Assembly (NCBI GenBank): GCA_017614375.1
Contig: JAGABZ010000013.1
Location: 200,414-264,413, forward strand
Origin: Spirochaetales bacterium
GTDB taxonomy: Bacteria > Spirochaetota > Spirochaetia > Sphaerochaetales > Sphaerochaetaceae
Direction: 5' to 3'
DNA length: 64,000 nt
Positions 1-64,000 of this stretch are shown piece by piece. Made by a program: the position numbers and the translations under genes. Below the pieces are notes generated by a model. It was given only the letters and a program-made list of their open reading frames with translations. It was not told the DNA's origin and did not search any database. Positions within the stretch are counted from its first letter, which is position 1; each line of letters begins with the position of its first letter.

Positions 1-1
1 G

Positions 2-967
2 GGCAGGCAGTTCTCCTCCGCCCATGAGGCCATCCGGACCCTCCGCGCCGAAACAGGGGCGATTGACCAGGACCTGCCTGGGTTCGTGATTGCCGAAAAC
101 GGCAAACCGGTGGGGCCGGTTCTCGACGGGGACAGCTTCATCCTGTTCAACTTCCGCGGAGACCGGGCAATCGAGATTTCCCGCGCCTTTGACGAAAAAG
201 GTCTGGACACCTTCGACCGCGGCAGGATTCCCGACGTGATGTACGCCGGAATGATGGAGTATGACGGCGATCTGCACATCCCCTCGAGGTACCTTGTCCA
301 GCCTCCGGCCATCGACAGGACCCTGGCCGAGTATCTGTGCGCCACCGGATTGAGGCAGTTCTCAATCTCGGAAACCCAGAAGTTCGGGCACGTGACCTAC
401 TTCTTCAACGGAAACAAATCCGGCAAGTTCGACGGCAACCTCGAGCAGTACGTCGAAATCCCGTCGGACATCGTTCCGTTCGAACAGCGCCCCTGGATGA
501 AGTGCGCCGAGATTGCCGACCGGTTGATTGCCGAGATTGAGAGCGGGAAGTGGGACTTCTTCAAGCTCAACTTCCCCAACGGCGATATGGTGGGACACAC
601 GGGAGTATTCCAGGCGGTCGTATGCTCGATGGAGGCGATGGATATCCAGATCGGAAGAATCGCCAGGGCGGTGGAAAAGGCCGGAGGAATTCTCCTGATA
701 ACGGCGGACCACGGAAACTCGGATGACATGTACGAGCACACCAAGACCGGAGAGGTCAAGAAAAAGGCCGACGGAACGCCCTGCGCCAAGACGAGCCACT
801 CTCTCAACCCCGTCCCGTTCATCGTCTACGACCCGTGCTATGCCGGTGAGTATGACAGGGAACTGAACAAGGGTCTGGGAATCACTTCGGTGGCCGCGAC
901 GTGCATGGAAATGCTCGGGTACATAGCCCCCGACTTCTACGATAAGTCGATAGTCAACTTCAACTGA
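2..967 (+). CDS. gpmI: 2,3-bisphosphoglycerate-independent phosphoglycerate mutase, C-terminal part
   Basis: Interconverts 3- and 2-phosphoglycerate in cytosolic glycolysis and gluconeogenesis with two metal ions. The frame is open to the left edge, so the N-terminal part with the catalytic Ser is outside; about 321 residues are visible. Seen are FNFRGDRAIEI (substrate site), the metal-binding blocks NFPNGDMVGHTG and ITADHGNSDDM, and the late His of TSHSLNPVPF, in the order known for this alkaline-phosphatase-fold family. The in-frame GTG at 86 is not the start, because family-like sequence (SAHEAIRTLRAET) continues upstream. It converges on mtnN; the two coding ends overlap by 8 bases and no terminator hairpin separates them. 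Confidence 0.93.
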   Translation, partial: GRQFSSAHEAIRTLRAETGAIDQDLPGFVIAENGKPVGPVLDGDSFILFNFRGDRAIEISRAFDEKGLDTFDRGRIPDVMYAGMMEYDGDLHIPSRYLVQPPAIDRTLAEYLCATGLRQFSISETQKFGHVTYFFNGNKSGKFDGNLEQYVEIPSDIVPFEQRPWMKCAEIADRLIAEIESGKWDFFKLNFPNGDMVGHTGVFQAVVCSMEAMDIQIGRIARAVEKAGGILLITADHGNSDDMYEHTKTGEVKKKADGTPCAKTSHSLNPVPFIVYDPCYAGEYDRELNKGLGITSVAATCMEMLGYIAPDFYDKSIVNFN

Positions 968-1679
968 GAGACTCTATGAACGAGACGATGATTCTTGCCG
1001 AGTGCAGGGCCGTCTCGTTCTCGAATCTGGCGAACGAATCGGTCGCCTGACCGTCGGCCTTGTCCGATATCACCCTCAGTACGGTGAACGGGACTCCGGC
1101 GCCCTGGGCGGTCTGGGCTATGGCCGCGCTTTCCATCTCCACGGCGAGCGCGTGAAAGAGGCTGTGGATTTCCGCCTTCAGCGAGGCGTCTGCAACGAAT
1201 ACATCGCCGGTGGCGACGATTCCGGGCTTGACCTTATCCGGACCGATGATGTCCCCCGCGGCCTTTTCCAGCGCCCGAACCAAAGCCGGATCGGGAGTAT
1301 AGACCGTCGGTTTGTCCTTTGAGATACCTGTGCACATGTAGCCTTTGGGGTATCCTCCTGCGGTGACGTCGAAGTCATGCTGAACCAGCCCGGTGGCAAC
1401 GACCGCATCGGCGATTTCCACCTCGGGGCCGGCCCCGCCGGCGATACCGGTGCTTATGATCAGGTCGACGGGAAACCGGTCAATCAACAGCTGGGTGCAG
1501 CGGGCGGCGTTTACCTTTCCGATTCCGCAGCGGACAGCCGTGACGGTCTTTGTGCCGAGCCGGCCGGTGGTAAAGGTGTAGCCGTAGTGTTCCCCGGTCC
1601 GTTTGGAGGAGAGCTTCTCAAGCAGGTGCGCGATTTCCTTGTCCATGGCGCCGATCACGCCGATGTGCTCACATTTCAT
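960..1679 (-). CDS. mtnN: 5'-methylthioadenosine/S-adenosylhomocysteine nucleosidase
   Basis: Hydrolyses S-adenosylhomocysteine and methylthioadenosine to adenine plus the ribosyl thiol, giving the LuxS substrate S-ribosylhomocysteine. The 239-residue protein has the family start IGAMDKEI (catalytic Glu15), the purine-pocket segment AVEMESAA (Glu181, Glu183) and ISDKAD (catalytic Asp206). The ATG at 1679 is chosen because it begins at the family N terminus. The frame extends another 44 codons upstream, but that part is non-family sequence inside luxS. It overlaps luxS by 11 bases and is the last gene of the pth-GH13-symporter-membrane protein-luxS-mtnN operon. Confidence 0.95.
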   Translation of the reverse strand: MKCEHIGVIGAMDKEIAHLLEKLSSKRTGEHYGYTFTTGRLGTKTVTAVRCGIGKVNAARCTQLLIDRFPVDLIISTGIAGGAGPEVEIADAVVATGLVQHDFDVTAGGYPKGYMCTGISKDKPTVYTPDPALVRALEKAAGDIIGPDKVKPGIVATGDVFVADASLKAEIHSLFHALAVEMESAAIAQTAQGAGVPFTVLRVISDKADGQATDSFARFENETALHSARIIVSFIESLS

Positions 1680-2142
1680 AGTCAAGTTTCTCCTCGGTCC
1701 AATCCTCAAGGATTGCCGCCATCTTTGAAGCGGTCCTTCGCGCCGATTCCAGGTCATGGTCCAGATAGTTTCCGCATTCCGGGCGGGTGGCTCCGGGTAT
1801 CGGCCCGTCAAAACAGGCGATAAACGCCATCGCTTCCCGAACCAGTGCTATGGCTTCCTTTTTCCCGACGGTGTCCCGCAGAAGAAGGTAAAATCCTGTT
1901 CTGCATCCCATCGGACCGCAGTAGACCACATCGTCCCTAAAGCGGCTGTTTCTCACATAGGTGGCAAACAGGTGCTCGATTGTGTGGGCCTCGCCCGTAT
2001 TGAGATAATCCCCCGCGTTGGGGCGCTTCATCCTGACATCATACGTAATCACGTCTTTGTCAATCCTGGAGACATAGAGCCCCTCGGTCAGCCTGTCGTG
2101 GTTTACACAGAAGCTCGCTATCCTTTCCATTTTCCGTGTCAT
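1669..2142 (-). CDS. luxS: S-ribosylhomocysteine lyase (AI-2 synthase)
   Basis: Cleaves S-ribosylhomocysteine to homocysteine and DPD, the AI-2 precursor, completing the activated methyl cycle with the adjacent mtnN. The 157-residue length is normal. The zinc ligands are visible as HTIEHL (His53, His57) and PECGNY (Cys123), and the catalytic Cys is Cys80 in GCRTGFY. The ATG at 2142 overlaps the upstream stop codon as ATGA, suggesting coupled translation. A second ATG at 2130 begins MERIASF, the usual family start, and is an equally plausible initiation site. No strong ribosome-binding site decides between them. Confidence 0.95.
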   Translation of the reverse strand: MTRKMERIASFCVNHDRLTEGLYVSRIDKDVITYDVRMKRPNAGDYLNTGEAHTIEHLFATYVRNSRFRDDVVYCGPMGCRTGFYLLLRDTVGKKEAIALVREAMAFIACFDGPIPGATRPECGNYLDHDLESARRTASKMAAILEDWTEEKLDYEM

Positions 2143-2915
2143 ATGGGTTCGGAGGCGATGATTTCGGACATGCCCATGCTACGGTTACCCCTGCGGATCA
2201 TAACGGTCAGGAAAATCTCACAGGCGGTGAAGATGACCAGCCCGATGTACAGCGGGGCGGCGGATGAGAACATCGAGAGCATGAAGTCTCCGACGGTCAG
2301 GCCCAGGAGGGCAACCTGTTTCCCGATATTGTAGGTGTGCAGGTTGGTCAGGATTCCCGCGGCGAAACTCACGACGGCGGTGGAGAAGAGGATTATGATC
2401 AGCATCCTGTATACGGCTATGTGCCTGATGTCCGCCGCATCGGAAATTCTCGGCCCGAAGGCCATCACCAGCACGACTCCGACGATGCCGGCGAGGATGT
2501 AGTGGTTGACCGAGATCAGGCTTCTGGAGAGAAAGGTGAAGCTCAGTCCGCAGAACATGACCAGCGACAGAAGCAGCGAGAACAGAAACAGCGCCGCCAG
2601 GACATCGCTGCTTATAAGCTCGGCGTGCGAGTATTCGGCGTAGTAGGAAAAGATTCTGATGTTCTCAAGCGAAGTGGACAGCAGCAGGAACGGCGCGATA
2701 CTCAGCTCGACCATGCCCGTCTTTCTCAGGCCGAAGAAAAGAATCACCGAAAACAGGAGGTTCGCCGTCGTCTGGACGGAGCACGGTATGCTTCTGGTTA
2801 CCATCGGACGCATCGTCTCGCCCTCGGAGATTCCCAGAACGAGGATGCTGAAGATGACCAGTGAAATCAGGATCTGGGCTATGAGCAGGGCGTACCGGGC
2901 CGCCTTTGAGTTCAT
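2139..2915 (-). CDS. Eight-helix membrane protein of unknown function
   Basis: A 258-residue, very hydrophobic protein with about eight predicted membrane helices, starting at MNSKAARYALLIAQ and ending in a short charged tail after the last helix. I do not recognise the family and saw no catalytic motif. The ATG at 2915 overlaps the stop of the upstream symporter gene by four bases (ATGA), and its own stop overlaps luxS the same way. It is therefore translated as part of one operon and may work with the symporter, for example as an accessory or sensor; that is inference from position only. An upstream extension of the frame lies inside the symporter gene and is arginine-rich shadow sequence. 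Confidence 0.75.
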   Translation of the reverse strand: MNSKAARYALLIAQILISLVIFSILVLGISEGETMRPMVTRSIPCSVQTTANLLFSVILFFGLRKTGMVELSIAPFLLLSTSLENIRIFSYYAEYSHAELISSDVLAALFLFSLLLSLVMFCGLSFTFLSRSLISVNHYILAGIVGVVLVMAFGPRISDAADIRHIAVYRMLIIILFSTAVVSFAAGILTNLHTYNIGKQVALLGLTVGDFMLSMFSSAAPLYIGLVIFTACEIFLTVMIRRGNRSMGMSEIIASEPI

Positions 2916-4168
2916 AGGGTCTCCTTGAACGAAACGGGAACCACTGCCTCGATTGCGCGGCCGGCGACGTTGGTCCCCAGTGAGCAGAGAACCATGTCGA
3001 TAAGGACCCCGGCGCCGTTTACTATGGGAAGGACGGCAATCATCAGAACCTCGAGGCCGCCGAGGTCGATGCCCATCATCCTGGCTCCGATGACCGTGAC
3101 GAAGATTGTCTCGTAACCCAGGTTCAGCGCGCTGGCCATGCTCGTGAGGGTGCATACCCCGGCAATCATGGCGATTGTGCCGAAGTTGAGGACGTCAAGA
3201 TGCGCACGGGTGCACAGGGCGCAGAGGCAGATGGTCGAGATCATCGCCGTGCCGCCGCGGGTAAAGAACGTGCCGAAGGGAAGAGTGGTGCTTACGACCC
3301 TCTTCTGGACTCCGTTGTTGCGTCTGCACAGGTGGTAGTTCCCCGTCAGCGAAAGGAGCATGTTCCCCGAGAAAAGTCCGAGTCCCGCCTGGGAAATGGT
3401 CCTGAAGACAAGCCTGTACGGATTGCCTTTGAATCCGGTGAAGATGCAGTAGAGCAGGGGAATGACGGCTCCCACGGCTACCGCGACGGCAATTCCGATG
3501 GTAATCAGGAAATTCGGGATATCGAGCAGGCCGGAGGCGAGGACCTCTTTGAACCAATAGGCGCTGAAAAAGAGGATGAAGACCCAGCAGAGGTTCGACA
3601 TCAGCCTGGAGAGCCTGAACATCACTTCCGAAAAGGAGTTCGTCACCGCGTAGGCCGGCTTTATCGCGTCGTGGTCCGGCTTCATCGCGAATCCGAAGAC
3701 AAAGGCGGTGAAGGCCGCCGGCAGAAGGAAATCCTGGGAAATCAGCAGGTTCTGAAGCGGGGTGTTGGACAGCGGGTTGTAGTAGGCGGCCGCGTCGGAG
3801 AGGTTGGAACTGAACACGTCTGCCAGGGAGGCGGAGGTCGTGTAGCTGCCCGAAGCGGTCATCGGGAAGTCGCAGGGGAAATACCTGAAGGCCAGGCCGG
3901 CCAGCAGCGACAGGGCCAGGGAGGTGAAGATGCTCCAGGCACTTCCGACGAGGTATACCGGGCCGATCAGCCCCTTTTCCTGCCTCAAAGATGCCGTCGC
4001 GGCAAACAGTGTGACGAAGGTCAGCGGAATCAGGATGAACGTCCCGATGTTGAGAAGTATGCTGCAGGCGTTGCCGACTATGATGTCAAACTGTCCGGAG
4101 TTCCCGAACAGCACAGCCGCCGTAAAACCTATGATTGCGGCCAAAAGACCGGAAAACCAAGTTTTCAT
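2912..4168 (-). CDS. Dicarboxylate/amino acid:cation symporter (DAACS/SDF family)
   Basis: Probable inner-membrane cation-coupled symporter for an acidic amino acid or dicarboxylate. The 418-residue protein has the hydrophobic pattern of the glutamate-transporter fold. Features seen are an early FILIPLTFVTLFAATASL segment, a Ser/Gly/Thr-rich loop (TLPFGTFFTRGGTAMIS) at the place of the hairpin loop and substrate site, and a late NGAGVLIDMVLCSLGTNVAG segment resembling the last substrate-binding helix. It diverges from GltP/DctA: the canonical NMDG-type motif is not evident, so the substrate cannot be assigned. It lies 26 bases after the GH13 gene and overlaps the next gene by four bases. Confidence 0.82.
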   Translation of the reverse strand: MKTWFSGLLAAIIGFTAAVLFGNSGQFDIIVGNACSILLNIGTFILIPLTFVTLFAATASLRQEKGLIGPVYLVGSAWSIFTSLALSLLAGLAFRYFPCDFPMTASGSYTTSASLADVFSSNLSDAAAYYNPLSNTPLQNLLISQDFLLPAAFTAFVFGFAMKPDHDAIKPAYAVTNSFSEVMFRLSRLMSNLCWVFILFFSAYWFKEVLASGLLDIPNFLITIGIAVAVAVGAVIPLLYCIFTGFKGNPYRLVFRTISQAGLGLFSGNMLLSLTGNYHLCRRNNGVQKRVVSTTLPFGTFFTRGGTAMISTICLCALCTRAHLDVLNFGTIAMIAGVCTLTSMASALNLGYETIFVTVIGARMMGIDLGGLEVLMIAVLPIVNGAGVLIDMVLCSLGTNVAGRAIEAVVPVSFKETL

Positions 4169-4194
4169 CGTTCAAATCTCCATCGGCCCCGCGG

Positions 4195-7100
4195 TCAGTC
4201 CTCTCTGCGGAGGTTGTCCATGAGGTACTGTGAATTATGGACTTTTTCAAGCCACATTGCAAACTCCTTTTCGTACGCGGCGTTGAAGACGCGTCCCCCG
4301 AGGGCCCTGAAAAGCGCCTTTCCGGCCAGGTCCGCCACGACGCAGGGCATGAACGCCTCGTCCCTGAACCAGAGCTTTCCGTCCCACGCGTTTTCCCCGC
4401 AGAGGACCCGGAAGTTCCGGTTTCCGAGCAAGTCCCTGACGCCTGCCCCTGTCCGGGCGGCGTATACGATCAGCGCGGCGAGGTTCACCGAGAAAGCGTC
4501 GGTTTCCAGGCAGCCTGAGAGCATCGAGGCCCGGGCCGCAGCCAGGGCGGAGTCGAAACTGTCGAACCTGCCGACGGCCTGGAGGACCAGAACCGCCGTC
4601 AGGATGTTGGAGCGGTTGCCCTTGAGAGCGGCGCTGATGCGGAAGAACTCCTTGGACAGAACACGCGAAACGCAGCGGACAAACTGCGCCGCGGGAATCC
4701 TCCTATCGGAATCGGGGTTGAGCCCGACCGTCACCAGGCGGTCCCGCAGACCGTCGGACGCGCGGCAGAACTGCTCGTACGCCGCGGTGAGTCTTTCGAT
4801 TCCCGCCCCGGTCGGCCTGCCGGCGAGCACCGAGCCTGCCGCCGGGGTGTTGAGTCCCTCCCGGAGGGCGCGGACCGCTTCAAAGAACGGGGAGAGCAGA
4901 CTGCGGTTGATTACCGCGTCGAAGTCCTCCACCGGTTCGGTGCATCCGTGCGAAGCATACAGCGAAGCCAGTGTCCCGGTGGTATCCCCGACGACCCGGA
5001 TGTCGGTAAAGACCCTGGTGGCAAAGCCGTCCAGCCTGATTTCCAGACCCGAATCAATCAGCTGCCACAGCGGTATGATGTACGCCGCTGAGGTTCCGAA
5101 CTGCCTGAATACGACATAGTTTCCGCGGTCCCCGGATTCGACGGCCAGGGCCTGGGCCAGAGATACGGTCCTGACTTCGCGGCTTCCGTCGGGAAGTCTG
5201 GTCAGTTTCGGTGCGCTGAAGCGGATACGGCCCCGGGCCCTTTCATATGCGTTGTTGTAAAGCACCAGGTTCCGGTTGTACCCGTCACCGTTGGTATAGG
5301 CATAGACGCTCTGGCAGACCGCGCCGCCGTCATCGACCAGGTCGAACAGCTGGAAGTGCTCGCAGCCGGAGAACAGATGCCTGTGCTTGAGTACCGGGAA
5401 GATCTCGCGGCGGTGACGGTCGATCAGGCCGTAGTCGGGGGATTCGTCCCTGTAGGCCCGTGTGTACTCCATCCCGTATTTCTCCCGCAGGCCTTCAATC
5501 TGTCCGTGACCGAACATCGGCAGCCCGGGGAGGGTCGCCATGACGGTACAGACACCGAAGTACTTGTCCCCGGTTCCGAACTGGACCGCGGCGGGCTCCT
5601 CGTCGGGGTTGTTCATGAAGTTGACGTAGCGCTTGAGAATCTCCGGGTCGAAGACGATGGTCTTTTTGATCATGTTGCGGTACTGCTCGTTGTCCTCGTT
5701 CTTGAGCATGTTCATAAAGGCACTGTTGTAGACGCGGTGCATGCCCAGGGTGCGGACAAAGTAGCTTTCCATCATCCAGAACGCCTCAGCCAGCAGGAGG
5801 GTGTCCGGGGCCTCGACGGCGACCCGGTCGACGACCTCCCTCCAGAACTCCACCGGCAGGGCCCGGGCGAAGTCGGCGTCGCTCATCTGGTAGAGCGCCC
5901 GGCCGGCAATCTCGGCTTTGGACCCGATCTGGGGATACCAGAGCCTGCGTATGTGCTTCCGGGCCAGGGTCATGGCGGCGTCGAAGCGGATGATCTTGAA
6001 ATTCCTGGCGACTTCGATGATCTGGCGGATGACAGCCTCCCGGGTATCTTTGTTCAGATAATCCAGCTGGGCTGTGTCATTCCAGGGCATCGATGTCCCG
6101 TCGTTTCCGTGGAAGACGAACCGGGTCCTGCCGTTGCGCCTGTCATGGTGCATGAAGACGGTCGAGGCGTCGGTCCGTGTGTAGTAATGGTCCTCGAGCT
6201 TGATCTCGATGTCCGGATCGTCGGAGAGGTCCGGACCGTTGAACGTGTAGTTGGGATAGGGGGAGAAGTCCTGGCTGATGAAGTAGTCGATGTGGTCCTT
6301 CATCCAGTCGGAATCCAGTCCGGTGTGGTTGGGAACCATGTCGCTGGCCAGTCTGATGCCCCTGGCCGTGCAGCGGCCGCGCAGATTCTCAAGCGCTCCC
6401 CATCCGCCCAGGTCCGAGGCGATTCTGTAGCCGCGCAGGGAATAGGCGGATGCCGCGGCCTCGGGGTTGCCGCAGAGATTCTTGATCTTTCTCGATGCGG
6501 CGCTGCGCTCCCAGAGCCCGATCAGCCACAGGGCATTGAAGCCCTCGCTGCGCAGGTTGTCCAGTTCCTCGTCGGGAATTGCGTCGAGGGTGTTCACCGG
6601 CCGGCCGTATTTGGCCGACAGCTGGTTGAGCCACACCAGGGTATTCTTGGCCATCATCACCACGTTCGGCATCCACTGGCTGTCGTCGGAGAACGACTCT
6701 GTCTCCTCGTACGACAGACCGGCGGAGGGGTCCTCGGCCGGTCCGGGGCCGAAAAAGCGCGGGGAATAGTCCTCGCGGAGGGTTCCTTCGGCCTTGCCCA
6801 GAAGGTTGAGGATTCTTACGTCGAGCATCGCTGCCCAGCGGACCCTGACGAATGCCAGCTGCTCGGCCAGGCTGTCGGGGTGTTTTCTGCCCGGCTCGGT
6901 CAGCAGCTCGTAGAAATCCTGACCGTCAATCGTCCTGCCTGTGCCGCGAATCAGTTGCAGCGCCGCAAAAGCCTGTTTGGGAGGGGCGTTCTCGGTGCGC
7001 AGAATCAGCGAGCCCAGGGCCTTTTTCATCGCCGGATTGGCAATCATCGCCTGAAGGACGCAGAAGTCCCTCGCCTCATATGGCTGTCCGTCTTCCGGGG

Positions 7101-7428
7101 CTTCGGCGGCGGGGTATTCGGCATCCAGCCATTTCAGTGACTTGTCCAGTGCGGCTTCGGTCTGCGAAAGCCTGCCGGTGCGCTCCTCAAGTCCGGGGTC
7201 GAGTTCGCGGCAGTACCAGCCGACTACGGCGTCCATGGCTATGTGCATCACGGCGCAGGCCATCAGACTGCCTTCGTTCCAGCCCTCTTCAGCAGGTCCG
7301 CTCAGGGCAACTTTGCGGGCCTGAAGCAGGAGATCAAGGACGTTGTCGGCGCAAAAGAGACTGCCCTGCAGTCCGATTTCCTTTCTTGTGATGCGGTTGA
7401 TTCTCATTTCCCTTATCCGGGGTTCCAT
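4195..7428 (-). CDS. Large alpha-amylase family (GH13) glycosidase
   Basis: A 1077-residue probable cytosolic alpha-glucan-acting enzyme; no signal peptide is seen. A helical N-terminal region of about 250 residues precedes the GH13 barrel. The four GH13 regions are DMVPNHTG (near residue 363), IIRFDAAM (nucleophile Asp483), LLLAEAFW (acid/base Glu548) and FMNNPDE (Asp609). In region IV the usual NHD is NPD, so the substrate-contacting His is Pro. About 300 helical residues follow the barrel. Of two possible starts (GTG 7437, ATG 7428) the ATG is preferred because GGGAG lies 8 bases upstream. The gene follows pth by two bases in the same operon. The reaction (hydrolase or transferase) cannot be told. 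Confidence 0.88.
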   Translation of the reverse strand: MEPRIREMRINRITRKEIGLQGSLFCADNVLDLLLQARKVALSGPAEEGWNEGSLMACAVMHIAMDAVVGWYCRELDPGLEERTGRLSQTEAALDKSLKWLDAEYPAAEAPEDGQPYEARDFCVLQAMIANPAMKKALGSLILRTENAPPKQAFAALQLIRGTGRTIDGQDFYELLTEPGRKHPDSLAEQLAFVRVRWAAMLDVRILNLLGKAEGTLREDYSPRFFGPGPAEDPSAGLSYEETESFSDDSQWMPNVVMMAKNTLVWLNQLSAKYGRPVNTLDAIPDEELDNLRSEGFNALWLIGLWERSAASRKIKNLCGNPEAAASAYSLRGYRIASDLGGWGALENLRGRCTARGIRLASDMVPNHTGLDSDWMKDHIDYFISQDFSPYPNYTFNGPDLSDDPDIEIKLEDHYYTRTDASTVFMHHDRRNGRTRFVFHGNDGTSMPWNDTAQLDYLNKDTREAVIRQIIEVARNFKIIRFDAAMTLARKHIRRLWYPQIGSKAEIAGRALYQMSDADFARALPVEFWREVVDRVAVEAPDTLLLAEAFWMMESYFVRTLGMHRVYNSAFMNMLKNEDNEQYRNMIKKTIVFDPEILKRYVNFMNNPDEEPAAVQFGTGDKYFGVCTVMATLPGLPMFGHGQIEGLREKYGMEYTRAYRDESPDYGLIDRHRREIFPVLKHRHLFSGCEHFQLFDLVDDGGAVCQSVYAYTNGDGYNRNLVLYNNAYERARGRIRFSAPKLTRLPDGSREVRTVSLAQALAVESGDRGNYVVFRQFGTSAAYIIPLWQLIDSGLEIRLDGFATRVFTDIRVVGDTTGTLASLYASHGCTEPVEDFDAVINRSLLSPFFEAVRALREGLNTPAAGSVLAGRPTGAGIERLTAAYEQFCRASDGLRDRLVTVGLNPDSDRRIPAAQFVRCVSRVLSKEFFRISAALKGNRSNILTAVLVLQAVGRFDSFDSALAAARASMLSGCLETDAFSVNLAALIVYAARTGAGVRDLLGNRNFRVLCGENAWDGKLWFRDEAFMPCVVADLAGKALFRALGGRVFNAAYEKEFAMWLEKVHNSQYLMDNLRRED

Positions 7429-7430
7429 AT

Positions 7431-7931
7431 TCACCACTCCCGGGCCAGCTTTACAGCCTGCCCAATCAGATAATCAAGTTGCGTCTCCTCATCCGGGCTG
7501 AAGCGCCCGAGGACGAAGGAGGCCAGGTCCCGGTTGCCCGCCGGCCGCCCGACGCCGAAGCGCAAGCGGCAGAATCCGGGTCCTCCGAGTTCCTTCGCGA
7601 TTGAACGCAGCCCGTTGTGTCCCTTCAGTCCGCCTCCTTTTTTCAGAAGCACCTCTCCGAAGTCCAGCTCGGTGTCGTCGTGAAAAACGAGGATGTCCTC
7701 AATCCCGACTTTGAAAAAGGCGGCGGCTTCCCTGACCGAGATTCCGCTCAGGTTCATGAAGGTCAGCGGCCGGAGATAAATCTCCTCGGCGGTTTTGGCG
7801 AACTGCCCGTGGAAACGGGTCTGCCAGTTTGTGCCTGCGCACATCCTGTCACAGATCGCCCAACCTATGTTGTGCCGCGTTCCCCTGTATTCGGAGCCGG
7901 GGTTTCCGAGAAACACGAAAAGCCTGTTCAT
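7431..7931 (-). CDS. pth: Peptidyl-tRNA hydrolase
   Basis: Releases tRNA from prematurely dropped peptidyl-tRNA in the cytosol; normally essential. The 166-residue protein is somewhat shorter than the usual 180-195, ending soon after the core. Catalytic residues are present: Asn10 in LGNPGSEY, His20 in TRHNIGW, Asn60 in FMNLSG, Asp86 in HDDTELD and Asn106 in GHNGLRS. It is the first gene of a six-gene leftward operon. Its promoter ends 9 bases before the ATG, leaving a leader of only a few bases and no ribosome-binding site. Confidence 0.96.
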   Translation of the reverse strand: MNRLFVFLGNPGSEYRGTRHNIGWAICDRMCAGTNWQTRFHGQFAKTAEEIYLRPLTFMNLSGISVREAAAFFKVGIEDILVFHDDTELDFGEVLLKKGGGLKGHNGLRSIAKELGGPGFCRLRFGVGRPAGNRDLASFVLGRFSPDEETQLDYLIGQAVKLAREW

Positions 7932-7940
7932 TCTCTATAG

Positions 7941-7969
7941 ACTATAGATAGATTTGATGATGTTTACAA
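7941..7969 (-). promoter_or_regulatory. Promoter of the pth-to-mtnN operon
   Basis: On the minus strand TTGTAA, 17 bases, TATAGT, then 9 bases to the pth ATG. The -35 box overlaps the -35 of the rightward DUF4416 promoter on the other strand, so polymerase may bind only one way at a time. Confidence 0.7.
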
Positions 7970-7990
7970 GGTTGGCCGGTGCCGTATAAT
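7963..7990 (+). promoter_or_regulatory. Promoter of DUF4416 gene (leaderless)
   Basis: TTTACA, 16 bases, perfect TATAAT; six bases separate the -10 from the ATG at 7997, so transcription should begin at the start codon itself. The -35 is shared with the divergent pth promoter. Confidence 0.75.
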
Positions 7991-7996
7991 GATGGC

Positions 7997-8557
7997 ATGG
8001 GAAGGGAATCGGAATTCCGGCCTTGTTTGCTGATTACCGGGGTGCTGTCCGTCGTTGACGACCTGACCTCCGTGCTGGCGTCGCTTGAGGACCTGTTCGG
8101 ACCTGTTTCAATCAGGACCGAGCCGGTGCTGTTCGGGTTCACCGACTACTACGACGCGGAGATGGGCCGGCGTCCGATGCGCAGTTTTCTGGTATTTGAG
8201 AACCTCTTCGACCCGGAGAAGCTTGCCTGGGCCAAAAGGCAGACGGATGCCCTGGAGACCGCCTTTTCCCGGGACGGAGGCAGAACCGTCAACCTCGACC
8301 CCGGGCTGCTCAATCCCGGGAGCCTGATTCTGGCCACTACCAAAGCCTCCGCCCACCGGATTCCGCTTAGGGACGGCATCTGGGCGGAGACCACGCTGAT
8401 CTACCGAAGCGGCTCGTACCGGGCGCTGGACTGGACCTATGCCGACTACCGCAGCGAGCAGACCGTCGCCTTTTTCAACTCGCTCCGCCCGGGCCTGCTG
8501 TCACGTCTCAAGGTGCTCTCCGCGGGGCGTTTGTCTGCGGCAGTTTCATCCGAATAA
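7997..8557 (+). CDS. DUF4416 family protein
   Basis: A 186-residue soluble protein resembling DUF4416, a family I know mainly from spirochaetes and some deltaproteobacteria, with no established function. Seen are an N-terminal PCLLITGVLS strand, SFLVFENLFDPEKLAWAKRQT, NLDPGLLNPGSLILATTKASAHRIPL and a C-terminal TYADYRSEQTVAFFNSLR, the conserved blocks as I recall them. The start at 7997 is chosen because it sits seven bases after a perfect -10 box. An in-frame GTG at 7979 lies upstream of the -10 and cannot be on that transcript. No neighbour suggests a role. Confidence 0.8.
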   Translation: MGRESEFRPCLLITGVLSVVDDLTSVLASLEDLFGPVSIRTEPVLFGFTDYYDAEMGRRPMRSFLVFENLFDPEKLAWAKRQTDALETAFSRDGGRTVNLDPGLLNPGSLILATTKASAHRIPLRDGIWAETTLIYRSGSYRALDWTYADYRSEQTVAFFNSLRPGLLSRLKVLSAGRLSAAVSSE

Positions 8558-8574
8558 CAGTTTTTCTACCAAAA

Positions 8575-8625
8575 TTGATGAAAGTTTTCATCAAAACAAC
8601 AGTTATTGTACGCTTTTTGATGAAA
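8575..8625. repeat. Extragenic palindromes built on TTGATGAAA/TTTCATCAA
   Basis: A perfect 20-base palindrome at 8575-8594 (TTGATGAAA, GT, TTTCATCAA) is followed by a further TTGATGAAA at 8617-8625. The same arms recur at 41184-41223. It lies between DUF4416 and the lipoprotein gene and has no T-run on the plus strand that would make a standard terminator. Confidence 0.7.
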
Positions 8626-8672
8626 CGGGAAGTTTTTCTCAGCGAAAAGCCATTCGGCGCGGATAGAGGGGC

Positions 8673-9389
8673 ATGAGAATTCTATGCCTTTCATCGTTTG
8701 TGCTGCTCTGCCTCTGCGGCTGCGGCCTGTCTTGCGCCCGTACTGTCACATTTACGATTCCGGAGCATCCCTGGGAGGAGGCAGCCGGCGGAAAGCTGTG
8801 GTACGAGCTGCGGGTCATCGGCCCGGATTCGACGGCCTGTTTTCACCTGGGGCAGGAGAGGCGCAGTTTCACCGTTGAGGTTCCGTTGGGTGAGGCGCTT
8901 GTGGTCCTGGCCTATCCCCAGGGGACCGGTCTGCCGTTCGGGGCCTTTGTGGATTCAGAAACCCAGGGGGAGGTTGTCCTGAGCCAGAGCGACGGGATCC
9001 TGTGTTCGGCGCTGGAAATGCTGGATTGGAGGTGTCTGAGGAACCTGGACTACCGGAGGCTGAGGGAATATGTCCTGTCCGTGGCCGCCGACCAAAGGAG
9101 TCTGGACACCTTGGCTCTGGCCTCGGCCGTCGCCCACGGCAGGGCCGGCCCCGGGGCGGTGTCCCTGCGCGGCGATGTACAGGTTGAAATCGGGCAGATT
9201 GTGCAGGGGGCCTGGGTCTGTGAGTATCCGGCCCAGCAGAGTCTGCTGTCCGACGGCCTGGAGGAGCTTTCGCTGACGTTGCCGCCGCACAGCATACGCT
9301 TTCTCAACGCGGGAGCCGGCCTGGTTCTGAACATAGGTTTTTCCGCCTCGGGTGACGCGGCGGTGAGCGTCCTGCCGTTTTCTTTCTGA
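8673..9389 (+). CDS. Putative lipoprotein of unknown function
   Basis: A 238-residue protein beginning with a short hydrophobic signal (MRILCLSSFVLLCLCGC) that ends in a plausible lipobox, Leu-Cys-Gly-Cys17, so it is probably lipidated and exported. The rest is soluble, rich in beta-forming residues, with no motif I recognise. It includes the short segment LHxLG-like CFHLGQERRSFTVEVPLGEA and a central helical region. It stands between DUF4416 and rsmD on the same strand. AGAGGGG lies directly upstream of the ATG as a ribosome-binding site. Function unknown. Confidence 0.7.
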   Translation: MRILCLSSFVLLCLCGCGLSCARTVTFTIPEHPWEEAAGGKLWYELRVIGPDSTACFHLGQERRSFTVEVPLGEALVVLAYPQGTGLPFGAFVDSETQGEVVLSQSDGILCSALEMLDWRCLRNLDYRRLREYVLSVAADQRSLDTLALASAVAHGRAGPGAVSLRGDVQVEIGQIVQGAWVCEYPAQQSLLSDGLEELSLTLPPHSIRFLNAGAGLVLNIGFSASGDAAVSVLPFSF

Positions 9390-9398
9390 AGGCGGCTG

Positions 9399-9427
9399 TG
9401 GATACGGCGGGCGGTTTCGTGTAAGAT
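9399..9427 (+). promoter_or_regulatory. Possible rsmD promoter
   Basis: TGGATA, 17 bases, TAAGAT, with the ATG 15 bases further on and GGGGAG just before it. The boxes are weaker than others in this window, and the predicted start site falls close to the ribosome-binding site. Confidence 0.45.
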
Positions 9428-9442
9428 GACCGGGGAGTTTCA

Positions 9443-9997
9443 ATGAGAATAACAGGCGGACAATACAGGGGCAGAAACGTCATCTGCCCGCCGGGAATCA
9501 TCCGACCGGCGATGGACATGATGCGCGAATCGCTTTTTGACATCCTCGGACCGCTTCAGGGGATGAGTTTTCTTGATTTGTTCACCGGAAGCGGCTGTGT
9601 GGGAATAGAGGCCGCGTCCCGCGGGGCCGAGCCGGTGCATCTGGTTGAGAAGGATCCGGGCAAAAAGGCCGTGATTCTGAGGAATATCAGCTGGGTCGAA
9701 AGCGGGATAACCCTTTTCATGAACGATGTGTTCCGCTTCATTCCCAACGCCAAGATGAGGTACGACATAGTCTATGCCGACCCGCCTTTCCCCATGGGAG
9801 GGAAAATCAGGCTCCTTGAGGCGGTGAACGCGCGGAATCTGGTAAAGGACGGCGGCCTTTTCATAATCCACTATCCGGCGGAGGAGCGCTCAGGCTGGCC
9901 TGAGGAAGTCGGGGAGTTCGTGTTCACCGACGAGCGCAAATACGGACGCAGCATGCTCCGCTTCTACCGCCGCAGGGAGGCCGCAGTTGAGGATTGA
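9443..9997 (+). CDS. rsmD: 16S rRNA (guanine(966)-N2)-methyltransferase
   Basis: Methylates G966 of 16S rRNA during small-subunit assembly using S-adenosylmethionine. The 184-residue protein opens with MRITGGQYRGR and has RPAMDMMRESLFDIL, the SAM-binding FLDLFTGSGCVGIEA and the catalytic YADPPF (DPPY-type) motif, all standard for RsmD. GGGGAG precedes the ATG. Its 3' end overlaps the next gene by 11 bases, suggesting coupled translation with the thioesterase. Confidence 0.92.
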   Translation: MRITGGQYRGRNVICPPGIIRPAMDMMRESLFDILGPLQGMSFLDLFTGSGCVGIEAASRGAEPVHLVEKDPGKKAVILRNISWVESGITLFMNDVFRFIPNAKMRYDIVYADPPFPMGGKIRLLEAVNARNLVKDGGLFIIHYPAEERSGWPEEVGEFVFTDERKYGRSMLRFYRRREAAVED

Positions 9998-10826
9998 CCC
10001 TCCGGGAATCTTCCGGGACAGGTATCTGGTCCCCAGTTACGACGTCGACAGCACCTATCGCGCCAACCTGAACTTTTTCTTCAAACTGATCCAGGATGTG
10101 GCGGGCAATCATTCCCACCTGAAGGGTTGCAGCCTGCCGATGCTCCGCACGGAGGGCAAAACCTGGGTCATCACCCGCACCGTGCTCGACATCCGCAGAT
10201 ATCCGTACTGGCCGCAATACGTCGACGTGGCGACTTTACCGCTTGAGTACGCGGGATACAACGCGCCCAGAGGGGTCGTGATCAGCCTGGACGGAGAGGA
10301 AATAGCCCGGAGCTTTTCCAACTGGTGCGTTCTGGACATCGACAACGGACACCGTCCGGTCCGTCCGGATTTTCTGAGCGTGAGGATGCCGCCTGTGAGC
10401 GCCCAGGATGACCCGTATGGATTCGGTTCCCGCCGGCCGAAGGCCGAAACATACGATTCGGTCCCGGATTTAAAGCAATTATGCGTTTTCCGGCCACGGA
10501 TGGGCTTTTTGGACAGCGACTATAACGGCCACATAAACAACATCTCATACCTCAACGCAATCGTCGATGCCCTGCCGCGGGATTATCTTGTTTCGCACCT
10601 TGTAAGCCGGGTGGACATCTCCTGGCTCAAGGAGACCTACCTTGAGGATGACCTGACCGTGTACATCGGCTCTGCCGACCCGCAGGCGTTTACCGCGGAC
10701 GGGGCGGAGCTTTTTGCCAGGATTTCAAGACGGACACAGGATGGGGAGGAGACGGTGTGCAACGCATCGCTGACGGTCAGGACTTGCCCGGAAAAACAAA
10801 GGTCAGCTTCTGGCGATAATCTGTGA
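9987..10826 (+). CDS. Acyl-ACP thioesterase
   Basis: Probably hydrolyses acyl-ACP to free fatty acid in the cytosol, by family resemblance to the FatA/FatB double hot-dog fold. The 279-residue protein has two hot-dog halves. The first contains RANLNFFFKLIQDVAGNHS and the second the catalytic-type block DSDYNGHINNISYLN with Asp, Asn and His in the DxNxHxN arrangement. The start is TTG at 9987, supported by GGGAGG six bases upstream and by the N terminus fitting the family. It overlaps rsmD upstream and converges on the FAD subunit gene, overlapping it by 24 bases. Substrate chain length cannot be read from sequence. Confidence 0.87.
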   Translation: MRIDPPGIFRDRYLVPSYDVDSTYRANLNFFFKLIQDVAGNHSHLKGCSLPMLRTEGKTWVITRTVLDIRRYPYWPQYVDVATLPLEYAGYNAPRGVVISLDGEEIARSFSNWCVLDIDNGHRPVRPDFLSVRMPPVSAQDDPYGFGSRRPKAETYDSVPDLKQLCVFRPRMGFLDSDYNGHINNISYLNAIVDALPRDYLVSHLVSRVDISWLKETYLEDDLTVYIGSADPQAFTADGAELFARISRRTQDGEETVCNASLTVRTCPEKQRSASGDNL

Positions 10827-11687
10827 ATTGAGGTCGTAGAGGAACGATTCGAACATGCGCGATGCCTGCTCGATCTGAATCGGGCGGATGCCGGGGTGTT
10901 CGGAGCGGATTTCGTTGACCAGGGAATCGGTGAGCTTGATGATCCTGACGGGGTTCATCGGGAGGACTATGCCGGTCAGGCTGGACTGGATCAGGGCCGA
11001 GGAGTGGATGCCCTCCAGGGGGAAGCAGAAACAGGCGCGGGTCTCGACGATGGCGTTCTGGATGATCTTGCAGCGGATGGCAAAGACGACGGCTTCCTCG
11101 GCGCGGGTCATGGGTGAGCCGGTTTGCTTGAAGTAAAAGACCGAGTCGCGGCACTCGTTGACGTGGAGGCGGGTTATCAGCGTCGACGGGGAGATGGCCA
11201 GGGCGCCTGCGGTGTCGAAGAGCTTCTCTACGGGAATCCATTTGAGCAGGGAGCGCTTTCCGATGGTGCGGCACTCGGCCGAGGCGTCGAGGGTGGACAT
11301 TATCGTGGCGAACGAGGTCTTTATCGACGGGGTGCACAGGGCTCCGCCTATGGTGGCCTGCCTGCGGATCAGCTGGGTGCCGATGCAGGACAGGGCATCG
11401 CAGATTTCGCGGGAGAAGAACGATTTGGCTATCAGCGAGACGGCCTGGAGGGTAACCATCGAGCCGAATTCGACCGAGGTGTCGTTCCGGACGATGCGCT
11501 TGAGTTCCTCCATCCGGTCGAGTGAGATGATGTCGATCGGGTCTTTGGAGGGGTAGTCACGCTCGCGGGCCATGATATAGGTGCCGCCGGCCCAGAATAC
11601 GGAGCCGGGGTTCCTGAGCTTGTAATTGACCAGTTCTCCCATCGTCTGAGGGGAGAAGACGGTCGAGGACCTAAGATCTTCGTACAT
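10803..11687 (-). CDS. FAD-binding subunit of a molybdenum-hydroxylase-like complex
   Basis: A 294-residue protein of the CoxM/XdhB family that normally passes electrons from Fe-S clusters to FAD. The FAD motifs are recognisable: FWAGGTYIMARERD near residues 31-44 and QATIGGALCTPS near 110-121 (TIGGN in standard members, here TIGGA). The C-terminal domain is weakly conserved. It is the last gene of the set, overlapping the 2Fe-2S gene by 17 bases. Whether it works as an oxidoreductase is uncertain because its large-subunit partner looks degenerate. Confidence 0.82.
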   Translation of the reverse strand: MYEDLRSSTVFSPQTMGELVNYKLRNPGSVFWAGGTYIMARERDYPSKDPIDIISLDRMEELKRIVRNDTSVEFGSMVTLQAVSLIAKSFFSREICDALSCIGTQLIRRQATIGGALCTPSIKTSFATIMSTLDASAECRTIGKRSLLKWIPVEKLFDTAGALAISPSTLITRLHVNECRDSVFYFKQTGSPMTRAEEAVVFAIRCKIIQNAIVETRACFCFPLEGIHSSALIQSSLTGIVLPMNPVRIIKLTDSLVNEIRSEHPGIRPIQIEQASRMFESFLYDLNSQIIARS

Positions 11688-12216
11688 TTCTTCTCCTCCT
11701 GTAGTTCAGACAGACTTCGACGACCTTTGCCAGTTCGCTGGATTCGGTGCAGGTGCAGGAATTCAGCGTCAGCTCCTGGATGACGAAACGCTCCTGTTCC
11801 CGGCGGGCCGACTCGATTTCGCTGACCCGGCGCAGGTGGCCGTTCTCGGTCCCGGCGTTCTTTTTTTCCAGAGTCTGGAGAATCGACTCGATTATCATCG
11901 TCTTTGAAGCGAAGCACTGCGGGCAGGGTATGCAGCCGACCTCGATGTAGGCCCGGTCGATATCCCTGAAGAAGCGGGTTTTCTGGAAGCTGTCAAAGGT
12001 CTGGATTGTCGCCCCCTGGATCTTGAAGGCGGGAACCAGGCACGAAAGCACAGCCTGCCCGTCGAGCAGCACTATGCAGTTTCCGCAGTACGCACCGCGG
12101 CAGATTGACTTCATCGCGTCGATTCCGATGTCGTCAATCAATATCTGCAGCAGCGGCTTGTCCGAGTTGACCGACAGCGAGTAGTTTGTTCCGTCTATGT
12201 TGCAACTGATTTTCAT
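11671..12216 (-). CDS. 2Fe-2S subunit of a molybdenum-hydroxylase-like complex
   Basis: A 181-residue CoxS/XdhC-type iron-sulfur protein. The plant-ferredoxin-like cluster ligands are Cys39, Cys44, Cys47 and Cys59 (CRGAYCGNC then SC). The helical second-cluster domain keeps Cys95/Cys98 in GCIPCPQC and Cys154/Cys156 in NSCTC, in place of the usual QCGFCTPG and CRCTGY. So both clusters are probably retained though the surroundings are divergent. A charged linker at about 118-142 separates the last two Cys pairs by more than usual. It overlaps the large-subunit gene by four bases (ATGA). Confidence 0.85.
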   Translation of the reverse strand: MKISCNIDGTNYSLSVNSDKPLLQILIDDIGIDAMKSICRGAYCGNCIVLLDGQAVLSCLVPAFKIQGATIQTFDSFQKTRFFRDIDRAYIEVGCIPCPQCFASKTMIIESILQTLEKKNAGTENGHLRRVSEIESARREQERFVIQELTLNSCTCTESSELAKVVEVCLNYRRRRNVRRS

Positions 12217-14159
12217 TTGACGTTCTGCCCCTTGATGATTTCAAGCAGGTAGCTGCTGCTGATCGGAAGACGGATCTGCTCGACGTTTATCGCCTGACAG
12301 AGGGCCGAGGTGAACGAGGCGCTCAGGGCGGACTTCAGGGCCTGGTTGACGGAGGAGGCCCTGCCTTCGTTGTCGATGTGGAAGACTATGCGGTCCTCCA
12401 TCTCCGGGTCCGGCTTGCCCCCCAGCTCGACGATGGTGGATTCGATGACCCTGCGCATCTTCGACTCCAGAAGTTTGCGGTCGAATACCAGTGAGAAGTT
12501 GGTATCCACCCAGACCTTTTTGACAACCGGGACGATCATGACTGGGTCAATCTCAATCTCCATGGCGGCCGCGACCCAGACCGTACTCTCGAGTTCGGGC
12601 AGCGAGCTGTCGGTGTCAAATGATGAGACGGCGGAAATCGGCAGGGGTTCGCGGAAGCGGCGGGAGTTGATGCTCTCGCAGCACTGGATAATCAGCTGGG
12701 CGATGTCACCGATGTCCCGTGAAAGCAGATCGGGCCCGGAATCCACCGTATGTACCGTGTCCGGGATCTCGACGGATATGTCATCCTGCGATACTTTGAG
12801 CCGTTTGGCGATTATGCTGCTCCAGATGGCGTTGACGGAGGAGCCGGCCGGGAAACTGGTGTTGAGGATGACCTTTCCCCCGGCGTCAAGGGTCAGGCGC
12901 ACCGAGTACTCAGGCAGTTCCTTGAAGCTGACGGCCAGGCCGTTTACCCCCGGAGCGCAGGCGATTCCGATTCCGCGGGCGTAGCTGAGCAGGGAGTTCA
13001 GGCGGTTCTTCTTCGTTCTCTGGAGCTGGAAGGCGAAGTACTTGCGCTCGAATCCCGAATCATCGGCGGCTTCGCGTATGCATTTGGCCAGGGCGGGGTA
13101 TCCGAGGGTGGAGACCTTTTTCTGGTACAGCGGGTTTTCCTGTGCGTGCCGGATTCTCCACTCCACCGGGGATTCCCCGCAGGCGGAGGCAACTTTGCTC
13201 GCCTGGACTTCGGATGAGCAGAGGGCGTCGGCGAACCCCGCCGTGCCGAAGAAATTCGAAGGAACCTTGGATGTCGAAAAGAGCCCGGTCTTTATCGAGA
13301 GGTTCGGCACCGGATACAGCGGCATCAGCCCGCAGGAAATCTGGGTGGCGATTTCGTCACCGAACAGGGCCCAGGCTCCCAGGTCGACGCTGGCGGTGAC
13401 TTCCTCGGCGACGACGTTCCCGTCCCCGTCGACAGCCGAGGTGCGGTTGATCATCATCTCCGGTTTGTAGACGGGAAAGGTCGTGGCGATCTCCGCCGGA
13501 CAGCCGCCTTTGCGGGCGGCGATTGCGGCTATGGCCGCCAGAATCGAGGGTTGGGTCAGGTATTCGTCCTTCGGGGCGTAGTAGTCCTTGATTACGACCC
13601 GGACCTTTTCCTGCGGCACTCCCAGGGCCTGCGCTACTGTCCGCTTTACATGGAAGGGCCACTGGGTCGGGCATTCAATCAGCACTTCATCGGCGGAAAT
13701 CGTCGCCTTTACCTTGAGAATCGAGTGGGAGTCGGAGGTTTGGTGGCCGAAGTAGTACAGGCCGGTGACCTTTTTGAGCTTCTCATCGGCCATCGCCGAG
13801 GCGGTGTCTCCCCAGCCCAGGGTATGGACGGGCAGCTCGACTCTCACGCTCTCCTGGCGTTCGTAGTCGACCTTGATTTCCTTTGACAGGAGCTTGCTGC
13901 TTTCGTTGTCGTAGCTGAATATCGCCAGAACCGGCTGGCCTTTGAAACTGACTTCGCTGGAGGCGAGTACGGGGAACTCCGTGTCGAGGACCGTGATCCG
14001 GTTCGCATCGCCGAAATCCTTGGCCGAAACGATGATGATCTCATCGTCGGTTCTCGGGATGCTTATGCTCCGGATTGTCCCGCGGTCAACGGTGCTTCTC
14101 AGAAGAACTCCGCTGAGCAGTTCCTGGTTGGGGTTGATTGTCAGATCCCTGTCCGCCAT
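12213..14159 (-). CDS. Divergent molybdopterin-binding-type large subunit (xanthine dehydrogenase family)
   Basis: A 648-residue protein related to XdhA/CoxL large subunits but about 100 residues shorter than usual. The fold is suggested by EVSFKGQPVLAIFSYD, the segment TQWPFHVKRTVAQALGVPQEKV and the C-terminal INVEQIRLPIS. The Gly-rich cofactor motif GGGFGGK expected next to LAAIAAIAA is replaced by KDYYAPKDEY (residues 191-200). The catalytic GxGEP near the C terminus is replaced by GRASSVNQ. It may therefore be a catalytically dead or repurposed member; that is inference. The ATG lies seven bases after its own -10 box, with no ribosome-binding site. Confidence 0.75.
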   Translation of the reverse strand: MADRDLTINPNQELLSGVLLRSTVDRGTIRSISIPRTDDEIIIVSAKDFGDANRITVLDTEFPVLASSEVSFKGQPVLAIFSYDNESSKLLSKEIKVDYERQESVRVELPVHTLGWGDTASAMADEKLKKVTGLYYFGHQTSDSHSILKVKATISADEVLIECPTQWPFHVKRTVAQALGVPQEKVRVVIKDYYAPKDEYLTQPSILAAIAAIAARKGGCPAEIATTFPVYKPEMMINRTSAVDGDGNVVAEEVTASVDLGAWALFGDEIATQISCGLMPLYPVPNLSIKTGLFSTSKVPSNFFGTAGFADALCSSEVQASKVASACGESPVEWRIRHAQENPLYQKKVSTLGYPALAKCIREAADDSGFERKYFAFQLQRTKKNRLNSLLSYARGIGIACAPGVNGLAVSFKELPEYSVRLTLDAGGKVILNTSFPAGSSVNAIWSSIIAKRLKVSQDDISVEIPDTVHTVDSGPDLLSRDIGDIAQLIIQCCESINSRRFREPLPISAVSSFDTDSSLPELESTVWVAAAMEIEIDPVMIVPVVKKVWVDTNFSLVFDRKLLESKMRRVIESTIVELGGKPDPEMEDRIVFHIDNEGRASSVNQALKSALSASFTSALCQAINVEQIRLPISSSYLLEIIKGQNVK

Positions 14160-14166
14160 GTTTCAG

Positions 14167-14195
14167 AGAATAGCATCAAAACCGCCGGCTTTCAA
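14167..14195 (-). promoter_or_regulatory. Promoter of the molybdenum-hydroxylase-like operon (leaderless)
   Basis: On the minus strand TTGAAA, 17 bases, TATTCT, then seven bases to the ATG at 14159. It is divergent from the ligA promoter, with 35 bases between the two -35 boxes. Confidence 0.72.
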
Positions 14196-14230
14196 TTACC
14201 GCACTTTGTGCTCTCAGACGGTGAAAAAGG

Positions 14231-14259
14231 TGGAAAAAACAGGCCCGGGAGGGTAAAAT
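14231..14259 (+). promoter_or_regulatory. Promoter of ligA (leaderless)
   Basis: TGGAAA, 17 bases, TAAAAT, then six bases to the ATG at 14266. The only purine-rich stretch (GGGAGGG) lies upstream of the -10 and would not be in the transcript. Confidence 0.7.
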
Positions 14260-14265
14260 AGACAC

Positions 14266-16380
14266 ATGGAAAAGACTGTCCCGGCAGATTTGGAAAAGAG
14301 AATCGGAAAGCTCCGCGAGGAGCTTGCCCTTTATCAGAAGGCATACTACGTCGACAGCAGACCTCTGGTAAGCGACCTCGAGTATGACCGCCTGTTTGAC
14401 GAGCTTTGTGCCCTGGAGCGGGACAATCCCCAGTACGCCGACCCGAACTCCCCGACAGTCCGCGTCGGCAGCGACCTGTCCTCCGATTTCCCGGAATTCA
14501 GCCACACCATCCCCGTCCTCAGCCTGGACAAGGCCTATTCCTCACAGGCGGTGCTCAGCTGGACCGAAAAGAGCATCGAAAAGGCCCGAAGCGACCTGTC
14601 CTTTGTCATAGAGGAGAAAATCGACGGGCTTTCCATGGTCCTCTACTATGAAAAGGGCCTGCTGGTCCGCGCGGTTACCAGAGGCAACGGCTTTGTGGGC
14701 AACGAGGTCACGGCAAATATCCGCACCCTTCCCTCGGTCCCCCTGAAGCTGTCCCAGCCTGTTGACATCGTCGTCCGCGGGGAGGTCTACCTGCCCAAGG
14801 ATGCCTTTGAGAAGATCAACAGCACTCTGGAGGAGCCCTACGCCAATCCTCGCAACCTGGCCGCAGGTTCGATCCGCCGGATCAAAAGCAGCGAAACCGC
14901 CCGTGTTCCCCTGACTATCTTCTGCTACGAGGGCTTTACCGATGACGCCCAGTTCGGCGACCATATCCAGATTCTGGCCTACCTCAGACAGCTGGGGTTC
15001 AGAATCGACCCGAACATAGGATATTTCTGCAGAACAGCAGAACAGGCCCGCGCCAGGCTCAAGGAGGCGGGGCTGGAAAACTTCGTCTCCGGCTCGTTTG
15101 AAGACATCCCTGCCTACATACAGAGGCGGACCCGGGAGAGGGGAGGCCTGCCGTATGAGATCGACGGACTGGTGTGCAAGGTCGACGAAATCAGCGTCCG
15201 CAACGCCTTCGGGTACACCGGCCACCACCCCCGCTGGGCCCTGGCATACAAATTCGAGGCTCCCCAGGCCGAAACCCGGGTTCTCGGAATCGACGTCCAG
15301 ATCGGACGCACCGGACGGGTCACGCCGGTGGCCCGCGTGGTTCCCGCCTCGGTCGGGGGCAGCACCATCTCCAACATAACCCTCCACAACCAGGACTACG
15401 TGGACCAGCTTGAGCTGGCCATAGGCGACACCGTGGCGATCAGCCGCCGCGGTGACGTGATTCCCGCAGTGGAGTCCGTCGTCGAAAAGAACGAGGAGGG
15501 CAACACCACCTGGAGGATGCCGGAATGCTGTCCGTACTGCGGGACCGCTTTGGTGCGCAGGGGCGGCCACCATTTCTGTCCGAACTACAGCTGCCCGATG
15601 CAGGCGAAACTGAGGATTTCGTTCTTCACCGCGAAAGGACAGATGGACATGGAGGGCTTCGGGCCGGAGACCGTTTCGCTGTTGTTCGACAATGGCTATG
15701 TCCGCTGCGTGGAGGACCTGTTCGACTTCGACTTCAGCCGGCTTGGCGGGGTGCGGGGCTTCGGCGATAAGAAGGTCGCCATGCTTAGAAGTTCGGTGGA
15801 GAACACCCGCAAAGCTTCGTTCCGTCAGGTCGTCACTTCGCTGGGAATTCCCGAAATCGGCTCAAAGGCGGTCGACAGCCTCTGCGACAGCGGGCTGGAC
15901 AGCATGGACAGACTCCTGGACGTAGCCGACCGGCGTGCCGTGGACGAACTGCTGGCGGTGGACCAGATCGGAGAAAAAACGGCACTTCTCCTGATTGATG
16001 GCCTGAACGACCCGAACACCCGTAATCTGATAGCAAAACTGCGTTCATACGGCCTTAAGATGGAGGATGAGAAGAACACCGGGAATCTCAGCCAGATCTT
16101 TTCAGGTCAGAGCTGGTGCATAACCGGCTCGTTCGAATCGTTTGCCTCAAGGGACCTGATTGTGCGTCTGATTACCGACCGCGGAGGCAAATCGGTAAGC
16201 GCCGTCTCGTCAAAGACCTCGGTGCTGCTTGCCGGTCAGAACGCCGGAAGCAAGCTGGCAAAGGCCCGCGAGCTCGGGGTGAAGATAATCGGAGAGGAGG
16301 AGTTCCTCTCTCTGATCGGCCGCCCGGCCGGGGAGGAAAAGCCTGCCGCCTCCGAACCGGTCCAGGGGGAGTTGTTCTGA
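14266..16380 (+). CDS. ligA: NAD-dependent DNA ligase
   Basis: Seals nicks in replication and repair using NAD+. The 704-residue protein has all LigA domains in order: the Ia region with YYVDSRPLVSDLEYD, the adenylation motif KIDG with catalytic Lys118, the OB domain, a four-Cys zinc finger (CCPYCG...CPNYSCP near residues 420-445), helix-hairpin-helix repeats, and a BRCT domain from about 610 (WCITGSFESFASRD). A short acidic tail ends the protein. The start sits six bases after the -10 box. The next gene begins eight bases after the stop. Confidence 0.97.
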   Translation: MEKTVPADLEKRIGKLREELALYQKAYYVDSRPLVSDLEYDRLFDELCALERDNPQYADPNSPTVRVGSDLSSDFPEFSHTIPVLSLDKAYSSQAVLSWTEKSIEKARSDLSFVIEEKIDGLSMVLYYEKGLLVRAVTRGNGFVGNEVTANIRTLPSVPLKLSQPVDIVVRGEVYLPKDAFEKINSTLEEPYANPRNLAAGSIRRIKSSETARVPLTIFCYEGFTDDAQFGDHIQILAYLRQLGFRIDPNIGYFCRTAEQARARLKEAGLENFVSGSFEDIPAYIQRRTRERGGLPYEIDGLVCKVDEISVRNAFGYTGHHPRWALAYKFEAPQAETRVLGIDVQIGRTGRVTPVARVVPASVGGSTISNITLHNQDYVDQLELAIGDTVAISRRGDVIPAVESVVEKNEEGNTTWRMPECCPYCGTALVRRGGHHFCPNYSCPMQAKLRISFFTAKGQMDMEGFGPETVSLLFDNGYVRCVEDLFDFDFSRLGGVRGFGDKKVAMLRSSVENTRKASFRQVVTSLGIPEIGSKAVDSLCDSGLDSMDRLLDVADRRAVDELLAVDQIGEKTALLLIDGLNDPNTRNLIAKLRSYGLKMEDEKNTGNLSQIFSGQSWCITGSFESFASRDLIVRLITDRGGKSVSAVSSKTSVLLAGQNAGSKLAKARELGVKIIGEEEFLSLIGRPAGEEKPAASEPVQGELF

Positions 16381-16387
16381 GGTTTCT

Positions 16388-16795
16388 ATGGAACTGAAAG
16401 TCAGGGTATATGTCCTTCAGGACGGGCAGAGGTTCATGGGAATCGGAGTCTATTGGCTGCTTTGCGCCGTCAGGGACACCGGCTCGCTGAGAAAGGCCGC
16501 GCTCAGTCTGGAGTTGTCCTACACCAAGGCCCTGAGGATGATCTCAGGTCTGGAGGACGGCTTCGGGTGCCGGATTCTCGACCGCAGACGGGGCGGCCAG
16601 AGCAGGGAGGGGGCGACCCTCACTGCGTTCGGAGCGGAAGTCCTGCGCCTGTACGGGGAACTGATGAAGGCCGCCGAGGACAAGGTCAGCCTTGTCTACG
16701 ATGATTTCATCAAAAAGATAGAAAAAGCAAAACAGGAAACAGGGGAGCCGGTCGGGAAACAGGCTCAGGAAGGAACGCCCGCCGTGCCCAGATAG
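16388..16795 (+). CDS. ModE-type winged-helix DNA-binding protein without ligand domain
   Basis: A 135-residue protein matching the N-terminal LysR/ModE-like helix-turn-helix. LLCAVRDTGSLRKAALSLE and LSYTKALRMISGLEDGFG form the recognition region, then RRRGGQSREGATLTAFGAEVL the wing. The molybdate-binding TOBE domains of full ModE are absent; the tail is charged and helical. It follows ligA by eight bases with GAGG before the ATG and overlaps the convergent recG end by 31 bases. It could regulate molybdenum-related genes such as those at 10.8-14.2 kb, but nothing in the sequence proves it. Confidence 0.8.
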   Translation: MELKVRVYVLQDGQRFMGIGVYWLLCAVRDTGSLRKAALSLELSYTKALRMISGLEDGFGCRILDRRRGGQSREGATLTAFGAEVLRLYGELMKAAEDKVSLVYDDFIKKIEKAKQETGEPVGKQAQEGTPAVPR

Positions 16796-18810
16796 CGCCT
16801 GATTACTGCGTTTTCGGCACTGATCAGGCCCGGGTCGGTTGCCAGAATCGCGTCGGCGTCAGTCCGGGCCGCTTCAATCATAGGCAGGTCCGAAACGAGG
16901 TTTCCGTATTTCAGGCGGAAGAATCCGGACTGGGCGTTTCCGGTGATTTCGCCCGGGCCGCGGATTTCCAGGTCTTTCTCGGCAATCACGAAGCCGTCGT
17001 TCGTTTCCTTCATGACCTTCAGCCTGGCCTTTGCGTCGTCGGTCAGGTTCTCCGAAAAGACCAGAAAGCACCAGCTTTGAAGGGAACTTCTGCCGACGCG
17101 GCCACGAAGCTGATGCAGGGCGGCCAGGCCGAAGCGCTCGGCGTGCTCGATTACCATGCAGGTGGCGTTTCCGACGTCGATTCCGACCTCGACGACCGAA
17201 GTCGAGACCAGATACGAGATCTTTCCCGCGGCAAAATCATTGAGGATCCGGACCTTCGTCTCCTCGTCGAGGCGGCTGTGGATCAGCTCGGATGTGACGC
17301 CGGGATAAACCTGCTTCAGGTAATCGTACATCGTCACCACGTCCCGGATGTCCGTGTCCGGCTCACCTTCGATTCTGGGGTAGACGAAGTAGGCCTGATG
17401 GCCCCGCCTGAACTCGACCCCGATTGAGTTGTACATTTCACCCCGGCGGTCCGGTCCTACCAGGCGGGTCTTTACCGGAAGTCTTCCCGGGGGCATCGTG
17501 GTGATTGTCGAAACATTCAGATCCCCGAACACGGTCAGCGCCAACGTCCGCGGGATCGGGGTGGCCGTCATCATCAGGATGTCGGGCATCGTGCCCTTTT
17601 CCATCAGCGAAAGCCTCTGCTGTACTCCGAAGCGGTGCTGTTCGTCGATGATGATCAGACTCAGGTCGGAGAACTCGACCGACTTCGAGAACAGGGCGTG
17701 CGTCCCGATGATGATGTCGATTTCTCCCTTTCTGAGGGCCTCAAGCAGCGGTTTGCGGCGTGAAGCGTTGACCGAACCGGTGAGAAAGGCAATCCTCACG
17801 CCCAGTTTTTCCAGCAGGAGGGCGGCGTTTCTGGCGTGCTGGCGGGCCAGAAGCTCCGTCGGTGCCATGAAGGCGACCTGTCCGCCCCGGTCTATGGCGT
17901 GCAGGGCGGCGATCCATGCCACCAGGGTCTTTCCGCAGCCGACATCCCCCTGCAGCAGCCGGTTCATCCGCGAATCCGAACCCATGTCGCTGCGGATCTC
18001 CTCCAGGGCCTTTTCCTGGTCCCGGGTCAGGCAGAACGGCAGCGAGGCAATCAGACGCCGCTCCAGGTCGCAGGCGGAGGTCTCGCCGCGGGCAGTTCCC
18101 GTTGTGTTTCTCCGCCTGGCCGCCAGCTGCAGGTAGAAAATCTCCCCGAACGCCAGGGTTCTGCGGGCCTTGGCCTGAAGGGCCATCGAGTCCGGGTTGT
18201 GGATCTGCCGGATGGCCGAGTCGAAGCTCATCAGCCGGTACTTCTCCATGATTGACCGGGGAAGCTCGTCATCGAAGCACTTGACGCGGGAGAGCACCGC
18301 GTTGACGTCGCGCCGGATCGTCTTCTGGCCGAGGGTCCCGGACAGGGGGTATACGGGCAAGATCCTGCCGAACTCTGCCGGGGGCATGTCTGCCCTGAAC
18401 GGAATCACCTCGAACTGACTGGACTGCAGTTCGCCGAAAGAGGTTCCCACTGTGGCGTAGAGATAGAACGAACGGCCGGGCCGGAGCACGTCCTTCAGGA
18501 AGTTCCGGTTGAAGCACAGCAGCGAGAGGTTCCGCCCGCCGCCGGGGACCGCCGTGTCAGTAACGATGACCTTCAAAATCCGTTTCGCCCCGAAAAAGGT
18601 CTGGGATTTGACGGTGACGAAGGTGTTGACCAAGTTGTCCTCGCCCTGCTCGCCTATGCGGATCATAGTGCTGCGGTCCTCATAGGCGCGGGGCGTCAGC
18701 TCCAGGAGGTCGGAAAAAGTCCGCACGCCCAGGGCGGCATAGGACGAGGCCGCGGCCTTGCCCACCCCTGTGAGATTGGTTACGGGTTCGTTGAGCGAGC
18801 CGATGAACAT
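16765..18810 (-). CDS. recG: ATP-dependent DNA helicase RecG
   Basis: Remodels stalled replication forks and Holliday junctions. The 681-residue protein has the N-terminal wedge/OB region (LTGVGKAAASSYAALGVRT at the start), Walker A GDVGCGKT near residue 290, the DEQH box in IIDEQHRFGVQQR, motif III MTATPIPRTLAL, and a C-terminal helicase domain with LRGRVGRSSLQSW. The ATG at 18810 shares one base with the preceding yggT stop. A GTG one codon earlier (18813) is possible. It is the last gene of argR-dnaE-yggT-recG and overlaps the convergent HTH gene by 31 bases. Confidence 0.95.
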   Translation of the reverse strand: MFIGSLNEPVTNLTGVGKAAASSYAALGVRTFSDLLELTPRAYEDRSTMIRIGEQGEDNLVNTFVTVKSQTFFGAKRILKVIVTDTAVPGGGRNLSLLCFNRNFLKDVLRPGRSFYLYATVGTSFGELQSSQFEVIPFRADMPPAEFGRILPVYPLSGTLGQKTIRRDVNAVLSRVKCFDDELPRSIMEKYRLMSFDSAIRQIHNPDSMALQAKARRTLAFGEIFYLQLAARRRNTTGTARGETSACDLERRLIASLPFCLTRDQEKALEEIRSDMGSDSRMNRLLQGDVGCGKTLVAWIAALHAIDRGGQVAFMAPTELLARQHARNAALLLEKLGVRIAFLTGSVNASRRKPLLEALRKGEIDIIIGTHALFSKSVEFSDLSLIIIDEQHRFGVQQRLSLMEKGTMPDILMMTATPIPRTLALTVFGDLNVSTITTMPPGRLPVKTRLVGPDRRGEMYNSIGVEFRRGHQAYFVYPRIEGEPDTDIRDVVTMYDYLKQVYPGVTSELIHSRLDEETKVRILNDFAAGKISYLVSTSVVEVGIDVGNATCMVIEHAERFGLAALHQLRGRVGRSSLQSWCFLVFSENLTDDAKARLKVMKETNDGFVIAEKDLEIRGPGEITGNAQSGFFRLKYGNLVSDLPMIEAARTDADAILATDPGLISAENAVIRRYLGTAGVPS

Positions 18811-19397
18811 CACGTCAGAAAGATTCCGGTCAGAACCATGCTTATGATCCAGCCGGTGATTTCAAGCGCGACAAAGGTTCCGAGCATCGTCCTGATCAGT
18901 TTCTCCTCGGAGCAGGGGCGGTTTTTGTAGAAGCACCTGTACACGATGTAGGCCGGGGTGTACAGCATCTTATCAACCGCGTCCCGGATCTGCTGTCCCC
19001 TGATGTCGTTGCGGTTCTGCGCCCGGGTCCTGATGATCAGCAGGATAATTGCCAGGATGTTGAGAAAGGAGAACAGGCCCCACAGCGTGGTGTAAAAGAC
19101 CGCGATTACCCCTCCCAGGCTTATTCTGTCCGCCGCTCCGAGTTTGAGCAGGCCGCGGATCAGGTGCAGGGTGATCAGGGCCCACATCGGGGAAAAGTCG
19201 ATACCGCTTCCCTTGTACATGTGCTTCCTGAACAGATTCAGCCAGGGGTCGGTGATCTGCTTCAGGACATCCAGGAATCCGGACTCCGGAGCAGGGGCCC
19301 CGCTCTGGGTCCAGAATACTTCGATGTTGCCCAGAATCAGCCTGAGGATGATCAGAAAGGAATAGAGCCGTACAAGTCCCGAGAGCAGGTCAAGCAT
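18810..19397 (-). CDS. YggT family membrane protein
   Basis: A 195-residue inner-membrane protein with two YggT-like halves. The first includes LILRLILGNIEVFW and ITDPWLNLFRKHM, the YggT signature of a membrane helix followed by a TDP-type motif, and the second ends in a C-terminal hydrophobic helix. The function is poorly known; homologues are linked to osmotic tolerance, cell division or membrane-protein placement. The ATG at 19397 is chosen because AGGAGG lies seven bases upstream. It starts 11 bases after dnaE ends. Confidence 0.8.
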   Translation of the reverse strand: MLDLLSGLVRLYSFLIILRLILGNIEVFWTQSGAPAPESGFLDVLKQITDPWLNLFRKHMYKGSGIDFSPMWALITLHLIRGLLKLGAADRISLGGVIAVFYTTLWGLFSFLNILAIILLIIRTRAQNRNDIRGQQIRDAVDKMLYTPAYIVYRCFYKNRPCSEEKLIRTMLGTFVALEITGWIISMVLTGIFLT

Positions 19398-19408
19398 TGT
19401 TTCTCCTC

Positions 19409-22400
19409 CTATTCGAACCAGACGCGGTGCACGCCTTCCAATTGCGAAAGCTTTTCCAGCAGCGTATCGTCGCACCTGACGCTGTAGGCCGGCCCGAGGA
19501 TGTAGGGTTCGCGGTTTCTGACCACCTCGACCGGGGCCTGGTCGGGGTCCTCGCCGGCGACCAGGGCAAATTCGCAGAGGATCAGGTGTGACCGGAGCTT
19601 GCCCTCGTAGCTGAGCAGGAGGTCGGAGATCTCATTCATCCTGGCGCTGTTCAGGCGGGTCCTGTCGACCTCGAAGTAGAGGTTGCTCATGGCGTTTTTG
19701 AGCAGGTCCCTCGGGTCCTCCCAGAAATTCTCGACGGTCATCGACATCTGACCGTTGTAGGTGGAGAACTTGCCGGAGAATCCGTGGATCGTGTCGGTCC
19801 GGACCTTTGACCTGATCTGCTCCCAGACGTCGGAAAAGGCGGTGAGCTCTGCCTGCCCGTTGAAGTCGCTGACAAAGATCTTGGCCATCAGCCTGCCTTT
19901 CTTGGTGGTGATCTCGCGGATTTCCCTGACCAGGCCGAGGATTGTCTCGGGTTTGTTCTCGATTATTGTGGAGGTGTCGGCCAGGTTTATGTGGACGCAC
20001 TTATTCCAGACATCCTGGTACATCTCCATCGGATGGCCGGAGACGTAGAAACCGAGGAGGTTCTTCTCCAGATCGAGCTTTTCGAGGAACGTGTAGTCAT
20101 CCTGGGCAGTCATCCGGAATTCCGCCTGGGGTTCATCCTCCAGGCTGAACAGCGACATCTGCCCCGCCGCGAGGCTTTCCTTTTCGTCCCTGACGAAGCG
20201 TGCCGTCTCGGGGTAGTTGGCCTTGAGGGTCCTGCGGTTGACTCCGGAGAAATCGAAGGTTCCCGTGTCGATCAGGGCCTCGAGCGTCTTTGCGTTTATG
20301 AGTCTGGGACTGCTCCGGCGCAGGAAATCCATGAAGTCCCTGTACGGGCCGTTTTTCTCCCGCTCGGCGATGATTTCGTCCGCGGCGGCCTCGCCGATTC
20401 CCTTGATTCCGGACAGGCCGTAGACGATGTTTCCGCCGACGACGTTGAACCGGGTGTCCGAGTCGTTTATCGACGGGGGCAGGATTTTCAGTTTCATGCT
20501 CCGGCACAGGGCCAGGTATTCGGAGAACTTGTCCGGGCTGCCCGTCTCGTTGGTCAGGTTGGCCGCCATGAATTCGGCGGGGAAGTTGGCCTTGAGATAG
20601 GCTGTCTGATAGGCGATTATCGCGTAGGCCACCGAGTGGCTCTTGTTGAATCCGTAGTGACCGAACGGCTTGAGCAGTTCAAACAGGTCCTGGGCCTTCT
20701 TCCGGTCGCGGCCGATGGAAACAGCGCGCTCGATGAATTTCTTTTCCTGCTCATCGAGCATGTCGGCCTTTTTCTTTCCCATTATCTTGCGCAGGACGTC
20801 CGCCTCGCCGAGGCTGAACCCCGCGTAGAGCCGGGCCACGGCCATGACCTGCTCCTGATAGACTATGACCCCGTAGGTCTCCTTGAGGACCTCCTCGAGC
20901 TCCGGGTCGGGATAGGTGATCTTGTCCTGGTTGTGCTTGCCCTCGATGTAGCGGTCGATGAACTGCATCGGACCGGGCCGGTAGAGGGCGTTCATTGCCA
21001 CCATTTCCTCGATCTTGGTCGGCTTGAGGGCCTTGAGGTACTTCTGCATGCCCGGGCTTTCAAACTGGAAGACACAGGCGGTGTCGCCCTCGCCGACGAG
21101 GCGGTACGTAGCCGGGTCGTCCAGCGGAATGTTCTTCAGGTCGAACTCAGGCAGGCGCTTTTTAATCAGGCGCTCGGCGTTTCTGAGCAAGGTCAGGGTC
21201 TTAAGCCCCAGAAAGTCCATCTTGACCAGGCCGCAGTCCTCGATGACATCCATGGTGTACTGGGTGGTCACCGTGCCGGTGCGGCTGTCCTTGTACAGGG
21301 GGACGTATTTTGTCAGGACGTCTTTTCCTATGACCACCCCGGCGGCATGCATAGAAATGTGCCTGTTCAATCCCTGGAGTCTGGTCGCAACATCGAACAG
21401 CTCCTCGTAGACCCCGCCCTTTGCCCTCAGCTCGGCCAGTTGCGGGGTGATCTCCAGGGCCTGGGTGATCGGGACGTCCTTTGCCGGGTCGTCGGGGTTG
21501 TCCGGGACGAGCTTGCTGATTTCGTTTGATTCCGAGTAGGGAATCTGCAGGACACGGGCCACGTCCTTGAGGACCGCCTTGGCCTTGAGCGTTCCGAAGG
21601 TGGCAATCTGTCCGACCCGGTCACGCCCGTACATTTCGGTGACGTAGTCGATGACCTTGCCCCTGTTCTCGAAGCAGAAGTCGATGTCGAAATCGGGCAT
21701 CGATTTTCTTTCGGGATTGAGGAAGCGTTCGAACATCAGGCCGTAGCGCATCGGGTCGACGTCGGTGATGTCGACGCAGTAGGCCACCAGCGAGCCTGCC
21801 CCGGAACCGCGGCCCGGGCCGACGGGGATGTCGTGCTGCTTGGCCCAGTAGATGTAGTCCCGGACGATGAGATAGTAGCCGGGGAATTTCATTCTGGCGA
21901 TGGTGTCCAGTTCGTACTGAAGTCTGGCGGTCAGGGTTTCGTCGATGGTGTCATAGCGCCTGCGAAGCCCCTGCTCGGCCAGATGGCGCAGATAGGCCTC
22001 CTCCGAATCGAAGCCCTCAGGTACGGGGTAGTTGGGAAGCAGGGCGCCGGGGAACTGGATTTCCAGGTTGCACCTGGAGGCCACCTCGGCCGTGTTCGCG
22101 ACGGCCTCGGGGTAATCACTGAAAAGCTCGGCCATCTGCTGGGGAGTCTTGAAGTAGAACTCCTGGGTCTGGAACCTCATCCGGTTGGGGTCGCTCTTGA
22201 ACTTGTTCGTGCCTATGCACAGGAGGATGTCATGGGCGTTGGCGTCGGACTCCTCGATGTAGTGGATGTCGTTGGTGGCGACGGTCTTGATTCCGTTACG
22301 CCGGGCCAGGTCGGCCAGCTGGGGCAGGACCCGGATTTCCTCGGGGATGAAGTGGTTCTGGAGCTCGATGTAGTATCTGTCGCCGAACACCGATCTGTAC

Positions 22401-22873
22401 CAGTCGACCGTTTCCTGGGCGGCGGCGTCCCTGCCGTCGAGCAGGGCACGGGCCAGTTCTCCGGCCAGACAGGCACTCATGCAGATAAGCCCGTCGCTGT
22501 GCTGCCGCAGGCTCTCGCGGTCAATCCGCGGGTAGCGGTAGAAACCCTCCAGCCAGGCAATCGAGTTCAGCTCCATCAGGTTGTGATAGCCCGTGTCGTC
22601 CATCGCCAGCAATATTAGGTGGTACGGTTTGGATCCTTCCCTGAGGGTCCTGCCGTCGGGGGATATGTAGAACTCGGTTCCTATAATCGGCTTGATGCCT
22701 TTTTCCCTGCACGCCCTGTAGAATTTGACGGCGCCGAACATGTTTCCGTGGTCGGTCATGGCCAGGCTGGTCATGCCCAGTTCGGCCGCCTTTTTCACAT
22801 AGCGCTTGATCGGGGCCGCTCCGTCGAGGAGGGAGTAGTCCGTATGGTTGTGCAGGTGGACAAAGTCGCTCAT
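19409..22873 (-). CDS. dnaE: DNA polymerase III subunit alpha
   Basis: Catalytic subunit of the replicative polymerase. The 1154-residue protein begins with a PHP domain (FVHLHNHTDYSLLDGA, then MTDHGNMFGAVKFY). The polymerase catalytic aspartates lie in MPDFDIDFCFENR, followed by QIATFGTLKAKAVLKDVARVL and the fingers region SHSVAYAIIAYQTAYLK. A tandem HhH region (GIGEAAADEI) and a C-terminal OB-fold follow. Two adjacent ATGs exist. The second (22873) is preferred since GGGAGG lies five bases before it but only two before the first. It follows argR by a short gap. Confidence 0.97.
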   Translation of the reverse strand: MSDFVHLHNHTDYSLLDGAAPIKRYVKKAAELGMTSLAMTDHGNMFGAVKFYRACREKGIKPIIGTEFYISPDGRTLREGSKPYHLILLAMDDTGYHNLMELNSIAWLEGFYRYPRIDRESLRQHSDGLICMSACLAGELARALLDGRDAAAQETVDWYRSVFGDRYYIELQNHFIPEEIRVLPQLADLARRNGIKTVATNDIHYIEESDANAHDILLCIGTNKFKSDPNRMRFQTQEFYFKTPQQMAELFSDYPEAVANTAEVASRCNLEIQFPGALLPNYPVPEGFDSEEAYLRHLAEQGLRRRYDTIDETLTARLQYELDTIARMKFPGYYLIVRDYIYWAKQHDIPVGPGRGSGAGSLVAYCVDITDVDPMRYGLMFERFLNPERKSMPDFDIDFCFENRGKVIDYVTEMYGRDRVGQIATFGTLKAKAVLKDVARVLQIPYSESNEISKLVPDNPDDPAKDVPITQALEITPQLAELRAKGGVYEELFDVATRLQGLNRHISMHAAGVVIGKDVLTKYVPLYKDSRTGTVTTQYTMDVIEDCGLVKMDFLGLKTLTLLRNAERLIKKRLPEFDLKNIPLDDPATYRLVGEGDTACVFQFESPGMQKYLKALKPTKIEEMVAMNALYRPGPMQFIDRYIEGKHNQDKITYPDPELEEVLKETYGVIVYQEQVMAVARLYAGFSLGEADVLRKIMGKKKADMLDEQEKKFIERAVSIGRDRKKAQDLFELLKPFGHYGFNKSHSVAYAIIAYQTAYLKANFPAEFMAANLTNETGSPDKFSEYLALCRSMKLKILPPSINDSDTRFNVVGGNIVYGLSGIKGIGEAAADEIIAEREKNGPYRDFMDFLRRSSPRLINAKTLEALIDTGTFDFSGVNRRTLKANYPETARFVRDEKESLAAGQMSLFSLEDEPQAEFRMTAQDDYTFLEKLDLEKNLLGFYVSGHPMEMYQDVWNKCVHINLADTSTIIENKPETILGLVREIREITTKKGRLMAKIFVSDFNGQAELTAFSDVWEQIRSKVRTDTIHGFSGKFSTYNGQMSMTVENFWEDPRDLLKNAMSNLYFEVDRTRLNSARMNEISDLLLSYEGKLRSHLILCEFALVAGEDPDQAPVEVVRNREPYILGPAYSVRCDDTLLEKLSQLEGVHRVWFE

Positions 22874-22889
22874 CATCGCCTCCCGGGGC

Positions 22890-23360
22890 TCAGTTGTCGA
22901 CTTCGGGTATGCGGATCTTGAAACTTTCCAGGAGGTCTTCCTTGGTCATGCCCTCGCGCAGGATGCAAAAGATCGTGTCGTCCCCCGCCAGTGTGCCGAG
23001 AATCTCAGGCAGGCTGAGCGAGTCGAGGGCAAAGGCGACGCTGTTGGCATGACCTGAACGGGTCTTGATCACCCCGAAGTTTCCGGAGAACTCGATGGAC
23101 AGCAGCCCCCTGCGGACATCCTGGATGTAACTCTTTTCGGATTCGGAGGCCAGTTCGCTCTCGGGAAGGGCATAGTAGTAGCCCGACCAGCCGTCGGAGA
23201 TCTTGCCGACCTTGAGCATCTTGAGGTCCCTGGAAAGGGTCGCCTGGGTCACGTCGTATCCCCGCTTCTTGAGCAGGGCGAGGAGGGCTTCCTGGCTGTC
23301 TATGCGGTTGGTCTTTATCAGTTCCTTGATTTCGTTGAGTCTGCTGTATCTCTCTTTCAC
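22890..23360 (-). CDS. argR: Arginine repressor
   Basis: Arginine-responsive hexameric regulator of arginine biosynthesis and catabolism. The 156-residue protein has the winged HTH (SQEALLALLKKRGYDVTQATLSRDL, seen in two parts) and the C-terminal arginine-binding core with GNFGVIKTRSGHANSVAFAL and GTLAGDDTIFCILR, where the GDDT aspartates bind arginine. The start codon is GTG with GGAGG seven bases upstream. It leads the argR-dnaE-yggT-recG unit, an unusual place for a repressor gene. A likely target is the ARG box upstream of argG in this same window. Confidence 0.95.
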   Translation of the reverse strand: MKERYSRLNEIKELIKTNRIDSQEALLALLKKRGYDVTQATLSRDLKMLKVGKISDGWSGYYYALPESELASESEKSYIQDVRRGLLSIEFSGNFGVIKTRSGHANSVAFALDSLSLPEILGTLAGDDTIFCILREGMTKEDLLESFKIRIPEVDN

Positions 23361-23389
23361 TTCGGTCCTCCGGTGGCAAGGGGTATTGT

Positions 23390-23419
23390 ATTATAAAAGC
23401 CGGCGAAACTCAATTTCAA
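23390..23419 (-). promoter_or_regulatory. Promoter of argR-dnaE-yggT-recG
   Basis: On the minus strand TTGAAA, 18 bases, perfect TATAAT, followed by about 30 bases to a GTG start with GGAGG. This unit has an ordinary leader. Confidence 0.7.
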
Positions 23420-23448
23420 AACACGCCTCGGCGGGGACCGGTCGGGCC

Positions 23449-23478
23449 TTGTCCGGAAAGGGAATTTGAGCATATACT
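23449..23478 (+). promoter_or_regulatory. Promoter of CorC/CNNM-type gene
   Basis: TTGTCC, 18 bases, TATACT, then 22 bases to the ATG. The -35 lies within the recurrent motif CGGTCGGGCCTTGTCCGG at 23439-23456. The short leader has no clear ribosome-binding site. Confidence 0.6.
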
Positions 23479-23500
23479 TCTGACGTCTCACGATAAGCCG

Positions 23501-24745
23501 ATGCGTACCGCCGTTATTGTTATTCTTCTCGTTCTGTCAGCCTGTTTTTCCGCTTCCGAGACGGCGTATACCTCGCTGTCCCTGATTCAGAAGAAAAAGC
23601 TGGAGCAGGGGAGGAAGCTTTCCCACCGGGTGGCGTACCGGCTCTGTCAGAACCCCCAGGCGCTGATTACCACGATTCTCGTCGGAAACAACATCGTGAA
23701 CCTATCTGTCTCCTCGCTTGTTACGGCGATGGTCATAGAGGCTTACGGAAACGCCTATGTGGCCTTCGGCACCGGGATTCTGACGCTGGTCGTTCTGGTC
23801 TTCGGCGAAATCGTCCCGAAGCAGACGGCGCTGAGCCTGAACATGAAGATCGCCTGCCTGATGGCCGTCCCGCTTCTGTTCTTCGAGACGGTGCTGTTTC
23901 CGGTGGTGAGGCTGTTTGAATACCTGATGCAGGCGGTCACCAGACTGTTCGAGCGGGATAAAAGCGGGGATTTGTCCGTCGACGCCCTGTTTGACGTAAT
24001 CGATGTGGCAAAGGACGAGGGGGTCGTCGACCCGTACGAACAGGCCCTGGTCCAGCGGGTGCTGCACTTCAACGAAACGACGGTAAAGGCGATCATGACC
24101 CACCGTACCGATGTATTCAGCGTTCCTTCGGATGTTCCGCTGCAGGATGTGTTCGGACGGATTGTCGACAGCGGTTACTCCCGGATTCCCGTGTACGATG
24201 GCACGCCGGAGAATATTGTAGGCGTTTTGCTTGTCAGAGAGATTCTTCGGGACATCGTTGAAAAGAAGATGCAGACTCCTGTCGGAAAGCTGATGCTCAA
24301 GGCGGACTACATCCCCGAGTCGATGAAGGTCGACGAACTGTTCAGACATTTCAAGCAGAGCAAGCTTCAGATTGCCGTCGTGCTGGACGAGTACGGCGGG
24401 CTGGCCGGGGTGGTCTCGATGGAGGACGTCGTGGAGCAGCTGCTCGGCGAGCTTTACGACGAACACGAGAGCGGCCAGGCGGAGAGAATCGTCTCAATCG
24501 ACCCGGAGGGCGGTTCGTACACGGTGCTGTGCGAGGTCTCGTTCCGTGAGTTTCTTGACCAGATGGGGATCAAGTCGGACAACGCCGAGGGCTACAGCAC
24601 GCTGGCGTCCTACATCCTCGATATCGCCGGACACATCCCCTCGGAGGGGGAGGAGATCCGCACCCCGCTGGGAACATTCACCCTCACCGGGGTCTCCGGA
24701 CACAGGATGGAAAGGGCCCGATTCACACCTGCCTCGATTGAATAA
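23501..24745 (+). CDS. CorC/HlyC (CNNM) family transporter-associated protein
   Basis: A 414-residue membrane protein of the CNNM/CorB type, linked in other bacteria to magnesium or cobalt handling. It has an N-terminal DUF21 membrane domain ([26 protein letters not shown], seen in parts; four hydrophobic segments), a CBS pair at about 200-330 ([38 protein letters not shown] in parts) and a C-terminal CorC/HlyC domain with the closing [12 protein letters not shown]. Its stop codon overlaps the -35 box of the leuS promoter. MgtE at 43.3 kb is a separate magnesium system. Confidence 0.9.
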
Positions 24746-24766
24746 AACAATTCGCGGTGCTAGAAT
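24738..24766 (+). promoter_or_regulatory. Promoter of leuS (near-leaderless)
   Basis: TTGAAT, 17 bases, TAGAAT with a TG extension (TGCTAGAAT), then eight bases to the ATG at 24775. The -35 overlaps the stop codon of the preceding gene. Confidence 0.75.
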
Positions 24767-24774
24767 CCCTTGCT

Positions 24775-27291
24775 ATGAGCAAGTACCCCTTCAATGACAT
24801 CGAAAAGAAATGGCAGGATTTCTGGGAAAAGAACGGAACCTTCAGAACGGTCGAAGACCCCTCCTTTCCCAAGGAAAAGCGCAGATACGTACTGGACATG
24901 TTCCCGTATCCCTCCGGGGCGGGACTGCACGTCGGGCACCCCGAAGGCTACACGGCCACGGACATCTACTGCCGCTACCTGCGGATGAACGGATACAACG
25001 TGCTCCACCCGATGGGGTTCGACTCGTTCGGTCTGCCGGCGGAAAACTACGCCATCCAGACCGGAACCCACCCCGGAATAACGACGGAAAAGAACATCGC
25101 CAACTTCATCCGGCAGATAAAGAGCCTCGGTTTCTCCTATGACTGGAGCAGACAGGTCGAGACCCACACCGCCGAATACTACCACTGGACCCAGTGGATT
25201 TTCCTCCAGCTGTACAAAAAGGGTCTGGCCTACGAAGCCCAGATGCCGATCAACTGGTGTCCCCACTGCAAGACCGGCCTGGCAAACGAAGAGGTCAAGG
25301 AAGGTCACTGCGAGCGTTGCGGCAGCCATGTCGAGAGGCGCAACATCCGCCAGTGGGTCCTGAAAATCACCGCTTACGCCGACCGCCTGCTCGAGGATCT
25401 GGACCAGCTTGACTGGCCGGAGTCGGTAAAGACGATGCAGCGCAACTGGATCGGACGCAGCGAAGGCGCCTCGGTCCTGTTCAAGGTCGACGGCCTGGAC
25501 GAGAATCTCGAGGTCTTCACCACCCGCTGCGACACCCTCTTCGGGGCGACCTACATGGTCATCTCCCCGGAGCATCCGCTGGCCGATAAGATCACCACTC
25601 CCGAATGCAGGGAGGCGGTTTCCGCCTATGTCCGCCAGGCTGCGCGCAAGAGCGACCTGGACCGGACCGACCTGGCAAAGGAAAAGACCGGCGTGTTCAC
25701 CGGACGCTACGCGGTCAACCCGGTCAACGGAAAGAAGATTCCGATCTGGATGGCCGACTATGTGCTGATCTCCTACGGTACCGGCGCGATCATGGCCGTC
25801 CCGGCCCACGACACCCGCGACTGGGAGTTTGCAAAGAAGTTCAACCTGCCGATCATCGAAGTCCTCAAGAGCGGAGTTGATGTCCAGACCCAGGCCTGGA
25901 CGGAGGACGGAATCCACGTCAACAGCGGATTTCTGGACGGACTGAACAAGCAGGAGGCCATCGACGCGATGATTGCCTGGCTTGAGGAACGCAAGTTGGG
26001 TACGAAGAAGATCAACTACAAGCTCCGCGACTGGATATTCTCCCGCCAGCGCTACTGGGGCGAACCGATACCCCTGGTGCACTGCCCGCACTGCGGAATC
26101 GTTCCCGTCCCCGAGGACCGGCTCCCGCTTGAACTGCCGGCAGTCTCCAACTACCAGCCGACCGGCACGGGCGAAAGCCCCCTGGCCGGAATCGAGAGCT
26201 GGGTTGAGACGACCTGTCCCGTGTGCGGGGCCCCTGCCCGGCGCGAGACCAACACGATGCCCCAGTGGGCAGGTTCCTGCTGGTACTACCTGCGCTATCT
26301 GGACCCGAAGAACCCGGACGCCTTCTGCGACCCGGAGAAGGAAAAGTACTGGATGCCGGTCGACCTCTACGTCGGCGGAGTCGAGCACGCCGTGCTGCAC
26401 CTGCTCTATGCCCGCTTCTGGCACAAGGTCCTGTTCGACCTCGGTCTGGTTTCCACCTCCGAACCCTTTACCCGCCTGGTGAACCAGGGGATGATCACAA
26501 GTTTTGCCTATGAGCGTCCCGACAAGAGTCTGGTCCCGGTGGACGAGGTTGAGGAAGTCTCGACCGATGTCTTCATCGAAAAGGCCACCGGACAGCGGCT
26601 CAACCGTGTCATCGCCAAGATGTCAAAGAGTCTGAAAAACGTCATCACCCCTGACCAGATCGTCCGTGAATACGGTGCCGACTCGATGAGGATGTACGAG
26701 ATGTTCATGGGACCGCTGCAGGTTTCCAAGCCCTGGTCCACCACCGGACTTATCGGTGTGTTCCGCTTCCTCGACAGGATCTGGAGGCTCGGTGACGAAC
26801 GGCCCCTGTCCGATGAGCAGCCCCCCGCCGAACTGCTGAGAACTCTGCACAAGACAATCAAGAAGGTCTCCGAGGATACCGCCAGTCTGGACTTCAACAC
26901 CGCCATCTCCCAGATGATGGTGCTGGTCAACGAGATGTACCGCGCGGACAAACTGTACAGGACCGTCTGGGAAAACCTGATCCTGCTCCTGGCCCCGTAT
27001 GTTCCGCACCTGAGCGAGGAACTCTGGGAAAGGGCCGGACACAGCCCGAGCGTCTGCACCCGGAAGTGGCCGGCCTATGATCCCGCCCTGACAGTCGATG
27101 ACCTGGTGACCGTTGTCGTTTCGGTCAACGGAAAGGTCCGCTCGAAGCTCGAAGTCTCAAAGGATATCTCAAAGGATGACCTGCTTTCCCTGGCCGTCTC
27201 GGATGAGAGGATAAAGACCTATCTGGACGGGCATGAGCTTAAGAAGTCGATTGTCGTTCCCGGAAAGCTCGTGAACCTGGTCATAGTCTGA
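24775..27291 (+). CDS. leuS: Leucyl-tRNA synthetase
   Basis: Charges tRNA-Leu; class I synthetase of 838 residues. HIGH-type motif HVGH at residues 52-55 in [11 protein letters not shown], zinc-type Cys pairs (CPHCKTG, CERCG; later CPHCG, CPVCG), the CP1 editing domain with [16 protein letters not shown] and [13 protein letters not shown], the KMSKS motif near residue 615, and a C-terminal anticodon-binding domain ending in [12 protein letters not shown]. The start at 24775 begins [14 protein letters not shown]. An ATG at 24757 is upstream of the -10 box and excluded. It converges on the YhhN gene 17 bases away. Confidence 0.97.
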
Positions 27292-27308
27292 CGCGGGAAT
27301 CACAGGAA

Positions 27309-27989
27309 TCACATCTGAAGCAGCAGCGCTCCGAAGGCGAGCATCAGCTGGGCGGCGGTGTAGGTAATCATCACCGGCTCGCCTTTGGGTATGCTCTGCC
27401 CGGTGGTCCGGATTCCTATCAAAGCATCCGATAGACTGAACACCACGCCCCCGGCTATGGCCAGGACCGCGGCGAACGGCCTGCCGCCGGAGACGGTGCT
27501 GGCGGCGGAGCTGATCAGAAAGGCCAGAAAAACCCCGTAGGGCATCATTTTCTCGCCCATCGGGTCATCCGTCTTGGACAGTTTGCGCCTGAGCAGCAGC
27601 AGGCCGAGGGCGCAGAACACCAGACTGATGAGGAAGGCCGTCAGCGAGTGGCTGAGCCTGAGGGTCAGAAAAAAGATGCTGTACCACACATGGCCCAGGG
27701 CAAAGAAGAGTATCCCCGCTATGAACAGGTAGATCTTCTTCGGCCAGATCATGAAAAAATCGCCTATGGCGTAGAAAATCATCGCCGTGCTGATGGCCCA
27801 CTGGGTCTTGGGAGAAGGGACGTTGAGGTGGAGCATCAGGAGGTAGAAGACCAGAAGCACAATCAGCAGCAGAGGCTTGGTCAGAATCTCCACCTTTCCT
27901 CCGGCCCGGTACTTCAGACCGGAGCAGTTCACCGCCGAAAGCAGGCAGTACAGGCATAGGAAAATGACAGAAAGAGCGGAAAAACGCAT
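27309..27989 (-). CDS. YhhN/TMEM86 family membrane protein (lysoplasmalogenase-like)
   Basis: A 226-residue, eight-helix membrane protein. Family blocks are visible: EILTKPLLLIVLL, AMIFYAIGDFFM, AGGVVFSLSDALIGI and the closing MITYTAAQLMLAFG, with the paired Asp residues thought to be catalytic in TMEM86/YhhN lysoplasmalogenases. Plasmalogen lipids are common in strict anaerobes, which would fit this activity, but the substrate is inference. The ATG lies six bases after a -10 box. It is divergent from the sugar ABC operon. Confidence 0.8.
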   Translation of the reverse strand: MRFSALSVIFLCLYCLLSAVNCSGLKYRAGGKVEILTKPLLLIVLLVFYLLMLHLNVPSPKTQWAISTAMIFYAIGDFFMIWPKKIYLFIAGILFFALGHVWYSIFFLTLRLSHSLTAFLISLVFCALGLLLLRRKLSKTDDPMGEKMMPYGVFLAFLISSAASTVSGGRPFAAVLAIAGGVVFSLSDALIGIRTTGQSIPKGEPVMITYTAAQLMLAFGALLLQM

Positions 27990-27995
27990 GGTTGC

Positions 27996-28024
27996 ATTTT
28001 AGAATCAGTTCAGGCCCGATGCAA
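27996..28024 (-). promoter_or_regulatory. Promoter of the YhhN gene (leaderless)
   Basis: On the minus strand TTGCAT, 17 bases, TAAAAT, then six bases to the ATG at 27989; no ribosome-binding site. Confidence 0.72.
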
Positions 28025-28045
28025 GTCCGGCACCGAGGATTTCAG

Positions 28046-28073
28046 TTGCGTTCAGCCGTCGGTGTGTTATGAT
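28046..28073 (+). promoter_or_regulatory. Promoter of the sugar ABC operon
   Basis: TTGCGT, 16 bases, TATGAT. Transcription should start near 28080, directly before a perfect palindrome at 28082-28097. Confidence 0.65.
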
Positions 28074-28081
28074 GGAAGTGG

Positions 28082-28097
28082 ACGGATTTCAATCCGT
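28082..28097. promoter_or_regulatory. Palindromic operator candidate at the start of the sugar ABC transcript
   Basis: ACGGATT, TC, AATCCGT: a perfect 16-base inverted repeat just after the predicted start site, a classic repressor position. It could also form a small hairpin in the leader. Confidence 0.5.
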
Positions 28098-28121
28098 GGA
28101 AAAACCAAAAGGAGTAAATCA

Positions 28122-29381
28122 ATGAAGAAAGCATTACTGATTGCCCTCATGCTTGTCGTTGCTGCCGGACTCGTTTTCGCCCAGGCAAACGCCGAGGCCG
28201 CTTCCGGAGCCAAGAAGGAAATCAGAGTCCTCCTGTGGGACTCCACCTTCAATTCCACGATCGACAAGAACGGAATCGAGGCAAAGTTCGAAGCTGCCTA
28301 TCCGCAGTATGATGTCATCTTCGACAAGGTTGCCTATGATGATCTGGACAAGACCATCCTCTTCTCCCACGCTTCCGGAGACGACTATGATGTCATCCAG
28401 GTAATCACCACCTCTCTCAACCCGCTGTACGCCGGCGGAGCTCTGGCCGAGATCGATGACCTGGTAAAGAAGACCAGCCTCGACTTCTCCACCTGGTCTC
28501 CCGCGGCCGTTGCCTCCGGAATCATCGGCGGAAAAACCGTCGGACTTCCGTTTGACCCGGACTGCCGCATTCTCGCCTACAACGTGAAGATCCTGCGCGA
28601 ACTGGGACTCGAGCCGCCGAAGACCACCGACGACATGCTCACCATCGCAAAGACCGCCTATGAGAAGCTCGGCATCTACGCCATGGCCGGACAGATCAGC
28701 AAGAACGTATTCTGCATGTATGACCTCGGCGGATTCCAGCTCTGCTTCGACTCCAAGGTCTATGACCTGGTCGACGGCAAGTACAAGGCCCTCCTTGACC
28801 AGCCGGAAGCTCTGGCATTCGTGAAGTGGGCTGTCGAGATGTACAAGTACATGCCCAAGGACACCAACATCAACGACACTCTGGCCCGCTCGATGTTCGC
28901 CCAGGGAAAGGTTGCCATGCTTTGGTGGACCCCGTCCCAGATCAAGAGCGTCATCCCGCAGTTTGAGAACCGCGCCGACCTCGAGTTCTCCGTCATGCCG
29001 GTAGGACCGACCGGAGTCACCGGATCGGCCATGGGCGGCTATCACTGGGCAATCGGTTCCGGCTCAAAGAACAAGGAAGCCGCAATGGCATTCCTGGAGT
29101 TCGCCCTCCAGCCCGAGAACCAGGCCCTGATCGCCCGCGGACTGCCCGCCGACACCAAGGCTTTCGACTACCCGCCGTACAACGTGCCCGACTACGACAT
29201 GTTCCGCGAGCAGCTGAAGACCAGCGGCTATCCCGCTCCGCTCATCTCCCTGTTCACCCAGGTTGCCGAGACCTGGAACAGGCGCTTCCAGGAGGCCCTC
29301 CTCGGAACCATCACTCCGGAAGAAGCCTGCCGCATAGGACAGCAGGAAGTCCAGGCGATTCTGGATACCTACACCTACTGA
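28122..29381 (+). CDS. Extracellular solute-binding protein of a sugar ABC transporter
   Basis: A 419-residue family 1 periplasmic sugar-binding protein. A Sec signal peptide (MKKALLIALMLVVAAGLVFA, cleavage about residue 20-25) lacks a lipobox. The mature protein starts with a beta strand EIRVLLWDS, contains the hinge-type segment ASGDDYDVIQV, and has MGGYHWAIGSGSKNKEAAMAF near residue 310, typical of MalE-like proteins. GGAG lies seven bases before the ATG at 28122. It is followed by a strong terminator hairpin before the permease genes, which should make it the most abundant product of the operon. Substrate unknown, probably a sugar or polyol. Confidence 0.88.
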   Translation: MKKALLIALMLVVAAGLVFAQANAEAASGAKKEIRVLLWDSTFNSTIDKNGIEAKFEAAYPQYDVIFDKVAYDDLDKTILFSHASGDDYDVIQVITTSLNPLYAGGALAEIDDLVKKTSLDFSTWSPAAVASGIIGGKTVGLPFDPDCRILAYNVKILRELGLEPPKTTDDMLTIAKTAYEKLGIYAMAGQISKNVFCMYDLGGFQLCFDSKVYDLVDGKYKALLDQPEALAFVKWAVEMYKYMPKDTNINDTLARSMFAQGKVAMLWWTPSQIKSVIPQFENRADLEFSVMPVGPTGVTGSAMGGYHWAIGSGSKNKEAAMAFLEFALQPENQALIARGLPADTKAFDYPPYNVPDYDMFREQLKTSGYPAPLISLFTQVAETWNRRFQEALLGTITPEEACRIGQQEVQAILDTYTY

Positions 29382-29405
29382 TTGCCCTTTCCGGGGTAAC
29401 CACAT

Positions 29406-29440
29406 CCCGCCGCGGCCCCGCGGTCCGCGGCGGGTTTTTT
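29406..29440 (+). terminator. Intra-operon terminator between binding protein and permeases
   Basis: Ten-base GC-only arms CCCGCCGCGG and CCGCGGCGGG around a nine-base loop, followed by TTTTTT. A very stable rho-independent terminator placed where partial read-through gives excess binding protein over permease. Confidence 0.85.
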
Positions 29441-29462
29441 CAATCCACGGAGGTCAGCCCGT

Positions 29463-30350
29463 ATGTTGCTGAACAGAAAGAACAAGGTGACGGCCTATCT
29501 GCTGGTTCTGCCCGCAGCAATCATGCTGGCCGTTTTTGTCCTTTATCCGATGATTCTGAACATCAGTCTGAGTTTCAAGGACTACAGCATGCTCAGAACC
29601 AAAACCAGTCAGGTCGGACTGAAGAACTACGTGACCCTTCTGTCCGATTCCAGAGTCTGGGACGGGGTCCGCAGGACCTTTGTCTGGACCTTTATAAACG
29701 TGGCCGGAGCCCTGATGATAGGTCTGGGTGCCGCTCTCCTTCTTTCGAGCGGATTCAAGGGCTCCAACATAATCAAGTCGATAGTTCTCGTCCCGTGGGT
29801 CCTGCCCTCGGTAATCACCGGCTACATCTGGGCGTTGATGCTACAGGAGGACGCGGGAGTAATTACATACATTCTCAAGAACCTTAAGATAGTCGCTTCG
29901 GACTTCTCCTGGTTCAGAACCGGCCCGTTGTCGATGGCCTCGGCAATCATGGCGAACATCTGGAGGGCCTTTCCGTTCTTCACCCTGATGATTTTCGCCA
30001 AAATCAACACCATACCGTCCGACCAGATCGAGGCGGCCACTTTGGAGGGGGCCAGCAGCTGGCAGCTCTTCAGGCACGTGACCTTCCCCTTCATCAGGCC
30101 GACGGTTTACACCTGTACCTACCTCTGCTTCATCTGGTCGTTCAACGCCTTTGATATTCTCAAGGTCATGACCAACGGCGGACCTGCGGAGATGACCACG
30201 ACCATGTCGATCATGGTCCAGCGAGAAGCCTTCCAGTTCTTTGAGATATCCAACGCCTCGACCATGAGCGTGATAATGTTCGTCCTCATGATCAGTGTAA
30301 TCATAGTGTTCACGCTGGTTTCCAAACTGGTGAGGAGGGGAAGAAGATGA
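29463..30350 (+). CDS. Sugar ABC transporter permease (MalF/UgpA type)
   Basis: A 295-residue inner-membrane permease with six hydrophobic helices and the cytoplasmic EAA loop EAATLEGASSWQLFRHVTFP near residues 197-216, which contacts the ATPase. AGG-rich sequence (GGAGGTCAGCCCGT) precedes the ATG. It overlaps the second permease gene by four bases. No ATP-binding subunit is in the operon, so a shared MsmK/MalK-type ATPase elsewhere is expected. Confidence 0.9.
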   Translation: MLLNRKNKVTAYLLVLPAAIMLAVFVLYPMILNISLSFKDYSMLRTKTSQVGLKNYVTLLSDSRVWDGVRRTFVWTFINVAGALMIGLGAALLLSSGFKGSNIIKSIVLVPWVLPSVITGYIWALMLQEDAGVITYILKNLKIVASDFSWFRTGPLSMASAIMANIWRAFPFFTLMIFAKINTIPSDQIEAATLEGASSWQLFRHVTFPFIRPTVYTCTYLCFIWSFNAFDILKVMTNGGPAEMTTTMSIMVQREAFQFFEISNASTMSVIMFVLMISVIIVFTLVSKLVRRGRR

Positions 30351-31213
30351 AACAGAGCAAACAGCTTTCAGCCCTTGCCGTCAACACCAGAAGGACATCC
30401 GTCGGGCACAGAATCATGCTCTTTGTCTTCGCGTTCCTGCTGTTCGTGCTGATTGTCTTCCCCTTCTACTGGATTATCCTCTCGTCGTTCAAGAACTTCC
30501 TTGAAATCTTCGAGGTTCCCGTCAGATTCCTCCCCAAGAGGCTGAACTTCACCAACTACGTCGAGGTCTTTACCGAGTACCACATCGGCACGTACCTGAT
30601 GAACAGCGTGGTCATCACCCTGATTACAGTGGCCCTGACGACGACCATTTCGACGATGGCCTCCTTTTCCCTGACGAGGCTCCAGTTCAAGGGAAGCAGG
30701 GGCTTCGTGAAGTTCCTGCAGATGAGCCAGATGTTCCCTGTGGTCGTCATCCTTGTTCCCCTGTACCTGATGTGCACAAAGATGGGCCTTGTAGGGACAA
30801 AGGGCTCTTTGATTCTTCCCTACGTGGCCATCCAGATCCCGGTTTCGGTGATTCTCCTCTCGACGTATTTCGTCGATATCCCGAAGGAGATGGAAGAAGC
30901 GGCGATGATCGACGGGTGCTCGCTGTTCCAGCTCTTTTCAAAGATCATGCTTCCTCTGGCCACCAGCGGAATCGTGGCAGTGAGTATTTACACGTTCATA
31001 CAGGTATGGCAGGAATTCCTGATTGCCTCGTCGTTCGTCCGCAAGTCGATCCACTACACCCTCACCGTCGGTTTGTCCACGTTCAAGGGTGAGTTCATCA
31101 ACTGGGGCGGAATGATGGCTACCAGCGTCATCATCGCCATCCCCGCCATGATCCTGTTCACCGCGTCCCAGGACTTCTTCATCAACCGTCTGGCCGGAGG
31201 GGTCAAGGAATGA
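30347..31213 (+). CDS. Sugar ABC transporter permease (MalG/UgpE type)
   Basis: A 288-residue second permease with an N-terminal cytoplasmic segment, six membrane helices and the EAA loop EEAAMIDGCSLFQLFSKIMLP near residue 182-202, here written in shortened form EEAAMIDGCSL...LP. It partners the preceding MalF-type protein to form the heterodimeric channel. Both ends overlap neighbours by four bases, so the permeases and the P-loop kinase are translationally coupled. Confidence 0.9.
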   Translation: MKQSKQLSALAVNTRRTSVGHRIMLFVFAFLLFVLIVFPFYWIILSSFKNFLEIFEVPVRFLPKRLNFTNYVEVFTEYHIGTYLMNSVVITLITVALTTTISTMASFSLTRLQFKGSRGFVKFLQMSQMFPVVVILVPLYLMCTKMGLVGTKGSLILPYVAIQIPVSVILLSTYFVDIPKEMEEAAMIDGCSLFQLFSKIMLPLATSGIVAVSIYTFIQVWQEFLIASSFVRKSIHYTLTVGLSTFKGEFINWGGMMATSVIIAIPAMILFTASQDFFINRLAGGVKE

Positions 31214-31797
31214 CAGCCTCCGGGCCTGTGTTCTATGTGTTTTGCGGCCTTACCGGCAGCGGCAAGTCCGTGCTGGCCCGCCGTTTCGCCACGGCCTCCG
31301 CTCTTCCGTACCTTGATTACGACACCCTCGTCCAGCCGATGCTCCGGGCCATAGAGGAAAAGACCGGAATTGGTGACAGCCGGGCGGCATTCTACCGGGA
31401 ATGGCGTACCCCCTGCTACGAAAGCCTGTGGGAGACTTCCGCCGAGATTCTCGGTTGCGGAAGCCCGCTGATAGCCAGCGCCCCGTGCGGGGAAGAGACC
31501 CGGGATCCCGAGTTTTTTTTCAAGCTCCGGATCAAGGCCGGCCGCCCCTTTTGTGCTGTCGGAATCTATCTGGCCCCCGATCCGGATCTGCACCTGAAGA
31601 TGATGAAACAGCGAAACACCCTCTGGAACGAGGACATAATCCCCCGCTGGGAGGAATACCGCAGGGAGCACAGCCCCCGCAGGCCGGTCTGGGATGCAGA
31701 TGTGAATCTCTGGTTGGAATACAGCAGCTTCGGGGAACTTAACCGCCTGCTTCGCACCGGGCTTGAGGAAAACGGATTGGAGACTTTCGGAATATGA
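31210..31797 (+). CDS. Small P-loop kinase of unknown substrate
   Basis: A 195-residue soluble protein with a Walker A motif GLTGSGKS at about residues 13-20 and a following LDYDTLVQPML that resembles the lid/acceptor region of small-molecule kinases (gluconate or shikimate kinase-like fold). An Arg-rich C-terminal lid (RWEEYRREHSPRRP) is present. I cannot name the substrate. It overlaps the permease and phosphatase genes by four bases on each side. The strict coupling implies a role in processing the imported compound. Confidence 0.72.
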   Translation: MTASGPVFYVFCGLTGSGKSVLARRFATASALPYLDYDTLVQPMLRAIEEKTGIGDSRAAFYREWRTPCYESLWETSAEILGCGSPLIASAPCGEETRDPEFFFKLRIKAGRPFCAVGIYLAPDPDLHLKMMKQRNTLWNEDIIPRWEEYRREHSPRRPVWDADVNLWLEYSSFGELNRLLRTGLEENGLETFGI

Positions 31798-32612
31798 CTG
31801 AGATGAGAAGCAAACTGGACATTCTGGCCGGGGAAATCCGCCGGTGCGGTGACTATGCCAGGCGGATGCAGACAAAGATTCACCGGACCTACAAGCCGGA
31901 CGGGACAGTGCTGACGGAAACGGATTTACAGGTGACCAACACCCTGGTTCCGCTGATCAAAGAACTGTTTCCGGACTGCAATATTGTGACGGAGGAGGAA
32001 CTTGTCGGGCCGCTTGACAGCAGTGCCCCCTGGACCTTTGTTCTCGACCCGATCGACGGAACCGACACGTACAGTCAGGGGCTTCCGTGCTGGTGTGTAG
32101 GCCTGGGCATCCTGGACAATCTGCGCAGGCCGGCCGGTTCGATAGTCTATGCCCCGCGTTTCGGCCGCGGGTGCGACGAACTTTTTCTCAGGACGGACCC
32201 GGGCGAGACGGTGATTCACCTGAACGGCGAAGTCCTTGATGTGAGTGAAATCACGGTCAACCGTCTCAAGGACACTCCTCACGCGGTCACCGGCGGTTCG
32301 GATATCATCAGGACCCTGCCGATTGCAAAGGCGGGGGTCAAGCTCCGTTCGTTCGGTTGCTCAATCGTCCACATAGCCTGCGCAGTTGTGTTCTGCGGAA
32401 TCGACGGATGTCTGGATCCGCCGTGCTACGTCTGGGACATAGCCCCGGCCCATGCACTTGCAGAAAGGGCAGGGATGCGTTTCCAGTACTGGACCGGAGA
32501 GGAGTTCTCCTACGACGACAACCTGCTGGTCGATCGCCGCAAATTTCCGAAACCGCTGGTAATCGGCACTGATCCGTGGCGGGAGGAGATCATCAGGAGG
32601 CTCAACGGATGA
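31794..32612 (+). CDS. Inositol monophosphatase family phosphatase
   Basis: A 272-residue Mg-dependent, Li-sensitive-type phosphatase by family. Metal ligands are in VTEEE (residue 63 region), LDPIDGTDTYSQG (Asp residues near 81-86) and WDIAPAHAL near 215. The substrate may be a sugar phosphate, inositol phosphate or nucleotide bisphosphate. Its place between two kinases in a transporter operon suggests a sugar phosphate, which is inference. The ATG at 31794 overlaps the kinase stop; a second in-frame ATG at 31803 is possible. It overlaps the PfkB gene by four bases. Confidence 0.87.
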   Translation: MTEMRSKLDILAGEIRRCGDYARRMQTKIHRTYKPDGTVLTETDLQVTNTLVPLIKELFPDCNIVTEEELVGPLDSSAPWTFVLDPIDGTDTYSQGLPCWCVGLGILDNLRRPAGSIVYAPRFGRGCDELFLRTDPGETVIHLNGEVLDVSEITVNRLKDTPHAVTGGSDIIRTLPIAKAGVKLRSFGCSIVHIACAVVFCGIDGCLDPPCYVWDIAPAHALAERAGMRFQYWTGEEFSYDDNLLVDRRKFPKPLVIGTDPWREEIIRRLNG

Positions 32613-33532
32613 AAGAAAAGAGCGTTCTGGCCGTATGTCTGAGCCCGACCTTCCAAAACACCCTGCTGTTTGATTCGTTTTGCGAGAACGAGGTAAACCG
32701 GGCGGTGGGGCAGATGGAAATCACCGCTTCGGGCAAGGGGCTCAACGTCATCCGGATTCTGGGACAGCTGGGCAGGCGCTCTTCATGCCTCGTACAGCTG
32801 GGCGGCCCCAGGGAGGAGGAGTTCCTCCGGCTTTGCGCACAATCCGCGCTGGATGTGCGTCATGTTTCCTGCAGCGCTCCGATCAGGACCTGCACCACCG
32901 TTGTTAACCGGGCAAAGGGGACCAGTACGGAGCTGGTGGAAAACGCCAGACCGGTGGACGGTGATACCGGGGAAAAGGTCAGACAGGCCTTTGAAAACCT
33001 GATCGGGGATTATGACGCTCTGGTCATTTCAGGAACGAAGGCTCCCGGTTTCGGTCCGGAACTGTTTCCCGGAATGGTTTCCTCGGCAGTACAAAAGGGC
33101 ATCCTGACAGTCCTGGACATCAAGGGTGAGGAGCTTAAGGCCTGCTTGAGGTTCCGTCCGTCAATCATCAAGCCGAACCTCTCCGAGTTCATGGCAACCT
33201 TTTTCGACGGACAAATCGTCATGGAGAACGAAGACTCCGCCGCTCTTCGGCCCATGGTGGAGAAAAAGGCGGCCCGGCTGTTTGCCGAGTTCGGGGTCAG
33301 GACGATTGTCTCGCGCGGCAGCTCCGACACCTGGGCCTACGACGGGTGCAGGCTGATCAGCGTCCCGAACCCTCCGCTTACCGCCCCGGTGGTCAACACC
33401 ATAGGTTGCGGAGACACGCTTACGGCGGCGTTGACCCATGCCTTGCTCAACGGCGAATCATTTGCCGATTCGATCGCCTTCGGAATGAAGTGCGCCGCGC
33501 AGAGGGCGACCCACCTCAGCCACGGGCTCTGA
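32609..33532 (+). CDS. PfkB family sugar (phosphate) kinase, 1-phosphofructokinase-like
   Basis: A 307-residue ribokinase-fold enzyme closest in pattern to the FruK/LacC hexose-kinase group. It has SGKGLNVIRILGQLGRRS near residue 40 (substrate site), SIIKPNLSEF in the middle and the signature NTIGCGDTLTAAL near 265 with the catalytic Asp in GCGD. The start at 32609 overlaps the phosphatase stop (ATGA); an upstream in-frame ATG at 32576 lies inside the phosphatase gene. It is the last gene of the sugar operon. Confidence 0.88.
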   Translation: MKEKSVLAVCLSPTFQNTLLFDSFCENEVNRAVGQMEITASGKGLNVIRILGQLGRRSSCLVQLGGPREEEFLRLCAQSALDVRHVSCSAPIRTCTTVVNRAKGTSTELVENARPVDGDTGEKVRQAFENLIGDYDALVISGTKAPGFGPELFPGMVSSAVQKGILTVLDIKGEELKACLRFRPSIIKPNLSEFMATFFDGQIVMENEDSAALRPMVEKKAARLFAEFGVRTIVSRGSSDTWAYDGCRLISVPNPPLTAPVVNTIGCGDTLTAALTHALLNGESFADSIAFGMKCAAQRATHLSHGL

Positions 33533-33580
33533 TTCGCTCATAACCCGGCCGTTTTGCCGGAAAACCTCGGTGTTTCCCGA

Positions 33581-33609
33581 TGGAATCGTACACCGGGATT
33601 TGCTATAAT
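33581..33609 (+). promoter_or_regulatory. Promoter of parE-parC-rluA (leaderless)
   Basis: A weak -35 TGGAAT, 17 bases, and an extended -10 TGCTATAAT; six bases then separate it from the ATG at 33616. Confidence 0.72.
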
Positions 33610-33615
33610 GACCCT

Positions 33616-35430
33616 ATGGCAAAACAGAAGGACAACGGCGTCCTGTATGATGAGAACGCGATTCTTTCCCTGGACTCGCTGGAACACATCAGGCTCCGCC
33701 CCGGCATGTACGTCGGGCGGCTCGGGGACGGTACCCACGCCGATGACGGAATCTACATCCTGCTCAAGGAAATCATAGACAACGCGGTGGATGAATTCAC
33801 CATGCACTGCGGCAACAGGATCAACGTGACATTGAGGGACAACTGCGTCACGGTCCGCGACTTCGGACGCGGAATCCCGTTCGGAAAGGTCGTCGATTGC
33901 GTGTCCAAGATCAACACCGGCGCCAAGTACGGCGGCGAGGTCTTCATGTTCTCCGTCGGACTCAACGGTGTCGGCACAAAGGCGGTAAACGCCCTGAGCT
34001 CCTTCTTCCGCGTCACCTCTTACCGTGACGGGGCCAGTTTCGAGGCCGAGTTCGAGCACGGCAAGCTCAAGGGCCAGAAGGAGAGTCCTTCGGACGAGCC
34101 CAACGGCACCCTGGTGGAGTTCATACCCGACCCGGCGATGTTCGGCGACTACCACTTCAACGAGGAATTCATCCGTACCCGGATGGAGAACTACGCTTTT
34201 CTCAACACCGGCCTGACCCTGACGTTCAATAAACAGGTCTTCAAGTCGACCAACGGGTTGATGGACCTTTTGCAGCAGCAGGTCGGCGAGGATAGCATAT
34301 ATCCGATTATCAGCTACAAGTCCCCCCAGTTGGAATTTGCCTTTACCCACGTGCGCAACACCTGGGGCGAGAACTACTTCTCCTACGTCAACGGCCAGCA
34401 CACCAGTGACGGCGGCACCCACCTGTCGGCGTTCAAGGAGGGCCTGCTCAAGGGAATCAACGAACACTCCGGCAAGAACTGGTCCCCCCAGGACGTCAGG
34501 GAGGGAATCGTCGGGGCCATCTCGATCAAGATCCTCAACCCGATTTTCGAAAGCCAGACCAAGAACAAGCTCGGAAACGTCGAAATCCGCGGACCGATTA
34601 CCGCCCAGGTCAAGGAGGCCGTGACCGACCACCTGTTCAAGCATCCTGAGACGGCCCAACTGCTGACCCAGCGGATCATCAACAACGAGAAGCTCCGCAA
34701 GGAACTCAACGAGGTCAAGAAAGGGGCAAAGGAAGCGGCGCGCAAGGTTGCCATCAACATCCCCAAGTTGCGGGACTGCAAGTACCATCTCGGCCAGACA
34801 AAGGACCCGGAGCAGGGCGAGGCGAGCATGATCTTCCTCACCGAGGGAGATTCCGCGTCCGGAACAATCACAAAGACCCGCGATGTCCTGACCCAGGCGG
34901 TCTACGGACTGCGCGGCAAGATCCTCAACGTCTGCGGCAAGCAGAAGACCGAGATCTACAAGAACGAAGAGTTGTACAACATGATGGTCGCCCTGGGGAT
35001 AGAGAACGGACTTGACGGTCTGCGCTACGGAAAGGTCGTGATCGCCACCGATGCGGACAACGACGGCTTTCACATCCGAAACCTGCTGATGACCTATTTC
35101 TTTTCGTACTTCGAGGACCTGATTCTCGCTGGGCGTCTGTACATCCTGGAAACTCCGCTGTTCAGGGTCAGAAACAAGTCGGTCACCCGCTACTGCTACT
35201 CCGAGGCCGAGCGTGACAGCGCCCTGAGCGCAATCAAGGGAGCTGAGATTACCCGGTTCAAGGGCCTCGGTGAAATCGACTCAAAGGAGTTCGGCAATTT
35301 CATCGGGCAGGACATGAAGCTTGTCCAGGTCCAGGCCCAGTCGATGTCCGACATCCGAAAGAAAATCGAATTCTACATGGGGGCAAACACTCCTGAGAGA
35401 AGGGAATTCATCATGGAGAACCTCGTCTGA
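33616..35430 (+). CDS. parE: DNA topoisomerase IV subunit B
   Basis: ATPase and toprim subunit of a type II topoisomerase that decatenates replicated chromosomes. The 604-residue protein has the GHKL motifs EIIDNAVDEF, DFGRGIPFGK and VGLNGVGTKAVNAL, then the toprim blocks LTEGDSASGT and ATDADNDGFHIRNLL with the metal-binding aspartates. GyrB is the alternative, but the pairing with a 664-residue ParC-like subunit and the shorter length favour ParE. The start at 33616 follows the -10 by six bases; an earlier ATG at 33580 is upstream of the promoter. Its stop shares one base with the parC start. Confidence 0.92.
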   Translation: MAKQKDNGVLYDENAILSLDSLEHIRLRPGMYVGRLGDGTHADDGIYILLKEIIDNAVDEFTMHCGNRINVTLRDNCVTVRDFGRGIPFGKVVDCVSKINTGAKYGGEVFMFSVGLNGVGTKAVNALSSFFRVTSYRDGASFEAEFEHGKLKGQKESPSDEPNGTLVEFIPDPAMFGDYHFNEEFIRTRMENYAFLNTGLTLTFNKQVFKSTNGLMDLLQQQVGEDSIYPIISYKSPQLEFAFTHVRNTWGENYFSYVNGQHTSDGGTHLSAFKEGLLKGINEHSGKNWSPQDVREGIVGAISIKILNPIFESQTKNKLGNVEIRGPITAQVKEAVTDHLFKHPETAQLLTQRIINNEKLRKELNEVKKGAKEAARKVAINIPKLRDCKYHLGQTKDPEQGEASMIFLTEGDSASGTITKTRDVLTQAVYGLRGKILNVCGKQKTEIYKNEELYNMMVALGIENGLDGLRYGKVVIATDADNDGFHIRNLLMTYFFSYFEDLILAGRLYILETPLFRVRNKSVTRYCYSEAERDSALSAIKGAEITRFKGLGEIDSKEFGNFIGQDMKLVQVQAQSMSDIRKKIEFYMGANTPERREFIMENLV

Positions 35431-37424
35431 TGCCATACGCCGAAACCCTGTACCGCAAAAACTACGTCGAGTACGCTTCATATGTTATCAAGGACCGGGC
35501 GATTCCCGAGATAAACGACGGATTCAAGCCGGTCCAGCGGAGAATCATCCACACCCTGATCGAGATGGACGACGGCCGTTTCCACAAGGTCGCCAACGTC
35601 GTCGGCCAGTGCATGCAGTACCACCCCCACGGGGATTCGTCCATCTACGAGGCCCTGGTCAACCTGGCAAACTGCGAGCTTCTGATCGACAGGCAGGGGA
35701 ACTTCGGAAACTGGATGACCGGGGACGGGGCAGCCGCCGCCAGGTACATCGAATGCCGGCTGGACCCGCTGGCCAAGGAGATTCTCTATAACCCGGAAAT
35801 CACCGAAATGGCCGATTCGTACGACGGGCGCAAAAAGGAGCCGGTCACCTTCCCGTGCAAGATTCCCCTTGTCCTGCTCCAGGGCTCGAGCGGAATCGCC
35901 CCCGGAATGACGACCGAGATCTTTCCCCATAATGCCGTCGAGGTAATCGACGCGCAGGAGTGCGCCATCCGCGGCGAGGAGTTCAGGCTCCTGCCCGACT
36001 TCCCCTGCGGCGGAATCGTCGAAGCCTCGCAGTACAGGGACGGAAACGGCACAATCGTCTGCCGTGCCAGACTGGACACCTCCGACCCCAAGAGAATCGT
36101 CATCTACGAACTGCCCTACGGGGTGGACACAGGGGAGATGATCGAGTCGATCGAGACCGCGGCCAAGAAGGGCAAGATCAAGGTCGGGTCGATCCAGGAC
36201 TACACCTCCGGCTCCGTCAACATCGAAATCAGCCTGCCCAAGGGCGTCTACTCAAAGGATGTCGTCGACGCCCTGTACGCCTACACGAAGTGTCAGGTAA
36301 AAATCCAGGCCTACTGTCTGGTGATCCGCGACCGCTACCCGGTGGTCACCACCGTATCCGATATCATCCGATACCATGCCCAGCACCTGCTTGATGTTTC
36401 GAAAAAGGAACTGGAGCTTGAGATCGGACATCTGGAGGACCGCCTTCAGGCCAGGACGCTGGAGAGGATCTTCGTCGAGGAGCGGATCTACAAGAGAATC
36501 GAGCAGAAGCGTTCACCCGAAGCAATCGCCCAGGCTGTGAGGTCTGGATTTGAGCCTTTTGCCTCGGAAATCTTCCGTGAAATCACAGATGAGGACATCG
36601 AACGCCTCCTCAAACTCCCGATTCGCCGCATAAGCCTCTTTGATATAGAGAAGAACCGGGAGGAGATCGAGGAGATCAACGCCGCCCTGAAAAAGGCCCG
36701 GCACAACCTGACCCACCTGACCGACTATGCCCTGGCTTATCTTGAAGGCCTGAAGAAGAAGTTCTTCTCCGACAGCCGTTTCGAGCGCCGCACCGAGGTC
36801 CGCAGCTTCGAGACCCTCAGCGCCCGTGACGTGGCCCAGAGGGACCAGAATCTGCGCTACGACCCGGACACCGGCTATCTCGGGTACGCCCTGAAGTCGG
36901 GCAACATCATGCTCCAGGTCTCGGTCTTCGACAAACTCCTGCTGATCCACAAGAACGGCATGTACACCTACATCCAGGCTCCGGACAAGGTTTTCGTGGG
37001 CAAGGAACTGCTCAACTGCGTACTGGCGGACCGTGCCGACCCGACCGTGTACACCATAATCTTCCAGGGAAAGAAGTCGAAGAAGACCTTCATAAACAGG
37101 GTGGTCCTCGGCGGCTTCATCATGAACAAGCCTTATTCGTTCATCCCGTCTCCGAACGACAGGGACGAGTTCGTCTGCAAGAAGATCTCGACTCTGCCCA
37201 ACGCCAGGCTCTGCCTGACATACAAGAGCGGAAAGGGTTACAAGAAGATGGAGGACGAATTCTACTTCTCCGACTTCTCGATCCACAAATCCGGTTCGAC
37301 GGGCGTCATCCTGACCGACAAGGAAATCTCCTCGATAAAGATCACTCCGGTAAAGGACGTGTCGCGGGAGACCGAGCCTTCGCTGTTCGACGACAACGGC
37401 GGACCTGCCGGGGACAAGAGCTGA
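35430..37424 (+). CDS. parC: DNA topoisomerase IV subunit A
   Basis: DNA-cleaving subunit partnering ParE. The 664-residue protein has DGFKPVQRRIIHTL, the quinolone-region motif HPHGDSSIYEAL (Ser at the position that mutates in resistance) and the catalytic Tyr in AAARYIECRL near residue 112. A coiled arm at about 330-450 and a short C-terminal domain follow; a full six-blade GyrA box domain is not evident. The ATG overlaps the parE stop (TGATG) and the stop overlaps the pseudouridine synthase start the same way. Confidence 0.92.
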   Translation: MPYAETLYRKNYVEYASYVIKDRAIPEINDGFKPVQRRIIHTLIEMDDGRFHKVANVVGQCMQYHPHGDSSIYEALVNLANCELLIDRQGNFGNWMTGDGAAAARYIECRLDPLAKEILYNPEITEMADSYDGRKKEPVTFPCKIPLVLLQGSSGIAPGMTTEIFPHNAVEVIDAQECAIRGEEFRLLPDFPCGGIVEASQYRDGNGTIVCRARLDTSDPKRIVIYELPYGVDTGEMIESIETAAKKGKIKVGSIQDYTSGSVNIEISLPKGVYSKDVVDALYAYTKCQVKIQAYCLVIRDRYPVVTTVSDIIRYHAQHLLDVSKKELELEIGHLEDRLQARTLERIFVEERIYKRIEQKRSPEAIAQAVRSGFEPFASEIFREITDEDIERLLKLPIRRISLFDIEKNREEIEEINAALKKARHNLTHLTDYALAYLEGLKKKFFSDSRFERRTEVRSFETLSARDVAQRDQNLRYDPDTGYLGYALKSGNIMLQVSVFDKLLLIHKNGMYTYIQAPDKVFVGKELLNCVLADRADPTVYTIIFQGKKSKKTFINRVVLGGFIMNKPYSFIPSPNDRDEFVCKKISTLPNARLCLTYKSGKGYKKMEDEFYFSDFSIHKSGSTGVILTDKEISSIKITPVKDVSRETEPSLFDDNGGPAGDKS

Positions 37425-38110
37425 TGACCGATGACCGGGTCCTGTACATCGACAACCACCTGATTATCGTCAACAAACTGCCCGGCGAGCTTACCCAGGG
37501 GGACGAGACCGGTGACCGGACCCTGGCCGATGATGTAAAGGATTATCTGAAGGCCCGGTTCAACAAGCCCGGAAATGTCTTTCTCGGCATCGTCCACCGT
37601 CTGGACAGGCCTACAAGCGGAGTTGTCATCTACGCCCGCACCGACAAGGCCCTGGGCCGGATGTCCGCCCTGTTCCGCGACGGAGGCGTCTCAAAGACAT
37701 ACTGGGCCGTCACCGACGCCCTGCCCCCGGAGCAGGAAGGGAGGCTGACCGATTTCCTCGTGCGGGACAGTTCCAAAAACAAAAGTTTCGTCGTCGCTCC
37801 CGGAACCCCTTCGGCCCGTGAGGCCCGGCTGCGCTACCGTGTGCTCGGCTCATCGGACAGGTATCATCTGCTGGAAATCGTCCTTCAGACGGGACGTCAC
37901 CACCAGATCCGGGCGCAGCTTGCCCACCTGGGAATCCATATCAAGGGCGATCTGAAGTACGGGGCCAGGCGCTCGGATCCGGACGGCGGAATCCACCTCC
38001 ATGCCCGGCGTGTCTCGTTCGTTCATCCGGTTTCGGGGGAGAATGTGGACGTGACCGCCCCTGTTCCCGACGATCCCGTGTGGAAATACTTCGAGAACTC
38101 CTGCCGATGA
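37424..38110 (+). CDS. RluA family pseudouridine synthase without S4 domain
   Basis: Isomerises uridine to pseudouridine in rRNA or tRNA. The 228-residue protein carries the catalytic motif HRLDRPTSGVVIYAR (Asp near residue 60), LQTGRHHQIRAQLAHLG, and a C-terminal IHLHARRVSFVHP. It lacks an N-terminal S4 RNA-binding domain, like RluA or TruC-type short members, so the target site is not predictable. Start and stop context (TGATG overlap) tie it to parC. Confidence 0.88.
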   Translation: MTDDRVLYIDNHLIIVNKLPGELTQGDETGDRTLADDVKDYLKARFNKPGNVFLGIVHRLDRPTSGVVIYARTDKALGRMSALFRDGGVSKTYWAVTDALPPEQEGRLTDFLVRDSSKNKSFVVAPGTPSAREARLRYRVLGSSDRYHLLEIVLQTGRHHQIRAQLAHLGIHIKGDLKYGARRSDPDGGIHLHARRVSFVHPVSGENVDVTAPVPDDPVWKYFENSCR

Positions 38111-38261
38111 TTACGTTCGCTTTGTGTATGACGGCTCTGATTCCCGGACGGACGGTCGGTCGGCAAAGGTTTTCGCAATGAGTACCTAAACGCCCGAAGG
38201 CGTGTTATCATAGACGAGGCGGTCCGTCCGATCAGACCGCGGACTTTGTTGGGAGGACAAA

Positions 38262-39593
38262 ATGGGAGCTTTTCATGCGTATGACATCAGAGGAGTCTGG
38301 GGTGAGGACATCACCGCCGATCTGGCTTACAAGGTAGGTTTCTTCCTGCCGGAACTGCTCGGTTGCGACAGGATTCTGGTCGGCCGGGACATGAGGCTTT
38401 CCAGCGACGCCATGTATGAGGCCCTGGTCAGGGGAATAACCGACTCCGGGACGGATGTCCTGGACATCGGCCACGCCTCGACCCCGATGGTTTATTTCGC
38501 CACGGTTCATTTCAAGGTGGGCGGTTCGGTACAGATCACCGCCAGCCATAATCCGGCCCGGTACAACGGTCTGAAGATCAGCCGCGCGAACGCAATTCCC
38601 GTCGGCGGAGACACCGGACTGGGAGAGCTGGAGCAGATGTGTTTGACCCGGCAGATCGTCCCCGCCCCGAAGAAGGGGACCGTCAGCACCGCCGACGCCC
38701 TGACTCCGTATCTGGAGTTCCTCAAGGGCTTCAGGCCGGACTTCTCCAACCTCAAACTGGCCATCGACTGCTCGAACGGCATGTCCTCGATCTGGACGAA
38801 GCAGCTGCTCGGTCCGCAGCACATCTACCTGAACGACTGGCTTGACGGGTCCTTCCCGGCCCACGAGCCGAACCCGCTCGACCCCAAGACCTGCGCCCAG
38901 CTGCAGAAGGCCGTGCTTGAAAACGGCTGCGACCTCGGAATCATCTATGACGGGGACGCCGACCGGGTCATGTTCGTCGACGAAAAGGGCAGATACATCC
39001 AGGCCGACTTCGCCATGGCCGTCATCGGAAAGAAGATGATCGGCAAGAAGGGCGACAGGTGTGTGGCCGACATCCGCACCAGCCGCAGTACCGCCGAGTA
39101 CCTGACCTCCCTGGGCTTTGAGGTTCTGATGTGGAAGGTCGGACATGTCCACGCAAAGGCCAAAATCCGCGAAACCGGAGCGGTTTTCGGAGGCGAGTTG
39201 GCCGGACACTACTACTTCCGCGACTTCTTCTGCTGCGACAGCGCCGCTTTCGCCACATTGATGATGCTGGACGTACTCTCAAAGGAAAAGGCCGCCGGCG
39301 GCAGTTTCTCCGCCCTGATCGATTCCATCGTCAAGTACCACTCCTCCGGGGAAATCAACTTCAGGCTGGAGCAGAAGGACCAGGCGATGCAGGCACTGTA
39401 CGACAAGTACGCACCCGGGGCCGACTCGGTGCTGGACTTCGACGGATACAGGATCGAGTTCCCCACCTGGTGGTTCAATGTCCGCAAGAGCAACACCGAG
39501 CCGTTCATGAGGCTGGTTCTGGAAACCCGCTCCGAGGAGGACCTCAGGCAGAAGGTCGCCGAAATCCGGAGTGTCGTCGAGCGCTTCTCCTGA
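38262..39593 (+). CDS. manB: Phosphomannomutase/phosphoglucomutase
   Basis: Moves phosphate between C1 and C6 of hexoses for glycan precursor or glycogen metabolism. The 443-residue protein has the phosphoserine loop TASHNPARYNG (about residue 95), the metal-binding DGDADRVMF (about 230), a sugar-binding GGELAGHYYF (EMSGH equivalent, about 310) and the phosphate-binding RKSNTEPFMRL near the C terminus. A leader of about 45-50 bases is predicted from TATCAT at 38206. The leader contains a possible hairpin (GCGGTC...GACCGC), and GGGAGG lies before the ATG. Specificity for mannose or glucose cannot be told. Confidence 0.9.
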   Translation: MGAFHAYDIRGVWGEDITADLAYKVGFFLPELLGCDRILVGRDMRLSSDAMYEALVRGITDSGTDVLDIGHASTPMVYFATVHFKVGGSVQITASHNPARYNGLKISRANAIPVGGDTGLGELEQMCLTRQIVPAPKKGTVSTADALTPYLEFLKGFRPDFSNLKLAIDCSNGMSSIWTKQLLGPQHIYLNDWLDGSFPAHEPNPLDPKTCAQLQKAVLENGCDLGIIYDGDADRVMFVDEKGRYIQADFAMAVIGKKMIGKKGDRCVADIRTSRSTAEYLTSLGFEVLMWKVGHVHAKAKIRETGAVFGGELAGHYYFRDFFCCDSAAFATLMMLDVLSKEKAAGGSFSALIDSIVKYHSSGEINFRLEQKDQAMQALYDKYAPGADSVLDFDGYRIEFPTWWFNVRKSNTEPFMRLVLETRSEEDLRQKVAEIRSVVERFS

Positions 39594-39660
39594 GCCTCCG
39601 GAAAATAGCCCCGTACAGCCGTCGCTTTTTCTAACTCTAGATTTTCAAGAAAGATATTCG

Positions 39661-39689
39661 TTGACAACCTGCAGGGGCGGGTTTATGCT
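39661..39689 (+). promoter_or_regulatory. Strong promoter of gdhA
   Basis: Perfect TTGACA, 17 bases, TATGCT, preceded by an A/T-rich stretch (39627-39658) that could act as an UP element. About 58 bases of leader follow to an ATG with AAGGAG. Confidence 0.78.
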
Positions 39690-39753
39690 TAATTATGCTT
39701 CAATGCCCCGGTTTTCTCCGGGAAATCACAGGTGTTCTCCAAGGAGATTTCAA

Positions 39754-41106
39754 ATGAACGCTTATGTTGAGAGTGTCATCAACAATGTCCGCGCCAAGCA
39801 TGCAAACGAGCCGGAATTCGTCCAGACTGTGGAAGAGGTTCTTTCCTCGATTTCCCCTGTAATCGATGCCCATCCGGAATATGAGAAGGCCGACCTTCTC
39901 AACAGGATAGTCGAGCCGGAAAGAATGTTCACCTTCAGGGTGGTCTGGCAGGATGACAACGGCGCCTACCATACCCAGACCGGTTACCGCTGCCAGTTCA
40001 ACGGAGCCATCGGCCCGTACAAGGGCGGACTCCGCTTCCAGAAGAACGTATACCCCGGAATCATCAAGTTCCTCGGATTCGAGCAGATTTTCAAGAACGC
40101 CCTCACCGGCCTGCCGATCGGCGGCGGAAAGGGCGGCTCCGACTTCGACCCGGCCGGAAAGTCCGATGCCGAGGTCATGAGATTCTGCCAGAGCTTCATG
40201 ACTGCCCTGTACAAGTACATCGGACCGAGCATCGACGTCCCGGCCGGTGACATGGGTGTAGGCGGACGTGAGATCGGCTATCTGTTCGGTCAGTACCGCA
40301 GACTCAAGGGCACCTATGAGAACGGAGTCCTCACCGGAAAGGGCCTGTCCTACGGCGGCTCGCTGATCCGTCCCGAGGCCACCGGCTACGGCGCCATGTA
40401 CTACCTCTGCGAGGTTCTCAAGCACGAGCATGACAAGATCGAGGGCAAGAGGATTGCCATCTCCGGCTACGGCAACGTCGGTTGGGGAATCATGAAAAAG
40501 GCCATGCAGCTCGGCGCCAAGGTCACCTACTTCGCCGGACCGGACGGATACGTCCATGACCCGGACGGAGTCTGCACCGAGGACAAGCTCAACTTCATCC
40601 TCGAGATGAGGGCAAAGGATCCGATGCACTGCAAGCCCTACGCCGACAAGTACGGCTGCGAGTTCGTTCCCAACGCCAAGTGCTGGGGTGTCAAGGATGT
40701 CGATGTCTACATGCCGGCAGCCACCCAGAATGACGTCAAGATGGAGTCCGCCGAGAAGATCGCCGCTTCCGGAGTCAAGTACTACATCGAAGTCGCCAAC
40801 ATGCCGACCACCAACGATGCCCTGAATTATCTGCGCGCCCAGAAGCACATGATTGTCGCTCCGTCAAAGGCGGTCAACGCCGGCGGCGTCGGAGTTTCCG
40901 CCCTCGAGATGAGCCAGAACTCCGAGCGTCTGTCCTGGACGGCCGAGGAGGTCGACGACCAGTTGAAGAAGATGATGATCAACATCCACAAGGTGAGCGC
41001 CGAGGCCGCCGAGAAGTACGGATTCGGCTACGACCTGGTCACCGGTGCCAACATCGCCGGATTCCAGAAGGTCGCCACCGCCATGATGGAGCAGGGCGTA
41101 TTCTAA
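39754..41106 (+). CDS. gdhA: Glutamate dehydrogenase (NADP-type, hexameric)
   Basis: Reductive amination of 2-oxoglutarate; nitrogen assimilation. The 450-residue length and sequence match the small bacterial hexameric form. Visible are the substrate segment GPYKGGLRF with LGFEQIFKNALTGLPIGGGKGG (catalytic and substrate lysines), DVPAGDMGVG, RPEATGYG, and the nucleotide fold ISGYGNVGWGIMKKAMQLGA. AAGGAG lies eight bases before the ATG at 39754; an upstream frame extension is non-family sequence. It is monocistronic, with a strong promoter and a clear terminator. Confidence 0.96.
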   Translation: MNAYVESVINNVRAKHANEPEFVQTVEEVLSSISPVIDAHPEYEKADLLNRIVEPERMFTFRVVWQDDNGAYHTQTGYRCQFNGAIGPYKGGLRFQKNVYPGIIKFLGFEQIFKNALTGLPIGGGKGGSDFDPAGKSDAEVMRFCQSFMTALYKYIGPSIDVPAGDMGVGGREIGYLFGQYRRLKGTYENGVLTGKGLSYGGSLIRPEATGYGAMYYLCEVLKHEHDKIEGKRIAISGYGNVGWGIMKKAMQLGAKVTYFAGPDGYVHDPDGVCTEDKLNFILEMRAKDPMHCKPYADKYGCEFVPNAKCWGVKDVDVYMPAATQNDVKMESAEKIAASGVKYYIEVANMPTTNDALNYLRAQKHMIVAPSKAVNAGGVGVSALEMSQNSERLSWTAEEVDDQLKKMMINIHKVSAEAAEKYGFGYDLVTGANIAGFQKVATAMMEQGVF

Positions 41107-41127
41107 AAAGCCTTGCTCAGGGTTTCA

Positions 41128-41155
41128 GGGGCTGTTTCGGCAGCCCCTTTTTATT
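41128..41155 (+). terminator. gdhA terminator
   Basis: GGGGCTG, loop TTTCGG, CAGCCCC, then TTTTTATTT: a standard rho-independent terminator 21 bases after the stop. Confidence 0.92.
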
Positions 41156-41176
41156 TGGCTTTGGTTGCCCGGGAAA

Positions 41177-41227
41177 CCGGAGTTTTCATCAAAAACGGGC
41201 TGTTTGTGCCCAAATTGATGAAACCGG
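41177..41227. repeat. Extragenic palindrome, second copy of the TTGATGAAA family
   Basis: A 51-base imperfect inverted repeat. The arms run CCGG, TTTTCATCAA, GGGC and back as GCCC, TTGATGAAAC, CGG. It shares AGTTTTCATCAAAA with 8583-8596 and the run TTGATGAAACsGG with 8617-8629. It lies between the gdhA terminator and the nfeD promoter. Confidence 0.75.
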
Positions 41228-41252
41228 CTCCGGGGGCGGGGTGGGTCAGGCC

Positions 41253-41281
41253 TTGCCCGGGGGAAAGGATGAAGTTATATT
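41253..41281 (+). promoter_or_regulatory. Promoter of nfeD-SPFH (leaderless)
   Basis: TTGCCC, 17 bases, TATATT, then six bases to the ATG at 41288. The -35 lies in the recurrent motif GGGTCAGGCCTTGCCCGG at 41243-41260. Confidence 0.72.
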
Positions 41282-41287
41282 CAAGGT

Positions 41288-41737
41288 ATGGATACGAACG
41301 TTCTGATGTCGTGGATCTGGCTGGCGCTGCTGGCCGTGATGGTGGTTATCGAGGCGCTGACGATGGGCCTGACGACCATCTGGGGCGCGATCAGTGCCCT
41401 GGTGATGGTTTTTGTCTCCAGGACCGGCATGGAGATCGGGTGGCAGATTCTGCTTTTCCTGGCGATTACGCTGGTTCTGCTGCTGACTACCAGGCCCTTT
41501 GCCCTCAGGAAGCTCAACATGGGCAGGGTGAAGACCAACGTCAACTCGATGATCGGAGAGGAAGTCGAACTGACCGAGCCGATCTCGAAGTTCAGAAAGG
41601 GTGTGGCCAAAAGCCGCAACGGAGTGCTGTGGACTGCCATGTCGGAGGACCCGGGGAAGGAGGTTCCCGCGGGTACCGTGTGCGTCGTCTCAAAGGTTGA
41701 GGGGAACACCCTTACGGTAAGACAAAAGGAGGAGTAG
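41288..41737 (+). CDS. NfeD family membrane protein
   Basis: A 149-residue short-form NfeD: two to three N-terminal hydrophobic helices (WIWLALLAVMVVIEAL, then LLFLAITLVLLLTTRPF) followed by a C-terminal OB-fold (MIGEEVELTEPISKFRKG ... GTVCVVSKVEGNTLTV). Such proteins work next to SPFH membrane-scaffold proteins in membrane quality control. The gene directly abuts the SPFH gene, stop and start being adjacent. The start is six bases after the -10 box. Confidence 0.87.
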   Translation: MDTNVLMSWIWLALLAVMVVIEALTMGLTTIWGAISALVMVFVSRTGMEIGWQILLFLAITLVLLLTTRPFALRKLNMGRVKTNVNSMIGEEVELTEPISKFRKGVAKSRNGVLWTAMSEDPGKEVPAGTVCVVSKVEGNTLTVRQKEE

Positions 41738-42667
41738 ATGCTTTACACCTTTATCGGAATTCTTGTTGTTGTCGTGCTTGTGATTGCCGCCAACGTGCGC
41801 ATTGTTCCGCAGTCACAGGCTTTTGTAATCGAGAGGCTCGGGGCCTATTCGACCACATGGAACACCGGACTGCATGTAAAGGTGCCGTTCATAGACAGGA
41901 TTGCCAAGCGGGTTTCGCTCAAGGAAAAGGTAATGGACTTCCCGCCGCAGCCGGTAATCACCAAGGATAACGTCACGATGATGATCGATACGGTAGTGTA
42001 CTTCCAGATTACCGACCCGAAGCTTAACGCCTACGGTGTCGAAAGCCCGGTCAGCGCCCTTGAGAACCTCTCGGCAACCACGCTGAGAAACATCATCGGA
42101 GAACTGGAACTGGACCAGACCCTGACCAGCCGCGATGTCATCAACAACAAGATGCGTTCGATCCTGGACGAGGCGACCGACCCGTGGGGAATCAAGGTCA
42201 ACCGCGTCGAGGTCAAGAACATAATTCCGCCGGATGCCATCAAGAACGCGATGGAAAAGCAGATGAGGGCTGAACGCGAGAGACGCGAGTCGATTCTGAT
42301 TGCCGAAGGCCAGAAGCAGAGCGCAATCCTCGTCGCCGAGGGCCAGAAGCAGGCCACTATTCTTGAAGCAGAGGCTCAGAAGCAGTCGACCATCCTCCAC
42401 GCCGAGGCGGAAAAGGAGGCCGCGATTCAAAAGGCTCTGGGACAGGCCAGGGCCATTCTGGAGGTCCAGAAGGCCAAGGCTGACGGTATCCGGATGATCA
42501 AGGAGGCCGGAGCCGACGAGGGGTTCATCAAACTCCGCAGTCTGGAGGCCCTGGAAAAGGCCGCCGACGGTCAGTCGACGAAGATCATCATCCCGTCGGA
42601 TCTCCAGAGCATGGCCGGGGTGGTCACCGCCGTCACCGAGGTGGCAAAGACAGGGAAAAAGGCCTGA
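41738..42667 (+). CDS. SPFH/stomatin-like membrane protein (QmcA type)
   Basis: A 309-residue membrane-anchored scaffold. An N-terminal hydrophobic helix (FIGILVVVVLVIAANV) precedes the SPFH domain (IERLGAYSTTWNTGLHVKVPFIDRI ..., seen in parts). A long Ala/Glu/Gln coiled coil follows, containing repeats of the pattern AEGQKQ-x-IL at about residues 185-225. The tail resembles other stomatins (STKIIIPSDLQSM). It probably forms membrane microdomains with NfeD. AAGGAGGAG lies before the ATG and a terminator follows. Confidence 0.92.
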   Translation: MLYTFIGILVVVVLVIAANVRIVPQSQAFVIERLGAYSTTWNTGLHVKVPFIDRIAKRVSLKEKVMDFPPQPVITKDNVTMMIDTVVYFQITDPKLNAYGVESPVSALENLSATTLRNIIGELELDQTLTSRDVINNKMRSILDEATDPWGIKVNRVEVKNIIPPDAIKNAMEKQMRAERERRESILIAEGQKQSAILVAEGQKQATILEAEAQKQSTILHAEAEKEAAIQKALGQARAILEVQKAKADGIRMIKEAGADEGFIKLRSLEALEKAADGQSTKIIIPSDLQSMAGVVTAVTEVAKTGKKA

Positions 42668-42690
42668 GCCGGTTTCATCATGCTTATCAC

Positions 42691-42717
42691 ACGGCGTCCT
42701 GCGGGGCGCCGTTTTTT
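42691..42717 (+). terminator. nfeD-SPFH terminator
   Basis: ACGGCG ... CGCCGT stem with a nine-base loop and TTTTTT, about 25 bases after the stop. Confidence 0.88.
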
Positions 42718-42808
42718 ATGCTCTTCACGTTTCCCCGGGACTGTGCCAACTGTACCACTGGCCGGGCAACAATTAATCAGAGATTTCCGAATAGGAAGGG
42801 CAAAAAAT

Positions 42809-42907
42809 GAGGTTTTATTCTGAAATTTCAGAATAAGAGTGCCGATTTCGAGGTTTTATTCTGAAATTTCAGAACCAGGGCGCCGATTTCGAAGTTTTAT
42901 TCTGAAA
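42809..42907. repeat. Tandem 41-base repeats carrying an 18-base palindrome
   Basis: Copies begin at 42809, 42850 and 42891 (41-base period). The first two share an identical 24-base core and the third is cut after 17 bases with one change. Each full core contains TTCTGAAA/TTTCAGAA, a perfect palindrome (42817-42834 extends to 18 bases; 42859-42874 is 16). The linkers share GCCGATTTC. It lies in the 587-base gap between the SPFH gene and mgtE, which has no credible gene. Confidence 0.85.
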
Positions 42908-43015
42908 CCGGTGTTTTCGGGCGCGGAGAAAACGTGAAGTGAGCCGTTTGGTCACGCACTCTGAAGTGACTTTCCGGTGTTTTCGGGCGCGGAGAAAACG
43001 TGAAGTGAGCCGTTT
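42908..43015. repeat. Direct repeat, two identical 42-base copies 66 bases apart
   Basis: Positions 42908-42949 and 42974-43015 are identical over 42 bases. Each unit can fold through GTTTTC...GAAAAC around a GC-rich loop. The 24-base spacer holds a smaller inverted repeat GTCA...TGAC. It directly follows the 41-base repeat block and precedes the mgtE promoter. Confidence 0.88.
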
Positions 43016-43024
43016 TTTCGAGGC

Positions 43025-43053
43025 TTGACGAGCCAGGTGATTCGTGGTTTAGT
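43025..43053 (+). promoter_or_regulatory. Probable mgtE promoter
   Basis: TTGACG, 17 bases, TTTAGT. It lies right after the repeat block and would give a leader of about 195 bases, the longest in the window. Confidence 0.5.
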
Positions 43054-43059
43054 GGTTAC

Positions 43060-43254
43060 GGCGCAGACGCGCCTTATCCTTGAAATGTGGAGGCAGCGGA
43101 TAATGGACACAGACCCTCTCAGTAGCTTGTGCCTTTTAGCCGTCCGGCTCAGCCCGGAACCGGTCCGCCGCCGCGCATAGTCACTGCGGTTTTTCCCCGG
43201 TTCCCGACGGGCTGAACTTCGTTCAACGTCGAAAGAGAAACGGAGGAAAAACTT
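43060..43254 (+). promoter_or_regulatory. Long structured 5' leader of mgtE (riboswitch-like, class unknown)
   Basis: About 195 bases without a gene. Helices visible by eye are GGCGC/GCGCC at 43060-43073, TTATCC/GGATAA (43075-43080 with 43098-43103), and a 14-pair stem. In that stem CAGCCCG and GAACCGG (43150-43163) pair with CCGGTTC (43197-43203) and CGGGCTG (43208-43214), with one four-base bulge and a GC-rich hairpin inside. A small TTCG/CGAA hairpin and GGAGG precede the ATG. I could not match it to the M-box or other magnesium leaders. Confidence 0.5.
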
Positions 43255-44616
43255 ATGAAGCAGATCAATCAGGCAATCGAGAAGATTCTGGATGAGCTTC
43301 TGGAGAACGGCAAGATCGGTGCCCTCTCCGAAGTCCTCATCACTATGAACCCCGCCGACGCGGGCATCTACCTGAACAACATCCCCGAAGACGCGCTGGA
43401 CCAGGTCTTTACCAAGATTTCGAGCACCAACGCCGGGCTGCTGTTCGTCGAGCTCGACTTCCCCAAACAGGAGAACCTCGTCACGTTCATGGACGACGAC
43501 CAGCTGAGGGAAATGCTCGACAACATGTTCATAGACGATGTCAGTGCCCTGGTCCGCGACCTTCCCGAGGCCAAGGCGGAGCGGGTGCGCAACCTCCTGG
43601 ACCCGGATACGGCCTCACAGCTGGACATGGTGATGAGCTTCCCCGAGGAAAGCATCGGAAACATCATGAACACCGAGTTCCTCAGCCTGAAGCCCACGAT
43701 GACCATCGCCGACGCGATTGCCAGCATCCGCAGTTCCTCCGGAATGGAAAAGGAGACTGTAAACATCTGCTACGTCACCGACCGCTTCGGACGTCTGGCC
43801 GGCTCGATTCCCCTGAGGACCCTGGTCACGGCTCGTGACGAAAAGATAAAAATCTCCCAGCTGATGGACAGCCGTCCCGTCGCCGTGAACGTAACCGATG
43901 ACCAGGAGGCGGTGTCCCATGTGTTCCGCAAATACGACCTGACCGTCATCCCCGTAGTCGACAAGCAGTACCGCCTGGTCGGTATCACCACCGTCGACGA
44001 CGCCATCGACGTCATCGAGACCGAGGCCACCGAGGATATGCAGAAGATGGCGGCTATCATCCCGACCGAGACGCCGTATCTCAAGACCCCGGTGTTCAGA
44101 ATCTGGCTCAACCGCATCCCCTGGCTGCTGGTCCTGATGATCGGCGCCACGTTCACTGCCAAGGTCATCACCAGCTTTGAAAACGCCCTTTCCTCCTGTG
44201 TCATCCTCACCGCCTTTATCCCGATGCTGATGGACACCGCAGGAAACGCCGGATCGCAGTCATCGGTGACGATAGTCCGCGGCCTGGCCCTGGGCGAGCT
44301 GACCCTGCGCGACTGGTACAAGGTTATGTGGAAAGAGGTCAGGGTGGCGCTGATGTGCGGCGTCGTTCTGATTGTCTGCAACTTCGCCAAGCTGATGCTC
44401 CTCGACCGCGTGACCTCCACCGTGGCCATGACGGTCTGCTTCGCGCTCTTTCTGGCAGTGGTCATCTCGAAGATGATCGGCTCCTTCCTCCCGATTCTGA
44501 TCGGCTCGATCGGACTTGACCCGGCGGTCATGGCCGGACCGATTCTGACGACCATAGTCGATGCCCTGACGTTGCTGATCTACTTCACCGTCGCCACCCA
44601 TCTGCTCGGGTTGTAG
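43255..44616 (+). CDS. mgtE: MgtE magnesium transporter
   Basis: Magnesium-gated Mg2+ channel of the inner membrane. The 453-residue protein has the N-terminal superhelical domain (repeated short helices, residues 1-125) and two CBS domains (about 130-250). A plug helix precedes five membrane helices with the pore signature PMLMDTAGNAGSQSS near residue 325 and a conserved Asp in GLDPAVMAGPI. GGAGG lies eight bases before the ATG. It has a long structured leader and its own terminator. Confidence 0.95.
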   Translation: MKQINQAIEKILDELLENGKIGALSEVLITMNPADAGIYLNNIPEDALDQVFTKISSTNAGLLFVELDFPKQENLVTFMDDDQLREMLDNMFIDDVSALVRDLPEAKAERVRNLLDPDTASQLDMVMSFPEESIGNIMNTEFLSLKPTMTIADAIASIRSSSGMEKETVNICYVTDRFGRLAGSIPLRTLVTARDEKIKISQLMDSRPVAVNVTDDQEAVSHVFRKYDLTVIPVVDKQYRLVGITTVDDAIDVIETEATEDMQKMAAIIPTETPYLKTPVFRIWLNRIPWLLVLMIGATFTAKVITSFENALSSCVILTAFIPMLMDTAGNAGSQSSVTIVRGLALGELTLRDWYKVMWKEVRVALMCGVVLIVCNFAKLMLLDRVTSTVAMTVCFALFLAVVISKMIGSFLPILIGSIGLDPAVMAGPILTTIVDALTLLIYFTVATHLLGL

Positions 44617-44653
44617 ACATCTTCCGCGGTTTCCCGGAAAAATTTTTTCGGCC

Positions 44654-44691
44654 AAGGCCCGACCGTCCCCACCGGCGGCGGGCCTTTTCTT
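44654..44691 (+). terminator. mgtE terminator
   Basis: AAGGCCCG (44654-44661) pairs with CGGGCCTT (44679-44686), followed by TTCTT, about 40 bases after the stop. Confidence 0.82.
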
Positions 44692-44748
44692 ACCCCAAAG
44701 ACAATTTCGGATTTCAAGCGGTTTCCCGTTGGTTTGCTATGTCTATGG

Positions 44749-44772
44749 TATCAGACTTGTATAAGCCTGATA
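44749..44772. promoter_or_regulatory. 24-base near-perfect palindrome upstream of the small orphan gene
   Basis: TATCAG-A-CTT, GTAT, AAG-C-CTGATA, with a single mismatched pair. It lies 37 bases before the -35 box of the gene at 44884 in an A/T-rich stretch, an activator- or repressor-type operator position. Confidence 0.6.
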
Positions 44773-44808
44773 TATGCTTGTATTGTAAGAAAATATTTAA
44801 AAAAACTC

Positions 44809-44837
44809 TTGCATCCGCCCCGTCGGTGTGATAATTT
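44809..44837 (+). promoter_or_regulatory. Promoter of the small orphan gene
   Basis: TTGCAT followed at 17 bases by TAATTT, or at 15 bases by GATAAT. About 40 bases of leader follow, with AAGGAG before the ATG. Confidence 0.55.
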
Positions 44838-44883
44838 TTGAACCGAACCCGGAGGCGGGCGGCCGGTATCGGCAAGGAGAAAG

Positions 44884-45231
44884 ATGATGTATCTGCTTGT
44901 GGCTCTCAACAGAAAGGCGGTCGTAAACGGCAACCCGTACTACTACGCGCCCGGCGACATGAAGGAATATCAGATCGGAGACCGGTTGAGCCGGAAACTC
45001 GAGGCCGACAACTTCTGTGAGGACATGTGGCACGAGTTCGGCGGACTTATGGACATCGCCGGCGGGGACTGCGACTATTTCGGTCCGGAGAAGTGCAGGG
45101 GACTGGCCAGATGGACCGAGGAAAAACTCAGGGGGGTGTCCGACCCCGAACTCAAGGACTTCTACGAGGTCCTGCTCGATTACTCCCGTACCGCTGCCGG
45201 TTGCGGAACCGGCATTGATTTCGAGTTCTGA
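44884..45231 (+). CDS. Small hypothetical protein
   Basis: A 115-residue soluble acidic protein that I do not recognise. It starts MMYLLVALNRKAVVNGNPYYY and has four Cys, two of them in GGDCDYFGPEKC (about residues 60-72). AAGGAG lies seven bases before the ATG, and an alternative ATG is the next codon. It has its own promoter with a palindrome upstream and no terminator before the pyruvate:ferredoxin oxidoreductase gene, which has a separate promoter. Codon composition looks like its neighbours, so it is probably a real gene. No function is proposed. Confidence 0.65.
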   Translation: MMYLLVALNRKAVVNGNPYYYAPGDMKEYQIGDRLSRKLEADNFCEDMWHEFGGLMDIAGGDCDYFGPEKCRGLARWTEEKLRGVSDPELKDFYEVLLDYSRTAAGCGTGIDFEF

Positions 45232-45236
45232 AATCG

Positions 45237-45265
45237 TTGAAGTTATAACCGATGTCATGTAAACT
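45237..45265 (+). promoter_or_regulatory. Promoter of pyruvate:ferredoxin oxidoreductase gene
   Basis: TTGAAG, 17 bases, TAAACT. The leader of about 75 bases contains a possible stem (AAACTGG at 45261-45267 with CCAGTTT at 45294-45300), whose first arm overlaps the -10. AAGGGG lies before the ATG. Confidence 0.65.
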
Positions 45266-45346
45266 GGATAATCGGGCGCAGGCGCGTCCGCTTCCAGTTT
45301 TGCGCAGGTCCGCCGGCCTCGCAAAGAAAAACTCAAGGGGTGTTTC

Positions 45347-48300
45347 ATGATCAAGAGAAAAATGAAATCCATGGACGGCAACAACGCCGCGGCGCATGTC
45401 AGCTACGCGTATTCCGAAGTTGCCGCAATCTACCCGATCACACCGTCCAGCCCGATGGCTGACTTTGTCGATCAGTGGAGTGCTAACGGATTGAAGAACA
45501 TCTTCGGAACCGAAGTCAAGGTTGTCGAGATGCAGTCCGAAGCCGGTGCCGCAGGTGCCGTGCACGGTTCCCTCGGAGCCGGTGCCCTCACCACCACCTA
45601 CACCGCTTCCCAGGGCCTGCTCCTGATGATTCCGAATATGTACAAAATCGCCGCCGAACAGCTTCCGGCCGTCTTCCACGTAAGCGCCAGAACCGTTTCG
45701 ACCCACGCGCTGAACATCTTCGGTGACCACAGCGACGTCATGGCCTGCCGCCAGACCGGTTTCGCCATGCTCTGCGAGGGCAACGTCCAGGAAGTCATGG
45801 ACCTCGCCCCGGTGGCCCATCTCGCCGCCCTCAGCGGAAAGGTTCCCTTCATCAACTTCTTCGACGGATTCAGGACCTCGCACGAGATTCAGAAGATTGC
45901 CGTCTGGGATTACAAGGACCTCAAGGACATGTGTGACATGAAGGCCGTCAAGGAATTCCGCGCCCACGCCCTGAACCCCGAACATCCCCACATGAGAGGC
46001 TCCCACGAGAACGGAGACATCTTCTTCCAGCACAGGGAAGCCTGCAACAAATACTATGATGAACTGCCCGCAGTCGTTCAGCAGTACATGGACAAGGTCA
46101 ACGAAAAGCTCGGCACCGATTACAAGCTGTTCAACTACTACGGTGACCCGAAGGCCGACCGCGTGATCGTCGCCATGGGCTCGATCTGCGACGTGGCCGA
46201 GGAGGTCGTGGACTACCTCAACTCAGAGGGCCAGCAGGTCGGTCTGGTAAAGGTCAGACTGTACAGGCCGTTCGCTCCGGAAAAGCTTGTCGAGGCTATC
46301 CCCGCCACCGCTAAGAAGGTAGCGGTCCTCGACAGGACCAAGGAACCGGGATCCAACGGTGAGCCGCTGTATCAGGATGTCGTCACCGCCCTGGCCAATG
46401 CCGGAAGGTATGACGTCAAGGTCAGCGGAGGCCGCTACGGACTGGGCTCGAAGGACACCCCGCCTGCCTCCGTGTTCGCCATTTACAAGGAACTGAAAAA
46501 GGTCAAGCCCAGACGCTTCTTCACCATCGGAATCGTCGACGACGTGACCGGACTGAGCCTCCCCGAGGACGAGAAGACCCCGAATACCGCCGCTGCCGGA
46601 ACCATCGAATGCAAGTTCTGGGGACTGGGCGGAGACGGAACCGTCGGAGCCAACAAGAACTCGATCAAGATCATCGGAGACTACACCGACAAGTATGTCC
46701 AGGCCTACTTCCAGTACGACTCGAAGAAGACCGGCGGCGTGACCATCTCCCACCTGAGATTCGGTGACAAGCCGATCCGCTCGCCGTACTACATCAACAA
46801 GGCCGACTTCGTCGCCTGCCACAACCCCAGCTACATCACCAAGGGGTTCAAGATGGTTCAGGACGTCAAGCCGAACGGAATCTTCATGATCAACTGCCAG
46901 TGGAGCCCCGAGGAACTGGAGCACCACCTGGACGCCGCCGCCAAGCAGTACATCGCCAAGAACAAGATCAAGCTCTACACGATTGACGCAATCGACCTGG
47001 CCCAGCAGATCGGAATGGGCAAGAGGACGAACACCATCCTCCAGAGCGCCTTCTTCACCCTGGCAAAGGTAATGCCCCAGGAGGAGGCCATCGCCCACAT
47101 GAAGGAAAAGGCGACCCAGTCCTATCTGAAGAAGGGACAGGACATCGTCGACATGAACCACAAGGCCATCGACCTCGGCGCCACCGCCTTCAAGAAGATT
47201 GCCGTTCCCGCCGAATGGGCCGACGCCGCGGACAAGAAGAAGGCAGCCAAGCTGACCGGACCCAAGCCGCTGGTCAAGATGGTCAGCTCGATTCTCGAGC
47301 CGGTCGACAGGATGGACGGCGACAGTCTGCCGGTTTCCGCCTTTGTCGACCACGTCGACGGGCAGTTCGAGCTCGGTGCCTCCGCCTATGAGAAGCGCGG
47401 TGTAGCCGTCTCCGTGCCCCGCTGGGATTCGTCCAAGTGTATCCAGTGCAACAACTGCTCCTACGTCTGCCCGCACGCCACGATCAGGCCCTATGCCCTG
47501 ACCGAGGCCGAGGCCGCCGCTGCTCCCGCAGAGGCACAGATTCAGGACGTCAAGGCCGGAAAGGGCAAGGGTGTCTACAAGTTCACCCTGGCTGTTTCTC
47601 CGCTGGATTGTATGGGTTGCGGCGTCTGCGTCGGAGCCTGTCCCGTCAACGCCCTGAGCATGGTTCCCCAGGAAGAGGAACTGCCCGCCCAGAAGGTATT
47701 CGACTACTGCGTGGCGAACGTCACCGAGAAAAAGGACATGCAGGACAACACCGTCAAGGGCAGCCAGTTCCGCCAGCCCCTGCTCGAGTTCTCCGGTTCC
47801 TGCGCGGGCTGTGCCGAGACTTCCTATGCCCGTCTGGTCACCCAGCTGTTCGGCGACAGGATGTACATCTCCAACGCCACCGGTTGTTCCTCGATCTGGG
47901 GCGGACCGGCAGCGACTTCCCCGTACTGCACGAACGCCGAAGGTCACGGACCGGCATGGTGCAACTCGCTGTTTGAGGACAACGCCGAGCACGGTCTGGG
48001 AATGTTCATCGGACAGAACAAGATCCGTCAGGACCTGGTGACCCTCACTCAGGCTCTGATCGAAGAGGGCGCCCCGGTCAAGGCCGAGGCCCAGAAGTGG
48101 ATCGACACCCTGGAGGACGGAAACGCCAATGCCGAGGCCACAAAGGCCTATGTCGCGGCCCTCGAGCAGATGGGCGGAGCAAAGGCCAAGGAAATCCTCT
48201 CCAAGAAGGACTACCTGGCAAAGAAGTCCGTCTGGATCTTCGGAGGAGACGGCTGGGCCTATGATATCGGCTACGGCGGTCTGGACCACGTGATTGCCTC

Positions 48301-48868
48301 CAAGCAGGACATCAACATCTTCGTCTTCGACACCGAGGTCTATTCCAACACCGGCGGACAGGCTTCGAAGGCTTCGAACATCGGACAGGTCGCCCAGTTC
48401 GCGGCTGCCGGAAAAGAGGTCAAGAAAAAGAGCCTGGCTGAAATCGCGATGCAGTACGGCTACGTCTATGTCGCCCAGGTCGCCATGGGAGCCAACCCCG
48501 CCCAGACGATCAAGGCCATCACCGAAGCCGAGGCTTATCACGGCCCGTCGCTGATCATCGGTTACGCCCCCTGCGAGATGCACTCGATCAAGGGCGGAAT
48601 GATGAACTGCCAGAAGGAGATGAAAAAGGCCGTCGACTGCGGATACTGGAACCTCTTCAGGTTCAACCCCGCCGCCGAAAAGAAGTTCACCCTCGACTCG
48701 AAGGCTCCGGCCGGCGGTTATCAGGAGTTCCTGATGAACGAGGCCCGCTACAGCAGACTGACCCGCGAGTTCCCCGCCCGCGCCGGCGTGCTGTTCGAGA
48801 AGAACGAGGAGGAGGCCAAGGCCCGCTTCGAGCACCTGCAGAAGCTTCTGGCCCTCTACAACGACTGA
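45347..48868 (+). CDS. por: Pyruvate:ferredoxin (flavodoxin) oxidoreductase, single-chain
   Basis: Oxidises pyruvate to acetyl-CoA and CO2 with reduction of ferredoxin; the main fermentative pyruvate-splitting enzyme of anaerobes. The 1173-residue chain has the fused order: domain I with YPITPSSPMAD and the GAGALTTTYTASQGL segment, domain II/III, a two-[4Fe-4S] ferredoxin domain (CIQCNNCSYVCPH near 698, CMGCGVCVGACP near 754), the proximal cluster and TPP domain with SGSCAGCAETSY near 817, and the TPP motif GDGWAYDIGYGG near 967 followed by NTGGQ. A terminator follows. Confidence 0.97.
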   Translation: MIKRKMKSMDGNNAAAHVSYAYSEVAAIYPITPSSPMADFVDQWSANGLKNIFGTEVKVVEMQSEAGAAGAVHGSLGAGALTTTYTASQGLLLMIPNMYKIAAEQLPAVFHVSARTVSTHALNIFGDHSDVMACRQTGFAMLCEGNVQEVMDLAPVAHLAALSGKVPFINFFDGFRTSHEIQKIAVWDYKDLKDMCDMKAVKEFRAHALNPEHPHMRGSHENGDIFFQHREACNKYYDELPAVVQQYMDKVNEKLGTDYKLFNYYGDPKADRVIVAMGSICDVAEEVVDYLNSEGQQVGLVKVRLYRPFAPEKLVEAIPATAKKVAVLDRTKEPGSNGEPLYQDVVTALANAGRYDVKVSGGRYGLGSKDTPPASVFAIYKELKKVKPRRFFTIGIVDDVTGLSLPEDEKTPNTAAAGTIECKFWGLGGDGTVGANKNSIKIIGDYTDKYVQAYFQYDSKKTGGVTISHLRFGDKPIRSPYYINKADFVACHNPSYITKGFKMVQDVKPNGIFMINCQWSPEELEHHLDAAAKQYIAKNKIKLYTIDAIDLAQQIGMGKRTNTILQSAFFTLAKVMPQEEAIAHMKEKATQSYLKKGQDIVDMNHKAIDLGATAFKKIAVPAEWADAADKKKAAKLTGPKPLVKMVSSILEPVDRMDGDSLPVSAFVDHVDGQFELGASAYEKRGVAVSVPRWDSSKCIQCNNCSYVCPHATIRPYALTEAEAAAAPAEAQIQDVKAGKGKGVYKFTLAVSPLDCMGCGVCVGACPVNALSMVPQEEELPAQKVFDYCVANVTEKKDMQDNTVKGSQFRQPLLEFSGSCAGCAETSYARLVTQLFGDRMYISNATGCSSIWGGPAATSPYCTNAEGHGPAWCNSLFEDNAEHGLGMFIGQNKIRQDLVTLTQALIEEGAPVKAEAQKWIDTLEDGNANAEATKAYVAALEQMGGAKAKEILSKKDYLAKKSVWIFGGDGWAYDIGYGGLDHVIASKQDINIFVFDTEVYSNTGGQASKASNIGQVAQFAAAGKEVKKKSLAEIAMQYGYVYVAQVAMGANPAQTIKAITEAEAYHGPSLIIGYAPCEMHSIKGGMMNCQKEMKKAVDCGYWNLFRFNPAAEKKFTLDSKAPAGGYQEFLMNEARYSRLTREFPARAGVLFEKNEEEAKARFEHLQKLLALYND

Positions 48869-48891
48869 GGCTCAGCTCTCTGAAAACAACG

Positions 48892-48922
48892 CAGGCCGGC
48901 GGAAACGTCGGCCTGTGTTTTT
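48892..48922 (+). terminator. Terminator of por, facing argH
   Basis: CAGGCCG ... CGGCCTG with a ten-base loop and TGTTTTT. It lies in the 82-base gap between the convergent por and argH genes. Confidence 0.85.
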
Positions 48923-48950
48923 CTGTCCGGTGCTCTGAAGATGGTTTGGA

Positions 48951-50324
48951 TCAGTAGCCTTTCTGCTGCCAGGCCTGCAGCTGGGCCTGTACGCTCTGCT
49001 GCGAGGGGCCGCCGGCGCTGGTGCGGCGGTTCAGACAGTTGTCCAGATTGACCGCATCGAAGATGCTTTCATCAAAGAGGTCGGAGAACTGCCGGTACTC
49101 ATCGAGGGTCATGGTTTCCAGGGTTTTGCCGTGCCCGATTGCCCAGCGGACGAGATTGCCCGTGATGTTGTACGCCTCCCTGAACGGGACGCCCTTCTTT
49201 GCCAGGGCATCGGCGCAGTCGGTGGCGTTGATAAAGCCCCTTTGCGCGGCCTGACGCATGGCCTCTTTGTTGAGAGTCATCGTCTCAATCATCGGGGCAA
49301 AGAGTTTGAGCGAGGTGCTGACGGTATCGAAACTGTCGAACAGGCCCTCCTTGTCCTCCTGCATGTCCTTGTTGTAGGCCAGAGGAAGTCCCTTGAGGAC
49401 GGTAAGCAGACCGATAAGGTTGCCGTTGACCCGTCCCGTCTTGCCCCTGACAAGCTCGGCGATGTCGGGGTTCTTCTTCTGCGGCATGATTGAGCTGCCG
49501 GTGCAAAAGCCGTCATCCAGGGTGACGAAACCGAACTCCCAGGAACACTGGAGGATTATTTCCTCGCTCATCCTGGAAAGGTGGGTCTGGATCATCGACA
49601 GGGCATAGAGGGCGTCAGCGGCAAAGTCCCTGTCGGAGACTCCGTCCATGCTGTTTGAGCAGACCGACCCGAAACCCAGCGCAAAGGCCGTCTCCTGACG
49701 GTCGATGGGAAAGGTTGTCCCGGCCAGCGCCCCGCTGCCCAGGGGGCAGACGTCGGCGGCCTTCAGGGCAGATTGCACCCTGGTCATGTCCCGTTCGAAC
49801 ATGCAGGCGTAGGCAAGCAGCCAGTGGGCGTAGGTCACCGGCTGTGCCCGCTGCAGATGGGTATAGCCGGGCATCAGGGCGTCGGTGCAGGTCCGGGCCT
49901 TTGCCACGATTGCCTTGAGCAGGTCTTCAAGCAGGTTCTGCACATCCGTCATCGCCTGCTTGGCAAAGAGCCTGAAATCGAGGGCGACCTGGTCGTTGCG
50001 GGAGCGGGCCGTGTGCAGGCTCTTGGCCCTGCGTCCCAGCCGGGCGACCAGTTCGTTCTCGACAAAGGAGTGGATGTCCTCCGCCTGCGGGTCGATTTCC
50101 AGTTTGCCGGAATCCAGATCGCTCAGGATTCCCTGCAGAGCGGAAACGATGTCCGAGGCGTCCTGCTGAGGGATTATTCCCTGGCTGCCTAGCATAGAGG
50201 CGTGTGCTATAGAGCCCTCGATGTCCTGGGCATACATCCGTGAATCGAATGCGATGGACCGGTTGAAGGCGTCCGCATCGGCGTTCTGCGATCCGGAAAA
50301 CCGGCCCTCCCAGAGTTTAGCCAT
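48951..50324 (-). CDS. argH: Argininosuccinate lyase
   Basis: Last step of arginine synthesis: argininosuccinate to arginine and fumarate. The 457-residue protein opens KLWEGRFSG and carries [26 protein letters not shown], the [16 protein letters not shown] block with the catalytic His, and the superfamily signature [12 protein letters not shown] near residue 275. It overlaps argG by eight bases, with translation likely coupled. Probably ArgR-controlled through the argG promoter. Confidence 0.96.
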
Positions 50325-51549
50325 TGAGTTTCTCCTTGAGCATCGCCTGGACCTTTATCGGCAGTCCGAAGAGGCTGATAAAGCCCGCTCCGTCGGCCTG
50401 GTTGTAGACCTGGTCCTTTCCGAAGGTGGCTATGTTCTCGTCGTAGAGGGAGTAGGGCGAAGTCGTTCCGGCGGGGATTATGTTGCCCTTGTACAGTTTG
50501 AGCTTCACCGTGCCGGTGACGTTCTCCTGGGTCTTGTCGACAAATGCCGAGAGCGCTTCACGAAGCGGGGTGAACCACTGCCCGTAGTAGACGAGTTCGG
50601 CGAATTTCTCTGCGATTACGGCCTTGTAGTGCATCGTTTCCCTGTCGAGGGTGATGGTCTCAAGCTGCTCGTGAGCCTTGTAGAGGATGGTTCCGCCGGG
50701 GGTTTCGTAGATTCCGCGGCTCTTCATTCCGACCAGCCTGTTCTCGACCATGTCGATGATTCCGATTCCGTTCTTGCCTCCGATTGCGTTGAGCAGGGCG
50801 ACGATTGAAACCGGGTCCAGGGCATGGCCGTTGACCTTTACGGGGACGCCCTTTTCAAAGTCGATCGAGATTTCGGTCGGGGTGTCCGGAGCCTGATAGG
50901 GCGAGACTCCCATTTCCAGGAAGCCGGGCTTGTCGTACTGCGGTTCGTTGGCCGGGTCCTCCAGGTCCAGTCCTTCGTGGGAGAGGTGCCAGAGGTTCTT
51001 GTCCTTTGAGTAGTTGGTTTCCCTGCTGATCTTCAGCGGGACGTTGTGGGCCTCGGCGTAGTCGATTTCCTCCTCCCTGCTGTGAAGCTCCCAGGTCCTC
51101 CACGGGGCGATTACCGGCATGTTCGGGGCAACGCCCTTGATGGCCAGCTCGAAGCGGACCTGGTCGTTTCCCTTTCCGGTACAGCCGTGGCAGATGGCGT
51201 CGGCACCCTCGGCGAGGGCGATTTCGGCGAGCTTCTTTCCAATCAGCGGGCGGGCGAAGGAGGTTCCCAGCAGATACTGGCCCTCGTATTTGGCTCCTGC
51301 CTTGAGGGTCGGCCAGATGAAGTCGGCGACGAATTCCTGCTTGAGGTCAAGCACGATGAGTTTTGAGGCGCCGGTGGCCAGGGCCTTTTTCTCCAGCCCG
51401 TCGAGTTCGTCTCCCTGTCCGACGTCGGCGGAAACGGCGATGACTTCGCAGCCGGGGTAGTTTTCCTTGAGCCACGGGATGATGACGGAGGTATCAAGTC
51501 CTCCGGAGTAGGCGAGTACGATTTTCTTGAACGTTTTGGTTTCCTGCAT
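50317..51549 (-). CDS. argG: Argininosuccinate synthase
   Basis: ATP-dependent joining of citrulline and aspartate. The 410-residue protein has the PP-loop [17 protein letters not shown] at the N terminus, VSADVGQG, the citrulline/aspartate segment [13 protein letters not shown] and [16 protein letters not shown]. The ATG at 51549 is chosen because GGAAGG lies eight bases upstream and the family start (lysine-rich lead to VLAYSGG) follows. A 26-codon upstream extension is in the leader. A promoter and an ARG box lie upstream. Confidence 0.97.
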
Positions 51550-51597
51550 ATCAGACCTTCCGGGACGGTCAGGTCTTGCCCGGCCGTCAATATACGA

Positions 51598-51627
51598 AGA
51601 ATATTCCAAAACAGGAAAGAATTGCAA
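51598..51627 (-). promoter_or_regulatory. Promoter of argGH
   Basis: On the minus strand TTGCAA, 18 bases, TATTCT, with about 40 bases of leader to the argG ATG and GGAAGG before it. Confidence 0.6.
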
Positions 51628-51634
51628 GTACCAT

Positions 51635-51648
51635 AGAATAAATATTCA
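51635..51648. promoter_or_regulatory. ARG box (ArgR operator) upstream of argG
   Basis: AGAATAAATATTCA matches the general ARG-box core TGAATwwwwATTCA at 13 of 14 positions and lies 8 bases upstream of the argG -35. A second half-site TGAAT is at 51665-51669. ArgR is encoded in this window. Confidence 0.65.
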
Positions 51649-51672
51649 GAAACTGCGCGAAAACTGAATTTT

Positions 51673-52641
51673 TCAGGTATTTTCGGAGTAGAGGGCGGCG
51701 ATTTTCGACAGACGTTCGAGGAATCTGCGGCGGTACGAGTCGGGACGGATGATTTTCGCGGCGGTTCCGCACTGGATGATTCTCAGAAACAGCTCAATCG
51801 AGTTTTCGACGTTCATCGTGCAGGTGTAGGTGCCGTCGGGGTTTTCCCTAAGCTCGGGTTTGGTGTGGCAGAGGGTGCTGAACGAGTTGAGGGCCGACTT
51901 TTCGGAGAGCCTGAGCTCCAGGGGGACCATGTCGGGGGAAAAGACGTCCTGTGCCTCGGTTTTGCGTTTGAAGGCCTTGAGGTTGTCGGGGATGGTGTAG
52001 GTCTCGTTGAGGATCTCGGCCTCGGTGATAAGCGAGATTTCCAGGGTGATGATGTCGGTGGTGTGGCGCAGGCGGCCGGTGACGCTGATCGGGTTGCGTC
52101 CGTCATCGCCTTCGATGAAGCCGATGAAGTAGGGGGCGAACTCGGCCTCTTCGATGTCATCCGCGTGGCGGTATTTCACCTTTACGATTTTTCCAGAGAC
52201 CCAGCCGTCGATCAGGGTCTCCATGATGGAGTTGTACTTGATGTTGCCGTCCTGCCTGACGATTTTGCGGTCGATGTCCTCGGCAAGCTTGCGGATGTCC
52301 TCGCTCACCGAGGGGGCGTAGGAGTTCATGTTCATCGCAATCTTGCGCAGTCCGGTGACCAGATGGGGGTTCTGCATCTCGGAGTTCTCGGCGAGCATCT
52401 TGGCTCCGAGGTTGAAGGCCAGGCATTCATAGATGCTGAGGTTCAGCGGCTCGTCGTCGATGTCCTTGAGCCTGATCAGGTTGTTCTCCTCGGTCAGTTC
52501 GGTGTACTTCTTCAGTTCCTCGACGTAGCGGCTTACGGTGGAGCGGTGGACGCCGATGCGGCGGGCGATTTCGGCTTTTCTCATCCCTTCCGGATGCGAA
52601 TGAAGAAGCAGTTCAAGCTGCGCGACTTTCTCTCCCTTCAT
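51673..52641 (-). CDS. WYL domain-containing HTH regulator
   Basis: A 322-residue transcription regulator. An N-terminal winged HTH (KAEIARRIGVHRSTVSRYVEEL, residues about 22-43, shown in full only as EIARRIGVHRSTVSRYVEEL) is followed by a WYL-type Sm-like domain (KIVKVKYRHADDIEEAEFAPYF) and a C-terminal WCX-like region. WYL proteins respond to small ligands or nucleic acids. It has its own promoter and upstream palindromes, suggesting self-control. The signal and targets are unknown; it is not next to a defence locus here. Confidence 0.8.
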   Translation of the reverse strand: MKGEKVAQLELLLHSHPEGMRKAEIARRIGVHRSTVSRYVEELKKYTELTEENNLIRLKDIDDEPLNLSIYECLAFNLGAKMLAENSEMQNPHLVTGLRKIAMNMNSYAPSVSEDIRKLAEDIDRKIVRQDGNIKYNSIMETLIDGWVSGKIVKVKYRHADDIEEAEFAPYFIGFIEGDDGRNPISVTGRLRHTTDIITLEISLITEAEILNETYTIPDNLKAFKRKTEAQDVFSPDMVPLELRLSEKSALNSFSTLCHTKPELRENPDGTYTCTMNVENSIELFLRIIQCGTAAKIIRPDSYRRRFLERLSKIAALYSENT

Positions 52642-52674
52642 GACAGGCCCCCTGTTTGTTGCGGGATACAGAGG

Positions 52675-52702
52675 AGTATAACACTTGTCTGTTTTATTTC
52701 AA
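52675..52702 (-). promoter_or_regulatory. Promoter of the WYL regulator
   Basis: On the minus strand TTGAAA, 16 bases, TATACT, then about 33 bases to the ATG with a GGGGG ribosome-binding site. A TGTTGCG half-site (52657-52663) lies in the leader. Confidence 0.7.
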
Positions 52703-52730
52703 GGGCGGTGCAACACTGCATCCGGATAGC

Positions 52731-52747
52731 CGCAACAAACTGTTGCG
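52731..52747. promoter_or_regulatory. Palindromic operator candidate, CGCAACA-AAC-TGTTGCG
   Basis: A perfect 7-3-7 inverted repeat between the WYL regulator and slyX promoters. Half-sites recur at 52657-52663 (TGTTGCG) and near 52708-52715 (GGTGCAACAC). The spacing around the WYL promoter fits autoregulation. Confidence 0.55.
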
Positions 52748-52776
52748 CCTCTGCTGCGACGGGGGACGGTCCGGCC

Positions 52777-52805
52777 TTGTCCAACCTGTGGAGGGGTGTT
52801 ATGAT
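52777..52805 (+). promoter_or_regulatory. Promoter of slyX and downstream genes (leaderless)
   Basis: TTGTCC, 17 bases, TATGAT, then six bases to the ATG at 52812. The -35 is inside the recurrent motif CGGTCCGGCCTTGTCCAA at 52767-52784. Confidence 0.72.
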
Positions 52806-52811
52806 GCGCCT

Positions 52812-53003
52812 ATGGACAACGGGGTCGAAAAACTGGAAATCAAGCTTGCCTATCTGGAGGACGAGGTCGAAACCCTCAACGGGATCGTCACCGGACAGCA
52901 GAAGGTCGTGGACCTGCTTGAAAAGACGGTGCGTGCCCTGGAAAGGAGAATAGGAGAAATCGAACAGGAGGGGAGACCGGACCGCCGGCCTCCGCACTTC
53001 TAG
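52812..53003 (+). CDS. slyX: SlyX family small coiled-coil protein
   Basis: A 63-residue helical protein of the SlyX family: one heptad-repeat coiled coil (KLEIKLAYLEDEVETLNGIV ... LLEKTVRALERRI) and the typical Pro-rich end PPHF. The function is not established; homologues are small cytosolic coiled coils. The start at 52812 is six bases after the -10; an in-frame upstream extension to 52656 is upstream of the promoter. lemA begins 15 bases after the stop. Confidence 0.85.
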   Translation: MDNGVEKLEIKLAYLEDEVETLNGIVTGQQKVVDLLEKTVRALERRIGEIEQEGRPDRRPPHF

Positions 53004-53017
53004 AAACGGAGGATAAA

Positions 53018-53569
53018 ATGGGCTGGATCGTAATGATTCTGATTGTAATCCTGGCGCTGTACATCATCAGCACCTACAACAAGTTCGTCACGCTGAAAAA
53101 TCAGGGAGAGGAGGCTATCTCGCAGATCGACGCCCACCTCAAGCAGCGCTATGACCTGATTCCCAATCTGGTCGAAACCGTCAAGGGATACGCGAAACAC
53201 GAATCCGGTACTCTGGAAGCGGTGATCAAGGCCCGCAACGCCGGACTGGGAGCCACGACTCTCCAGGAAAAGGACGAGGCCGCAGCCGGCATGACCGGAG
53301 CCCTCAAGCAGCTCTTTGCCCTGAGCGAGTCCTATCCCGAACTGAAGGCAAACACCAACTTCCTCGATCTGCAGCAGCAGCTGACCGCCCTCGAGGAAAA
53401 GATCCTCTCCGCCCGCAAGTACTACAACGCCGTCGTCAAGTCGTTCAACACCGCAATCGAGGTTTTCCCCGGTTCGCTGGTCGCGGGTCTGTTCTCGGCC
53501 AAGTTCCGGAAGATGGAATACCTCAAGATTGAGGAAGAGGCCAAGCAGAACGTAAAGGTCCAGTTCTGA
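53018..53569 (+). CDS. lemA: LemA family protein
   Basis: A 183-residue membrane-anchored protein: one N-terminal helix (IVMILIVILALYIISTYNKF), then the helical LemA domain with QIDAHLKQRYDLIPNLVETVKGYAKHE (partly shown: LKQRYDLIPNLVETVKGY) and the closing ARKYYNAVVKSFNTAIEVFPGS block. GGAGG precedes the ATG. LemA genes commonly stand beside DUF2207 or TPM genes, as here. The role in membrane or envelope homeostasis is not proven. Confidence 0.93.
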   Translation: MGWIVMILIVILALYIISTYNKFVTLKNQGEEAISQIDAHLKQRYDLIPNLVETVKGYAKHESGTLEAVIKARNAGLGATTLQEKDEAAAGMTGALKQLFALSESYPELKANTNFLDLQQQLTALEEKILSARKYYNAVVKSFNTAIEVFPGSLVAGLFSAKFRKMEYLKIEEEAKQNVKVQF

Positions 53570-53586
53570 CAGGGACGGGTAGGATA

Positions 53587-55443
53587 ATGAAGAGAACCCT
53601 GACCGTACTTGCGGTCCTCTTTGCGTGCCTGGGAACCCTCTGGGCGGCCGATTACCGCATCGAGCGGGTCGACACGACCATCACGGTGGGGACGGACAAT
53701 GTCCTTTCCGTCTCGGAGGCGTTTTCCGTGTATTTCAACCGGCCGTTGCACGGGATTTACCGCGACATACCGGTCGGCTACCTGGACGGGCAGCGGGTCA
53801 GAGTATCCGATGTCAGATCTTCGGTCGAGTGCGAGGTCTACGAGACCACCCGCAACTACGTCCGTCTGCGTCTGGGTTCGGAAAACAAGGTCCTGACCGG
53901 AGAGCACCGCTTCACAATCGGTTACAGATACGACATCGGAGCGGACCGCAACGAGGGTTATGACGAGTTGTACTACAACCTCGTCGGAGAGGGCTGGGAG
54001 GTAACACTTGAGGAATGCTCCTTCAAAGTTGTCTTCCCGACCGATGTGGACCCTCAGAGTGTCTGGGTTTTCAGGGGCAGCTACGGCTCGCGTTCTTCAG
54101 ACGGTGTAAATCTGAGCACCTCGGGAAACACTGTCAGTGTTAAAGTCAGCGCCATGCGGCCCGGCGAGACCCTGACTCTCAAGGTCGAGCTTCCTGACGG
54201 CTACTTTGTCGGCGCCCGGGAGACCGTCAACCGCACCCCGCTATACGCCGGACTGACGATTGCCAGCGGTCTGGCCTTGCTCGCCCTGGCCTTCGTCGTC
54301 TGGAACCGCATCGGCAGGGATGATGTGCCGGTTGTCGTCGCCCGTTTCGAGCCTCCTCAGGGGATGAGCCCGATGCAGGTGGGCTACCTTGCCGACGGAA
54401 CGGTGGATGACAAGGACCTGACCTCGATGCTGTTCTATTGGGCCGACAAGGGACTTGTCAGAATCGAGGAGGACGAGAAAAAAAAGGACCACTACAGCTT
54501 CGAAAAGCTCGGCGAAATCGGTCCTGACGCCCCCGAAATGGAGCGCTACTTCTTCCGGTCGTTCTTCGACTGTGCCAAGGACGGAAAGGTAAGGGAAAAG
54601 GACCTCTCCAACTTCTATGAAAAGATGATGGAGACAAAGGCGAAGGTCACCGCCTACTATACCGGGGAGCGCAGACTGGTCGAAACCAGAAGCGAAGTCG
54701 CCCGGATCCTGATTCTCTTTCTGGGCCTGATTCCCGCCATGCTGGCTTCGCTGACCCTGACCTGGGACTACCTCGATTTCGGCACGCTGGTCATCGGCGC
54801 CGCCGGGTTCGTCTATGCGGTCCTCGAGTTCGCGGTTCTCAACGAAGTCCTCAAGCGCTGGTACGTGCTGAAGCACCCGGTGGCCGCTGTGGTGGCCGCC
54901 TATATCCCGGCGCTGTTCGTGATTGTCGTATCGGCCCTGATGTGCGATTTCTTCGTCGCCGGTGCCCTGCAGTTCGTGACGGTTCTGTTGACGGTCTTTA
55001 TCCTCGGCACCCTGGCCTTTGTCTGCGCCATCATCCGGAAACGCAGCGACTACGGCCAGAAGGTCCTGGAGGAGGTCCTCGGCTTCCGCGAATTTCTGGA
55101 CAAGGTCGAGATCGACAAGCTCAAGATGATGATCGACTCCGACCCCGAGGTCTACTACCGGAACCTCTCGTACGCAATCGTCCTCGGGCTGGAAAAGAAA
55201 TGGGCCTCGAAGTTCGACGGACTGGCCGTCAGACAGCCGACCTGGTATGACGGACACAGCCGCATTTTGGATGCCTACTTCTTCAGCAGGATGGCCACGC
55301 ACATGACGACAAACGTCCAGACGGCCGTCATGCCCAAAGGCAGCTCGAGCTCGGCTCCCGGCTTCAGACACGGCGGTTCGTCGTTCGGAGGCGGAGGCTT
55401 CTCGGGCGGCGGCTTCGGCGGAGGCGGCGGAGGAGCCTGGTGA
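53587..55443 (+). CDS. DUF2207 membrane protein
   Basis: A 618-residue exported, membrane-bound protein. A signal peptide (LTVLAVLFACLGTLWAA) leads to an extracytoplasmic DUF2207 domain beginning YRIERVDTTITVG and containing RPLHGIYRDIPVGY. One membrane helix near 220 follows, then a soluble region, a cluster of helices near 375-480 and a Gly/Ser-rich tail (GGSSFGGGGFSGGGFGGGGG). This tail is typical of the LemA partner proteins. Start 17 bases after lemA; the stop shares one base with the next start. Confidence 0.88.
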   Translation: MKRTLTVLAVLFACLGTLWAADYRIERVDTTITVGTDNVLSVSEAFSVYFNRPLHGIYRDIPVGYLDGQRVRVSDVRSSVECEVYETTRNYVRLRLGSENKVLTGEHRFTIGYRYDIGADRNEGYDELYYNLVGEGWEVTLEECSFKVVFPTDVDPQSVWVFRGSYGSRSSDGVNLSTSGNTVSVKVSAMRPGETLTLKVELPDGYFVGARETVNRTPLYAGLTIASGLALLALAFVVWNRIGRDDVPVVVARFEPPQGMSPMQVGYLADGTVDDKDLTSMLFYWADKGLVRIEEDEKKKDHYSFEKLGEIGPDAPEMERYFFRSFFDCAKDGKVREKDLSNFYEKMMETKAKVTAYYTGERRLVETRSEVARILILFLGLIPAMLASLTLTWDYLDFGTLVIGAAGFVYAVLEFAVLNEVLKRWYVLKHPVAAVVAAYIPALFVIVVSALMCDFFVAGALQFVTVLLTVFILGTLAFVCAIIRKRSDYGQKVLEEVLGFREFLDKVEIDKLKMMIDSDPEVYYRNLSYAIVLGLEKKWASKFDGLAVRQPTWYDGHSRILDAYFFSRMATHMTTNVQTAVMPKGSSSSAPGFRHGGSSFGGGGFSGGGFGGGGGGAW

Positions 55444-56120
55444 TGAATGACATGTACACGGGACTGCTTCTGACTGCGGCGATGATCTGCGCCGTAATCC
55501 TGGGCGGCTGGCTGCTGACCCGAATCAAGGGCCTGCCGGAGGAAGTCTCGCGCAAGTTCATCCACATCGGGGTGTCCTGCTTCTATTTCTTCTACGCACC
55601 TTACATCTACGGCACCGAACTCTGGGGCGAGCTGCTCCTGCCCGTCGTTTTTTTAGCGTGCAACCTGTTCGTGGCTCTTACGGGCAAGCCCTTGTCGGTC
55701 AGCCGCGCGATGAGCGGTACCAACAAACTCGGGACCTCCTACTATCCTCTTTCAATAATCATCCTGATTCTCCTGACCCGCACCGGCATCGGTCTGGACA
55801 TCCGCGACCTGGGTGCCGGAGTGCTGGTGATGGGCTTCGGAGACGGCCTGGCCGGAATGATCGGCTCACTGGCCGGGGGAAAGAAGATTTCCCGGATTAC
55901 CGGCTCAAAGACCTGGGTGGGCTCTGCCGTGATGCTGACAGTCTCCTTTGTATGCATCGTCTGCATATACGAAGGTGAACTCAGTTTCCAATCCCCCGAT
56001 ACGGCGGTCTATGCCGCTGTGGCGGTGTTCGCCACCCTGGTCGAGGCGTTCACCCCGAAGGGTCTGGACAACCTCTCCGTTCCGCTTCTTACGGCGCTTT
56101 TGTGCATGCTGGTTTTGTGA
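55443..56120 (+). CDS. Polyprenol/diacylglycerol kinase family protein (VTE5/DGK1/SEC59-like)
   Basis: A 225-residue CTP-dependent lipid kinase-like membrane protein. It has about seven hydrophobic helices and the family motifs SRKFIHIGVSCFYFF near residue 35, GLDIRDLGAGVLVMGFGDGLAG near 120 (the catalytic-type GDGLA loop) and TWVGSAVM. The usual phosphoacceptor is an isoprenoid alcohol or diacylglycerol. The next gene is a DUF92 protein, mirroring the plant phytol-kinase (VTE5) and phytyl-phosphate-kinase (VTE6) pair. The ATG overlaps the upstream stop (TGATG). Confidence 0.82.
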   Translation: MNDMYTGLLLTAAMICAVILGGWLLTRIKGLPEEVSRKFIHIGVSCFYFFYAPYIYGTELWGELLLPVVFLACNLFVALTGKPLSVSRAMSGTNKLGTSYYPLSIIILILLTRTGIGLDIRDLGAGVLVMGFGDGLAGMIGSLAGGKKISRITGSKTWVGSAVMLTVSFVCIVCIYEGELSFQSPDTAVYAAVAVFATLVEAFTPKGLDNLSVPLLTALLCMLVL

Positions 56121-56953
56121 TGGGCGTTCTCGACGGCTTTCTTTTATCGCTGGTCTTTCCCTGGAACCTGTTTTTCGTGCTGGGGCTGATGCTCCTGCTC
56201 GCGGTGGTTTTTCTCAAGGCCCGGGCCCTGACCCTCTCCGGGGCGGTTGCCGCCGTAATCACCGGCGGACTGACTCTGTGGTGCACCGGTTTCGGCGGGC
56301 TTTTCATGCTGTTTTTCTTCCTTGTCAGCGCCGGGGTGCTCGGACTTCTGACAAAAAGGCACCGGAGTGAGGGCATCGAGAAGAAAACCGGGGCCAGGGA
56401 CGCCTCGCAGGTTTTTGCCAACGGCTTTCCCTGTCTGCTGGGGGCCGTGGGCTGGTTTTTCACCGCCCGTCCTCTGTTTCTGCTGATCTTCACCGCCGCC
56501 CTGGCCGAAGCCAACGCCGACACCTGGGCCGGGGAAATCGGAAGGCTCAGCTCCAAAAAGCCGGTGTCGCTCAAGACAAGACGTCCGGTGGAGGCGGGGA
56601 TCAGCGGGGGAGTGACCGCCCTGGGACTGTTCGGGGGGCTTCTGGGGGCCGTGTCCGTGGCTGCCCTGATGTGCCTGCTGTTCCCCGGTGAGAGGGTCCT
56701 CACCATGGCCGCCCTGGCAACCCTCTGCGGGATGCTGGGCTGTGTGTTCGACAGTTTCCTCGGGGCCTATGCCCAGGCCCAGTACTGGGACGCTGAGCAC
56801 GGCAGACTGACCGAAATCGAGACCGATTCCGAGGGGCGGCCGCTGGAGCTTTCCCAGGGTATCAGGTGGATCGACAACGACACGGTAAACCTGATGTCGA
56901 ACCTCTTTTCCTGCGTTCTGGCAACCGGGCTGAGCCTGGCTTCAGGACTCTGA
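56120..56953 (+). CDS. DUF92 family membrane protein (VTE6-like phytyl-phosphate kinase homologue)
   Basis: A 277-residue membrane protein with about seven helices. DUF92 landmarks are visible: LTLSGAVAAVITGGLTLWCTG near residue 36 (shown as SGAVAAVITGGL), EANADTWAGEIG near 135, RPVEAGISGGVTALG near 155 and the terminal NDTVNLMSN. In plants VTE6 phosphorylates phytyl phosphate; the substrate here is unknown but is likely an isoprenyl phosphate. The start at 56120 overlaps the preceding stop by one base. Confidence 0.83.
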   Translation: MGVLDGFLLSLVFPWNLFFVLGLMLLLAVVFLKARALTLSGAVAAVITGGLTLWCTGFGGLFMLFFFLVSAGVLGLLTKRHRSEGIEKKTGARDASQVFANGFPCLLGAVGWFFTARPLFLLIFTAALAEANADTWAGEIGRLSSKKPVSLKTRRPVEAGISGGVTALGLFGGLLGAVSVAALMCLLFPGERVLTMAALATLCGMLGCVFDSFLGAYAQAQYWDAEHGRLTEIETDSEGRPLELSQGIRWIDNDTVNLMSNLFSCVLATGLSLASGL

Positions 56954-56970
56954 GGGCAAGCGGTCCGTCC

Positions 56971-56999
56971 TTGACACAAATCATGGCATTCAATAGCAT
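56971..56999 (+). promoter_or_regulatory. Promoter of alaS (leaderless)
   Basis: Perfect TTGACA, 17 bases, TAGCAT, then seven bases to the ATG at 57007. Confidence 0.78.
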
Positions 57000-57006
57000 T
57001 CGGGGC

Positions 57007-58791
57007 ATGACTGCCAACGAATTGAGAAAGAAGTACATTGACTTTTTCGTGTCCAAAGGCCACGCCCACATCTCCGGCGCGTCCCTCATTCCCGAAAACG
57101 ACCCGACCGTTCTTTTCACCACGGCGGGAATGCACCCCCTGGTACCCTACATCCTCGGACAGGAGCACCCCGCGGGAAACATGCTTACCGACTATCAGAA
57201 GTGCATCCGCACAGGCGATATCGACAGTGTCGGAGATTCGCACCACCTGACTTTCTTCGAGATGCTGGGAAACTGGTCTCTCGGAGCCTATTTCAAGAAG
57301 GAAGCCATCTCGTGGAGCTACGAGTTCATGACGAAGGAACTCGGACTTGACCCCGACTCGATCAGCGTGACCGTCTTTGCCGGTGACGACGAGGTTCCCG
57401 CCGACGAAGAATCAGCCTCGATCTGGCAGAGTCTGGGAATCCCCCGCGAGCGGATCTACTTCCTCCCCCGCGAGGACAACTGGTGGGGACCGGCCGGCGA
57501 AACCGGACCCTGCGGCCCTGATACCGAGATGTTCATCGATACCGGCAAGCCCAAGTGCGGACTGGATTGCCGTCCCGGCTGCCACTGCGGAAAGTACATC
57601 GAGATCTGGAATGACGTCCTCATGCAGTACCGCAAGAACGCCGACGGGACCTTTGTCGAGATGGAGCGCAAGTGCATCGACACCGGAATGGGACTCGAGC
57701 GCACCACCGCCATGCTCGAGGGCAAGAAGAGCGTCTACGAGACCGAGCTTTTCACCCCGCTCATTCAGGCGGTCGGGAAGCTTTCCGGATACACCTATCT
57801 CTCCGACGAGAAGAAGGACAACAGCGTCCGCATAATCTGCGACCACATCAAGGCCAGCGTCTTCATAATGGGCGACGTCCGCGGAATGGCTCCGTCCAAC
57901 GTCGGGCAGGGCTACATCCTGCGCCGTCTGATCCGCCGTGCCGTCCGTCACGGACGCAACCTGGGCATCGAGGGCGGATTCCTCTCCGGTCTGGCCGAGG
58001 TCGTCATCGGAATGTACCGCGACTTCTATCCGGAACTCTCGGAGCGCAGGGATTTCGTCATCGAAAACCTCAACGCCGAAGAGGCCAAGTTCTCCGAAGC
58101 CCTGTCAAAGGGTGAAAAGGAGTTTGACAAGGTCATCACCGGCATGCTCCGCGGTTCCTCCAGGACTATCGGCGGCCGGGTGGCGTTCAAACTCTACGAC
58201 ACCTACGGATTCCCGATCGAGCTGACGATGGAACTTGCCGCCGAAAGGGGCTTTGACGTCGACGTGAAGGGCTTTGAAGAGGCGTTCCAGAAGCACCAGG
58301 AGGTCTCCAGGGCCGGAGCCGAGCAGCAGTTCAAGGGCGGACTGGCGGACAACAGCGAGATGACCACCGCCCTGCACACCGCCACCCACCTGATGCACCA
58401 GGCCCTCTGCGATGTCCTGGGCGGCTACGTCAAGCAGCTGGGCTCGAACATCACCGCGGAAAGGCTCCGCTTCGACTTCAACCACGACCGCCCGGTGACC
58501 CCGGAGGAACTGAAGAAGATCGAGGACATCGTCAACACCCAGATTCAGCGCGACCTGCCGGTGACCTGCGATGTGATGAGTCTGGAGGAGGCCCACCAAA
58601 AGGGCGCCTTCGCCCAGTTCGACGCCAAGTACGGCGAACAGGTCAAGGTCTACTCGATCGGCGACTACTCAAAGGAAGTCTGCGGCGGACCCCACGTCGA
58701 GCACACCGGTACGATGGGGCACTTCAGAATCGTCAAGGAGCAGTCCTCCTCGGCCGGCGTCAGAAGAATCAAGGCCGTTCTGGAGAAATGA
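57007..58791 (+). CDS. alaS: Alanyl-tRNA synthetase, short form
   Basis: Charges tRNA-Ala and edits mischarged tRNA. The protein is 594 residues, lacking the C-Ala/DHHA1 domain of the usual ~875-residue bacterial enzyme. It has the class II aminoacylation domain (MTANELRKKYIDFF, then FTTAGMHPLVPYI and NWWGPAGETGPCGPDTEM), a tRNA-recognition region, and the editing domain with HTATH and the zinc-type C-x3-H in KEVCGGPHV. A frame extension to 56983 is possible. However, the start at 57007 gives the family N terminus and follows the -10 by seven bases, while 56983 lies inside the promoter spacer. Confidence 0.95.
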   Translation: MTANELRKKYIDFFVSKGHAHISGASLIPENDPTVLFTTAGMHPLVPYILGQEHPAGNMLTDYQKCIRTGDIDSVGDSHHLTFFEMLGNWSLGAYFKKEAISWSYEFMTKELGLDPDSISVTVFAGDDEVPADEESASIWQSLGIPRERIYFLPREDNWWGPAGETGPCGPDTEMFIDTGKPKCGLDCRPGCHCGKYIEIWNDVLMQYRKNADGTFVEMERKCIDTGMGLERTTAMLEGKKSVYETELFTPLIQAVGKLSGYTYLSDEKKDNSVRIICDHIKASVFIMGDVRGMAPSNVGQGYILRRLIRRAVRHGRNLGIEGGFLSGLAEVVIGMYRDFYPELSERRDFVIENLNAEEAKFSEALSKGEKEFDKVITGMLRGSSRTIGGRVAFKLYDTYGFPIELTMELAAERGFDVDVKGFEEAFQKHQEVSRAGAEQQFKGGLADNSEMTTALHTATHLMHQALCDVLGGYVKQLGSNITAERLRFDFNHDRPVTPEELKKIEDIVNTQIQRDLPVTCDVMSLEEAHQKGAFAQFDAKYGEQVKVYSIGDYSKEVCGGPHVEHTGTMGHFRIVKEQSSSAGVRRIKAVLEK

Positions 58792-59234
58792 CCCGGGTCG
58801 CCGTCAGCGCCTGTCTCCTCGGCCGTAACTGCCGTTGGGACGGCGGCAACAACGCCTGTGAACAGGTCATTGCGCTCTCAAAGCGTCCCGACATCGAAAT
58901 TATTGAAGTCTGTCCCGAGGTTTCCGGAGGGCTGGGCATACCCCGTCCTCCAGCGGAAATCAGGGACGGGCGTGTCATAAACTCCCGCGGTGAGGACGTG
59001 ACCGGCAGCTTTGAGAAAGGAGCCCGGGCCTGTCTGGCGCGGGTTCTGGACACCGGCTGCGCCTGCGCTGTTCTCAAGGCCCGCAGCCCTTCCTGCGGAT
59101 GCTCGACCGTCTATGACGGCACCTTTTCCCACACCCTCGTAAGCGGTGACGGGCTGTTTTCCGCCCTGCTCAGGGAGCACAAAATCCCCGTTTGCGACGA
59201 AGAACACATCGGCGCGTCCGGAGTGTTGAGGTAA
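58788..59234 (+). CDS. DUF523 family protein
   Basis: A 148-residue cytosolic protein of the YbbK/DUF523 family, function unknown. Family signatures are [16 protein letters not shown] at the N terminus, [19 protein letters not shown] (shown in part) and [15 protein letters not shown], with several conserved Cys that may bind metal. It overlaps the alaS stop by four bases (ATGA), so expression is tied to alaS. Confidence 0.9.
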
Positions 59235-59254
59235 TTGTCGATTTGGTGTAGATT
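59226..59254 (+). promoter_or_regulatory. Promoter of guaB
   Basis: TTGAGG, 17 bases, TAGATT, then a leader of about 17 bases with GGAGG. The -35 overlaps the end of the DUF523 gene. Confidence 0.68.
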
Positions 59255-59277
59255 TTCACGTAAACACGGAGGCAATA

Positions 59278-60789
59278 ATGGCGACTTTCATTTCCGAAAC
59301 CTCTCACACCTTCAGCGAATACCTGCTGGTTCCCGGCTACTCCGGTTCCGACTGCATTCCGGCCAACGTCAGCCTGAAAACGCCGCTGGTCAGATTCCGG
59401 CCCGGTTCGGAGGAATGCCCGCTTGAGCTGAACATCCCGATGACCAGCGCGATCATGCAGGCAGTCAGCGGCGAAAGGATGGCCCAGGCCTTGGCCAGAG
59501 AGGGTGGAATCTCGTTCATCTACGGCTCACAGTCCATCGAAGATGAGAGCGCCATGGTCAGCAGGGTAAAGAGCTACAAAGCCGGATTCGTCCCGAGCGA
59601 CTCGAACGTCAGGCCGGACGATACCCTGGCTACCATCATAGCCCTCAAGGAAAAGACCGGACACTCCACCGTCGCGGTCACCGACAACGGGAAAGAGGAC
59701 GGAGTTCTCCTCGGAGTGGTCACCAGCCGTGACTACAGGGTTTCCAGGATGTCACCCGACACACCGGTGTCCTCCTTCATGACCCCGTTCTCCAAGCTGG
59801 TCTACGGCACCGAGCCCCTGACCCTGTCCGAGGCCAACGACATCATCTGGGACCACAAGCTCAACGCCCTTCCGATAATCGGGGCCGACCGCCGCCTGAA
59901 GTGTTTCGTCTTCAGAAAGGACTACGATTCGCACAAGCAGAACCCCAACGAACTGCTCGATGACCGCAAGCGCTACCGGGTCGGCGCGGGAATCAACACC
60001 CGCGATTACAAGGAGCGCGTCCCGGCGCTGGTGAACGCCGGTGCCGACGTCCTGTGCATCGACTCGTCCGAGGGCTTCACGGAATGGCAGAAGCTCACCC
60101 TGCAGTGGATCCGCTCCGAGTACGGAGACAGCGTCAAGGTCGGAGCCGGGAATGTCGTCGACGCCGACGGGTTCGAGTTCCTCGCCGACTGCGGGGCGGA
60201 CTTCGTAAAGGTCGGAATCGGCGGCGGCTCGATCTGCATCACCCGCGAAACCAAGGGAATCGGACGCGGACAGGCCACTGCCCTGATCGAGGTTGCCCAG
60301 GCCCGCGACGCCTATCTGAAAAAGCACGGCGTTTACATCCCCGTCTGCTCCGACGGCGGACTGGTCTATGACTACCACATGGCCCTGGCCCTGGCGATGG
60401 GAGCTGACTTTCTCATGCTCGGCCGCTACTTCGCCCGCTTCGACGAAAGCCCGTCGGACAAGGTCAACCTCAACGGCAACTACGTCAAGGAGTACTGGGG
60501 CGAAGGCTCGGCCCGCGCCCGCAACTGGCAGCGCTACGACCTGGGAGGGGAAAAGAAGCTCTCCTTCGTCGAGGGCGTCGATTCCTACGTACCCTACGCC
60601 GGCAGCCTGAAGGACAACGTCGGCATCTCGATGAGCAAGGTCAAGTCGACCATGTGCAACTGCGGAGCGACCACCATCGCCGAGTTCCAGAAAAAGGCCA
60701 AGCTCACCCTGGTCAGCGCCACCAGCATCGTCGAGGGCGGCGCCCACGACGTCATCCTCAAGGACAAGGGACAGGAGCAGATCAAGTAG
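59278..60789 (+). CDS. guaB: IMP dehydrogenase
   Basis: NAD-dependent oxidation of IMP to XMP, the first guanine-specific step. The 503-residue protein has a TIM barrel split by two CBS domains (about residues 95-215), the catalytic loop [20 protein letters not shown] with Cys near residue 320, DSSEGFTEW in the substrate site, and a C-terminal [10 protein letters not shown] flap. The C terminus [12 protein letters not shown] is of a longer type seen in spirochaetes and some protists. GGAGG precedes the ATG. Confidence 0.94.
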
Positions 60790-60819
60790 CCCCTCCGGCC
60801 AGCTTTTTCCTGCCGAAAC

Positions 60820-60848
60820 TTGATTATCCGATGATTTGTGAGTATCTT
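60820..60848 (+). promoter_or_regulatory. Promoter of groEL
   Basis: TTGATT, 17 bases, TATCTT. The leader of about 57 bases holds a short hairpin GCACC-GGAA-GGTGC (60858-60871). No CIRCE element is present, so HrcA control is not indicated. Confidence 0.68.
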
Positions 60849-60884
60849 TTGGTTTGTGCACCGGAAGGTGCCTTTGCTGTGTAG

Positions 60885-62549
<1,665 letters not shown>

Positions 62550-62569
62550 GCCCCGCTTGCTTTCAGACG

Positions 62570-62600
62570 CGGCTCTCCGGTCAACCGGGGAGCCGTTTTT
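62570..62600 (+). terminator. groEL terminator
   Basis: Twelve-base arms CGGCTCTCCGGT and ACCGGGGAGCCG around CA, then TTTTT, about 20 bases after the stop. Confidence 0.93.
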
Positions 62601-62633
62601 GCATCCGAATAACCCAGGGATGACCCGGCGAAC

Positions 62634-62710
62634 AAAAAAAAGGCTGCCGTCTATCCTGCCCGGCAGCCCCCAAAAGGGTAAGAATGAATGAAGATGTCTG
62701 TAACTTACCC
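62634..62710 (-). ncRNA. Candidate minus-strand small RNA with terminator
   Basis: On the minus strand GGGTAAG and CTTACCC (62710-62704 with 62682-62676) form one stem, followed by a terminator hairpin (GGCTGCCG/CGGCAGCC, 62668-62642) and an eight-base U-run (62641-62634). No minus-strand gene lies close upstream to need this terminator. No clear promoter was found (weak TTTAAG near 62715), so a real transcript is uncertain. Confidence 0.4.
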
Positions 62711-62752
62711 TGTGTTCCTTAAATGAACTTAAAAAGTGAAAAAAGTTTTGCG

Positions 62753-62788
62753 GGTGTCCCGGATTCGGGAACATTTTTCTTTTTCCGC
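62753..62788 (+). terminator. Possible plus-strand terminator upstream of the sigma-like gene
   Basis: TGT-CCCG, GATT, CGGG-A-ACA with one bulged base, then TTTTTCTTTTT. It lies 91 bases before the next start codon and could attenuate transcription into it. The stem is short. Confidence 0.45.
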
Positions 62789-62878
62789 GTTTTTGTTTCC
62801 CTGTTCGGGGACAAAACGCCCCAGCCGGGGAAATCGGTGTTAGGATGGGCGGTGCACCCTTTTCCCGGCAGGCCTCTT

Positions 62879-63895
62879 ATGACTGAAATGACTTCCGCGG
62901 TTTTGGATTACCTGACCGATGTCCGCGACGATGGGGAGAAGTACCGGATAGTCAGGGACCAGCTTCTGGTGTTCATCTACGGCAACTGCTGCTATGTGAA
63001 CATCCGCCAGGAGGACGCGGCCGAATTCCTTGATTTCTGTATGCCGAAGATGCGAACGGCATTGAAAAAGTATGAGTTTTTCGGCATCGACGTCGAATCT
63101 TACGTTTTCGCGGGCATGAAAAGACTGTCCTGGCACTTCTACGCGGAGAGAAACAGGAAAAACCGCCGGACGGGAGCGGGCGATCTTCTGTATTGCGTCG
63201 ACACCGGATACCGCTACGACTCCTATGAATCCCTCTTCGACGACGAGCCCGTCCGGGACGACGAAACCCTCGTTCCGCTGTGCCGCCTCGCCCTTGTCTG
63301 TCTCGGCAGCCCCGTATGGGCGTCACGCGCCAGACTCTACTTCTTGATGGCCAGCCCGATTATGAGCGAACAGCGGTGCAGGCTCCTGTGCTCCCTGTTC
63401 AACCTCCCCCTTGCCCGGTTCATGATCTGCCGTGCCCTGATGTTCCGGCTTCTGGGCAGCCGTGAGACCGGCGAAGTCTATGTCGACCGCTTCAGGAGGC
63501 GGCGGAACCTTTCCTATTGTCTGAACTTCGAGGAATCATTCGGAAGTGTCGCGGAGGCCAGGGACCCGTACCTGCCCTCACAGGAGGCCCCCGTTCCCAG
63601 GCGCGGCATGAAAATCCGCTCGCTGAGGCAGCTTGTCAGCGTTGAGCTGCTCTCCAGGGTCTTTGGTGAGAGCAGGGGAACGGTTTCCTCGAACGTATAC
63701 TACGCAAAGGCGTTGATCGAATGCTGCGCCGACACCGACAGCCCGAAGATGGAAACAATGCCCCAGTACATCCGACAGATCCTGCGCAGGTCGGTAAATG
63801 TCCCTGAAGTCCGTGAAAAACTCGGAAAGCGTCCGCTTTTTGACCTGGACATACCCGGGTTGTTCACTGCCGTGTCCGGGGATTTCCGCAGGTAG
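62879..63895 (+). CDS. Conserved spirochaete-type protein with weak sigma-factor region 2 likeness
   Basis: A 338-residue soluble protein. The segment EDAAEFLDFCMPKMRTALKKY ... VESYVFAGMKRLSWHFYAERNRK (residues about 38-90, shown in parts) resembles sigma70 region 2-like helices found in a spirochaete protein group I recall. The C-terminal half has LVSVELLSRVFGESRGTVSSNVYYAKAL, which has the shape of an HTH. No known catalytic motif is seen. The ATG at 62879 is preferred over an upstream frame to 62723 whose residues are low-complexity. The start codon lies about 24 bases after TAGGAT, a possible -10. Function unproven. Confidence 0.6.
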   Translation: MTEMTSAVLDYLTDVRDDGEKYRIVRDQLLVFIYGNCCYVNIRQEDAAEFLDFCMPKMRTALKKYEFFGIDVESYVFAGMKRLSWHFYAERNRKNRRTGAGDLLYCVDTGYRYDSYESLFDDEPVRDDETLVPLCRLALVCLGSPVWASRARLYFLMASPIMSEQRCRLLCSLFNLPLARFMICRALMFRLLGSRETGEVYVDRFRRRRNLSYCLNFEESFGSVAEARDPYLPSQEAPVPRRGMKIRSLRQLVSVELLSRVFGESRGTVSSNVYYAKALIECCADTDSPKMETMPQYIRQILRRSVNVPEVREKLGKRPLFDLDIPGLFTAVSGDFRR

Positions 63896-63909
63896 GAAAC
63901 CACCCGCGG

Positions 63910-64000
63910 CTACACGCCGGTGAGGATGTACATCGTCTGCGAGATGTCACCCAGATAGCAGTCGCCGTTGTAGAAGTCGATGAACTCGACCTCTTTCCAA
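63910..64000 (-). CDS. C-terminal end of an unidentified leftward gene
   Basis: Reading leftward from the right edge, an open frame encodes about 29 residues ending VEFIDFYNGDCYLGDIS then QTMYILTGV and a TAG stop at 63912-63910. The gene continues beyond the window. The fragment is too short to identify. Confidence 0.55.
   Translation of the reverse strand, partial: WKEVEFIDFYNGDCYLGDISQTMYILTGV

Follow-up and report, generated by a model that had tools for sequence, protein, structure and literature searches.

Upstream of the magnesium transporter gene mgtE, in the 64,000-nucleotide stretch of DNA that was analysed here (the window), lies a leader of 195 nt, and the question it raises is what this leader does and which signal it may read. 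The original prediction took it for an unclassified magnesium-responsive leader RNA. Between the end of the preceding gene (42667) and mgtE lie 587 nt of intergenic DNA. CorA was not found in the genome and MgtA gave no match there at E<=1e-150, which makes MgtE the only Mg2+ importer found. The elements that border the leader are:

43025..43053, + strand: promoter-like site TTGACG - 17 nt - TTTAGT, 9 of 12 matches, assigned by consensus
43060..43073, + strand: hairpin GGCGC-AGAC-GCGCC at the predicted transcript start (fold prediction)
43255..44616, + strand: mgtE, magnesium transporter (TIGR00400, 371 bits, 5.7e-111, over the cut-off)

The position of the promoter-like site makes a transcript start near 43060, where the original prediction had placed it, plausible. 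Sites with at least 10 of 12 matches precede 35% of the related leader ORFs described below, vs 3.6% of shuffles. The leader itself was confirmed in the sequence, and comparable leaders, widespread in relatives, support a regulatory role. By eye, leaders of the family f1 (e.g. L013, L015, L087 and L004) also have short hairpins of other sequences at the presumed transcript start, among them GGGC-AGAC-GCCC, GGGC-GCAA-GCCC and GTGGC-GGA-GCCAC. Just 5' of the promoter-like site there are two identical 42-nt direct repeats (42908-42949 and 42974-43015, 66 nt apart), the core of which is absent elsewhere in the 64-kb window. Further upstream, at 42809-42907, GAGGTTTTATTCTGAAA... occurs in three tandem copies at 41-nt spacing, with the palindromic TTCTGAAATTTCAGAA; these copies may serve as a binding site for a protein or be a repeat element.

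Does the leader belong to a known RNA family? It had been described as unclassified, with a covariance-model search against Rfam proposed as the check, and this search agrees: over the whole 64-kb window, Rfam 15 gave no match at gathering scores. The M-box (RF00380) was not among the matches to E<=10 in 42660-43320, where nothing relevant appeared around the leader; it was also absent from 20 Spirochaetia loci, picked because no leader ORF of the kind described below had been found there. The suggestion of an M-box-like metal-binding RNA is not supported. The conserved core is instead a probably translated leader ORF with an acidic and proline-containing N-terminus, accompanied by a predicted stem that sequesters a Shine-Dalgarno (SD) sequence. 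This small ORF (hereafter uORF) had been overlooked in the original prediction:

43089..43093, + strand: SD GGAGG of the uORF, 9 nt before the ATG (sequence)
43103..43180, + strand: uORF of 25 codons plus stop, MDTDPLSSLCLLAVRLSPEPVRRRA, at the same position in both genus relatives

The Mg2+ importer gene is thus preceded by a short, SD-led ORF whose start, MDTDP, has acidic and proline residues among its first codons. The uORFs found at the same place in the two genus relatives, MDADPGSCRGRIMTLIDALFCSAVSF and MDTDPGSCTCGCMNFSTDETLFCRFLL (starting MDADPGSC... and MDTDPGSC...), have few nucleotides in common with it and share the same Asp-x-Asp-Pro start.

We defined a uORF as an SD-led frame of 15-45 codons ending before mgtE, and the motif as Asp or Glu followed by Pro or Gly within the first 16 codons. 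Gene starts come from an automatic SD rule, and for some relatives they may be misplaced. Against a null made of the other genes of the window and of shuffled sequences, the enrichment is strong. An SD-led uORF precedes mgtE in 32 of 46 leaders of the family (3.1% of dinucleotide shuffles) and [DE][PG] lies near its N-terminus in 25 of the 46 (0.35% of shuffles), while the control set of 33 other window genes yielded one uORF and no motif. Among 55 mgtE leaders of other Spirochaetia the uORF was present in 21 and the motif in 15. Examples of the peptides in relatives are MESADPGPSRNAFLRKAF, MEAGSSRLFADSDPVPDSRSSVFIR, ...SDDPLSR..., ...DPDSDPDSSKNN... and MNDSDGPGSSQPPEPHLC...; the leader peptides had no match in Pfam or NCBIfam. 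In nine leaders of one related genus, pN/pS was 0.35 at uORF codons 2-17 vs 0.77 in the 3' part, and the length differences among these nine uORFs amount to whole codons, the indels keeping the frame. In this related cluster, sequence comparison thus points to purifying selection on the leader peptide: its acidic/proline part appears to be kept as peptide, whereas the 3' part drifts as peptide yet keeps its predicted pairing with the SD. A different ORF was seen in L128 and L129 (two species of the small-genome family f19), where an identical SD-led ORF of 35 aa, MESEKLYYFTINILNKKEKTLPIPSGRCSMLLDKL, lies about 55 nt before mgtE; it lacks the early acidic/proline pattern and may be another gene.

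The folding of the leader had been described around a 14-pair stem (43150-43163 with 43197-43214). Sequence and fold checks place this stem exactly there, the pairs being formed by CAGCCCGGAACCGG (43150-43163) with CCGGTTCC (43197-43204) and GGGCTG (43209-43214) around a 4-nt bulge; an extra T43149-A43215 pair extends it to 15. The global minimum fold, however, does not contain it and forms two competing stems instead. On these predictions the leader would consist of four regions with mutually exclusive stems, 2:3 excluding both 1:2 and 3:4:

43080..43102, + strand: region 1, 5' arm of stem 1:2, sequestering the uORF SD (fold prediction, relatives)
43149-43184, + strand: region 2, last uORF codons
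43162..43184, + strand: 3' arm of stem 1:2, part of region 2, last uORF codons (fold prediction, relatives)
43149..43163, + strand: 5' arm of stem 2:3, 15 pairs with 43197-43215 (p=0.002)
43187-43215, + strand: region 3, after the uORF stop codon
43197..43215, + strand: 3' arm of stem 2:3
43187..43199, + strand: 5' arm of stem 3:4, anti-SD GGTTTTTCCCC (fold prediction, p=0.017)
43241..43254, + strand: region 4, mgtE SD CGGAGGAAAAAC, sequestered in predicted stem 3:4 (SD GGAGG at 43242-43246)

In the minimum free energy fold of the window leader the uORF SD is hidden by pairing with the 3' part of the uORF, and predicted stem 3:4, exclusive with 2:3, hides the RBS of the transporter. Against 2000 dinucleotide shuffles the complementarity in the window reached p=0.065 for 1:2, p=0.002 for 2:3 and p=0.017 for 3:4, the regions for the latter two having been defined after the window folds were seen. 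Stem 2:3 is predicted in all three members of the window's genus, at the same place and with a different sequence in both relatives. For the wider comparison leaders were picked by peptide features, not by structure. The combined z for stem 1:2 was -9.8 in 33 family leaders, -6.7 in 22 other Spirochaetia and -7.3 in a set thinned towards one per genus; stem 2:3 gave -2.7 and -7.7, and stem 3:4 -1.2 (not detectable) and -6.5, in the family and the other Spirochaetia, respectively. These Stouffer sums overstate the significance because relatives were treated as independent. The arms of stem 1:2 vary in sequence (GGAGGAC/GTCCTCC, GGAGGAAT/ATTCCTCC, CGCACAAG/CTTGTGCG and TTGCAGAA/TTCTGCAG). As predicted structures, stem 1:2 is therefore general across relatives, and 2:3 and 3:4 are both clear in other Spirochaetia; with 3:4 undetectable family-wide, the output step may differ between genera.

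The leader as a whole is not unusually stable (z=-1.36; 18 of 200 shuffles fold as well), as it would be if the folding were due to chance and had no regulatory role. This explanation is hardly credible in view of the comparative tests, namely the uORF enrichment, the pairing of the stems and the start pattern of clostridial uORFs described below.

We consider it fairly likely that the leader is a translation-coupled leader-ORF attenuator of mgtE, working like the enterobacterial MgtL and MgtQ. Translation of the uORF would start at 43103. In ample Mg2+ the ribosome would pass the Asp-Thr-Asp-Pro codons, reach the stop codon and clear region 2; region 3, being free, would pair with the mgtE SD in stem 3:4 and keep mgtE off, stem 1:2 re-forming between rounds of translation. 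At low Mg2+ the ribosome would stall or fall off at the acidic/proline codons through intrinsic ribosome destabilisation, as for MgtL. The failing ribosomes would keep the start region occupied and leave region 2 bare, so that it could pair with region 3 (stem 2:3), release the mgtE SD and allow the importer to be made. We infer four parts of this scheme: that Mg2+ is the signal, that the ribosome fails at Asp-Pro, which way the switch works, and that control is exerted on translation, not transcription.

To simulate the direction, a ribosome was set on successive uORF codons, all mRNA up to it was masked, and the accessibility of the mgtE SD was taken from equilibrium folding. In the window this accessibility was 0.17 for the free leader, rose to about 0.3 while the ribosome stood at codons 4-11 and was back at 0.17 beyond codon 14. 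When the footprint alone was masked the SD barely opened, from 0.17 to at most 0.29, a value of about 0.32 needing all of the upstream sequence masked. The SD was more open with the ribosome early than late in the ORF in all three genus members, and the early and late values were about 0.55 vs 0.31 in L003 and 0.43 vs 0.18 in L004. Of 56 leaders, 13 had an early value more than 0.05 above the late one and 2 showed the opposite (sign test 0.007). The scan thus fits a model in which early failure turns mgtE on and completion turns it off, with a modest amplitude and a weak general trend. A simpler idea, that masking of region 1 releases the mgtE SD in all leaders, was rejected: over 58 leaders the mean changed from 0.38 to 0.39, so release by this route is not general at equilibrium.

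The same uORF and the same Mg2+ signal could also act on transcription, translation of the ORF exposing or hiding a site for Rho loading, in the manner of Salmonella mgtA and corA. MgtL and CorL do act through Rho (PMC11282234, PMC11552253), and the conservation of stem 1:2 extends to leaders in which 3:4 is not conserved; the stem predicted to hide the mgtE SD, found in the window and strong in the other Spirochaetia, speaks against this output, which we regard as unlikely. An intrinsic terminator, CCGC...GCGGTTTTT (43166-43195), was also considered and rejected. Its stem is short and its loop long, and the terminator scan did not call it; as a shared mechanism it fails since L003 and L004 have no such U-run hairpin, and its action would be in the wrong direction.

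What, then, ties the translation-coupled attenuator to magnesium? The Mg2+ response of the original prediction has indirect support, from the position of the leader before the sole recognised Mg2+ importer and from similar leaders elsewhere before mgtE and the unrelated mgtA. Ribosomal protein L31, which is needed for MgtL sensing (PMC11552253), is present in the genome. Acidic uORFs precede mgtA in two of ten Spirochaetia mgtA leaders examined, in tandem in G116 (MDSDSSHSPTLNDD... and MDPDGRDSHAW...) and singly in G336 (MNDSDGSH...SEDPLPRRF...). In the clostridial genome G592 (L249, 1511-2068) two tandem acidic uORFs, the second being MESGSKRSPEPDGRHRS..., precede the gene of the Mg2+ P-type ATPase, mgtA. 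That two unrelated Mg2+ importers are preceded by leaders of one kind favours Mg2+ as the signal. The tandem acidic ORFs before mgtA in L249 and L265 recall the attenuators that Salmonella mgtCBR is reported to carry in tandem (PMC3641672).

Another cue, such as EF-P status or the general rate of translation, might be sensed by the same uORF. Nascent chains that contain proline are also substrates of EF-P, which favours such a reading; the link of such uORFs to two unrelated Mg2+ importers, with no such link to the other genes of the window, makes it very improbable.

An order of Clostridia (197 genomes), sampled together with a few other Bacillota, has comparable leaders. Under a looser rule, 46 of about 100 mgtE leaders examined in this sample carry uORFs starting like MDAGSS...RS, and a pattern for the MDAGSS-type start was found at 40 places, mostly mgtE leaders, vs 3 for the reversed pattern; L249, with its tandem uORFs before mgtA, is one of the hits. 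The M-box was present in one of 20 clostridial loci (L158), which has no such uORF. Many of the clostridial peptides contain a single acidic residue and few prolines, which counts against the Asp-Pro model. Their codons are also biased: the Ser of Gly-Ser is AGT in 34 of 38 and Arg-Ser is written CGAAGT in 30 of 45, so that the codons as such, or a portion of the RNA, would be under constraint. This choice of Ser and Arg codons points to a constraint on the RNA that the leader-peptide model leaves unexplained. A sarcin-ricin motif (AGUA/GAA) as its source was rejected, not being consistent across leaders. The conservation of GGNAGT...CGAAGT at the nucleotide level, mostly outside predicted stems (e.g. 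in L149, L155, L162 and L206), favours an RNA that itself binds Mg2+ or another ligand, i.e. an undescribed riboswitch in which the ORF is incidental. We hold this to be improbable, since SD, frame, length and acidic/proline residues are conserved with selection at the peptide level, the Asp-x-Asp-Pro start is shared in the window's genus despite the few common nucleotides, and Rfam gave no match.

In enterobacteria the leader ORFs linked to Mg2+ are MgtL (mgtA), CorL (corA) and MgtQ (mgtB), and the ribosome is hindered by acidic/proline codons in MgtL and by acidic codons in MgtQ (PMC11282234, PMC11552253, PMC8092293). MgtL of Salmonella and E. coli resembles our leader in being a short ORF with an acidic/proline N-terminus (its EPDP motif) before a Mg2+ importer gene, and in a stem that hides the SD of its uORF and to which a downstream pairing offers an alternative; this stem A is common to the mgtA and corA leaders (PMC11282234, PMC11552253). 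It differs in its gene, mgtA, and in its Rho output, the window leader preceding not mgtA but the unrelated mgtE, in another phylum and with a predicted stem that hides the SD of the transporter. In MgtQ, located between mgtC and mgtB of Salmonella, acidic residues abort translation and a switch between 1:2 plus 3:4 and 2:3 releases the mgtB RBS hidden by 3:4, the arrangement predicted here (PMC8092293); MgtQ, however, is intergenic in an operon and serves another gene, whereas our leader has its own promoter-like site. CorL of Salmonella and E. coli shares the uORF within an SD-hiding stem and the alternative structures, and is Mg2+-dependent (PMC11552253), but it is Rho-dependent and acts on corA, absent from this genome. 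The M-box likewise precedes mgtE-type Mg2+ transporters and matched the leader at no threshold used. The mgtE motif SRC-65-1, a riboswitch candidate, lies upstream of mgtE with the mgtE SD within a stem, but by its description it is reported only from Thioalkalivibrio and has no leader ORF (PMC11109978). By analogy the window leader is closest to MgtQ in layout and to MgtL in peptide; homology is not claimed.

In the open-licence literature searched, no published mgtE leader peptide was found, and descriptions of Mg2+ sensing by ribosome failure on an acidic/proline leader peptide were found only for enterobacteria; resting on open-licence papers, the novelty is provisional. Within these bounds, we think there is a reasonable probability that the leaders of Spirochaetota and Bacillota form a hitherto undescribed class of Mg2+-sensing leader ORFs that spans the two phyla, has an acidic plus Pro/Gly-Ser start and an SD-hiding stem around the ORF, and acts in single or tandem copies on mgtE and, in some genomes, on mgtA. 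It would be a counterpart of MgtL and MgtQ outside the enterobacteria and an alternative to the M-box. Since leaders of this type are found before Mg2+ importer genes in numerous spirochaetes and clostridia, the ease with which a ribosome traverses a short peptide is probably what these bacteria use to sense magnesium. If this is true for their mgtE genes, it would be a general mode of Mg2+ sensing that may have arisen repeatedly, and would explain the Mg2+ importer genes that lack an M-box, while the leaders supply many natural peptide variants from which to learn what makes ribosomes fail at low Mg2+.
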